This document shows, piece after piece, positions 1 through 34,295 of a stretch of 34,295 bases of DNA. The notes beneath the pieces are model-generated. The model ran no database searches. It was not told the DNA's origin and worked only from the letters and a program-made list of their open reading frames with translations. How positions within the stretch are numbered: the stretch's first letter is position 1; the number at the start of each line of letters is the position of its first letter. Origin of the DNA: a virus. Both the position numbers and the translations under genes were made by a program. The stretch spans positions 1-34,295 of the IMG/VR virus record IMGVR_UViG_3300023096_000014; one strand, 5' to 3'.

Positions 1-94
1 ATACTTTTAACTTTTTATTAAGATAGTATGTCAAAAATATTTTGTATGAGAGCTGTCTAAAAGTAAGTAATTTTTTATTTTGATTCTGTTTTTG

Positions 95-102
95 TATATT
101 TG
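95..102 (+). promoter_or_regulatory. Bacteroidota -7 promoter element (TATATTTG)
   Basis: TATATTTG matches the Bacteroidota -7 consensus TAnnTTTG and lies 24 bases upstream of the ATG at 127. No clear TTG sits at the -33 spacing, so the upstream half is weak. It would drive the small gene that follows. Confidence 0.55.
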
Positions 103-126
103 CTTCACATTTAAAACCAAAAGAAA

Positions 127-381
127 ATGCTTAGTTACGAAGACTTTTATTCTCGTATATGGAACCATTATATCAGTTATAGTGACGTTTCATTTCAATA
201 TAGAGAACAGAATATAGAATTTATTAAAGCTCTTACTTTTTCTTTATTTAGAAAGTACGAGAGTAAGAATGTTAGTGAATCTGTTTATGCTGAGAGTCTT
301 AAACTGTTCTTTTATAATTTATTTCTTTTTAAGCCCGAAGTTTTTGATAATGGCGAAGAAAAAGATTTTAATGAAAATTAA
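127..381 (+). CDS. hypothetical protein, 84 aa
   Basis: Unrecognised. The protein is rich in aromatic residues (Tyr, Phe, Trp) and has an acidic tail ending in Asn. It shows no membrane segment or known motif. The ATG sits just after a TAnnTTTG promoter element, and no other gene follows for about 830 bases, so it is a monocistronic unit. The start is the first ATG after the promoter. Confidence 0.6.
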   Translation: MLSYEDFYSRIWNHYISYSDVSFQYREQNIEFIKALTFSLFRKYESKNVSESVYAESLKLFFYNLFLFKPEVFDNGEEKDFNEN

Positions 382-386
382 TTAAT

Positions 387-417
387 TTGTGTATTAGATT
401 TTTATTTTGTATTTTTG
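387..417 (+). promoter_or_regulatory. Bacteroidota promoter, TTG-N20-TATTTTTG
   Basis: TTG at 387-389 and TATTTTTG at 410-417, with a 20-base spacer, fit the Bacteroidota consensus. Transcription would start near 423. No ORF of useful size follows. The downstream stretch contains the self-complementary AAAGAA-c-TTCTTT at 474-486, then a second promoter. It may make a short untranslated RNA. Confidence 0.6.
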
Positions 418-516
418 CGTTAAAATTAAGTAGATCGTGAGAGGGCGTACTATAAGTGGGGGTTTTGAAGCCTAAAGAACTTCTTTAAAAATCATCACTA
501 ATTTCTACTGAATTAA

Positions 517-548
517 TTTGCATATATCAAAAATAATCATTACATTTA
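517..548 (+). promoter_or_regulatory. Bacteroidota promoter, TTTG-N20-TACATTTA
   Basis: TTTG at 517-520 and TACATTTA at 541-548 have the right spacing for a Bacteroidota promoter, with an A in place of the last G. It points at the structured non-coding RNA candidate that starts near 554, not at an ORF. Confidence 0.6.
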
Positions 549-553
549 CACCC

Positions 554-750
554 TGAAATAAAAATACCGATTTATATTAGTTGTGATAACCTAATATATA
601 AGTAAAGACATATAAAAAGAAGGAAGCCTTTTAAAACGTAAAACAGTTGTTATCACCAGCGGACTGTTAGTTTTAAGAGGCTTTCGCGTTTAATAACATG
701 GAGCTGCGATATAATCGCTCATGTTGCGGAAAAGGGATTTAATTTCCTGG
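554..750 (+). ncRNA. candidate pseudoknotted structured RNA
   Basis: There is no ORF here, but there is dense complementarity. A 14-bp helix (624-637 with 670-683, one G-U) continues into a 6-bp helix (642-647 with 663-668). The loop of that hairpin contains GTTATCAC (649-656), the exact complement of GTGATAAC at 583-590, giving a potential 8-bp pseudoknot. A second stem pairs 695-699 and 701-704 with 717-725 (one bulged G), and a third pairs GGAAA 728-732 with TTTCC 743-747. A promoter ends six bases upstream of the proposed start. The 3' end is not defined by a clear U tract. No known RNA family was recognised. Confidence 0.5.
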
Positions 751-1060
751 ACTTAAGCTAAAAGGACAAGGAGGTGTTTTTACATTATTTCCGCCTGAAG
801 GTTGATCATTCAGCCAAAATTTACTTTTATAAGGAGAGGGGGTTTGGGGGTGAGGATAAATAAAAAAATTCCTTGGTGAGGGAGGAACGACCGAAATCGC
901 GTAAGCGTTCTTTACCACGTACTCTACTTCAAAAACTGATAAAAAATAATTCATTAGTTAAACGAGGTACGAAGCGAAGCGTAGAACCTTGGTTAACCTC
1001 CGCCCGAGCAGGGCATTACTTTGCGCATACTTACAGTTTGAAGTAGAGTACGTAGTAATA
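751..1060. repeat. non-coding repeat-like DNA with a 17-bp inverted repeat
   Basis: This stretch is richer in G+C than its surroundings. It contains a run of the type GGAGAGGGGGTTTGGGGGTGAGG (831-853), which looks to me like dispersed repeats in Bacteroidota chromosomes. A 17-bp perfect inverted repeat (917-933 and 1037-1053) brackets 103 bases. Inside are a GCCC-gagca-GGGC hairpin (near 1002-1014) and GAGGT/ACCTC arms. A minus-strand ORF at 739-954 has a Pro-rich low-complexity translation and is not taken as a gene. It may be a host-derived repeat or MITE-like insertion. No target-site duplication was seen. Confidence 0.4.
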
Positions 1061-1124
1061 ACTGTTTTTTGATTAGCTTTGTCTTTAGGTGTTCCGACAA
1101 ACCACAGTAAAAGAAAGAACAGTT
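1060..1124. other. two-tier hairpin
   Basis: Positions 1060-1070 pair with 1114-1124 (11 bp, one G-U), and inside this TTTGTC 1078-1083 pairs with GACAAA 1096-1101. There is no long U run directly after the 3' arm, so a rho-independent terminator is not favoured. It may be an RNA element or part of the repeat just upstream. Confidence 0.4.
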
Positions 1125-1189
1125 AATTATATTATGGCGGAAAAATAAAAATAATTACTTAAAAATTAGGTAAATTAAAAAATAATTTG

Positions 1190-1197
1190 TAAATTTG
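1190..1197 (+). promoter_or_regulatory. Bacteroidota -7 promoter element (TAAATTTG)
   Basis: TAAATTTG lies 21 bases before the ATG at 1218 and is the likely start of transcription for the small-gene operon 1218-3820. The -33 half is not a clean TTG (TTAGG lies near the expected place). Confidence 0.55.
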
Positions 1198-1217
1198 TTT
1201 AAAATTAAATACAAACA

Positions 1218-1403
1218 ATGGAAAATATAACAATTACACTAACTAATCAAAATGATGGACTAAGGATTCAAGGTACATGTGAAAATTTAATTGATAGAGA
1301 TGTTATAATTATGCTAGAAAAAGTTTTACACCAAATTAAGTATTATAACTTAATGGAGGGTTTAAATAAGACTAACGGGGGATATTTTGAAACACTAATT
1401 TAA
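1218..1403 (+). CDS. hypothetical protein, 61 aa
   Basis: Unrecognised small protein, first gene of an operon that runs to 3820. The N-terminal half alternates Ile/Thr/Leu as in beta strands and the C-terminal half is helical. No motif or membrane segment was seen. It starts 21 bases after a TAnnTTTG element and is followed four bases later by the next gene. Confidence 0.65.
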   Translation: MENITITLTNQNDGLRIQGTCENLIDRDVIIMLEKVLHQIKYYNLMEGLNKTNGGYFETLI

Positions 1404-1407
1404 TACT

Positions 1408-1692
1408 ATGGAATCAACAAAACAGAGTTGGGAAGACTACCTAAAAATACTTATTAAGTTTCAGTACACACCAGAACAGATAGAAGCTGTTAAATATGTG
1501 AGAGAAAGCTACGATCATTGCACTTTTGAAATGTTTTCAGGTCTAATAGAACAAGGTATTGTAAAAAGAACTAGAAAGCTTAAAAAGAAGAAAAGAAATA
1601 TGTATGTTTCACCAGACGGCTTCTTCTATTATCTAGAACATTTTAATAAAAAGATGGAATATGCAGGACATTTTATACAAAACGAAGAATAA
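1408..1692 (+). CDS. hypothetical protein, 94 aa
   Basis: Unrecognised. A basic Lys/Arg cluster lies near residues 50-65 (KRTRKLKKKKRN), followed by an aromatic C-terminal part, which could suit nucleic-acid binding, but no family was recognised. Its stop overlaps the next start by one base (TAATG), indicating translational coupling. Confidence 0.65.
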   Translation: MESTKQSWEDYLKILIKFQYTPEQIEAVKYVRESYDHCTFEMFSGLIEQGIVKRTRKLKKKKRNMYVSPDGFFYYLEHFNKKMEYAGHFIQNEE

Positions 1693-1898
1693 TGAAAGAG
1701 AAAATAGAAGAATTAATATTACAACATGATTTCGCGCAAAAAGAAATTAAAAACATGTTAGAAGAACTATCTCAAATAGATGACACCAAACTATCACCAG
1801 TAGATTTAAACCAACTGGATTGCTCAAAAATAGCGTTAGAATCGGAGTTAGAAATCAGGTTACAAATAATTAATAGTTTAGAAGATTTAATTAAATAA
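1692..1898 (+). CDS. hypothetical coiled-coil protein, 68 aa
   Basis: Almost wholly helical and charged, with Leu/Ile heptad-like spacing (KIEELILQHDF, MLEELSQI, ELEIRLQIINSLEDLI), so a short coiled coil is likely. The start codon overlaps the stop of the gene before it. Function unknown. Confidence 0.65.
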   Translation: MKEKIEELILQHDFAQKEIKNMLEELSQIDDTKLSPVDLNQLDCSKIALESELEIRLQIINSLEDLIK

Positions 1899-1902
1899 AA
1901 TT

Positions 1903-2367
1903 ATGAGCGTAAAATATAAAAAAGACGGAATTGAAATTAATGGTGAGTTTTTATCTTTAGTAACAATCACCGAAAAGTGTAACGAAATTAAACTAAAAGA
2001 AGATAAATTAGTTATTCTTCAAATGTCTTGGGATTCAAGAGGAGGCTCTGTATTCGAACAAAGATCTTTACCTTTAGAAAACGCACTTAGAGTTAAATAT
2101 ATCCTTTTAGGAGAAACAGTTGATTTCGGTGAAATTTGGGGTAAACACTCAGAAGTGTATGATCAAATGGAAGAAAATGATTTTAAAATTATTGAGGATA
2201 AGAAAAAAGTAAAAGAGTTTCTTAGACAACACCCTAATGGAATTGATTATGATCATAGTTTTATTGAGAGATTTATTGAAAGATCCGAAGAAAATTTAGA
2301 ATATGATGAAGACGAAGCTGATGTTGACCAAGAGACTATTGATGAATTAAAATCTTTATTGAGATAA
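1903..2367 (+). CDS. hypothetical acidic protein, 154 aa
   Basis: Unrecognised. The N-terminal half looks beta-rich (short strands around residues 1-75). The C-terminal third is strongly acidic (Asp/Glu-rich, residues 125-150). It begins four bases after the previous stop and ends two bases before the next start, so it belongs to the same operon. Acidic small proteins are common in phage early regions, but no role can be named. Confidence 0.7.
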   Translation: MSVKYKKDGIEINGEFLSLVTITEKCNEIKLKEDKLVILQMSWDSRGGSVFEQRSLPLENALRVKYILLGETVDFGEIWGKHSEVYDQMEENDFKIIEDKKKVKEFLRQHPNGIDYDHSFIERFIERSEENLEYDEDEADVDQETIDELKSLLR

Positions 2368-2369
2368 TT

Positions 2370-2558
2370 ATGAAACACGTAAACGAGATTAAATTTGAAG
2401 GAGATAGTCCTTGGATAAAAGCAATGAATAAAGCTAATGAATATTATGTGAACTCTATGGATGAGAGACTAACAGAAGCAGAGAGAAATTTAAATCATGA
2501 TTTATGGTTTGATACTAAATTTGATATTGAGATGGGAGTTTATGGAAATAATTCTTAA
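2370..2558 (+). CDS. hypothetical protein, 62 aa
   Basis: Unrecognised, mostly helical and mildly acidic small protein with several Trp residues. It lies in the operon with gaps of two and six bases to its neighbours. Confidence 0.6.
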   Translation: MKHVNEIKFEGDSPWIKAMNKANEYYVNSMDERLTEAERNLNHDLWFDTKFDIEMGVYGNNS

Positions 2559-2564
2559 AGTATT

Positions 2565-3029
2565 ATGGTAGTTAAAGATGTAGTAGAAATAACAAATGAA
2601 GATTTTAAAAATTCACTTGCATTCAATTTATTTGGAAAAGATTTTAATTCCGCCAAAAAAGAAAATGAGGAGTTTATAGATAATCTGTATAAAATGGCTG
2701 TAGCTAATTTAACAGACTTTACTCCTCATTATTTGACAAAAGCATATAACGATACTGTTTTTTCTGAGTTGTTATATACAGCTAAAATTGAAAATGCTTG
2801 CGCTATATTAAATAATTTAGGATCATTTGTCAGACGGGAATTATACATACTTAAATATATAGTAAGTCAGGTAGAAAATGATTACTTTAAAGTAGTACCA
2901 TTAGGTTGTTTTGATGAAAGGAATCATAAAAAGTTATTTAAATTTTTAAGGGAGTATAAGTTTATAAATTATATCGAAGGTATTGATTATTATAGAATAG
3001 GTTGTAGTTTTAAATTAGATGGAAAGTAA
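2565..3029 (+). CDS. hypothetical protein, 154 aa
   Basis: Unrecognised. The sequence is helical, with a central Cys and a C-terminal part rich in Lys, Tyr and Phe. The segment around codons 27-30 (SAKK, near base 2650) carries one in-frame copy of the dispersed T-run/GC-core/A-run motif. The 3' end overlaps the next gene by 11 bases. Confidence 0.7.
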   Translation: MVVKDVVEITNEDFKNSLAFNLFGKDFNSAKKENEEFIDNLYKMAVANLTDFTPHYLTKAYNDTVFSELLYTAKIENACAILNNLGSFVRRELYILKYIVSQVENDYFKVVPLGCFDERNHKKLFKFLREYKFINYIEGIDYYRIGCSFKLDGK

Positions 3030-3378
3030 AATAGTTATAAAACAGTTCTTGGACAAATCTTCAAATTTTTGGGTAGATTACAGCCACTATTTATTAAATA
3101 AAGATAATAAAATAGTATGGTGCGCAGGAGAATCCGATTCAGAAACTAAAAGAACAGTTTTAACAGACTACATAAAGAGAAACAAGAAACAGTTTAAACC
3201 TCGCGAAGAAAGCATATTAAATAAGGAAGAAAAGGTCTATACAACTCTTAATTTTGGAAAATACTCTGGAAAAAATCTCACAGAAATTAAAGATTTAGAT
3301 CGTAAATATCTTCTCTGGCTTAAAAAAGAAACAAAAGATGATAAGTTAAGAGAAGAAATAATAAGTGCATTAAAATGA
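3019..3378 (+). CDS. exonuclease X C-terminal-like / DUF3820-like domain protein, 119 aa
   Basis: Residues about 76-118 contain LNFGKYSGKNLTEI, then YLLWL and a helical end. This matches the small domain found at the C-terminus of exodeoxyribonuclease X and in DUF3820-type proteins (pattern FGKYKGk...YL.WL). The N-terminal 60 residues resemble no family I know. The catalytic exonuclease domain is absent, so this is a free-standing accessory domain, probably nucleic-acid or partner binding. It overlaps the previous gene by 11 bases and the next by four (ATGA). Confidence 0.65.
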   Translation: MESKIVIKQFLDKSSNFWVDYSHYLLNKDNKIVWCAGESDSETKRTVLTDYIKRNKKQFKPREESILNKEEKVYTTLNFGKYSGKNLTEIKDLDRKYLLWLKKETKDDKLREEIISALK

Positions 3379-3548
3379 AAAAATTAGTCTGTAAAATAAT
3401 AGGCCACAAATACAGTTATGATTCAAAGTCACAACCCACAAGATGTAAATGTAAGAGATGTGATAAAAAGTGGATGACAGTGAAGAATCCTAAATATGAT
3501 TATACAAATATACTTAAAGAACCAATATTTATTTGGAAAGAAATATGA
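3375..3548 (+). CDS. DUF1660-type zinc-ribbon protein, 57 aa
   Basis: The start CKIIGHKYS (Cys6, His11) followed by RCKCKRCDKKW (Cys24, Cys26, Cys29) fits the DUF1660 phage/prophage family pattern C-K-x2-G-H-K...C-x-R-C, a likely small zinc site. Both ends overlap neighbours in ATGA arrangements (3375-3378 and 3545-3548), showing tight coupling. The molecular role of the family is unknown. Confidence 0.7.
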   Translation: MKKLVCKIIGHKYSYDSKSQPTRCKCKRCDKKWMTVKNPKYDYTNILKEPIFIWKEI

Positions 3549-3820
3549 AAAACGAAATATTATATAAAATATTATTAAGTATTAATGATTTATTCTTCCC
3601 ACCATCTGCTGTAAAACAAGCTGAAAGATATAAAAACAGATACGGTATTCCAGATAAAACTCTAGTATTTATAGGAAAAGGGTTTCATACAGATTTTTAT
3701 AGTTTAAAAGGCCGAGATTTCTACCAGAAAATAAAAGAACTTGGTGAAACTCCTTTTATGCAAAAGCTACAAAAAGATATTAGAGAAAAAGGAAGTTTTA
3801 CAATGCCTGGACATTATTAA
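3545..3820 (+). CDS. hypothetical protein, 91 aa
   Basis: Unrecognised. The ATG at 3545 is preferred over one at 3533 because it overlaps the previous stop as ATGA, the habit of this operon. The protein is basic, with an aromatic centre and a Gly/Pro-containing end. It is the last gene before a GC-core motif copy and a new promoter. Confidence 0.65.
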   Translation: MKNEILYKILLSINDLFFPPSAVKQAERYKNRYGIPDKTLVFIGKGFHTDFYSLKGRDFYQKIKELGETPFMQKLQKDIREKGSFTMPGHY

Positions 3821-3821
3821 A

Positions 3822-3850
3822 TTCCGCGAAATAAAAAACTAAAAACAGTT
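3822..3850 (+). repeat. dispersed GC-core/A-run motif
   Basis: TTCCGCGAA followed by an A-rich run ending in ACAGTT. It is one of the clearest intergenic copies of a motif found throughout the window. The A-rich end is almost identical to the copy at 29328-29357. Confidence 0.6.
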
Positions 3851-3879
3851 GTGTATGTCAAATAAAAGTTGTAAATTTA
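3849..3879 (+). promoter_or_regulatory. Bacteroidota promoter, TTG-N20-TAAATTTA
   Basis: TTG at 3849-3851 and TAAATTTA at 3872-3879. The ATG of the ninG-like gene follows only four bases after the -7 element, so the mRNA would be leaderless or nearly so. It drives the recombination operon 3884-6677. Confidence 0.6.
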
Positions 3880-3883
3880 CATA

Positions 3884-4321
3884 ATGAAAAGCTTCAAAAC
3901 AAAAAGACTAGATTTTAATACTGACGACTACGATAAATTATCTATTTCAGAATTAAAAAGAACAGCAGACTACTGGTTAAGACAATATCTACTTAAAAGA
4001 GAAGGTAATTTAAACTACTTACATTGTCCACTCAAAAATAGAAGTTATCCAGTAAATTACATGGAGTGCGCACATTACATAGACAGAGCTGTAATGAATA
4101 CAAGATATGATTTAACTAATGTTCATCTAGTCTCAAAACAATCTAATTCTTTTGATGCACAAATTCAAGTTGAAGGATATAAATCACTTCACCATAAAGA
4201 CTTCGAGGAATATTTAGGTGAAGTTTTGGTAAAAGATTTGCGCGAAAGAAGTAAAATAATAAAAGTATTTCAAAGAGAAGACTATATAGAAGTAATAGAA
4301 AAATTTAAAGGTAATGAGTAA
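3884..4321 (+). CDS. NinG-like HNH-fold recombination nuclease
   Basis: This 145-aa protein has the layout of phage NinG/Rap-like nucleases. A helical start (LSISELKRTADYWLRQYLL, residues 19-37) precedes a Cys at 48. Then comes MECAHYIDRA (Cys62, His64) and NVHLVSKQSNS (His81, Asn88), the Cys/His-containing beta-beta-alpha metal site that in NinG reads as GHY...N.H.....N. NinG proteins act in phage recombination on branched DNA. It leads an operon that ends with recA, which supports a recombination role. It lacks the usual first CxxC knuckle: only one Cys is seen at 48. It overlaps the next gene by eight bases. Confidence 0.75.
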   Translation: MKSFKTKRLDFNTDDYDKLSISELKRTADYWLRQYLLKREGNLNYLHCPLKNRSYPVNYMECAHYIDRAVMNTRYDLTNVHLVSKQSNSFDAQIQVEGYKSLHHKDFEEYLGEVLVKDLRERSKIIKVFQREDYIEVIEKFKGNE

Positions 4322-4727
4322 AGAAAAAATACATCCTTTTCTAAGATTAACAGAATTAGTCGAAGAGTATGATGAAAATAAAGAAAGTTATGATGTTCAT
4401 AAATTACAATTACTCAGAGAAGAACTAAGTATAAATTTATTTTATATGAGTGATAGTGCTTCAGTAGCATTAAGTAATTATGATTTTGCAGAGCACGCCA
4501 GAAAGACAAAAACAGCAGAAAGAGAACAATATTATCATTCTCAATTAGGCTCTAATGGAAAAGCAATGACTGTAGCCGAAGCGGGAAATTTAGCTCGAAT
4601 AGACTGTAAAGAAGAGGTAGAAAGATGTAAGGAGACATTAAGACAAAAGAAAAGAGTGGAAATAGTACTATCCTCTGTATCTCAAATCCTAAACTCTTTG
4701 AGTACTAGAATTTCAATAGTTCGTTAA
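4314..4727 (+). CDS. hypothetical protein in recombination operon, 137 aa
   Basis: Not assigned to a named family. It is helical and charged, with many Arg/Lys/Glu and a conserved-looking centre (EHARKTKTAEREQYYHSQLG) then a Cys-containing helix. Such proteins are frequent near phage recA/erf genes. It overlaps ninG by eight bases and the endonuclease gene by one base, so expression is coupled. A role in recombination is inferred from position only. Confidence 0.7.
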   Translation: MSKEKIHPFLRLTELVEEYDENKESYDVHKLQLLREELSINLFYMSDSASVALSNYDFAEHARKTKTAEREQYYHSQLGSNGKAMTVAEAGNLARIDCKEEVERCKETLRQKKRVEIVLSSVSQILNSLSTRISIVR

Positions 4728-5695
4728 TGGGGAGTAAAAAATTAAAAACGAATGAACAATTTTTAATCGATTTGTACGAGCTGAATGATGCATACAGGGC
4801 AGGAAAATTTACAATGGTAGATGAATATAAGACAGCAATCACAAAATTAAAAGTAAATACTGAGTTTGGAATATGTCATATGACTCCTAATTCACTACTG
4901 GCAAACCATAACCCATGCACAACAAGGTCTGCAATAGATAAGAATTTATATATCCAAAACATCTTACTAAAACATAGTAAATCTTATAGAGAAGGGTTTT
5001 TCACAATAAAGGGGGAATTTAAAGGTTGGCATAAACCTTTATTGATAGAATCAATATATGGAGAACACATATTAACTTTAACTTCTCTTTATTCGGGTTC
5101 AAAACCAGGATTTGATTCTGCGGTGGATAAGAAAGCTTTTTGGTTAAATTATGCCAAAGATAGGAATGATAAATTTGAATTATATAACTATGATAAATTA
5201 GAAATAAAAGGTACTGATGATTATGTAACTATAAATTGTTTATTACACGGAGATTTCAAGATAAAAGGGTCTAATTTTACAACCAAAAATCAAGGATGTA
5301 GCAAATGTTTTGATGATACTAGAGCGGAAGTCTATAGGGATAATGGAGGTTGGCAGGCCAAGGATTGGATAAAGATGGCAGAAAAATCTAAGTATTTTGA
5401 TTCCTATAAGATGTATATAATAAGATGTTGGAACGAAGAAGAGGAATTTTATAAAGTAGGCAGGACTTTCTTGACCGTTGCAAGAAGGTTTAAAGACAAA
5501 AAGGAAATGCCTTATAATTATGATATAATTCAAATTAGGGAATCGTATGATGGATTAAGAATATGTTGTTTAGAGAAAGCCTTCAAAAGAGAAAATAAAG
5601 AGAATAGATATAAACCAAAAAACTACTTCAAAGGTGGTCACACAGAATGCTTTACAAAAATAATAGATATAAATAATGGCAAAGAAATTAGTTAA
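4727..5695 (+). CDS. GIY-YIG homing-type endonuclease
   Basis: This 322-aa protein is built like free-standing phage homing endonucleases. Residues about 150-195 resemble the DNA-binding repeat ending in a zinc site (INCLLHGDFKIKG, then GCSKC, Cys191 and Cys194). The C-terminal nuclease domain starts with MYIIRCWN...FYKVGRT (229-247), a GIY-YIG variant, with Arg254-Phe and a Glu at 283 as likely catalytic residues. It resembles T5orf172-type domains. It lies between two recombination genes, overlapping upstream by one base and recA by 20 bases, so it has been fitted into the operon. The target site cannot be read from this sequence. Confidence 0.8.
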   Translation: MGSKKLKTNEQFLIDLYELNDAYRAGKFTMVDEYKTAITKLKVNTEFGICHMTPNSLLANHNPCTTRSAIDKNLYIQNILLKHSKSYREGFFTIKGEFKGWHKPLLIESIYGEHILTLTSLYSGSKPGFDSAVDKKAFWLNYAKDRNDKFELYNYDKLEIKGTDDYVTINCLLHGDFKIKGSNFTTKNQGCSKCFDDTRAEVYRDNGGWQAKDWIKMAEKSKYFDSYKMYIIRCWNEEEEFYKVGRTFLTVARRFKDKKEMPYNYDIIQIRESYDGLRICCLEKAFKRENKENRYKPKNYFKGGHTECFTKIIDINNGKEIS

Positions 5696-6677
5696 AGAAG
5701 AAGACGAAAAAGCATTATCAGCAATTGATAAAATGTATGCAAAGTACAAAAAGACAGATCAAATATTTGAAGCTCCTAAATCACTAGAAGATATTGACAC
5801 TTCTGTAGAAAGATTAAAAAATCCATTTTTATCGTTTGACCGATATTTAGGTGGTGCTCCAGCGTATGGTAAGATAACAACTTACTCAGCATTTGCCTCC
5901 TGTGGTAAAACATCTTTAGCTTTAGCTATTGCTGGGGCTAATAAAGATAAAGTAATTGGCTTTTGTGATAATGAATTCAATTGGTCAGATTCTTCCTACT
6001 TATGGATTGATAAATATTTTGGTATTGAAAAAGAAAGAATACACGTTTTACAACCAACTTACTTAGAGGAAGGGGCTGAAATGGTTGAAGATTTATGTAC
6101 TGTTGCAGATATTGTAATTTTTGATGGATTTGACTCATTAGCTCCAAAAGGAGAGTATCAAGCTACAATGGAAGAACAACAGATGGGATTGCAAGCAAGA
6201 GCTTATAAAAAGTTTTTCCGTCGTTCTATGGGTAAAATATATAAATCAAAAGCTGCTCTTGTTGTCACAAATCATCTTTACGAAAATATCGGAAATGTTT
6301 TTGAGCCATTTAAAGAGCCAGGAGGAAGATCTATTCATGATTTTGCAAGTCAAAAATTGTACTTGACTAGGAGTAATGTTAAAGATAAAGAGAAAAATAC
6401 TGTTGGTCAAGAAGTAAATGTAACAGTTAATAAAGATAAATTATCTGGTAACAGGGGCGCTAAATTCTCATTACCTTACGATAATAGATTAGGATTTGAT
6501 ATAGAAATGGATATTCTAAATAATGCTATTGACTTAGGTTTAGTTAAAGTTTCTGGAAGTTGGTATTCTTACGGAGATACAAAAATTGGTCAGGGTAAAG
6601 ATTCAGCAAGAGATGTTTTGAGAGATAATCCAGAATTTAGTTTAGAATTAATCACTGAATGTAAAAAATTGTTTTAA
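5676..6677 (+). CDS. recA: RecA-like recombinase
   Basis: This 333-aa protein is a phage RecA/UvsX-type strand-exchange ATPase. The Walker A is SAFASCGKTSLA (71-82), with Ser in place of the usual first Gly. Walker B is VIFDGFDSL (147-155), followed by VVTNH (196-200) and PGGRSIHDFASQKLYL (215-230), the RecA loop 2/core end. The C-terminal GSWYSYGDTKIGQGKDSARD (294-313) is very close to the C-terminal core of bacterial RecA. It forms filaments on ssDNA and works with the SSB-like and NinG-like proteins of this window. It is the last gene of the operon, and about 110 mostly non-coding bases follow. Confidence 0.92.
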   Translation: MAKKLVKEEDEKALSAIDKMYAKYKKTDQIFEAPKSLEDIDTSVERLKNPFLSFDRYLGGAPAYGKITTYSAFASCGKTSLALAIAGANKDKVIGFCDNEFNWSDSSYLWIDKYFGIEKERIHVLQPTYLEEGAEMVEDLCTVADIVIFDGFDSLAPKGEYQATMEEQQMGLQARAYKKFFRRSMGKIYKSKAALVVTNHLYENIGNVFEPFKEPGGRSIHDFASQKLYLTRSNVKDKEKNTVGQEVNVTVNKDKLSGNRGAKFSLPYDNRLGFDIEMDILNNAIDLGLVKVSGSWYSYGDTKIGQGKDSARDVLRDNPEFSLELITECKKLF

Positions 6678-6684
6678 TATTTAA

Positions 6685-6768
6685 GTGGACAACAAAAATA
6701 AAAAAGCTATCAAAAGTGGAGAAGTTCTTACTATAAAACTAAAATACTTGTCAGTTAAGACTTTCTGA
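6685..6768 (+). CDS. possible 27-aa ORF, GTG start
   Basis: A GTG-started ORF in the gap after recA, basic (MDNKNKKAIKSGE...). It lies over a small inverted repeat (GTCAG at 6751 and CTGAC at 6765). Support is weak: there is no ATG and no family. The same bases could be a hairpin at the operon end. Confidence 0.2.
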   Translation: MDNKNKKAIKSGEVLTIKLKYLSVKTF

Positions 6769-6792
6769 CTGTTCACAAAATACAATCATAAA

Positions 6793-7074
6793 ATGGAATA
6801 TTTAGAATATTACAAAGATATGAAAGACACAGTAAAAGAAATACAGGAATTAGAAACTAAAGTTTACTATAATATGGGTAAACATTCACAATTAGTAATA
6901 GATTTATTTGAAGAGATTACAGAGGATATAGAGGAAGAAGATTTCAGTGTTGGAGCTACTTTATATAAATTAGAGAATATTCTTGAGATTTTTGATCCCG
7001 CGAAAAAAGATGATATAGAAATCTTAGAACAGCTAAAAGAAAAGTTAGAAAGATTAAATAAAGTAGGACTATGA
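6793..7074 (+). CDS. hypothetical acidic helical protein, 93 aa
   Basis: Highly charged helical protein with a long acidic centre (EEITEDIEEEDFS) and probable coiled-coil ends. No family recognised. The DPAKKDD segment (about base 6996-7010) encodes an in-frame copy of the dispersed GC-core motif. It ends in an ATGA overlap with the next gene. Confidence 0.65.
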   Translation: MEYLEYYKDMKDTVKEIQELETKVYYNMGKHSQLVIDLFEEITEDIEEEDFSVGATLYKLENILEIFDPAKKDDIEILEQLKEKLERLNKVGL

Positions 7075-7199
7075 CACAAGTAATTTACATTCTAATAGAC
7101 TCAGACAGAGAAACTATTTGCGCGTTCACTGATAAAAATACAGCAATTAAAGAAGCGGAAGAAACAGGTTGTGATTATACAACTATAAATTTATATTAA
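7071..7199 (+). CDS. hypothetical protein, 42 aa
   Basis: Small ORF linked on both sides: ATGA overlap with the gene before and TAATG overlap with the gene after. The sequence (MTQVIYILIDSDRETICAF, then KNTAIKEAEETG) has the strand-turn-helix pattern of tiny phage proteins in which an environment residue list is followed by a helix. Function unknown. The double coupling argues that it is translated. Confidence 0.6.
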   Translation: MTQVIYILIDSDRETICAFTDKNTAIKEAEETGCDYTTINLY

Positions 7200-7666
7200 T
7201 GAAATACTACGCAATAACAGAAACAGTTCCTATTCAAATACATATTGAGCCAAAAATTCACTCAGAAGAAGATATGTACAGAATTATGGATGAAATGAAA
7301 AGAGGAGTATATTTTGACACAGTAAATCCAGAACCACTTCTACCTCAATTTATGACAATTCCAATGTCTGAGGAGACTTATAAATTCATCAGTAATGTGT
7401 CCAATATTTATTCTACAAGTTTCGGTGAAAAAGAATATGAAATAAATAAAGTGAAATTTAAAATATTCACAGAAGAAGAGTATGAATTAAGATATGGTAA
7501 ATTAAATGAAGATATACCAGAAGAATGTGAAGCAGACTCTGATTTTGAGGTAACAATTAAAAAATCACATATAGGGGAATTGTATAATTTTGCATATGAA
7601 CAAGCTGTTAAAACAGGAACTATAAAGGAATTACACGAAATAGACTCTAAAATAAATGGCAACTAA
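7199..7666 (+). CDS. hypothetical protein, 155 aa
   Basis: Unrecognised mixed alpha/beta protein, acidic in its second half. No membrane segment. It begins within the stop of the 42-aa gene (TAATG). Nothing in the sequence defines its role. Confidence 0.7.
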   Translation: MKYYAITETVPIQIHIEPKIHSEEDMYRIMDEMKRGVYFDTVNPEPLLPQFMTIPMSEETYKFISNVSNIYSTSFGEKEYEINKVKFKIFTEEEYELRYGKLNEDIPEECEADSDFEVTIKKSHIGELYNFAYEQAVKTGTIKELHEIDSKINGN

Positions 7667-7675
7667 AATAGAAAT

Positions 7676-7909
7676 ATGAAACACATAATAGATAGAATAA
7701 TTACAAGAAGTCAAAGAGAAGGTAATTCAGAAAACGTAAAGGAATTGGGTAAGAAAGTATATGAAGATTTATTAGAAAAATATTATTGTAATAAACCTAC
7801 AGTAAAAGATCTAGAATTATTATTCTATGATTTAAATTATGATATAGATAAAAATCTTGAAACGCATCTTAAAATACAGTCTACTTTTGAGTTACTTAAT
7901 CATTTATAA
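7676..7909 (+). CDS. hypothetical protein, 77 aa
   Basis: Unrecognised, helical and charged, with one Cys. The spacing of nine bases from the gene before and 11 to the gene after fits the same operon. Confidence 0.6.
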   Translation: MKHIIDRIITRSQREGNSENVKELGKKVYEDLLEKYYCNKPTVKDLELLFYDLNYDIDKNLETHLKIQSTFELLNHL

Positions 7910-7920
7910 AAGTAATTTAT

Positions 7921-8082
7921 ATGAGCAAATTTAAATGGTGGCGAAAATTTAAAGGAGGAGAATGGTTTTACAACAGATATATTTTTGACTTAGGTAGAGG
8001 AGTATTATATGTTTATGAAAGACAATTACCAAAATTTGGATGGAGTTATAATATAGAACAATACAACGAAAAATGGCCGTAA
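7921..8082 (+). CDS. hypothetical aromatic protein, 53 aa
   Basis: Small basic protein very rich in Trp, Tyr and Phe (KFKWWRKFKGGEWFYNRY; also FGWSY). It resembles small phage proteins in which aromatic residues alternate in beta strands. It overlaps the next gene by ten bases. Function unknown. Confidence 0.55.
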   Translation: MSKFKWWRKFKGGEWFYNRYIFDLGRGVLYVYERQLPKFGWSYNIEQYNEKWP

Positions 8083-8507
8083 AAAAAGAAACAGTTAATT
8101 GGTTTTATAAAGGGAAAGAAATTAAGAATATTAAAGACTGCGAGCCAAATGCTCTAGGATTTATATATGAAATAACCAACTTAACTAAAAATAAGCGTTA
8201 CATAGGTAGAAAGACAATAATGAAACCTAATTATACAAGTGGTATAAAGAAAGGACAATCTAAAGGAGTTTATCCATTTACCGATTATTGTGGTAGTTCT
8301 AAGTCTTTACTGGAAGACATTAAAAACGGTGATCAATATTCTAAAGAAATTATACGTTGGTGTTATTCAAAAGCAGAATTAACTTACTATGAAAGTCAGG
8401 CCATATATTGTTCGGACAGCCTTCTAAGTGAAGATTTTTACAATTTTTGGTGCAAGGCCACTGTGTATTCTAAACATTTAAATCCCGCGAAAAAAGAAAA
8501 TAAATAA
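8073..8507 (+). CDS. GIY-YIG nuclease-like protein, 144 aa
   Basis: Residues 29-49 read GFIYEITNLTKNKRYIGRKT, the two half-motifs of a GIY-YIG domain as seen in small phage nucleases. YCGSS at 72-76 and a Glu in ELTYYESQ (about 107) fit the rest of the active site. No separate DNA-binding domain is visible, so this is a single-domain nuclease rather than a classical homing enzyme. The NPAKK end carries an in-frame copy of the GC-core motif (8481-8500). Confidence 0.75.
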   Translation: MAVKKETVNWFYKGKEIKNIKDCEPNALGFIYEITNLTKNKRYIGRKTIMKPNYTSGIKKGQSKGVYPFTDYCGSSKSLLEDIKNGDQYSKEIIRWCYSKAELTYYESQAIYCSDSLLSEDFYNFWCKATVYSKHLNPAKKENK

Positions 8508-8515
8508 TAAAAAAT

Positions 8516-8821
8516 ATGATAAACAAAGTAACATACAAAGAAGAACCAACATTATTCGATGATATCGTAGAGTTCTCTATTGAAGAGAATATGGATCATA
8601 GACGAGGTAGCAGTTTTTATAGAGACGAAATTATTGAATTTATAGAAGAAGATAGTAAGCATTTTCCTGATATCAAGGATTTTGGAAAATATGTAGGAAC
8701 TTGGAAGACTAATAATGTTATTTGGAGTGAAGATGATGGTTTTGATACCGATTACACATCACTGATACGAGTTAAACAAAAAGAAGTAGTCAGTTATAAA
8801 TGGGAGGAAGTAAATGAATAA
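8516..8821 (+). CDS. hypothetical acidic protein, 101 aa
   Basis: Unrecognised, strongly acidic (FSIEENMD, EFIEEDSKHF, WSEDDGFDTDY). Acidic small phage proteins sometimes mimic DNA or bind host enzymes, but nothing here proves that. It overlaps the next gene by eight bases. Confidence 0.65.
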   Translation: MINKVTYKEEPTLFDDIVEFSIEENMDHRRGSSFYRDEIIEFIEEDSKHFPDIKDFGKYVGTWKTNNVIWSEDDGFDTDYTSLIRVKQKEVVSYKWEEVNE

Positions 8822-9104
8822 ACTAATAGAAAATTACAACAGTTCTGTAAAAGCTTTAGAAGAATACTTTGATTGCGAATATTTTGGGAATTATTTATTT
8901 AATGAAAACCCTAATGAGTATTGGACAACAGATGGCGGAACAATACAATGGGGAGAAAATAAAGAGGATTTAGATTATTCTTCCGAGTTTAAACAATTAA
9001 TTTTCACTGAAGAGTTAACAGCAGTTTTAGTTAGATCTGATTTCGGCGGTGATGATTACTGGAATATATTTTATAATAAAAACGGAATAGAAGATAGAGA
9101 ATAA
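8814..9104 (+). CDS. hypothetical protein, 96 aa
   Basis: Unrecognised. A repeated pattern of aromatic and acidic residues (YFDCEYFGNYLF, EYWTTDGGTIQWGE) is followed by a beta-rich stretch and GGDDYWNIFY. It is the last gene of its operon; a promoter follows. Confidence 0.65.
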   Translation: MNKLIENYNSSVKALEEYFDCEYFGNYLFNENPNEYWTTDGGTIQWGENKEDLDYSSEFKQLIFTEELTAVLVRSDFGGDDYWNIFYNKNGIEDRE

Positions 9105-9130
9105 ATTTCCGAAAAAATATATAAAATAAT

Positions 9131-9161
9131 TTGTTTATCTCAAACTAAATCACTACATTTA
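9131..9161 (+). promoter_or_regulatory. Bacteroidota promoter, TTG-N20-TACATTTA
   Basis: TTG at 9131-9133 and TACATTTA at 9154-9161, 20 bases before the phoH start. The spacing fits the consensus. Confidence 0.6.
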
Positions 9162-9180
9162 CTTCACTAAATAATAAAAT

Positions 9181-9864
9181 ATGATAAATTCACCGAAGAA
9201 GGAAAACAAAGAAAAAAGAGTTCTTAAAACAGAGCCTAAGTTGAAGGTAGATTTAAACGAAGAGCAAAAAGAGTTTGTAAAATTATTTTATGAGTTTGAT
9301 GTTTGTTTTCTTCACGGCGATTTTGGTTCAGGGAAATCTTTAGCGGCTGTTCATACAGCATTAACAGCGTTCAGAAAGAAACAATTCAATAATATCTGGA
9401 TCACACGCCCCATGATCAAAAACTCTCTAGCTGCACTTCCTGGAACATTAGAGGAAAAAATGGCACCTTACACATTCCCAATCACTCAAAATATGGAAGT
9501 ATGTCAAGGTAAAGAAACAACAGATAAAATGTTGAAAGAGGGATTAGTTAAAATCATGCCTATTGAGGTGGCAAAAGGTTGTACATTTATTGACAGTGTG
9601 GTTATTGTGGATGAATATGAAGATATGACTTATGCTGATTTTAGAACGATTTTGACGCGTTTAGGTAATGGTAGTAAAATGATTTTTTGTGGTTCTAAAG
9701 AACAGGTCGATAAACAAATAGGTAAAAACAGTTGTATTTATGAGGCTATGAAGTTAGAAAATTCTGGATTAGTAGGTTATAAAACACTAAAATCAAATCA
9801 TAGAAACCCTATTCTAACACAAATTATAGATTATCTAGAAAAAGGTGAACAAAAAGTTGCGTAA
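9181..9864 (+). CDS. phoH: PhoH-like ATPase
   Basis: This 227-aa protein has a P-loop NTPase of PhoH type. Walker A is GDFGSGKS (46-53), Walker B is VVIVDEYEDM (140-149), and FCGSKEQVD (169-177) is the sensor region seen in PhoH. PhoH-like genes are common in tailed phages; the family is linked to RNA/phosphate metabolism, but its function in phages is unsettled. It is shorter than cellular PhoH (about 350 aa) and lacks an extra RNA-binding domain. It has its own promoter and is followed by a structured RNA. Confidence 0.88.
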   Translation: MINSPKKENKEKRVLKTEPKLKVDLNEEQKEFVKLFYEFDVCFLHGDFGSGKSLAAVHTALTAFRKKQFNNIWITRPMIKNSLAALPGTLEEKMAPYTFPITQNMEVCQGKETTDKMLKEGLVKIMPIEVAKGCTFIDSVVIVDEYEDMTYADFRTILTRLGNGSKMIFCGSKEQVDKQIGKNSCIYEAMKLENSGLVGYKTLKSNHRNPILTQIIDYLEKGEQKVA

Positions 9865-9887
9865 TTAAAAAATTAATTGTAAATTTA
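9857..9887 (+). promoter_or_regulatory. Bacteroidota promoter, TTG-N20-TAAATTTA
   Basis: TTG at 9857-9859, inside the last codons of phoH, and TAAATTTA at 9880-9887. It points at the non-coding stretch after phoH. Predicted transcription start near 9893. Confidence 0.6.
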
Positions 9888-9892
9888 CAGTA

Positions 9893-10030
9893 CTTAATTT
9901 GCATACCGTAAGATCTGCTTTTAGGTCAATTTAAGTTCCCGCTTATTAGAGATTCTGTGAGAGAATGACACGCATAGCAGATAGCAAGCAATCGAAAGGT
10001 AACAGTTAGTGTTTACTGTTTTTAGGGGAT
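9893..10030 (+). ncRNA. candidate small structured RNA with intrinsic terminator
   Basis: About 135 bases without a useful ORF follow a consensus-like promoter. ATCTGCT 9913-9919 pairs with AGCAGAT 9976-9982. Within that span ATTCT 9952-9956 pairs with AGAAT 9962-9966. At the 3' end AACAGT 10001-10006 pairs with ACTGTT 10015-10020, followed by a U-rich run, the form of an intrinsic terminator. It may be a free sRNA or a structured leader of the gene at 10074. No known family was recognised. Confidence 0.5.
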
Positions 10031-10038
10031 TTTTAATT
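10001..10038 (+). terminator. possible intrinsic terminator or attenuator
   Basis: A six-bp stem AACAGT/ACTGTT is followed by TTT and two further U-rich runs. The stem is short and AT-rich, so termination may be partial, acting as an attenuator for the gene at 10074. Confidence 0.4.
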
Positions 10039-10073
10039 TTTTATCGCGCGAAAACAATAACAAACAAAAATAA

Positions 10074-10874
10074 ATGGCAAAATACGAAATTAACGGTAAA
10101 CAAGTAACGGAAGAGGAATTTAACAGGCAAGTTTTTAATGGAGTTGAAGATAATATAAAATATAAAGAACCATTTTTCTTGGATGAAGTAGTGGAAATAC
10201 CATATTGGTTTAAAAGTTCCGCGAAAAAACTAGAAGAAAAACAGGAATTAGAAAAATTAAGAAACAATATATTGAATTTTAAATCGCACAATAGTATAGA
10301 AGATATAACAAAAATTATGTTGGCCGAAGATGAAAAAGAACTACTAGAACATTTAAAAAACACGTCACACACAGGAGGAACAGTTTTTGAAAAAGTTCAG
10401 GATTCAACTATACCAAATAAAAATATTGACCCTTTTTATGTTGTTGATATAAAAAATATTAAGTCTGTAGATATATCCCAAATTGGTTTTAATATTCAAG
10501 ACTCACTCGAAGCTTATAAGGCTATTGTAGGACATAGTACAAGACATAAGGAGATTGAAGATCAAAAAGAAATAAATAAAGTATTTTCAGAAGTAACGGT
10601 GGGTAAAAAAGAAATAGAAGGAAAACTAGATTATTCAGAGATTAATTTTAATCTTCTAGATTTAATGGCCAAAAGATTTATGGATAATAAAGTAAAATAT
10701 CCTAAAGGAAATACGCTTAAAGAAATAGATCAGAATGAAATTTTGTGGGCGGCTTTCAGACATATTAGAAAAATGATTAAACCTATCGAAGCAGACACTG
10801 AAACTTATAAGGATCATTTAGCCGCTGTAGCTACGAATATGAGTATTATATTAGACCAAATAGAAAGAAAATAG
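10074..10874 (+). CDS. phage protein with DUF5664-like C-terminal domain, 266 aa
   Basis: The last 70 residues (about 195-262) read NKVKYPKGN, ILWAAFRHIRKMI and HLAAVATNMSIILDQI. This is the order of conserved blocks in the DUF5664 / phage dATP-dGTP diphosphohydrolase-type helical domain (MazG-like fold). The N-terminal 190 residues are unassigned and charged. If the domain is active it would hydrolyse dNTPs; that is inference. A GC-core motif copy is encoded at SAKK (about 10216-10232). It abuts the next gene with no gap. Confidence 0.55.
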   Translation: MAKYEINGKQVTEEEFNRQVFNGVEDNIKYKEPFFLDEVVEIPYWFKSSAKKLEEKQELEKLRNNILNFKSHNSIEDITKIMLAEDEKELLEHLKNTSHTGGTVFEKVQDSTIPNKNIDPFYVVDIKNIKSVDISQIGFNIQDSLEAYKAIVGHSTRHKEIEDQKEINKVFSEVTVGKKEIEGKLDYSEINFNLLDLMAKRFMDNKVKYPKGNTLKEIDQNEILWAAFRHIRKMIKPIEADTETYKDHLAAVATNMSIILDQIERK

Positions 10875-11360
10875 ATGAAAAGAAAAAGACTATTCCTCAC
10901 AGGATTTGGAGAAATTCTAAAAGAGTCCGCCGAAAAAAGATTAGAAAATCAAGAAAATGCTGTTCCAAGATGTGATGCAGGGCATACTAGAGAGTTTTAT
11001 GAAGATTTAAATGTAGGTGAAGACAGAATACCACAAGAACTAAAAGACAGAGAAAAAGCATTTGAAGTAGAAGATGAAGATTTCGAAGAGATATATACTG
11101 AAATAATGGTTTATTTAGATGATATTAAACTAGCTGTTACAGATAGAGGACTTACAACTGTTTTTCTTAATGATGATTTAACCATAACAGTAACAGAAAC
11201 GGTTGATGAAATTGACTCTTATATCGACTATTTAGAGATGACAAGGTTTGATCATATAAAAGCTGATTTTAATTATTTTATCCGCCGAATTAAGATAAAA
11301 CTAGGAATAATAAAGATAAAAAATTTCGCGGAAAAAGAAATAAACACAGAAGAAAATTAG
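10875..11360 (+). CDS. hypothetical protein, 161 aa
   Basis: Unrecognised, acidic in the middle and basic at both ends, with a beta-rich stretch (TTVFLNDDLTITVTETV). Two in-frame copies of the GC-core motif encode SAEK (10925) and FAEK (11325). It begins directly after the previous stop and ends before a promoter element. Confidence 0.65.
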   Translation: MKRKRLFLTGFGEILKESAEKRLENQENAVPRCDAGHTREFYEDLNVGEDRIPQELKDREKAFEVEDEDFEEIYTEIMVYLDDIKLAVTDRGLTTVFLNDDLTITVTETVDEIDSYIDYLEMTRFDHIKADFNYFIRRIKIKLGIIKIKNFAEKEINTEEN

Positions 11361-11380
11361 GATTTGTCAAATAGAATCAC

Positions 11381-11388
11381 TATATTTG
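11381..11388 (+). promoter_or_regulatory. Bacteroidota -7 promoter element (TATATTTG)
   Basis: A perfect TAnnTTTG, 34 bases before the ATG at 11422. A TTTG lies at 11363-11366 but is closer than usual, so the -33 half is uncertain. It is likely the promoter for the SSB operon. Confidence 0.55.
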
Positions 11389-11421
11389 TATACAATAAAT
11401 TAATAATTAAAACATATAAAA

Positions 11422-11595
11422 ATGGAAATATTAGTAACTCATGAAATAGAGACAAGAAAAGGCGGGACAAAAATAGTTAGAAACTTCTTCTTCAATGAAG
11501 ATAAAACTAATTATTTAGTGAAAGCTCAATCTTATTTTACGAAAGATGAGAAAAAACAGGCAAAGTTAAATTACAAGAATAAATTAAACAATTAA
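11422..11595 (+). CDS. hypothetical basic protein, 57 aa
   Basis: A small basic protein: a beta-rich N-terminus (ILVTHEIETRKGGTKIVRNFFF) and a Lys-rich helical end. It is first in the operon just before the SSB-like gene, 16 bases apart. Function unknown; its charge would allow nucleic-acid contact. Confidence 0.6.
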   Translation: MEILVTHEIETRKGGTKIVRNFFFNEDKTNYLVKAQSYFTKDEKKQAKLNYKNKLNN

Positions 11596-11611
11596 ATAAA
11601 GTTAGGTAAAA

Positions 11612-12334
11612 ATGGCAATTGAAAAAAACTATTTGCAATTAGAATTCGGAAGCGGTCAATTCTTTGACTATTCAAAAGATGAAAAAGAAGGTTATGTAAA
11701 ACACACTTCTTCAAAAGGAAATATCTCATACAGAAAATACTCAAAAGATGGAGTATCTGGTGTATTAGAATCAGTTTCTATTTATGAAGGAAAATTTGGG
11801 AATCAAATCTCTTTAAATATTAAAGATGGAGATAATGTCTATTATGTTCCAGTGGATGTAGCCGATAAAAAAGGTAATGTTGACACATATGCGGAAAGTT
11901 TAATTAAAGTACTTCCAAAATTAAATAAAGGGGATAAAATCACAATTAGTGGTTATAATTTCACACCCGAAGGAGATAAGTATTCTAAAATTGGTATCTC
12001 TGTGAAAGTTAATGGTGAGAAGGTAAAAGGATTGACCAATGCTTACACAGATAAAGAGGGAAAATCTGTAGAAGGGGATATTCCTGGACTTACTTGGAAA
12101 AAAGATGCGCTAGGTAAAAATAAACCAACAGCTGTTACTTTAGAAGCTAAAAATGACTATCTTTTAGGAGCGTTAAAAGCAGAAACAGACCGACTAAAGT
12201 GGGTTCAAGGGGAGGCTACAACAACTACACAAGCACCAACAAAAGCTGAAGTTCCTAAAGCTACACCAACAGAAGCATTTGAACCCGCAACAAATGTGAA
12301 AGAGGATGACTATCAAGATTTACCATTTGCTTAA
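11612..12334 (+). CDS. ssb: single-stranded DNA-binding protein (SSB-like)
   Basis: This 240-aa protein has a beta-rich body (residues about 50-130, e.g. LESVSIYEGKFGNQISLNI and KGDKITISGYNF) that fits an OB fold. A Thr/Pro/Ala-rich linker (about 203-228) leads to an acidic tip, EDDYQDLPFA. That tip is the hallmark of SSB tails that recruit partner proteins, as DDDIPF does in bacterial SSB. It would coat ssDNA for RecA and replication. The N-terminal body is not close enough to classical SSB for a firm family, so the call rests on layout and tail. Confidence 0.72.
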   Translation: MAIEKNYLQLEFGSGQFFDYSKDEKEGYVKHTSSKGNISYRKYSKDGVSGVLESVSIYEGKFGNQISLNIKDGDNVYYVPVDVADKKGNVDTYAESLIKVLPKLNKGDKITISGYNFTPEGDKYSKIGISVKVNGEKVKGLTNAYTDKEGKSVEGDIPGLTWKKDALGKNKPTAVTLEAKNDYLLGALKAETDRLKWVQGEATTTTQAPTKAEVPKATPTEAFEPATNVKEDDYQDLPFA

Positions 12335-12344
12335 GTGATTGATA

Positions 12345-12710
12345 ATGAAGAAGTTAAAACAAACAAGAATACATACTCCACCAGAAGTTTTAGGTAATTG
12401 TTTCCCAACTGTAATAGCTTGTTTTTTAGACTTAGATTCTCCTGAATATGTAATTCAAATTCAGGAGAAATTTAAAGAAGAATATTGGAATATTCAATTA
12501 CAAACTTGGTTAAAAGAAAGAGGTTGGTTTTGGAGAACTATTCCAGGGCATTTATATGATGATTCATTTTATATGGTGATTGGAAAGACAAATAGAGGAG
12601 CAAATCATGTATGTATTTATAAAAATGGAAAGCTTTATCACGATCCTAACCCTTGTAATGAGGGATTATTAACCGAAGATATATTTGAAACTATAATAAG
12701 AATAAATTAA
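12345..12710 (+). CDS. papain-like cysteine-protease-fold protein, 121 aa
   Basis: Residues 17-30 read GNCFPTVIACFLDL, with Cys19 at the start of a helix as in papain-fold (C39-like) enzymes. HVCIYKNGK (His88) and YHDPNP (Asp100) follow on predicted strands. A Cys-His-Asp triad is therefore possible. Similar short phage proteins are conserved but uncharacterised. The ATG at 12345 is preferred because the longer frame uses TTG. It follows the SSB gene by ten bases. The substrate is unknown. Confidence 0.6.
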   Translation: MKKLKQTRIHTPPEVLGNCFPTVIACFLDLDSPEYVIQIQEKFKEEYWNIQLQTWLKERGWFWRTIPGHLYDDSFYMVIGKTNRGANHVCIYKNGKLYHDPNPCNEGLLTEDIFETIIRIN

Positions 12711-12718
12711 AAAGAATA

Positions 12719-13174
12719 ATGAACGAAGAAAAAGAAGAATTAAATCAATCGTCAGAGCCTCTAAATCAGTACAACAGTGGCTTCCGAGCAGACGAAAAAA
12801 TAGAAATAACTGGAGAAGAGTTTGCAATTGCCTCTGCATCTGTAGAAAGACTTTTCAATCAGAATGTTAAACAGGTTAGGCCTTTGAAATATCGCTATTG
12901 GCAAGGAGACGATATTGTATTGTCACCAAAACAAGAAGATATTGATTCTGGTAAAGTGACTAAAGTTTTTGATCCTGTAGGTTTTATGGCGGCCAATAAT
13001 TTAATTGAAGCTTATGTTGGAGACCCTACAGCAATTGTAATGAAAGCATTAGAAAACAGATTCATTATTCATGATAGAGGAATTGATGCAGGTAAGGCAG
13101 TTCACATGGACATACTGATTGCTGAAATGGAAGAAGCTCAGAAATCAAAACTAGAAGTTGTACCGAATGAATAG
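12719..13174 (+). CDS. hypothetical protein, 151 aa
   Basis: Unrecognised. It has a polar N-terminus (residues 1-30, Glu/Asn/Gln-rich) and a compact-looking core with VKQVRPLKYRYWQGDDIVL and FMAANNLIEAYVGDPTAIV. No membrane segment. It overlaps the next gene by eight bases. Confidence 0.65.
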   Translation: MNEEKEELNQSSEPLNQYNSGFRADEKIEITGEEFAIASASVERLFNQNVKQVRPLKYRYWQGDDIVLSPKQEDIDSGKVTKVFDPVGFMAANNLIEAYVGDPTAIVMKALENRFIIHDRGIDAGKAVHMDILIAEMEEAQKSKLEVVPNE

Positions 13175-13436
13175 AATAAAGAACGGAGTTCATCAATTTC
13201 AATCCGAGTATTTAAAGCAAGAAATAGTTAATACCAAGAAAAAGCTAGGAGTAGAATGCAAATTTCTAGCTTTTGAAACGGTTAAAGAAAAACTATTTTT
13301 CAAAGCTAAAATGGGCAAAGACAGAGTTAGAATACAGATTAATTGCAAATTAGAAGATATTGGAGTAAATGAATTCAATGATTTATTTCAAATACTAAAC
13401 ACCAAAAGTTATGACACAAATGAAATCGACGTATAA
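13167..13436 (+). CDS. hypothetical basic protein, 89 aa
   Basis: Unrecognised. The ATG at 13167 (MNRIKNGVHQ) is chosen over an upstream TTG. It is basic, with Lys clusters (NTKKKLGVECK, KEKLFFKAKMGKDR), then an acidic end. It overlaps the gene before by eight bases and is followed almost at once by the next. Confidence 0.6.
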   Translation: MNRIKNGVHQFQSEYLKQEIVNTKKKLGVECKFLAFETVKEKLFFKAKMGKDRVRIQINCKLEDIGVNEFNDLFQILNTKSYDTNEIDV

Positions 13437-13437
13437 T

Positions 13438-13575
13438 ATGTTTCTAGAAAACGGTGACATTTATGAAATGAATCCTGATGCCACTGGAAATTACTTAGAA
13501 GACAAAAAATGGTTCATTGAACTCTACAATAATACAATTAAAAACGTTGAAGTAAATGGAGAAGAAGAATTATAG
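13438..13575 (+). CDS. hypothetical acidic protein, 45 aa
   Basis: Small acidic ORF, starting one base after the previous stop and overlapping the GroES-like gene by 20 bases. Function unknown. The packing supports translation. Confidence 0.5.
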   Translation: MFLENGDIYEMNPDATGNYLEDKKWFIELYNNTIKNVEVNGEEEL

Positions 13576-13795
13576 AATTTTTGGAGAACTTATTTTAGTT
13601 GAAAAAATAATGATTAAAGAAAATGTCATGGATAAAACAGGTGTTTTCAAAAATAGAGTTAAAGTGGTAGCCATTGGAGAAGGACTTACAAAAACACCAG
13701 TTAAAGTTGATGATGTTTTAGTTGTCGGTGGACTTATGGAAAGAGACGGAGAAGTATATATAGCAGAATCACAAATATTAAGGTGGGAATTATAA
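13556..13795 (+). CDS. GroES-like co-chaperonin, 79 aa
   Basis: The order of strands and turns follows GroES/cpn10: FGELILVEKI at the start, a shortened mobile-loop region with KTGVFKN, VKVVAIGEG (36-43), VKVDDVLVVGG (49-59) and an end of type VYIAESQILRW. These match the GroES blocks (VVAVG.G, VKVGD.V, ..ESDILA). At 79 aa it is shorter than cellular GroES (about 95), mainly in the mobile and roof loops. Phage GroES homologues such as T4 gp31 cap host GroEL to fold capsid proteins. No GroEL gene is in this window. Confidence 0.65.
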   Translation: MEKKNYRIFGELILVEKIMIKENVMDKTGVFKNRVKVVAIGEGLTKTPVKVDDVLVVGGLMERDGEVYIAESQILRWEL

Positions 13796-13807
13796 AAAAA
13801 AATAAAC

Positions 13808-13957
13808 ATGAAAGATTTAGAAAATAACGATCAAAGATTTATTGATTTAGAGTTAGATAATTTAAAATTAATTATTATAGTGACAGATAAAAACACTTCC
13901 TTAAAACAGGCGTCTGATATTTGTATAGAAAAACTAACAGAATATTCAAAAATATAA
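13808..13957 (+). CDS. hypothetical protein, 49 aa
   Basis: Small ORF in series with its neighbours (12 bases after the GroES-like gene). The sequence is acidic, then hydrophobic (LKLIIIVTDKN), then helical; no membrane segment is certain. Function unknown. Confidence 0.5.
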   Translation: MKDLENNDQRFIDLELDNLKLIIIVTDKNTSLKQASDICIEKLTEYSKI

Positions 13958-13962
13958 AAAAT

Positions 13963-14076
13963 ATGAAAGAAATTATTACATTAAGACAAATTTTAAATAC
14001 TAGATTTCCTAAGGGATCTAGATTATTTAGTAAAAAGAATTCTAACTCAGTAAAAAGTGAACGAAATAATAAATAA
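13963..14076 (+). CDS. hypothetical basic protein, 37 aa
   Basis: Tiny basic ORF (Lys/Arg/Ser/Asn-rich) placed five bases after the previous stop and overlapping the next gene by 20 bases. Function unknown. Translation is supported only by position. Confidence 0.4.
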   Translation: MKEIITLRQILNTRFPKGSRLFSKKNSNSVKSERNNK

Positions 14077-14791
14077 GTATAGATGGCCAGCATTAGGTAT
14101 AGTGCTGGTTCTGATTTTTTTCGGCGTAAAAAGTTGTGTAAATAATCAACAGAAGTTCCAGGCGGGCAAAAATGACGCTTTGAAAGATCAAGTAGAGAAA
14201 TTAAAAGATGGTGTAAAAACTATTGATAAGACTCTGCAAATTTTAAGAGATTCTATTAAGGCCGAAGACATAAGAAAACAAAAACAAATTAATGAGTTTC
14301 AGCAAAAAGCTAAAGACAGTGAGAAAAAAGTTATAGCTTTACAGGAATCAAATAAAAAAAAGAAAGAATTAATTAGAAATAAAAATTTAGTTGAAGTGGC
14401 CGAAACACTAAATGAAAATTATAGTTCTAAAGACGCTACAGCCACAAATAATTCTGTTGATGTTAAACCTCCAATGACTTATCAAATTCTTGAAACTATT
14501 GCTGACGCTAATACGGCGCAAGACATCATAAAAGAAAAAGATGTACAGCTTTCTTCTAAAGACAGTGTTGTAAACTTAAAAGACGAGCAACTAAGAGATA
14601 AAGATATTAGTTTAAAAGCTACGGAGAAAAGTTTAGATTCATACAAAGAATTGAATGTTCTGCAAACAAATTTAAATAACGGGTTAGAAAAAGAAAACAG
14701 TAAATTAAAAACTAAAAGTTGGCTAGAAAAAGCTTTAATTCCTGTTAGTGTTGGAGTTGGGTTTTGGCTAGGAACAAAAATAGGTAATTAA
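14057..14791 (+). CDS. coiled-coil membrane protein, 244 aa
   Basis: It starts at GTG (14057). An N-terminal membrane segment (WPALGIVLVLIFFGVKSCV, about 10-28) is followed by about 180 residues of highly charged helix with Lys/Glu/Gln heptads. It ends in a Gly-rich hydrophobic stretch (IPVSVGVGFWLG, about 228-239). The layout could suit an inner-membrane spanin or a scaffold linking membrane and cytosol. It directly abuts the AAA ATPase gene, suggesting partner function. No family recognised. Confidence 0.6.
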   Translation: MNEIINKYRWPALGIVLVLIFFGVKSCVNNQQKFQAGKNDALKDQVEKLKDGVKTIDKTLQILRDSIKAEDIRKQKQINEFQQKAKDSEKKVIALQESNKKKKELIRNKNLVEVAETLNENYSSKDATATNNSVDVKPPMTYQILETIADANTAQDIIKEKDVQLSSKDSVVNLKDEQLRDKDISLKATEKSLDSYKELNVLQTNLNNGLEKENSKLKTKSWLEKALIPVSVGVGFWLGTKIGN

Positions 14792-15703
14792 ATGATAGAA
14801 CAAGTAAAACAGTTTGTAGTAGAACAATTGCATAATAATGAATTTTTCAAAGGTGGCGCTGCTATAGCTGTTTTATCAGCATTAGGTTTTTGGCTTAAAT
14901 CTTTTTTTCCGTGGATTTGGGGGAGAATAAAAAGACAGTTTTCTTATACAATGAGAATTGAGTCTAAGACAGATATTTATTTTATATTCAATTGGTGGCT
15001 ACAGAAAAACCATTCTGATAAATATAAAAAAGTTTTAATAACTGTTGAGTGCGAAAATAAGTATAAAGAAGATGAAGTCAAAGAATACAAACTAAAAGAA
15101 AATAATTTTGAATCCGCTTTTTATTTTTGGCAAAGTAGAACTCCAGTGTTTCTAGAATCAACCAGAGAAAAATTAGACGGAGCCCATTATGTGGACGGAG
15201 CGCATATTGATAGTTATACTTTAACAACTTATTTTAACAGGCAAACTTTAAAAAATCTTATAAGTGAAGTAGTTGCTGAGTATAATTCAACTTTAAAAGA
15301 AAAAACTACAAGTCATTTAATGCAATATCATAACTTTGACTCATGGAGAAAAGTTAATAATCTGGGCGGAAAAACATTTGAAAAAATATTTAATTCTGAG
15401 AAGAATGAGCTACTAGAAGACCTCCAACAGTTCTTTTCTTCAAAAGCTTTATATGCGCACAGAGGTACTACTTTTAAAAGAGGTTATTTATGTGAAGGGT
15501 CACCAGGAAATGGTAAGACAAGTACAATAATTGCTTTAGCTCAATACCTAAAAAAGGATGTATATTCTTTAAATTTAACTTCTCTTACTGATGGAACCCA
15601 ATTAAGACTAGCGTTTCAAGGAGTAAAAGAAAACAGTTTTATTCTTGTTGAAGATGCTGATTGTATGGTGAATGGGCGAGAAAAAAGAATTAGAAAATTA
15701 TAA
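14792..15703 (+). CDS. BCS1-like AAA ATPase, truncated after Walker B
   Basis: A membrane segment lies near residues 18-38 (GGAAIAVLSALGFWLKSFFP). Next is a BCS1-specific-type middle domain, then the AAA core: RGYLCEGSPGNGKTS (Walker A) and FILVEDADCM (Walker B). The frame then runs only nine more residues before a stop at 15701-15703. BCS1-type proteins normally continue about 100 residues through sensor 1, the Arg finger and the lid. A tail typical of that lid exists in another frame at 15672-15785. So the ATPase core is incomplete: an internal deletion of about 85-90 codons with a frame change is the best reading. It may be inactive. Confidence 0.72.
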   Translation: MIEQVKQFVVEQLHNNEFFKGGAAIAVLSALGFWLKSFFPWIWGRIKRQFSYTMRIESKTDIYFIFNWWLQKNHSDKYKKVLITVECENKYKEDEVKEYKLKENNFESAFYFWQSRTPVFLESTREKLDGAHYVDGAHIDSYTLTTYFNRQTLKNLISEVVAEYNSTLKEKTTSHLMQYHNFDSWRKVNNLGGKTFEKIFNSEKNELLEDLQQFFSSKALYAHRGTTFKRGYLCEGSPGNGKTSTIIALAQYLKKDVYSLNLTSLTDGTQLRLAFQGVKENSFILVEDADCMVNGREKRIRKL

Positions 15704-15785
15704 TGAAACTAACTCTGCTGCACAACTACAAGAGTTTTTTATAAAATCAAATACAATAGAGGAAGCAATCAATAAACTTATATAA
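15672..15785 (+). pseudogene. out-of-frame C-terminal remnant of the BCS1-like AAA gene
   Basis: Read in the +1 frame relative to the gene at 14792, these bases encode NSAAQLQEFFIKSNTIEEAI. This resembles the SxAQLQ...EEAI end of BCS1-family AAA proteins. It overlaps the truncated frame and ends exactly before the start of the next gene at 15786. That is where the intact AAA gene would have ended. Confidence 0.6.
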
Positions 15786-16253
15786 ATGCATTATTTTTTC
15801 AACGAAGGTATAAACGCAGAAACAGTTAATAATTTAATTGACAAGTTAGAAGGAAAAGAAGATATCACTCTTTATTTTAGTACAGAAGGAGGAAGTATAG
15901 ATCCCATGAGGTGTCTAATAAGTTTTTTTAATTCTCTTGGAGATAATATTAAAATTGTTTTAACTGACGAACTTATGTCTGCGGGAACAATGTTACTCAC
16001 AGACTATAAAGGACGACTGACACACGAGGGACTCGATTTCATTTTATTTCACAAATGGGATAGACTTGTGCATAATTTAAGAAAGTCTTCAATAGTAAGC
16101 GAAGAGATTTTAAATCAGCAAGATGAAGAAAACAATAAAAAATTCGCAAAAAAGCTTAGAAAGTTAGGATTAACAAAGAAGCAAGTTAAAAAATATAAAA
16201 AGGGGAAAGATGTTGTATTATTTAAAAAAGACTTACATTTAATAAATCTTTGA
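15786..16253 (+). CDS. ClpP-like serine protease
   Basis: This 155-aa protein shows the ClpP/SppA fold blocks in order: LYFSTEGGSIDPM (29-41, the oxyanion-side GG), DELMSAGTMLL (61-71, nucleophile Ser65 as in ClpP xxASMGxxLL) and FILFHKWD (85-92, catalytic His89). A Lys-rich tail follows in place of the ClpP handle helix, and the protein is shorter than ClpP (about 195). The expected Asp of the triad cannot be located with certainty. It follows the AAA gene, so an ATPase/protease pair is plausible. Confidence 0.75.
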   Translation: MHYFFNEGINAETVNNLIDKLEGKEDITLYFSTEGGSIDPMRCLISFFNSLGDNIKIVLTDELMSAGTMLLTDYKGRLTHEGLDFILFHKWDRLVHNLRKSSIVSEEILNQQDEENNKKFAKKLRKLGLTKKQVKKYKKGKDVVLFKKDLHLINL

Positions 16254-16326
16254 TTTAAGACACTAAAATATATCAAGTTATACACAACTATCAAAAACAA
16301 ATAATAATCAATTAAAACAATTAAAA

Positions 16327-16620
16327 ATGACGTTAGAAAACATTCAATACAGATTACAAGAAATATTAAATCAATACTCAGAAAATAATAGTGAGCATTT
16401 TAATATAAATGAGACAATTCACAGAGAATTAAAAGACGATTCAAAAGGTATTGGATCAGAACCTTCTCCATCTGAAGGAATTCTTGCAAATATTAATATT
16501 CTGGTAAATAAAATAGAAAATCAAGTTCACTTTCAAAGATCTAATTTAAGAAGAAGTTCAGAACTAGTATATCAGCCCAGAGAACTTGAACAAGTCTCAC
16601 CTTGCACTTCAAAATACTAA
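16327..16620 (+). CDS. hypothetical protein, 97 aa
   Basis: Unrecognised. A helical charged N-terminus is followed by a Ser/Pro/Glu-rich middle (IGSEPSPSEG), then another helix. It resembles small soluble phage proteins. It is last before an intrinsic terminator. A 73-base gap separates it from the protease gene and contains an 18-base sequence repeated at 27185. Confidence 0.6.
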   Translation: MTLENIQYRLQEILNQYSENNSEHFNINETIHRELKDDSKGIGSEPSPSEGILANINILVNKIENQVHFQRSNLRRSSELVYQPRELEQVSPCTSKY

Positions 16621-16626
16621 ATACAG

Positions 16627-16655
16627 TCCCTCTTAATTGAGGGATTTTTTATTTT
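16627..16655 (+). terminator. intrinsic terminator
   Basis: TCCCTC 16627-16632 pairs with GAGGGA 16639-16644 across a six-base loop and runs straight into a T tract. It ends the transcript carrying the AAA/ClpP-like genes. Confidence 0.8.
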
Positions 16656-16680
16656 GAACAAAAATAAACATGTAAATATT

Positions 16681-16710
16681 TTGTCAATTCAAAAATAATT
16701 AGTAAATTTG
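16681..16710 (+). promoter_or_regulatory. consensus Bacteroidota promoter, TTG-N19-TAAATTTG
   Basis: TTG at 16681-16683, a 19-base spacer and TAAATTTG at 16703-16710: the best match to consensus in the window. The ATG of the NADAR gene is only four bases after the -7 element, so the mRNA would be leaderless or nearly so. Confidence 0.75.
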
Positions 16711-16714
16711 TAAA

Positions 16715-17155
16715 ATGATAGAAGGCATTGACGGAGAAACACATATAAATATCTACTCCAAAGGCAAAACAGAAATAGGGAGATGGCTTAGTAATTTTAG
16801 TTATTAGCCAATACAAACTGAGCATGGATGGTTTAATTCTATTGAAGGTTATTGGTATTGGCAGACAACTTTAAATGATCATCTAAGAGAGTGTCATGGA
16901 TTCGCCGCTAAAAAACTTGGAAAAGAAAGTGAAAAATTGTTAGAGATCTCTCCAGAAGTATTCCAAGACAAAATTAAAAAAGCAATTGATTTAAAATTAA
17001 AGTTAAGACCTAAAGATATTGCTAATATTAATTTGCCGTTAGCTCATTACTATGATTACGGCGGCAAAAAAGTTGAAAAGCCAGAGTATAATTGGATCAC
17101 AGAACATATAGAAACAAGAATTAAACAGTTAAAAGAATATTATGCAGGAAAATAA
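16715..17155 (+). pseudogene. NADAR (YbiA/DUF1768-like) gene with an in-frame TAG
   Basis: From the ATG at 16715 the frame gives GRWLSNFSY, a TAG at 16805-16807, then PIQTEHGWFNSIEGYWYWQ and FAAKKLGKE. These are the ordered blocks of the NADAR fold (LSNF...P......F.S.E..Y...AkklG). NADAR proteins remove ADP-ribose from modified substrates and can act as antidotes to DarT-like toxins. The TAG lies in a non-catalytic position, and the rest of the frame (146 residues) is intact. TAG is used as a normal stop elsewhere in the window. It could be a nonsense mutation, an error or suppressed; a downstream ATG at 16937 would give a fragment without the active region. Confidence 0.7.
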
Positions 17156-17300
17156 TACGGAATACCTAAAAACATTACCATTAGCTTACGAAATTTATTT
17201 TAAACTGTTTGGTGAACCTAAATCTCACTCTGAGTGGGCGGAAAGATTTAATAAAGTGGGAGATATTAATAAGATAATAATGGATAATGAGGATAATTAA
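17142..17300 (+). CDS. hypothetical protein, 52 aa
   Basis: Small ORF overlapping the end of the NADAR gene by 14 bases and the next gene by 14. A helical pattern surrounds FGEPKSHSEWAERF. Function unknown. Confidence 0.5.
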   Translation: MQENNTEYLKTLPLAYEIYFKLFGEPKSHSEWAERFNKVGDINKIIMDNEDN

Positions 17301-17595
17301 AAATACAGAAGTAGTAACAGAAGCAATACTAGTAGAACCAGGAACATATTATTTTGAAAGTGATCTAATTGTTTATAAAATGGAACTTGGAGAGAAAGAC
17401 CAAGACAATTATTCAGATTATAAGTTGACTAAGATTCAGAATTTTGCAAATAGCTATGGCATTACAATTATAGAGGACAGTTCTGACGAAGCGCCTTACC
17501 AATTTAAACAGTTTATTTTGGGTGTTGCGGGCAAAAAAATTGAAAAAGAATTGTTTGAGGAAGAAAAAGTAGAAGCACTAAAAAGAATATCATGA
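17287..17595 (+). CDS. hypothetical protein, 102 aa
   Basis: Unrecognised mixed alpha/beta protein, acidic. A copy of the GC-core motif lies in frame near 17525 (GVAGKKIEKE). It overlaps both neighbours by a few bases (ATGA with the gene at 17592). Confidence 0.65.
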   Translation: MRIIKNTEVVTEAILVEPGTYYFESDLIVYKMELGEKDQDNYSDYKLTKIQNFANSYGITIIEDSSDEAPYQFKQFILGVAGKKIEKELFEEEKVEALKRIS

Positions 17596-17903
17596 TAGAA
17601 AAATGGGAAATAGTAGAACATAGTTGGTCAGAAACATCAATATACAATCAAGACGGTAGACTAATATGTACAAAATCAATTGATGATGAAGATACAACTG
17701 AGGAAAACCAAGATGAAAGAGAAGAAGAGGTTTCTAGAGATTTTAATTTAATTGTTTTGGCTTCTCAAATGAAATATTGTTTAGATAAATTGTATAATCA
17801 AGGAAAATTTCATTCTGAAGACTTTAAGACAGTTGCTGATCTATTAGGTTTAGAAAATAATAAAGGCATTACAATTAATGACCTATATAAAGGAAATAAA
17901 TAA
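17592..17903 (+). CDS. hypothetical acidic protein, 103 aa
   Basis: Unrecognised. The N-terminus is aromatic with strands, followed by an acidic centre (DDEDTTEENQDEREEE) and a helical end. It starts inside the previous stop (ATGA) and ends one base before the DUF1508 gene. Confidence 0.65.
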   Translation: MIEKWEIVEHSWSETSIYNQDGRLICTKSIDDEDTTEENQDEREEEVSRDFNLIVLASQMKYCLDKLYNQGKFHSEDFKTVADLLGLENNKGITINDLYKGNK

Positions 17904-17904
17904 T

Positions 17905-18078
17905 ATGATAGAAAGCAAACAAAGAAAAAACGGAATGTATTATTTTGTAGTAAAAGCACAAAATGGCCAAATAGTAGTTTACAGTGAAGACTATAGCTCA
18001 GAAGCTGGCAGAGATAATGCAATAGCTTCTCTTAAAAAGATTATGCAAGGAATTATTTTCGCAGAATTAAAAAACTAA
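17905..18078 (+). CDS. DUF1508-type protein (YegP-like single repeat)
   Basis: This 57-aa protein reads NGMYYFVVKAQNGQIVVYSEDYSS, then AGRDNAIASLKKI. It is one copy of the DUF1508 repeat (typical: YYF.LKA.NG...l.SE.Y.sk.g...gI.sVk). The start at 17905 is chosen because the previous gene ends at 17903; a longer frame begins inside it. The biological role of the family is unknown. Confidence 0.8.
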   Translation: MIESKQRKNGMYYFVVKAQNGQIVVYSEDYSSEAGRDNAIASLKKIMQGIIFAELKN

Positions 18079-18083
18079 AAACA

Positions 18084-18473
18084 ATGTTTAACAATACAAT
18101 AGTAGACAGAAGAACTACAATGCAAGAGGTAAATAATCACTCTGAAACAAATGTAGAAGCTTCAGGCGTAATGGCTCAGACAAATACAGAAACAAAATTT
18201 ATTTCTTTAAATGTAAAAAGTGAAAGTTATAAAACTGTTTTCTCATCCAATCCTTATTACACTGAAAAAGTTCAGGATGATTATAAATATTATGATAATA
18301 CTAGAGGGTATGAAGAGACAACTACTAAAGTTTTTGTAAAAGTAAAACAAGTTATGATGGTGGGTTCAATTTTCACTCTTGAAGTAGAAGAAGTATCTAA
18401 AGAAGAGAGTAAAGATACTTCGTGTGGATACGAGTATAAAAATAAATACTATAAAACACCGACAATTGTTTAA
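18084..18473 (+). CDS. hypothetical protein, 129 aa
   Basis: Unrecognised. Polar Asn/Thr/Ser-rich N-terminus, then Tyr-rich stretches (NPYYTEKVQDDYKYYDNTRGY) and a strand-rich core. Followed directly by a palindromic GC-core motif. Confidence 0.6.
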   Translation: MFNNTIVDRRTTMQEVNNHSETNVEASGVMAQTNTETKFISLNVKSESYKTVFSSNPYYTEKVQDDYKYYDNTRGYEETTTKVFVKVKQVMMVGSIFTLEVEEVSKEESKDTSCGYEYKNKYYKTPTIV

Positions 18474-18500
18474 TTTTTCGCGAAAAAAGAATAAAAAGCA
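18474..18500 (+). repeat. dispersed GC-core motif, perfectly palindromic copy
   Basis: T5-CGCG-A5 is perfectly self-complementary (18476-18489), then an A-rich run of type AAAGAATAAAAAGCA. This copy suggests a symmetric protein-binding site. Confidence 0.6.
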
Positions 18501-18505
18501 AGTAA

Positions 18506-18679
18506 ATGAGAAAAATAGAAAACTTAAACCTAATAATAAGCTGCTTACTATGTACTATATTTAAACAACAAATGTTTTACAATTATGATTTCAATTTAGT
18601 AAGAGCTAGTTTTAAAAGAAAAAGAAAATTTGCAATCGGGAATGGTACTAAAGATAATCCATTTCAAATAAAAAATTAA
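18506..18679 (+). CDS. hypothetical protein, 57 aa
   Basis: Small ORF between the GC-core motif and the next gene. It is hydrophobic at its N-terminus (LNLIISCLLCTIF, two Cys), then basic (FKRKRKF). It could be a short membrane-associated peptide. The family is unknown. Confidence 0.5.
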   Translation: MRKIENLNLIISCLLCTIFKQQMFYNYDFNLVRASFKRKRKFAIGNGTKDNPFQIKN

Positions 18680-18681
18680 AT

Positions 18682-18999
18682 ATGGGTATGTATATGTTTG
18701 TTACAGAATGGGAAAGAGAGAGGTATAGTAAAATACAGGATAATGAAGAGCTTGATAAGGAATTTCAGGAGGCTAGGAAATATGATAATAGCTTATTAAT
18801 ACAAGAGCACATTGTATTTCACAAACATTTTTGGAGGTCTATGACTTTTGAAACTACTTATCAAATTTATCATGAAACACACCCTAATGAATCTCCATAC
18901 CAAGCAAGGTATCAAATGTCAGGATCTGGTAAAAAAGAAACTGTTATTGCTTATCTACATGGAATTATTAATGGAGCTATTTCGGCAAAAAAGAAATAA
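18682..18999 (+). CDS. hypothetical protein, 105 aa
   Basis: Unrecognised, helical and charged, with several His and aromatic residues (HIVFHKHFWRSMTFETTYQIY). The SAKKK end carries a GC-core motif copy (TTCGGC plus A-run, 18981). Two bases separate it from the next gene. Confidence 0.65.
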   Translation: MGMYMFVTEWERERYSKIQDNEELDKEFQEARKYDNSLLIQEHIVFHKHFWRSMTFETTYQIYHETHPNESPYQARYQMSGSGKKETVIAYLHGIINGAISAKKK

Positions 19000-19001
19000 A
19001 A

Positions 19002-19232
19002 ATGAAACCACTAGAAGAAAGAATACAAGAACTTAAACAACAGTTTCAAATATCTGTAGAACCTCATAAATATACAGGAGGTCAACAATGTGGGATTATG
19101 CCTTCAACAGTAATAGGTAAACATGAAGATTTAGGAATTGAAATAAGAATTAAAGCGCATAGAAACAATCACAAGAATAGAGAACTGTTACAAACTGTTT
19201 TTGATTTAATATTTGATGAACTTGTAAAATGA
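19002..19232 (+). CDS. hypothetical protein, 76 aa
   Basis: Looks like a small conserved phage type with a GGQQCGIMPSTV block followed by a basic HRNNHKN segment and a helical end. I do not know a family number. It overlaps the next gene by four bases (ATGA). Confidence 0.65.
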   Translation: MKPLEERIQELKQQFQISVEPHKYTGGQQCGIMPSTVIGKHEDLGIEIRIKAHRNNHKNRELLQTVFDLIFDELVK

Positions 19233-19420
19233 AATTAAAAAACGGAAATTTAGAATCAGTAGCAACAGATGACTTTTACTATGATTTATTTATAGGCGGT
19301 TATTTTAAACCAGAAAAATTCTTGGATGAAGATTCGGCGAAAAAAGTTAAAGAAGCAATGAAAACTATAGAAAACTACGAACAATTACTAATAGATAACG
19401 ACTTAATAGAAGAGATGTAA
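19229..19420 (+). CDS. hypothetical acidic protein, 63 aa
   Basis: Acidic helical protein with DDFYYDLFIGGYF and a Leu/Glu-rich end (QLLIDNDLIEEM). A GC-core copy encodes DSAKKVKEA (about 19334). Comparable tiny phage proteins occur next to early genes. Function unknown. It ends directly before the next ATG. Confidence 0.6.
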   Translation: MKLKNGNLESVATDDFYYDLFIGGYFKPEKFLDEDSAKKVKEAMKTIENYEQLLIDNDLIEEM

Positions 19421-19519
19421 ATGGAAGAATCTTTAGATATAAAGAAAATGATTAAAAGAAATATTGATATATTAAAAGATCAATTAAAAAATACATCAAC
19501 CTCAGATGAACCTTTTTAA
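19421..19519 (+). CDS. short ORF, 32 aa, possibly the 5' part of a broken gene
   Basis: MEESLDIKKMIKRNIDILKD-type charged helix ending at a TAA (19517-19519). The same frame stays open after the TAA to 19702, so the two parts may be one gene of 93 residues split by the TAA. Alternatively a GC-core motif (19521-19547) marks a real gene boundary here. Confidence 0.4.
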   Translation: MEESLDIKKMIKRNIDILKDQLKNTSTSDEPF

Positions 19520-19520
19520 A

Positions 19521-19547
19521 TTTTTGCGGAAAAAGAATTAAAACAAA
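19521..19547 (+). repeat. dispersed GC-core motif
   Basis: T5-GCGG-A5 followed by GAATTAAAACAAAG. It sits just after a TAA and is read as FAEKELK in the continuing frame, as in several intact genes. Confidence 0.5.
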
Positions 19548-19573
19548 GAGAACTGTTAGACTTAATAACTGAA

Positions 19574-19702
19574 ATGAAACAAGCAATAGAATGGTATATG
19601 GATAATACAACAGTGATGAATCCAGCAAGAAGTTACCAGGAAACATTTCACGATTTAGGTATGAATTTAAGAATGAGAGCTGAAGATATTTTAGAATTAT
19701 GA
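19574..19702 (+). CDS. hypothetical protein, 42 aa (or 3' part of the split gene)
   Basis: An ATG at 19574 begins MKQAIEWYMDN, with an Arg-rich helical end (MNLRMRAEDILEL). It is in frame with the 19421 ORF across the TAA. Its stop overlaps the next start. Confidence 0.4.
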   Translation: MKQAIEWYMDNTTVMNPARSYQETFHDLGMNLRMRAEDILEL

Positions 19703-19860
19703 ACTACAACATTTTTTACAAAGATAAAAACGACATTACAGTTTATGAAAGAACCTGTGGAACGGAAGAACGAGCAAAAGAAAGAGTAGAAGAACTTAAA
19801 GTATATTACCCAGACGCATTTTATATGATTGACAAATTCCCAGAAAAATATTTTTATTAG
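19699..19860 (+). CDS. hypothetical protein, 53 aa
   Basis: Small Tyr-rich protein (MNYNIFYKDKNDITVYE, then EELKVYYPDAFYMIDKFPE). The strand-helix-strand layout resembles small phage DUF proteins. It overlaps the previous stop by four bases and ends with TAG. Confidence 0.55.
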   Translation: MNYNIFYKDKNDITVYERTCGTEERAKERVEELKVYYPDAFYMIDKFPEKYFY

Positions 19861-19922
19861 ATGAAAAAAAGAAACATATAATAAAAATAAACAACAGTTC
19901 CTAAGCAACTACGAAAAAGTAA

Positions 19923-20193
19923 AAAGACAAATTTTTACCGTTAAACGTACCAATAGATTTATGTATGACAGGTATACACGGTAAACAACAATTCTTTATT
20001 TATTATTCACATGATATAGGTGTAAGAGGTACTAATGTAGTTTATGCTTGTAATGATTATAAAGTTTACGATACGTGGGATGGGAAAACAATGAGCAGAA
20101 TATTTCCTCCCCAGAGAAAAAGGAATGTTTGATTTAGGGGATACCTTTAAAAGATTTGATCAGTATATTATTAATCGCGGGAAAAAGAAATGA
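19923..20193 (+). pseudogene. frameshifted small gene
   Basis: One frame (from ATG 19965; open from 19923) gives GIHGKQQFFIYYSHDIGVRG and continues to SRIFPPQ. A second frame continues PREKGMFDLGDTFKRFDQYI up to the TGA at 20191-20193. Removing one C from the CCCC at 20109-20112 joins them. It therefore looks like a gene with a single-base insertion. The 5' end is unclear: the 60 bases after 19860 have no good start. The end carries a GC-core motif copy (20172-20199). Confidence 0.5.
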
Positions 20194-20354
20194 AAACAGA
20201 AGAAATTTTAGAAAGAGTACTATACCTAATAAACCCAAATTTAGATAACACAGTTAATAAACTAAAAGGTAATGAGATTGATCACTTCATTGAACATTTA
20301 ACACAAGACCTGGAGAAATCATTAAAACATTGGGAATTTAAAAGTAAGGTATAA
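20190..20354 (+). CDS. hypothetical acidic protein, 54 aa
   Basis: Small helical protein (MKTEEILERVLYLINPNLDN), overlapping the end of the frameshifted gene in an ATGA arrangement. It is last before a terminator. Function unknown. Confidence 0.55.
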   Translation: MKTEEILERVLYLINPNLDNTVNKLKGNEIDHFIEHLTQDLEKSLKHWEFKSKV

Positions 20355-20406
20355 CAACACAAAAGAACAAATAATAAATGATTTATTAAGCTATATATAT
20401 ACCCGA

Positions 20407-20436
20407 CCCTCTCTTTAATTAGAAGAGGGCTTTTGT
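20407..20436 (+). terminator. intrinsic terminator
   Basis: CCCTCT 20407-20412 pairs with AGAGGG 20424-20429, then CTTTTGTTTAT. It ends the small-gene transcript before the endonuclease cassette. Confidence 0.75.
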
Positions 20437-20476
20437 TTATAAATATTATTTAGGGGGTTAATTAAAATTAATTAAT

Positions 20477-20507
20477 TTGGTAGTATAGAATATTATTCCT
20501 ATATTTG
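20477..20507 (+). promoter_or_regulatory. Bacteroidota promoter, TTGG-N19-TATATTTG
   Basis: TTTGG at 20476-20480 and TATATTTG at 20500-20507, 18 bases before the HNH gene. A full consensus-like promoter dedicated to the endonuclease cassette. Confidence 0.7.
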
Positions 20508-20525
20508 TGTAAATAAAATTTAAAT

Positions 20526-21608
20526 ATGAGAACAGTATTAAAGATTGAAGATCTAATCGGTACAAAATATAGCAGATTAACTATTTTAGGTGAGGGTGAA
20601 AAACACGTAGAACCAAATGGTAAAGGTCAAAGGACAATGGTTTGTAAATGTGATTGCGGTAAAACAACTAATAAGCAATTAAAGGATTTAAGAAAAGGTA
20701 TTGCCAAATCTTGTGGTTGTATACATAAAGAAAAAATAATTAAGATAACTCCTGGAGATGTTTACAGTTATTGGACAGTAATAAAAGAAGTAGATCCATA
20801 TATTACAGCAGATGGTTCCAAAATGAAGAAAGTTGAAGCTCAATGTATTTGTGGTAAAATCAAAAATGTTTTGTTAAATACTATTCGACAAGAAAATTCG
20901 AAATCTTGTGGATGCATGACAGATCACTCTGAAAAAATGGGTAAAAGATCAACCGTAGAATCGCCTATTCCAGATATAAGTATTGAGCAGTTACAGAAGA
21001 GAGTTAAAGGAGATTGGACAGTATTAGAGATAGTTTCGGCAGAAAGAAATGAAAAAACAGAAATAGTAAGAACTATAAAAATGCAATGTAAATGTGGATA
21101 TGAAAAAGTATGTAAGACAGAAACTATGTCAGATTCTAGTAGGTGCTCGGAATGTGCAAATAAATTAAGATTAGAGAAATATAGCGATGAAGAAAGAATT
21201 ATCAGAAATCGTTTAAGTTCAGTATATGGCAGTATGTCTAGTAGATGTAACAACCCAAATTCAAAAGACTATAAAAATTATGGTGGTAGAAGGATACAAA
21301 TAGAAGAAAGTTTTAAACCTTTTCAAAAGTTTTATGATTGGGCTATAGATAATGGATATACAGTTGATTGTAAATTAGAAGTTGATAGAGAAAATAATGA
21401 CGGGAATTACAGTGTATCGAATTGTAGGCTAGTATCAAAGAAAGAAAACAATCGAAACATGAGAAGAAACGTAATGAATTGGGAATTAGTAAATAAGATT
21501 AGAATAGGTGAATGGAAAGATTTTAATAACTGCGAGATAGCTAGGTTAATTGGTTGCAGTGATAGTAATGTTAGAAGTGTTCGTAATAATGAGATATGGG
21601 TTGAATAA
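20526..21608 (+). CDS. HNH homing-type endonuclease with three zinc-ribbon repeats
   Basis: This 360-aa protein has three repeated Cys modules: CKCDCG with SCGC (40-65), CICG with SCGC (107-130) and CKCG with CSEC (188-210). They probably form DNA-binding zinc ribbons. The nuclease follows: SRCNNPNSKDYKNYGGRRI (239-257), then DRENNDGNYSVSNCRLV (287-303) and NNRNMRRN. This is the HNH pattern of phage free-standing endonucleases (YGGRGI...iDRidNdGnY...NCRW...NRR). A C-terminal HTH (NCEIARLIGCSDSNVRSV, 335-352) adds specificity. With its own promoter and terminator it is an independent mobile cassette. Confidence 0.88.
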   Translation: MRTVLKIEDLIGTKYSRLTILGEGEKHVEPNGKGQRTMVCKCDCGKTTNKQLKDLRKGIAKSCGCIHKEKIIKITPGDVYSYWTVIKEVDPYITADGSKMKKVEAQCICGKIKNVLLNTIRQENSKSCGCMTDHSEKMGKRSTVESPIPDISIEQLQKRVKGDWTVLEIVSAERNEKTEIVRTIKMQCKCGYEKVCKTETMSDSSRCSECANKLRLEKYSDEERIIRNRLSSVYGSMSSRCNNPNSKDYKNYGGRRIQIEESFKPFQKFYDWAIDNGYTVDCKLEVDRENNDGNYSVSNCRLVSKKENNRNMRRNVMNWELVNKIRIGEWKDFNNCEIARLIGCSDSNVRSVRNNEIWVE

Positions 21609-21632
21609 ATAACCCCGCCTCTAAAATATACC

Positions 21633-21684
21633 CCTCCCTCTGGATTTTGAAAAGTTTTCAATTTTTGGTGGGAGGTTTTATTTT
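21633..21684 (+). terminator. intrinsic terminator of the HNH cassette
   Basis: CCTCCC 21633-21638 pairs with GGGAGG 21670-21675. An inner TTGAAAA/TTTTCAA pair (21647-21661) lies between them, and the 3' arm runs into TTTTATTTTT. Confidence 0.7.
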
Positions 21685-21689
21685 TAAAT

Positions 21690-22194
21690 CCATTTTATAT
21701 TTTACAGACCTCTTTTTAACATGACCTTAACATATTGACGTATCAAATCCTGGTCTTTTTACCTAGCCGCCCATCATTCTATATCATTTCGATTTGATTT
21801 CCTTACAAGGCCTTAAAAACGGTTTCAGTTTTTCAAGTTTTTTCTTTGTGATTTTAGCCTTAGAACTATTCTTATATTTCTTTATTTAGGTTGTTTCTAT
21901 AGAATATTTATTTTGCAACTTTCTTTGTCTGTCTTTATTCTATATAATAATATGTGTTTTTGATTTTGAATTTAATTGCGGTTTTTGTTTTTTGCGGAAA
22001 TTACATAATATAGGAACGCACGCGCATGTTATACAACTTTAATAATTAATATCCAAATTTATTTTGCTTGTGAGTGAATTATTTTTTGCCGAGATTTGTA
22101 CTATGAGAATGAGACATGAGTTTCACATCATAACAAAAACGTTCTTATACACTTTCTTTTTAATTATGCAAGTAAAATTTAATTTATTTTCGCA
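21690..22194. other. 500-base T-rich region without genes
   Basis: No ORF that I can support on either strand. Composition flips: the + strand is T-rich here while gene regions are A-rich. Two copies of the GC-core motif sit on the minus strand (about 21978-22001 and 22078-22095), unlike the others in the window. TAAATTTG occurs on the minus strand near 22056, a possible leftward promoter. It could be a decayed leftward gene, a replication origin or a control region. Confidence 0.4.
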
Positions 22195-22223
22195 TTGAGA
22201 TTAAAAAGTTTTAATTACATTTG
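22195..22223 (+). promoter_or_regulatory. consensus Bacteroidota promoter, TTG-N18-TACATTTG
   Basis: TTG at 22195-22197 and TACATTTG at 22216-22223. No ORF follows closely; the product is the structured stretch 22230-22415. Confidence 0.65.
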
Positions 22224-22229
22224 TATAAG

Positions 22230-22415
22230 AATAAGGATTACAAGTTATTTGACATATTGATAAGCGGTGATTGGAGTATCATATAAAGCTACTATTAATT
22301 TAGAAAGTGATTGCAGGGTACGAGATAGGCGACACGCTACATACATTACATTTATCCTATTCATTAGGACTTATATATTATTAGACTTGATTTAAAGTCT
22401 GTTCTTTCTTTTTTG
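22230..22415 (+). ncRNA. candidate small RNA, promoter to intrinsic terminator
   Basis: About 185 bases without an ORF lie between a consensus promoter and a terminator. TCCTA 22355-22359 pairs with TAGGA 22365-22369. AGACTT 22383-22388 pairs with AAGTCT 22395-22400, followed by GTTCTTTCTTTTTTG. Two related words, GTGATTGGAG (22268) and GTGATTGCAG (22308), occur in the body. No known family recognised; an independent phage sRNA is the simplest reading. Confidence 0.55.
22383..22415 (+). terminator. intrinsic terminator
   Basis: Six-bp stem AGACTT/AAGTCT with loop GATTTA, then a U-rich run ending in TTTTTTG. Confidence 0.65.
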
Positions 22416-22525
22416 TCGGCGAAATGCGGGAAAAGAAAACAAAGCCGTTTGATAGTTAATGACTAGCATCTTAAAGCGAGATTAAGAACGGCACTAAAAC
22501 AAATATTCATTTAAAACTTACAGTT
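22416..22525 (+). promoter_or_regulatory. structured leader of the 22526 gene
   Basis: GCCGTT 22444-22449 pairs exactly with AACGGC 22487-22492, enclosing CTTA/TAAG arms (22470-22485). A GC-core motif pair (TCGGCGAAATGCGGG) lies just upstream. It could be a 5' leader that folds, perhaps regulatory; no known riboswitch was recognised. Confidence 0.35.
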
Positions 22526-22768
22526 ATGAAAAGTATCAAAATAATACTAGGGACTTCAAAAAATACTAATGAGCGTTATACATTAGTTAGCGGGAAAATG
22601 GGAAGTGCAAATACTCCTTTAAATCATGTAAATAGAATAGCAGAAATAACAAGCGGGAGTGGTTTAGTAGCGGTCAGTTACTTCTTAACTAAAGATTATA
22701 TAGAGCAACCAATAAAAGACAAGGTTATTAAATTTTGTGAAGAAAATAATTTACTATACAATAACTAA
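22526..22768 (+). CDS. hypothetical protein, 80 aa
   Basis: Mixed protein with a conserved-looking GSGLVAVSYFLTKDYIEQPI segment and a short C-terminal helix. It is the first of the accessory gene array. Start preceded by ACAGTT, the usual word before starts here. Function unknown. Confidence 0.65.
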   Translation: MKSIKIILGTSKNTNERYTLVSGKMGSANTPLNHVNRIAEITSGSGLVAVSYFLTKDYIEQPIKDKVIKFCEENNLLYNN

Positions 22769-22797
22769 TTTTCGGCAAAAAAGAAATAAAAACAGTT
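22769..22797 (+). repeat. dispersed GC-core motif
   Basis: TTTTCGGC, an A-run, then AGAAATAAAAACAGTT, immediately before the gene at 22802. Confidence 0.6.
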
Positions 22798-22801
22798 AAA
22801 A

Positions 22802-22927
22802 ATGAAACTATCTAATAACACAAAAGCAATCTTATTAATTATAGGGTTGCTTTTATTTTTTATTGCGGTTTTAAATACTGCTGAATATTTAATTAACTTA
22901 TCATCAACATTTATTAATACTTTATAG
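22802..22927 (+). CDS. single-span membrane miniprotein, 41 aa (copy 1)
   Basis: MKLSNNTKAILLIIGLLLFF begins a short cytosolic start followed by one hydrophobic helix (about residues 9-24), then AEYLINL and a short tail. It is clearly paralogous to the 38-aa ORF at 23457, sharing MKLSN, LLIGL and EYxxN. It would sit in the inner membrane. Function unknown; size allows a holin-like or membrane-modulator role. Confidence 0.65.
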   Translation: MKLSNNTKAILLIIGLLLFFIAVLNTAEYLINLSSTFINTL

Positions 22928-22929
22928 CT

Positions 22930-23202
22930 ATGAACTACAATCAATTATTAACAGTAGAACCAATAGAAACTTACGGAACTAGAGTAACAAAAGTAACTAA
23001 GAAAGATTACGGTTATAGAGTTCAGATGTTTAACAATTATATTACTTTGTATTATGTTAAGCTTATAATTAACGATAATAAAAGCGCAAAAGCTCATTAC
23101 TTAGTTAAAAAGAATTATTGTGCAGACAATCGTTATACTATTTATTTCGATTGTGAGGGCAATTCAATTACTTTGAAGGAATATAAACTTTTAAACAAAT
23201 AA
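22930..23202 (+). CDS. hypothetical protein, 90 aa
   Basis: Unrecognised, beta-rich and Tyr-rich (GYRVQMFNNYITLYYVKLII), basic overall. It lies two bases after the membrane miniprotein gene. Confidence 0.6.
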   Translation: MNYNQLLTVEPIETYGTRVTKVTKKDYGYRVQMFNNYITLYYVKLIINDNKSAKAHYLVKKNYCADNRYTIYFDCEGNSITLKEYKLLNK

Positions 23203-23241
23203 TCATGGAAGCTAAAATATATAAAATAATAAACTCAGAAT

Positions 23242-23445
23242 ATGAAAACATATAGTACAATATTGCAAGGTAGTGAGGCAACTGAGGACAACGCAATTGA
23301 TTTTGCACAAGGTTTCGACTTCTCAGAAGATGAACAAACAGAGTTTTTCCCTGTTCATTTTAATTATATAGATACTGTTAATGGTATTGAAATATATTAT
23401 GATTACGGGGCAGATTATTATTTTTTCGCGGAAAAAGAAGACTAA
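23242..23445 (+). CDS. hypothetical acidic protein, 67 aa
   Basis: Acidic with aromatic strands (DFAQGFDFSEDEQTEFF, EIYYDYGADYYFFAEKED). The FAEKED end is encoded by a GC-core motif copy. A tiny ATG ORF at 23205-23255 overlaps the start but is not counted. Confidence 0.55.
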   Translation: MKTYSTILQGSEATEDNAIDFAQGFDFSEDEQTEFFPVHFNYIDTVNGIEIYYDYGADYYFFAEKED

Positions 23446-23456
23446 AACAAACAGTT
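23422..23456 (+). repeat. dispersed GC-core motif
   Basis: TTTTTTCGCGGAAAAAG then ACTAAAACAAACAGTT, spanning the end of one gene and the leader of the next. Confidence 0.6.
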
Positions 23457-23573
23457 ATGAAACTATCAAACGAAAGACAAGGAATGTTGTTACTAATAGG
23501 TTTAATTATCTTTATAGTTGTAGCAATTCCAGTAACAGAGTATATATTAAATTATTTAACTTCTAAACTATAA
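23457..23573 (+). CDS. single-span membrane miniprotein, 38 aa (copy 2)
   Basis: MKLSNERQGMLLLIGLIIFI begins a polar start and one hydrophobic helix, then TEYILNYL. It is the paralogue of the ORF at 22802. Both are preceded by a GC-core motif ending in ACAGTT, so gene and leader were duplicated together. Confidence 0.65.
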   Translation: MKLSNERQGMLLLIGLIIFIVVAIPVTEYILNYLTSKL

Positions 23574-23577
23574 CATT

Positions 23578-23835
23578 ATGTCATACATATCAACATCAAA
23601 CGCAATTTGGTCGGTTGACTTTCACGGTCAATCTTCACACTTTATATTCAATAACGAACTTGAAACACTAGGTAAATTAATCGCTGAATATGGTAATTAC
23701 GGAATAGTAAAGATTAAACAGTATGTTCCTCATAAAGGCACGTTTAAAACAATGTCAAAGAAAGAAGTACAAAGCTGGTTTGATTGGGATACATATACAA
23801 TTGAGCAACTAAAGAAAATTAATTATATTAAATAA
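23578..23835 (+). CDS. hypothetical protein, 85 aa
   Basis: Starts MSYISTSNAIWSVDFHGQSS, with alternating strands, then KKEVQSWFDWDTYTIEQLKK. Unrecognised. Placed between small genes with gaps of four and seven bases. Confidence 0.6.
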   Translation: MSYISTSNAIWSVDFHGQSSHFIFNNELETLGKLIAEYGNYGIVKIKQYVPHKGTFKTMSKKEVQSWFDWDTYTIEQLKKINYIK

Positions 23836-23842
23836 TAGTGTT

Positions 23843-23998
23843 ATGAATGATATAACTAAAGCATTACTAAAAGATTTACAAGCCGATTTAGATAAAATTA
23901 AAAGCTTAGAATCTAATATAGAGGTTATTTGGGAACTGGAAAAATTAAAGGGTTCTATTGACATAACCAAATCATTAATTTTAAATTCTATAAAATAA
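23843..23998 (+). CDS. hypothetical helical protein, 51 aa
   Basis: All-helical, probable short coiled coil (LLKDLQADLDKIKSLE). Followed directly by a GC-core motif. Function unknown. Confidence 0.55.
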   Translation: MNDITKALLKDLQADLDKIKSLESNIEVIWELEKLKGSIDITKSLILNSIK

Positions 23999-24029
23999 TT
24001 TCGGCAATAAAAAAACTAAAAATAAATAA
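23999..24029 (+). repeat. dispersed GC-core motif
   Basis: TTCGGCAA then an A-run with ACTAAAAATAAATAAA, ending at the ATG at 24031. Confidence 0.55.
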
Positions 24030-24030
24030 A

Positions 24031-24345
24031 ATGAGAGCAAACGATATAAAAACAATAGATGTTAACTGCAAAGAATGGTTTGACAAGGTTAATGGTAACA
24101 GTTATTTTGCGGGCACAATAGTAATTAATTATGGTCGAAAAGACGAAAAAGAAATTAAAATACCGTTCCAATACGGTTATGGTGATCACTATAGAGATAT
24201 AGCATATAAAATAATTAAGAAAGAATTAAATTGCTTTAAGAAAGTAGATAATTTAACTTCATATTGGCGTGCTTATGATCAATATAAAATTAAAGCCAGA
24301 CATAACAAAAGAGAAAATTGTTTAAAAAGAGAACTAAAAGACTAA
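24031..24345 (+). CDS. hypothetical basic protein, 104 aa
   Basis: Starts MRANDIKTIDVNCKEWFDKV; then GNSYFAGTIVINYG and PFQYGYGDHYRDIAY, followed by a basic tail. The block around GNSY.a..v.n.G....iPF.YGYG..Y is seen in small phage/plasmid proteins of unknown function. No family number recalled. Confidence 0.65.
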   Translation: MRANDIKTIDVNCKEWFDKVNGNSYFAGTIVINYGRKDEKEIKIPFQYGYGDHYRDIAYKIIKKELNCFKKVDNLTSYWRAYDQYKIKARHNKRENCLKRELKD

Positions 24346-24349
24346 CATT

Positions 24350-24603
24350 ATGAAACTTAAAGAATACTTAGACAAATTAGATTTCGCGGAAAAAAAAATA
24401 AAAACAAAGAAATAACAGTTTTATCCGTTCAATCAACAAAATCCTTCAAACTAATAAAGAAAAACAGTACTAAACAATACTTTATAAAAAGAGTAAAAGA
24501 CAGTAAGACTATATTAATAGGAGATAGAGACAAAAGCGAAGACTTTATTTTATATGGTTTGTTTGCGAATAGAGAGGATGTAAAACAATTATTTAATAGT
24601 TAG
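24350..24603 (+). pseudogene. small gene interrupted at an A9 run (possible -1 slippage)
   Basis: The ATG at 24350 gives a 21-aa frame MKLKEYLDKLDFAEKK... ending at TAA 24413-24415. Moving back one base at the nine A's (24390-24398) opens a frame that continues KEITVLSVQSTKSFKLIKK to TAG 24601-24603. The total is about 84 residues. The downstream frame has no good own start. It may be programmed slippage, a mutation or a homopolymer error. The A9 belongs to a GC-core motif copy. Confidence 0.5.
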
Positions 24604-24606
24604 ACA

Positions 24607-24963
24607 ATGGAAAATAATATATTAATTGCTCGCTTTATGGACTATTCTTTTGAGGATGGAGATTTTAAAGTGCCTCATAGTAATAAAACAAGTAACTCAG
24701 ATTTTAAAGAATGGTGTCCTACTTATTGGGATGAAAGTAAAGATAGTGGAGGTTATTTAGTAGCACCTTGCAACCTAATGTTTTATTCTGATTGGAACTG
24801 GTTAATAGAAGTTGTAGACAAATGTTCATTAAAGGCTGATGAGTTAAACGTTGATTCTTTATTTAGGGCGGAATTATGGATGTTTGTAACAAATGATATA
24901 ACAGCAGTTTATAACAGTTGTATTGACTTTATTAAATGGTATAACGAAAATTCTGCGGAATAA
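24607..24963 (+). CDS. conserved phage hypothetical protein, 118 aa
   Basis: Layout: NNILIARFMDYSF at the start, YSDWNWLIEVVDKC in the centre, and DITAVYNSCIDFIKWYN at the end. This is the usual order in a short family frequent in Bacteroidota phages and elements (FMG....YH.SWDWLMPVV.kI...VY..vVeFIkWYN). No function is known to me. Confidence 0.7.
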   Translation: MENNILIARFMDYSFEDGDFKVPHSNKTSNSDFKEWCPTYWDESKDSGGYLVAPCNLMFYSDWNWLIEVVDKCSLKADELNVDSLFRAELWMFVTNDITAVYNSCIDFIKWYNENSAE

Positions 24964-24975
24964 AAAACTAAAACA
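24951..24975 (+). repeat. dispersed GC-core motif
   Basis: TTCTGCGGAA then TAAAAAACTAAAACA, spanning the last codons (SAE) of one gene and the leader of the next. Confidence 0.5.
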
Positions 24976-25221
24976 ATGGAAAAACTAATTAAAAAATGTC
25001 AAGCTTATTTGCGCAAAAAGAAAATAGAAACAGTTAAAAAAGACAACGAAATAAAAGTAAACAAAATAGTTACTTCAATATTCGACGAAAAAACACCTAA
25101 ACAAGCAATACAACTGTTCAAAGAAATACAAACAGAAGTAAACAATAGACTAGACAAAGAACTTAAAACAAGTTTAGAAGCAGTTACAGAAATAGGAAAA
25201 TTTAAAAACATAGAGCAATGA
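24976..25221 (+). CDS. hypothetical Lys-rich helical protein, 81 aa
   Basis: Strongly basic helical N-terminus (KKCQAYLRKKKIETVKKD), then a mixed helical part (FDEKTPKQAIQLFKEI). Possible coiled coil. It overlaps the next gene by four bases (ATGA). Confidence 0.6.
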   Translation: MEKLIKKCQAYLRKKKIETVKKDNEIKVNKIVTSIFDEKTPKQAIQLFKEIQTEVNNRLDKELKTSLEAVTEIGKFKNIEQ

Positions 25222-25511
25222 AAAATTTTAAAATAGGTGATATAATCACTAGAGTACAGAGAGCTGAGATTTATAACAAACAATATAATGAAAATTTAGG
25301 AGTAACAACTGACGTATTAAAATATACAGACGGCTCTTATATGGGTGAACCTGTAAAGTATAGAGGTATAGCAAACAACAGAGTATACTTTGAAAGTTTA
25401 AAAGGCTGTTTTAAAGGGAATGTACATAGCGTTGACTTAGAAAATTGGGCAGAAGGTTGGGCTTTATTTGAACTGCCTGAGGGCGTGGATATTGAAGAGT
25501 TAATATACTAA
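25218..25511 (+). CDS. hypothetical protein, 97 aa
   Basis: Start KNFKIGDIITRVQRAEIYN, then short strands with YRGIANNRVYFES, and WAEGWALFELPEG near the end. The opening GD-I..R pattern and beta character suggest a small barrel. Unrecognised. Confidence 0.65.
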   Translation: MKNFKIGDIITRVQRAEIYNKQYNENLGVTTDVLKYTDGSYMGEPVKYRGIANNRVYFESLKGCFKGNVHSVDLENWAEGWALFELPEGVDIEELIY

Positions 25512-25540
25512 TTTCCGCAAAAAAGAATTAAAAACAGAAA
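25512..25540 (+). repeat. dispersed GC-core motif
   Basis: TTTCCGCAAAAAAG then AATTAAAAACAG, close to the copy at 25859. Confidence 0.6.
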
Positions 25541-25573
25541 GAAAATGACTACACAACAAATAAAAGAACAGTT

Positions 25574-25831
25574 ATGTATATACTACAAGACAAAGAAACA
25601 AACAGTCTTACAATAGTAGCAGAGAAACAAAAGCTATCTGAACTATTAGGAATACACAGAAACACTTTAAATAACAGATTGAAGCTAAATAAGGTAATTG
25701 AAAGCGATAAGTATCTGCTTATTTTACCATTTAAATACTATCCTGCAACTAAAAATAGCGGTAACACAGATAGTTATAGAGTTAAAAAGGCTAAATCTGA
25801 GGGAGATATAGAAGAAAATGAGTATTATTAA
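25574..25831 (+). CDS. helix-turn-helix protein, 85 aa
   Basis: Residues 21-39 (LSELLGIHRNTLNNRLKLN) form an HTH pattern with a helix, the GIHRNTL turn/recognition start and a second helix. A basic, polar C-terminus follows. Likely a small DNA-binding protein; the target is unknown. The start is preceded by ACAGTT. A 23-codon ORF at 25545-25616 overlaps and is not counted. Confidence 0.6.
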   Translation: MYILQDKETNSLTIVAEKQKLSELLGIHRNTLNNRLKLNKVIESDKYLLILPFKYYPATKNSGNTDSYRVKKAKSEGDIEENEYY

Positions 25832-25858
25832 GCGTAGGTTCTGAACTTATGCACAATG

Positions 25859-25889
25859 ATTCGCGCAAAAAAGAATTAAAAACAGTTTA
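25859..25889 (+). repeat. dispersed GC-core motif
   Basis: TTCGCGCAAAAAAG then AATTAAAAACAGTT, leading to the ATG at 25893. Confidence 0.6.
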
Positions 25890-25892
25890 ATT

Positions 25893-26036
25893 ATGTACAA
25901 ACTAGACCTAAAAGAACTAATAGAAGATATAAACCTATCTATAGAAGCAATACAAAACAAAGACTATAAAGATGCAATAGCTTTACTAGAAGAAATCAGA
26001 CAAGACCTTGCTATCATTGATGTTTGTCAAAGCTAA
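25893..26036 (+). CDS. hypothetical acidic helical protein, 47 aa
   Basis: Acidic two-helix protein (LKELIEDINLSIEAIQN, then AIALLEEIRQDLA). No family recognised. Followed by a 150-base gap that contains a TGACC-catc-GGTCA hairpin (26113-26126) and no ORF of note. Confidence 0.55.
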   Translation: MYKLDLKELIEDINLSIEAIQNKDYKDAIALLEEIRQDLAIIDVCQS

Positions 26037-26186
26037 AAAGATATTTAGAGGTGTCTAAAGGAGAGGACAAACCCACCCACAAACATTTTATTACTCTAAA
26101 ATACTAAAAATATGACCCATCGGTCAGGCTTCGAACTTATATAGGAGAATACTTAAATTTAAACCTTAACAATTTTTAACACAATT

Positions 26187-26429
26187 ATGGTAGAGATAAA
26201 ACAAATACAAGAACAGACTGTAAATCTATTACTAGATAATAAAATAGTAGGTAAAATAACATCAGGTTTACAATTAACGGATGTTTGCGTACAAATAAAA
26301 GAGCAAAAACTCACAGGATATTCTGTACAGGATAACGATAAAGTATTTATTATTGATGAAAATGGAAGGGTGTATCATGATAGAACCCTTTACCCAATGT
26401 TAGGAGAACTATTAAGAAAACTTATATAA
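26187..26429 (+). CDS. hypothetical protein, 80 aa
   Basis: Unrecognised, strand-rich with a helical end (MLGELLRKLI). It follows a gap and is followed two bases later by the next gene. Confidence 0.6.
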   Translation: MVEIKQIQEQTVNLLLDNKIVGKITSGLQLTDVCVQIKEQKLTGYSVQDNDKVFIIDENGRVYHDRTLYPMLGELLRKLI

Positions 26430-26431
26430 TT

Positions 26432-26728
26432 ATGAAACCAGCAACTTTAATTGAAATTTTAGAATATAGAAACTCACCTTATGGCGGGTTCTTAGGAAAT
26501 ATTACTTTTTGTGATGATAGTTACAAAGACCGTGAGGGAATGAAAGACGCTTATAATGTACCTGCTGAGGTTAACATGTTCTGTGTAGTTCATTCAATAG
26601 ATTTTATATTTGAATATGAAGAAAATTTAGAAGAGAAGTTAGATAACTTATTAGGTGAGTATTCAGAGAGTTATTTAATACCTTCACAATATCAGGGTTA
26701 TATAGTTTGGAGTTTGGAAGATAATTAA
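26432..26728 (+). CDS. hypothetical acidic protein, 98 aa
   Basis: Unrecognised, acidic in its second half, with YGGFLGNITFCDD and a Tyr/Glu-rich end. Followed by T-rich runs and a GC-core sequence (26753-26765) that may end transcription partly. Confidence 0.6.
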   Translation: MKPATLIEILEYRNSPYGGFLGNITFCDDSYKDREGMKDAYNVPAEVNMFCVVHSIDFIFEYEENLEEKLDNLLGEYSESYLIPSQYQGYIVWSLEDN

Positions 26729-26795
26729 CTGTTCTTTTATCCTTTTTTAATTCTTTTTTGCGGCGATTTTGCCCTCACAAATAAAACTTACTAAA

Positions 26796-27122
26796 ATGAA
26801 AACTAAAAGCAAACAACAGATATTATATTGGGGTGTTAAACCTCAGATACAAAACAGACCAAATAAACTTTCTAAAGGAATGGCTTTTACTAACGAAAGA
26901 AGAGCAAGAAGAAATAATAAATCTATATTTTATAGTGCGATAATTAGCAATAATAAGTGTTCTAAAGAATCGAGATCATTATCAGTTAGAGGTACATTAG
27001 ATAAGTTAGCGAGTATTAACTCAGTTAGTAAGTATAACTTTAAAAGGTATAAGTCAGGATTACCCCAACAAAGAAAAGCTAAAAACAGTTTTGCTTATTT
27101 AAAAGAGCTTGTTTTTTCTTAA
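26796..27122 (+). CDS. hypothetical very basic protein, 108 aa
   Basis: Lys/Arg/Ser/Asn-rich with few acidic residues (MKTKSKQQ...NERRARRNNKS...RKAKNSFAYLKELV). The ATG at 26796 is chosen over a TTG at 26769. It may bind nucleic acid through charge. No family recognised. Confidence 0.55.
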   Translation: MKTKSKQQILYWGVKPQIQNRPNKLSKGMAFTNERRARRNNKSIFYSAIISNNKCSKESRSLSVRGTLDKLASINSVSKYNFKRYKSGLPQQRKAKNSFAYLKELVFS

Positions 27123-27251
27123 TTCTTTCCCCTCCAAAAATATTAAACAAAACACAGAACAAACAATTTAAAGCTACTTTTAGCTGATTTAAGACACTAA
27201 AACAATAATTTAATACTGTTAGACGCTTCAGATTAAAAAGGCGTGACACAA

Positions 27252-27839
27252 ATGAGAACAATAAGAACAAAGGTTTATACTTTTAATGAGTTAAACAAAG
27301 AAGAACAAGAAACTGCAATAGAAAAATTTAGAAATGATAATTATGAGCATATCAGTTTAGATATGTTTGAAGAGGATTGTTTAAACACTATTAAAGAAAA
27401 AGGATTTAAAGATGCTGATTTACTATATAGTTTAAGTTACTCACAAGGTGACGGATTAAGTTTTAATTCTAGTGGTTTAGAAAATTCTGTTTTAGTTTCT
27501 TTTTTCGCCGAAATTATGGGAGAAAACAAGGAAAAACAAATACAAGTATTAATAGATAATTTAGATTTCGCTATTAAAGTTACAGGGCGTTATGCTTTTT
27601 CAAGTGCAAGCGATATTGGTTTTGATTTAGAAGATTATAACCACTATAATACAGATAATTGTAATGAGGTTGTATCAAAAGTAAGAGAACGAATTGAAAA
27701 CTACTATTTAGACTTATGTAAAGAACTGGAAAAAATAGGATATGCTGAAATTGAATATTTTAATAGTGACGAGTATATTAAAGAAACTCTTATTGCTAAT
27801 GAATATGAGTTTTTATCTACAGGTAAAATGTTTTCTTAG
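27252..27839 (+). CDS. conserved phage protein with YSxSYSQGDG motif, 195 aa
   Basis: Starts VYTFNELNKEEQETAIEKFR and then LLYSLSYSQGDGLSF (about 57-71). The rest is acidic and helical, with Asn-rich and Tyr-rich patches. The family YTF.EL..E.ke.Ai......YS.g.SQGDG..F is widespread in phages and plasmids; some database entries call it an antitoxin, but no function has been shown to my knowledge. The ATG at 27252 is preferred over a GTG at 27243. Confidence 0.72.
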   Translation: MRTIRTKVYTFNELNKEEQETAIEKFRNDNYEHISLDMFEEDCLNTIKEKGFKDADLLYSLSYSQGDGLSFNSSGLENSVLVSFFAEIMGENKEKQIQVLIDNLDFAIKVTGRYAFSSASDIGFDLEDYNHYNTDNCNEVVSKVRERIENYYLDLCKELEKIGYAEIEYFNSDEYIKETLIANEYEFLSTGKMFS

Positions 27840-27846
27840 TTTTTTA

Positions 27847-27870
27847 TTCCCGCGAAAAATAATCCTAAAA
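27847..27870 (+). repeat. dispersed GC-core motif
   Basis: TTCCCGCGAAAAATAATCC, between stop and next start. Confidence 0.5.
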
Positions 27871-27880
27871 TAATACCATT

Positions 27881-28270
27881 ATGGACACAAAATATTTAGT
27901 TACATTAGAATTTAGATTTACAAGCGTAAACAAAGATAAAACAGATAAGAACTACAATAATAAAACAATTACTATAGGCGTATTTGATTCTTTTGAAGAT
28001 GCGTGTAAAGAAGGAAATAAAAACCTTGAAATAATGGAGAGCCGTTTTAGTCTTCATAAATTCCCGCAAGGACACTTTGCACCAAAAGAAAGATTTAGCA
28101 AGAATGGAGGTTGTTTTAACAGCAGAAAGAATTTAATTACTAATTTAGCTTATCTAAAAACACCGTTTGAGTTTTATTTTAAGATAACAGATTTAAATTA
28201 TCAAAATATAGAAAGTTTTATAGATGATACATTAAGTTCTGTTAATGAATATAAAGAGTGGAGAGGTTAA
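27881..28270 (+). CDS. hypothetical protein, 129 aa
   Basis: Starts KYLVTLEFRFTSVNKDKTD with beta strands; then FDSFEDACKEGNKNLEIMES and HKFPQGHFAPKERFSKNGG. The strands around the helix look like a small ferredoxin-like fold. I recall similar phage proteins without function. Confidence 0.65.
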   Translation: MDTKYLVTLEFRFTSVNKDKTDKNYNNKTITIGVFDSFEDACKEGNKNLEIMESRFSLHKFPQGHFAPKERFSKNGGCFNSRKNLITNLAYLKTPFEFYFKITDLNYQNIESFIDDTLSSVNEYKEWRG

Positions 28271-28290
28271 AATCATTAAATCATATTATT

Positions 28291-28596
28291 ATGAACCCAA
28301 TTACAAGAAAACGTCAAGACCGTATATTTAATGATTGGCGAAATAAGGTTAAGATAAGATTACCTGATATAGTAACTAGATTTTATCAAATTGAAGGTTA
28401 CATAGATTACAGCATTCATATTAATATGGGTAAAGTAATATCTTACATAAATAGTCCCTATTACACTGTTCTAAATGATAGGGGTGACCACTTAACAGAT
28501 ATTGAGATAATTTCCAGAGAGTGCATCTTACGAATTATAACAGAGGATTTATTTAAATTCGTTAATACTCACACTAAACATGAAACCAATAAATAA
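28291..28596 (+). CDS. hypothetical basic protein, 101 aa
   Basis: Starts MNPITRKRQDRIFNDWRNKV, with an Arg/Lys-rich front and a Tyr-rich, strand-like middle. The ATG at 28291 is preferred over a GTG at 28258 that overlaps the previous gene. Ends overlapping the next gene by 17 bases. Confidence 0.6.
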   Translation: MNPITRKRQDRIFNDWRNKVKIRLPDIVTRFYQIEGYIDYSIHINMGKVISYINSPYYTVLNDRGDHLTDIEIISRECILRIITEDLFKFVNTHTKHETNK

Positions 28597-28741
28597 AAAG
28601 ATAGGCAATTACGAGATTGTTAATTACTATCAGCACGACTTAAATACTAACAGATATATTATATTAGAGAATGGCTTTGATTGTATTGGTAATCATTTTT
28701 CTTTGAGAGAGGTTATTGCTGTTTTTAAAAGCCTGTTTTAA
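28580..28741 (+). CDS. hypothetical protein, 53 aa
   Basis: MKPINKKIGNYEIVNYYQHD begins a small, Tyr/Asn-rich sequence; NRYIILENGFDCIGNHFSLR looks like a strand-helix pair. Overlaps the previous gene and ends before a GC-core motif. Confidence 0.55.
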   Translation: MKPINKKIGNYEIVNYYQHDLNTNRYIILENGFDCIGNHFSLREVIAVFKSLF

Positions 28742-28747
28742 TTTCTT

Positions 28748-28770
28748 TTTTCCGCGAAATAATCAACAGA
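28748..28770 (+). repeat. dispersed GC-core motif
   Basis: TTTTCCGCGAAATAATCAACAG, between genes. Confidence 0.5.
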
Positions 28771-28812
28771 TAATCGGAAATAAACCGATTTAATATATAA
28801 AATCACACAAAA

Positions 28813-29091
28813 ATGGAGCCTATTTGTAAAATATGTAATAAGAAACTATCAGTTTTAGCGGGTTACACATACCTTGTTTGCTTAGAATGTAGTGAAGTAA
28901 CTGACTGTAATGGATGGATAAAAATGACTAAACAGTTACCCTTAATAGGGCAGAAGATTATATCATTCAGGGATTTAACTGAAAAAACAATAGAAGAAAT
29001 AGAGATTGTAACAGATCAATTTTTAAAGTATTATGAAATGAATGATATAACGCATTGGAAATTATATAATTCAAATCCACCAATTAAATAA
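28813..29091 (+). CDS. zinc-ribbon / DUF551 fusion protein, 92 aa
   Basis: The front has two Cys pairs (CKIC at 5-8; CLEC at 23-26), a zinc knuckle. From residue 35 the order WIKMTKQLPLIGQKII...THWKLYNSNPP follows DUF551 (W.....LP..g..V.......THW...P.PP), a common phage domain of unknown function. The knuckle-DUF551 fusion hints at nucleic-acid binding. Confidence 0.75.
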   Translation: MEPICKICNKKLSVLAGYTYLVCLECSEVTDCNGWIKMTKQLPLIGQKIISFRDLTEKTIEEIEIVTDQFLKYYEMNDITHWKLYNSNPPIK

Positions 29092-29100
29092 ACTTAAAAA

Positions 29101-29325
29101 ATGGAAACAATTAGAATACCTAAATCCTGTATCTTAGAATTAATTAAAAGAGATACAACTGCATTTTACGAACCAAATCTATATGAGGATATAACTGCTC
29201 ATATAAGTAAAGGTTATACTTCTTATGACCACAATAACAAATTATATATGAATGAAAATGACTTAGCAACTTTATTATTTGATAGGGTTTATTTTAGTGA
29301 TAGTCTTACTATTATTGTTGTTTAA
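29101..29325 (+). CDS. hypothetical protein, 74 aa
   Basis: Unrecognised alpha/beta protein. ETIRIPKSCILELIKRDTT at the start; YMNENDLATLLFDRVYF in the second half. Ends before a palindromic GC-core motif. Confidence 0.6.
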   Translation: METIRIPKSCILELIKRDTTAFYEPNLYEDITAHISKGYTSYDHNNKLYMNENDLATLLFDRVYFSDSLTIIVV

Positions 29326-29327
29326 TC

Positions 29328-29357
29328 TTTTCGCGCGAAAATAAAAAACTAAAAACA
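29328..29357 (+). repeat. dispersed GC-core motif, perfectly palindromic copy
   Basis: TTTTCGCGCGAAAA (29328-29341) is perfectly self-complementary; then TAAAAAACTAAAAACAAAT runs into the ATG at 29359. Confidence 0.65.
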
Positions 29358-29358
29358 A

Positions 29359-29559
29359 ATGACACTAGAACCACAACACAGAGAAGCTTTAATAACTGAG
29401 TTAAACAAAGCAAAAGAAGAATATATTTTAGGTAAGGACTTAAATATGTTGAATGCAACAGAAGATTTTAGAAAATGGTCTGATATTAAATTGTTTCTTC
29501 TTTTAAAGAGAATAGAATTAATAGAAGAGAGTTTGATTAATAACGAGATTGATTTTTAA
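29359..29559 (+). CDS. hypothetical helical protein, 66 aa
   Basis: All-helical charged protein (HREALITELNKAKEEYIL, then LFLLLKRIELIEESL). Probably a small coiled coil. Function unknown. Confidence 0.6.
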   Translation: MTLEPQHREALITELNKAKEEYILGKDLNMLNATEDFRKWSDIKLFLLLKRIELIEESLINNEIDF

Positions 29560-29598
29560 TTTATTTCTGTTTTTTATTCTTTTTTCCCGAAAATTTAT

Positions 29599-29606
29599 TA
29601 TATTTA
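29599..29606 (+). promoter_or_regulatory. Bacteroidota -7 element (TATATTTA), weak
   Basis: TATATTTA 24 bases before the ATG at 29630, with an A in the final position and no clear TTG upstream. It may start transcription of the downstream genes. Confidence 0.35.
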
Positions 29607-29629
29607 CAACCAATTAAAAACATAACATC

Positions 29630-30049
29630 ATGGACATTTTAGACACAAGAGACTTAATAGAAAAAAGAGATGAGTTAAAAGAAACTATATTTAACTCTTT
29701 TATAGAAACATTCCCACAATATGAAGACCAAACGGATTCTTTTGAAGATATTCTTTTAGATGAGGAAGAATTAGAATCATGGAAAGAAGAATTTGAGCAC
29801 GAATTGGAAGAGATAGACGAAATAGATCAAATAGAAAATGATTTAGGAGATGAGTTTATACACGGGGTAACATTAATTAATAATGATGATTTTGAAGAGT
29901 ATACAAAAGACTTACTGGAAGAATTAGATTACATACCAAAAGATTTTCCAAGTTGGATAGAGATTGATTGGGAAGCAACATCTAAAAATGTAGAGCAAGA
30001 CTATACAGACGTAACATACAGAGGTGTTAACTATTTAGGAAGAGCTTAA
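29630..30049 (+). CDS. conserved acidic phage/plasmid protein (antirestriction-like), 139 aa
   Basis: DILDTRDLIEKRDELKE at the front, a long acidic middle, then DFEEYTKDLLEELDYIPKDF and WIEIDWEATSKNVEQDYTDV...GVNYLGRA. The ending IDWE.aa..l..DYT.V...GV.Y is a common C-terminal block of phage and plasmid proteins, sometimes annotated as antirestriction. The net charge is very negative, consistent with DNA mimicry, but the role is not proven. Confidence 0.7.
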   Translation: MDILDTRDLIEKRDELKETIFNSFIETFPQYEDQTDSFEDILLDEEELESWKEEFEHELEEIDEIDQIENDLGDEFIHGVTLINNDDFEEYTKDLLEELDYIPKDFPSWIEIDWEATSKNVEQDYTDVTYRGVNYLGRA

Positions 30050-30052
30050 GAT

Positions 30053-30304
30053 ATGAAAACATTCAATCTTACACCCGTAAACAACCGTAAATCATTCTAC
30101 GGTAAATGTCAAGTAATAGAAGAGAACGGAATCGCGCAATTAAAAAGTTATGAAACAATTGTAGCCAAGTACGACACAACAAATAATAAAATGACTGTTT
30201 TTGGTTATTACAGTCCAACTACAGCGACACATATAAACGCATTCTTAGATTATTACGGTTTTAAAACCTGCACGAAAAAGGAATTAGAAAATTACAATAG
30301 TTAG
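30053..30304 (+). CDS. conserved phage/plasmid hypothetical protein, 83 aa
   Basis: The line LKSYETIVAKYD...MTVFGYYSPTTATHINAFLDYYGF is a recurrent small-protein signature (SY.TiVa.y......GyYS.TT..HIn.FL...G) in phage and conjugative elements. I recall no proven function. Ends with TAG five bases before the next ATG. Confidence 0.75.
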   Translation: MKTFNLTPVNNRKSFYGKCQVIEENGIAQLKSYETIVAKYDTTNNKMTVFGYYSPTTATHINAFLDYYGFKTCTKKELENYNS

Positions 30305-30308
30305 TATT

Positions 30309-30524
30309 ATGAAAACTACACATGATTTATTATCTGAATATTTAGATTATCTTAAACCCAATTAATCACAATTAAAATTAGATGACTACGAATTAAACGG
30401 AAGCGTTATAAAAATAACATACCATTATAATCCTTTATATGATTGGGATAATGACTATACTATCAATAACGAAAAAGAAGATTTTGAATTATTGGATTAT
30501 ATTACTTGGTTAAATCAAAAATAA
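30309..30524 (+). pseudogene. small gene with in-frame TAA
   Basis: The ATG at 30309 gives MKTTHDLLSEYLDYLKPN, then a TAA at 30363-30365. The same frame goes on SQLKLDDYELNGSVIKITYH to a second TAA at 30522-30524 (71 codons with the ochre). The downstream part has no early ATG. Nonsense mutation or sequence error. Confidence 0.55.
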
Positions 30525-30530
30525 AACATC

Positions 30531-30716
30531 ATGAAACAAAATATTATATTATTTACAGCGGTATTTATCGCAATAGGTTCTCTTTGTTATTTTGCTTTTA
30601 TTTCGGGCGAAAAACATAAACAAGACGAAATAGAATTAAGAGTAATTAATTCAAATCAGGAACACTATTCAAAAGAAGAGATTGAAATTTTGATCTTTAA
30701 CGAACCACAAGCATGA
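30531..30716 (+). CDS. single-span membrane protein, 61 aa
   Basis: KQNIILFTAVFIAIGSLCYF (2-21) is a clear hydrophobic helix, followed by a charged soluble end. It looks like a small inner-membrane protein. It overlaps the next gene by four bases (ATGA). Confidence 0.65.
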   Translation: MKQNIILFTAVFIAIGSLCYFAFISGEKHKQDEIELRVINSNQEHYSKEEIEILIFNEPQA

Positions 30717-30856
30717 AAGAAATAGACATAGATACCTTAATAGAGTATCTGCAAGAAGAGAAGAAAAACGGCGGGAAAACAATTAAATACAAAGGAACAG
30801 TTCTATGCCCTGAAAACTTTAATTCAATAGTAATAACAACAGAAAAACAAATGTAA
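30713..30856 (+). CDS. hypothetical acidic protein, 47 aa
   Basis: Acidic helix (IDIDTLIEYLQEEKKN), then strands. A GC-core-like sequence (GGCGGGAAAA) is read inside it. Overlaps both neighbours (ATGA; TAATG). Confidence 0.55.
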   Translation: MKEIDIDTLIEYLQEEKKNGGKTIKYKGTVLCPENFNSIVITTEKQM

Positions 30857-31071
30857 TGGAAAGATATTATTATATAACAGGATATTGGAAAGATACAAAC
30901 GAAAACTTTGAAGACTATATTGTAAAAGATGGAGATTTTACAGAAGGTCAAGAATTAAATGATGACGATGTATTTTTCTACGGTTTATCTGAAGACGATA
31001 TTTTAAATTGTATCGCTTTTGGATGGGGTACGGAATTAGAATTTATTATAACAGAATATAACGAGTATTAG
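30856..31071 (+). CDS. hypothetical acidic protein, 71 aa
   Basis: YYYITGYWKDTNENFEDYIV at the start; then acidic NDDDVFFYGLSEDDIL and FGWGTELEFIITEYNEY. Starts inside the previous stop. Unrecognised. Confidence 0.6.
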   Translation: MERYYYITGYWKDTNENFEDYIVKDGDFTEGQELNDDDVFFYGLSEDDILNCIAFGWGTELEFIITEYNEY

Positions 31072-31073
31072 TT

Positions 31074-31277
31074 ATGAAAATAGAAGTTAGCAAAAAAGAT
31101 TTATATGTATCAATTACAGTAGATCAAGGAGAAATAACAGGAAATTTAGAAGCTTATAATACAGGAAGATGTAAAGAATATTCATTTGAAGCAGATTGGT
31201 TTTCTTCTGATGAAGCCGAGGAGTTTTACAATGAAAACTATAATGAGATAGAAGAACAAATACAAGCTAAACTATGA
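31074..31277 (+). CDS. hypothetical acidic protein, 67 aa
   Basis: Small strand-rich front (KIEVSKKDLYVSITVDQG), then NTGRCKEYSFEADWFSSDEA, ending in an acidic helix. Unrecognised. Overlaps the next gene by four bases. Confidence 0.6.
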   Translation: MKIEVSKKDLYVSITVDQGEITGNLEAYNTGRCKEYSFEADWFSSDEAEEFYNENYNEIEEQIQAKL

Positions 31278-31570
31278 AAGACCTATTTTACTCACCAACA
31301 GAAAAGAGATTATTTTGGATTGCGGGCTACACAGACAACAGTTATTGTGTTAAATCAATTGTCAGTATACTACAAAATAATACTAAATTCTTTTTAAAAC
31401 AAGTAAATTTACCCGAAAAAACACAAGTAAACACTGATTACATAACTAAATCCAGAAGATATAAAAGCATGAGATATTTTTGGATAAATGAATTAGAGCC
31501 AGATAAAGTACCTAAAGAAGCATTTCTTTTAAATGAGGATTGGACTATGGGAAGTTGGATTGATAACTAA
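31274..31570 (+). CDS. hypothetical protein, 98 aa
   Basis: Aromatic-rich front (FYSPTEKRLFWIAGYTDNSY), then a basic middle (TKSRRYKSMRYFWIN) and a Trp-rich end. Unrecognised. Followed by a GC-core motif. Confidence 0.6.
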   Translation: MKDLFYSPTEKRLFWIAGYTDNSYCVKSIVSILQNNTKFFLKQVNLPEKTQVNTDYITKSRRYKSMRYFWINELEPDKVPKEAFLLNEDWTMGSWIDN

Positions 31571-31601
31571 TTTTCGGCAAAAAGAACTAAAAACAACAGA
31601 A
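31571..31601 (+). repeat. dispersed GC-core motif
   Basis: TTTTCGGCAAAAAGAACTAAAAACAACAG, directly before the ATG at 31603. Confidence 0.6.
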
Positions 31602-31602
31602 A

Positions 31603-31758
31603 ATGACCATAACTAAAACAAAAACCAACAGTATAACATATTATGAATGTCAACCAATAGACGGAATATGTTTATTTGCATTCAGTAAAAGAAGATTATT
31701 AATAGACTTATGTAAGGTTTACGGAATCAATTTGTTTAACCCTTTAAATTTGAATTAA
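31603..31758 (+). CDS. hypothetical protein, 51 aa
   Basis: MTITKTKTNSITYYECQPID begins a strand-helix pattern ending in LIDLCKVYGINLFNP. Unrecognised. One base before the next gene. Confidence 0.55.
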   Translation: MTITKTKTNSITYYECQPIDGICLFAFSKRRLLIDLCKVYGINLFNPLNLN

Positions 31759-31759
31759 G

Positions 31760-31999
31760 ATGAATATAGACTTAAATATTTGCGAAGAAGGAGATATTTT
31801 AATATCTAAACACGGCTTAAAATTAAAATACGTTAAAAAACTAAATCCCGAAGTAGATTATTATGACCACGAAGTGCAATACCTAGATAAATCTTTAGGT
31901 AAAGGTACAAGAACTAATGACGGCTTTGTAATGAGAAACGAAAATAAAAGGTTAGAAACCGATCATGATATTATAGAAATAATCAAAATTAAATCTTAA
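31760..31999 (+). CDS. conserved small phage protein, 79 aa
   Basis: GDILISKHGLKLKYVKKLN at the front, then YYDHEVQYLDKSLGKGTRTN and DGFVMRNENKRLETDHDIIEI. The block YDH.V.Y..gs.GTRT..G...n...lE.DhDI.EI recurs in Bacteroidota phage proteins, probably a small beta barrel. Function unknown. Confidence 0.65.
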   Translation: MNIDLNICEEGDILISKHGLKLKYVKKLNPEVDYYDHEVQYLDKSLGKGTRTNDGFVMRNENKRLETDHDIIEIIKIKS

Positions 32000-32004
32000 T
32001 AAAA

Positions 32005-32205
32005 ATGGAAGATATAGTATTTGAAACAGACGATTCTCCTGCAATCATAGCAACAAAAACAGTTATGTTATTTGCAGGAAGTAACGAACTTAAACCAAAA
32101 TTAAACAGACTTGGAATTACTTATACTAAAGTATATAAAGGACTTCTAACATTTTACTGTTTGAAGGGAACAGGTATAAATGGCACACTCAAAATTAGAC
32201 TTTAA
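32005..32205 (+). CDS. hypothetical protein, 66 aa
   Basis: Start DIVFETDDSPAIIATKTVML, then a basic middle (NELKPKLNRLGITYTKVYKG) and strands. Unrecognised. Lies just before the methyltransferase gene. Confidence 0.55.
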   Translation: MEDIVFETDDSPAIIATKTVMLFAGSNELKPKLNRLGITYTKVYKGLLTFYCLKGTGINGTLKIRL

Positions 32206-32218
32206 AAACCAGGAATTT

Positions 32219-32842
32219 ATGAAAAAGAAAAGAGTATTAAATCTTTGTGCTGGTATAGGAGGAAACAGAAAACACTGGCAAAATTGTGAAGTTACGGCAA
32301 TAGAATCTGATACAAAAATAGCGAATGTATATCAGAAGTTATTTCCAGAAGATACAGTAATAATAGCAGACGCATATCAATATCTAAAAGATAATTTTGA
32401 TCAGTTTGATTTTATTTGGATTTCTCCACCATGCCAAAAACACAGTAGAATGATGAAAGCAACCAGACATAAAGTTGCTGATTATCCAGATTTCAAATTA
32501 TATGAAGTTATTGTCTTTTTAACTCATTTCTTTAAAGGTAAGTTTGTAGTTGAAAATGTAGTTCCTTATTACAAACCTTTGATAGAACCTTCTAAAAGAA
32601 TAGGGAGGCATTTATTCTGGACTAATTTTGATTTTGTTGCGGAAGATGTTAAACGCCCAAAAGGTTTTATTACAAAAGCTAATTTACAAGGCAAAAAGGA
32701 AATGATGGAATGGTTAGGTTTGCACTTTGAAGAGGTGATTTATTATAAAGGTAATCATTGTCCTGTGCAAATATTAAGAAACTGTGTTCATCCTGATTTA
32801 GGTTTAGAAATATACAACTCTTATTTAAATAGTGAAATATGA
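32219..32842 (+). CDS. DNA (cytosine-5) methyltransferase, short phage form
   Basis: This 207-aa protein has the C5-MTase motifs in order. NLCAGIGG (8-15) binds S-adenosylmethionine. WISPPCQKHS (67-76) carries catalytic Cys72. VVENV (110-114) is motif VI. PVQILRNCVHPDLGLEIYN is the RN.V.P end near motif X. No large target-recognition domain lies between VI and the end, so it is much shorter than restriction-type MTases (about 300-400 aa). No partner nuclease gene is adjacent, so it is an orphan that would modify phage or host DNA. The ATG at 32219 is preferred; one at 32180 would add 13 residues and overlap the gene before. Confidence 0.88.
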   Translation: MKKKRVLNLCAGIGGNRKHWQNCEVTAIESDTKIANVYQKLFPEDTVIIADAYQYLKDNFDQFDFIWISPPCQKHSRMMKATRHKVADYPDFKLYEVIVFLTHFFKGKFVVENVVPYYKPLIEPSKRIGRHLFWTNFDFVAEDVKRPKGFITKANLQGKKEMMEWLGLHFEEVIYYKGNHCPVQILRNCVHPDLGLEIYNSYLNSEI

Positions 32843-33132
32843 TAGTATTCACAGATTACGGACAAAAAGAAATAAAACAGTTAAAAATATTTGAATATAA
32901 AAACCATAAGTTTGTAATAGCAGAACTACCTGTAAAATCATTACAAGGAAAAACATTAAGAAAGTGTGTACATGTTTCAACAGGCAAGCAACTACCTTTT
33001 ACCTTCTGTAAGGAATCAACTGTTCAAAGTTATATAGATACTTCACTTTTAAAATTGGAAGGCTTAGAGAAGAGATTTGGTTTTAATCTTTTTTCCGCCG
33101 AATTGGAAAAACATAAAACAATTAATTTATGA
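32839..33132 (+). CDS. hypothetical basic protein, 97 aa
   Basis: Basic alpha/beta protein: VFTDYGQKEIKQLKIFEY, then GKTLRKCVHVSTGKQLPF; a helical end holds a GC-core copy in frame (FSAELEKH). It overlaps the MTase gene by four bases, so it may work with it. Unrecognised. Confidence 0.6.
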   Translation: MIVFTDYGQKEIKQLKIFEYKNHKFVIAELPVKSLQGKTLRKCVHVSTGKQLPFTFCKESTVQSYIDTSLLKLEGLEKRFGFNLFSAELEKHKTINL

Positions 33133-33389
33133 AAACAGTAAACGGATTAAAATACAGTAGAGAGCAATTTGATGATTATACATTTTCCGCAAAAGTGCAA
33201 TTAAAAACAGAAAATGATTATCATAACTCCTATGTTTATACGACAGACGATAACCAAGATAGCCTATTAAAATTTTTAGAATCGGTTGCCAGAGAAGATG
33301 TAAACTCAATAGAAATTTTAAATTGGAGTACAAAAGAACAAGATACTAAAACTAGAGAATTTATTGATCAATGGCTAAAAGATATTTAA
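33129..33389 (+). CDS. hypothetical protein, 86 aa
   Basis: Starts KTVNGLKYSREQFDDYTFSA; acidic and helical later (SLLKFLESVAREDVNSIEIL). FSAK near residue 20 is another in-frame motif copy (33185). Overlaps the gene before by four bases. Confidence 0.6.
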   Translation: MKTVNGLKYSREQFDDYTFSAKVQLKTENDYHNSYVYTTDDNQDSLLKFLESVAREDVNSIEILNWSTKEQDTKTREFIDQWLKDI

Positions 33390-33390
33390 T

Positions 33391-33678
33391 ATGAAAACAC
33401 AACCTAAACATATAATTTGGTGGAATACTCTAGGAGATCGAAAAAGAGATGAATTAGCAATGGATTATTACGGTTCTGATTTGATTATGGATGATGAAAT
33501 TGAGAAGATATATACAGAAGAGCATCGATATTTTATTGAATTTGATGGAAAAAGACGTTTTTTATGTTTATTTCCAGAGCCAGAAACAAATAAAAACAAG
33601 GACTTTAAAACGCTTGAAGAAGCTATGAATTATATGTTAGTTGATTGTTTAATAGCCGAGGTTACAATTAAAAATTAG
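33391..33678 (+). CDS. conserved small phage protein, 95 aa
   Basis: Front WWNTLGDRKRDELAMDYYGS, then LIMDDEIEKIYTEEHRYF. The W..L...kr..L...YyG......i..iY opening is familiar from small phage proteins of unknown role. Second half is acidic and helical. Confidence 0.6.
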   Translation: MKTQPKHIIWWNTLGDRKRDELAMDYYGSDLIMDDEIEKIYTEEHRYFIEFDGKRRFLCLFPEPETNKNKDFKTLEEAMNYMLVDCLIAEVTIKN

Positions 33679-33683
33679 AAATT

Positions 33684-33881
33684 ATGATACGACTAAGAAT
33701 AACACAGATATTTATGATGCTAGGAATGATAACTTTTATTATAACCGTTATTGTTGGATTAGCTTGGTTGTTTGATGCTACTCCTGTTAATTTAATAAAG
33801 GTTTGGAAATTTGTAGGGAGTTGCTTTGCTGTTTCTCTTTTGTTTCAAGCTTTATTCGGCGCACCAATCACATTTAAATAA
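33684..33881 (+). CDS. two-span membrane protein, 65 aa
   Basis: Hydrophobic segments at about 8-30 (QIFMMLGMITFIITVIVGLA) and 43-60 (FVGSCFAVSLLFQALFGA) with few charges between. Two-span size and shape are holin-like, but lysis neighbours are absent, so this is only a possibility. Confidence 0.6.
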   Translation: MIRLRITQIFMMLGMITFIITVIVGLAWLFDATPVNLIKVWKFVGSCFAVSLLFQALFGAPITFK

Positions 33882-33887
33882 ATTATT

Positions 33888-34295
33888 ATGACAAAGCAAG
33901 AAACAATAGACTATATAATTCCAACTCAGTCTTATGTAGGATCAGCTATAAGAAAACTAATAACTGATATTGAAGAAGATACTACAACTCGATTCTGTCC
34001 TGAATACTTTAAAAAGTCGGATGTGATACGTATATGCGCTCCTAAAAATAAGCCTAGGCCGTCTGTCATAATTAAAGTTACTTCGGAATATGTAATAAGT
34101 ATTCCATTAACAACTAGCGAAAGTATCCATTGTTTAGCTGAATCTAAAAGTAGATTCTTCAAAGATGGATGTTTTACTAACTCGTATGAGATCACTCCAA
34201 TAGAAATAGCAAGAGAATCGTTTCTCGGTGTGTATGATAACCCTAAACTATTAAATATGGCGATAAAAGAATTAAGAGAATTTATTAAGAAAAAT
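33888..34295 (+). CDS. hypothetical protein, partial (runs off the window end)
   Basis: Open from the ATG at 33888 to the last base (136 codons) with no stop. Front KQETIDYIIPTQSYVGSAIR, then RFCPEYFKKSDVIRICAPKN and a helical end (MAIKELREFIKKN). No family recognised. Confidence 0.65.
   Translation, partial: MTKQETIDYIIPTQSYVGSAIRKLITDIEEDTTTRFCPEYFKKSDVIRICAPKNKPRPSVIIKVTSEYVISIPLTTSESIHCLAESKSRFFKDGCFTNSYEITPIEIARESFLGVYDNPKLLNMAIKELREFIKKN

Follow-up and report, generated by a model that had tools for sequence, protein, structure and literature searches.

A known phage chaperone/translocase gene, coding for a BCS1-like AAA protein, has most likely lost its function in this window, a 34,295-base virus record; we read it as a pseudogene allele and not as a new compact protein. 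Its truncated ORF lies at 14792..15703 on the plus strand and encodes 303 aa, as defined by ORF translation, Pfam and alignment to relatives. The product opens with an N-terminal hydrophobic segment (residues ~20-40, from the sequence), followed by BCS1_N (PF08740; residues 30-188, E=4e-7, above the Pfam gathering score), Walker A (GSPGNGKT) and Walker B (ILVEDAD), and then stops. BCS1_N behind a membrane segment and both Walker motifs are features of BCS1-like AAA proteins. The AAA core is incomplete, with neither sensor 1 nor an Arg finger: only profile positions 3-73 of 131 of the AAA domain (PF00004) are matched, and in intact relatives the match extends up to 130/131. This confirms an earlier note, made from the letters alone, that the core breaks off shortly after Walker B. 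The final residue common to the ORF and its relatives is K298 (of GREK), after which five out-of-frame residues, RIRKL, lead to the stop.

The C-terminal BCS1 lid is likewise absent from the frame of the ORF, but a remnant of it persists in the +1 frame ((15672-14792) mod 3 = 1). Using the ORF list, Pfam and alignment, we located this detached remnant at 15672..15785 on the plus strand, where 37 codons hold the second part of the lid and the C-terminus and encode MGEKKELENYNETNSAAQLQEFFIKSNTIEEAINKLI. The segment is 89% identical at the amino-acid level to residues 365-401 of the nearest intact relative, L003, and it matches AAA_lid_BCS1 (PF25426) weakly, at profile positions 29-56 of 60 with E=0.003, which is under the Pfam gathering score. 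The next gene begins at 15786 with an ATG directly behind the TAA of this segment, so that the lid-like tail described in the earlier note does end where that note had placed it.

Protein searches of IMG/VR recovered five contigs in which the gene is intact: L003 (143 kb), L004 (12.7 kb), L005 (141 kb), L006 (143 kb) and L022 (27 kb). Each carries one uninterrupted ORF of 401-407 aa, with the same start and the same lid end as the window. A whole-record search detected the gene once each in L003-L006, with internal stops absent, and in the window as two pieces covering profile positions 1-310 and 364-404. Because the five intact relatives hold both halves as one gene, their occurrence together in the window is not due to chance. 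The earlier note had proposed alignment to full-length homologues as a check, and the missing part, which was to be sought in strain variants, is present in all five relatives. In the annotated phage collection the full-length query reaches a coverage of at least 80% in 32 records. We also looked in IMG/VR and the annotated phages for a short form that stops at the same point; none of the five relatives has it, nor does any phage homologue for which we checked the alignment or the annotated length. The homologue in the phiKZ-group phage fnug, whose tblastn match ends early, is yet 508 aa long by its annotated coordinates. Among cellular relatives there was one distant AAA match, in a Treponema MAG.

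Comparison with L003 (IMGVR_UViG_3300022932_000014) defined the lesion. This contig shares the upstream gene with the window and is 98% identical to it in amino acids over residues 1-298; it differs in having 212 bp that the window lacks and in its downstream gene. At the DNA level, window positions 13959 to 15686 are 95.9% identical to L003, and the match resumes at L003 position 6096, 212 bp on. The stretch absent from the window is thus L003 5884-6095, about 71 codons, and since 212 is not divisible by 3 the frame changes. The earlier proposal of an internal deletion with a frame change is therefore borne out by the intact relatives, but its size, put at 85-90 codons, was too large. Alignment to L003 places the junction at 15673..15687 on the plus strand, with an uncertainty of about 12 bp in the crossover position. 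No copy of the missing piece turned up in the rest of the window. In an exact scan, the junction was absent from other IMG/VR viral contigs (records very near the window's own were left out, so that sister contigs sharing it may have been hidden); a scan of viral contigs with the upstream flank matched only the intact L003 contig, and one with the tail matched only two intact contigs. The two break ends in L003 agree at 9/13 bases, a level that about 3% of random position pairs also reach. The repeat identity being this weak, we do not claim a clean microhomology-mediated deletion. A 25-bp stretch at the junction (15680-15704) recurs with 92% identity at 30274-30298, close to where an unrelated ORF ends; it is AT-rich and the recurrence is possibly due to chance.

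The lost stretch corresponds to residues ~298-367 of a protein of ~401 aa, from the linker after Walker B through the first lid helix, and the deletion leaves the last ~36 codons out of frame. We mapped it on an AlphaFold prediction for the intact protein of L003, which is usable over the AAA and lid regions only (mean pLDDT about 50-84 per block) and unreliable over residues 1-200 (pLDDT <50). The lost elements are a helix (305-317), strand 4 (321-327) with sensor 1 (FFTTNH, Asn), a helix (330-339) that contains the RCGR Arg-finger region, strand 5 (345-348) and the lid helix (354-365). Having lost two of its five core strands along with sensor 1 and the Arg fingers, the remnant would probably neither hydrolyse ATP in a ring nor adopt a stable AAA fold. 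The 303-aa product could probably form no working ATPase ring, and would be degraded or inert.

The pattern of substitutions speaks to the age of the lesion. Between the window and L003, dN/dS is 0.064 in the retained part of the gene (30 synonymous and 8 nonsynonymous changes) and 0.081 in the upstream gene. Between the detached tail and L003 there are 8 synonymous and 2 nonsynonymous changes; although these numbers are small, they suggest that most of the divergence predates the lesion. As both the retained part and the tail bear the mark of purifying selection, the lesion appears recent. The sequences indicate that selection lasted until recently, with no sign of neo-functional rewriting.

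The relatives also point to a mosaic population. In L003-L006 the first ~60 and last ~45 codons of the BCS1 gene are nearly identical. The two types of core are only about 68-73% identical in amino acids, as if the core had been swapped as a cassette. Upstream, the closest relative of the window is L003-like and downstream it is L004-like, the change occurring within ~110 bp of the junction. It is a reasonable inference that unequal crossover during core exchange produced the deletion. A recent illegitimate or unequal recombination event in such a population, where the core is swapped between near-identical ends, may have removed the ~212 bp out of frame, which would have broken the core after Walker B and detached the lid tail; the phage would tolerate the loss, the gene being accessory.

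The main competitor of the pseudogene reading, which we consider unlikely, is that the deletion arose during assembly or library preparation, for example as a chimeric join of co-occurring strains, or is a minority form, and that the actual phage has an intact gene. The lesion is known from a single contig, the relatives form a mosaic of closely similar strains with the nearest relative changing near the junction, and a second gene nearby also has a nonsense codon, all of which would fit an artefact. However, the two sides of the break share identity over about 12 bp at most, and there is no other homology to guide a false join. A length of about 12 bp is below normal assembler k-mers, and a false join is therefore unlikely for ordinary assemblers. 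Furthermore, 78 query ORFs of relatives (the relatives overlap, so this does not count distinct genes) align collinearly with the window at >85% coverage and without stops, indicating that the contig is not generally error-ridden.

The neighbouring genes bear on whether the phage could do without BCS1. Upstream, at 14057..14791 on the plus strand, is a membrane/coiled-coil gene that is weakly similar to Rz-like spanins (phrog_214, E=1e-4). This spanin-like gene adjoins the AAA gene in syntenic relatives and is present upstream in L007-L010, L012 and L022. Downstream, at 15786..16253 on the plus strand, is a 155-aa gene whose ATG abuts the old BCS1 stop and which was assigned a ClpP fold by AlphaFold and Foldseek. 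In a syntenic contig, L012/G005, the flanking spanin-like and ClpP-like genes are both kept, and BCS1 has no match in its 138.6 kb, though G005 may be incomplete. Because this syntenic contig is without BCS1, the gene looks accessory or dispensable and its loss plausible. At L012:5680-6000 the BCS1 site is occupied by a YunG-like phage protein (PF24591, E=5e-15).

Two further observations were made downstream. The ClpP-fold protein has conserved T-x-GG, SAG and H..DR motifs, an AlphaFold pLDDT of 81 and a Foldseek match to ClpP at E~1e-6; its gene lies directly 3' of BCS1 in L004, L006 and L022, and occurs without BCS1 in L012. The adjacency of a membrane AAA gene and a ClpP-like gene may merit a look. 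A second broken gene, YbiA/NADAR-like (phrog_652), lies 1 kb downstream at 16715-17155 and has an in-frame TAG at 16805-16807. Its best annotated phage match is named YbiA, and intact copies of 155 aa and 153 aa are present in L010 and L022. We rejected an alternative code in which TAG is read through, as TAG ends 6/53 plus-strand ORFs of at least 80 aa and no tRNA was found.

A very improbable reading is that the ORF encodes a functional short, membrane-anchored, hydrolysis-dead AAA protein that has been selected as such, for example as a dominant-negative poisoner of the BCS1 rings of a co-infecting phage. Its anchor and BCS1_N are intact, as are both Walker motifs, with low dN/dS, and co-infecting sister phages would have near-identical intact N-terminal parts; that the truncated protein is expressed and poisons their rings is equally hard to credit. 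The low dN/dS extends into the out-of-frame tail, however, which argues for past selection, and the novel C-terminus amounts to the five out-of-frame residues. The AAA sheet, judged from the intact model, would be without two of its five strands, and we found no second example among the five intact relatives or the checked phage homologues. The earlier note had suggested that the phage carries such a protein if the allele is genuine; that the protein matters to the phage gained no positive evidence: the gene is frame-shifted, occurs in a single contig and retains half of the AAA core sheet. The least probable explanation of all is that frameshifting or slippage fuses both parts into one shortened protein, for although there is an A6 run at the junction, the tail occupies the +1 frame, slipping by -1 on the A-run leads to a stop within a few codons, and the fused product would still be without sensor 1 and Arg fingers.

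A pseudogene allele would represent a natural loss of phage BCS1, while other members of the population keep the gene intact under strong purifying selection. Phage BCS1 orthologues in jumbo phages have been proposed to act in membrane-proximal virion assembly via folded-protein translocation (PMC7824862); the loss suggests that this proposed role is conditional and not essential. In annotation, the ORF of 303 aa is best labelled a frameshifted fragment rather than a compact AAA protein.

The intact BCS1-like family is already described in phages, where orthologues (PHROG 7485; Tenacibaculum phages pT24, PTm1 and PTm5; Caulobacter phage CcrColossus) are annotated as BCS1 or AAA ATPase. The window copy shares with them the N-terminal segment, BCS1_N and the AAA core, at 27-31% amino-acid identity; unlike it, they are full length (pT24 494 aa and PTm1 450 aa by annotated coordinates), whereas the window copy ends past Walker B. 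Compared with mitochondrial Bcs1 (yeast 6sh3, mouse 6uko), the window copy is without sensor 1, Arg fingers, strand 5 and half of the lid. The intact form is close to the mitochondrial protein: the profile of the intact relatives aligns with yeast Bcs1 over positions 3-394 (E=2.7e-44), and Bcs1 chains ranked first in Foldseek with the intact L003 model. Our working role for the intact phage protein is the proposed translocation in membrane-proximal assembly: it would work like BCS1, as a heptameric AAA ring, anchored in the membrane at the N-terminus, through which a folded protein is moved.
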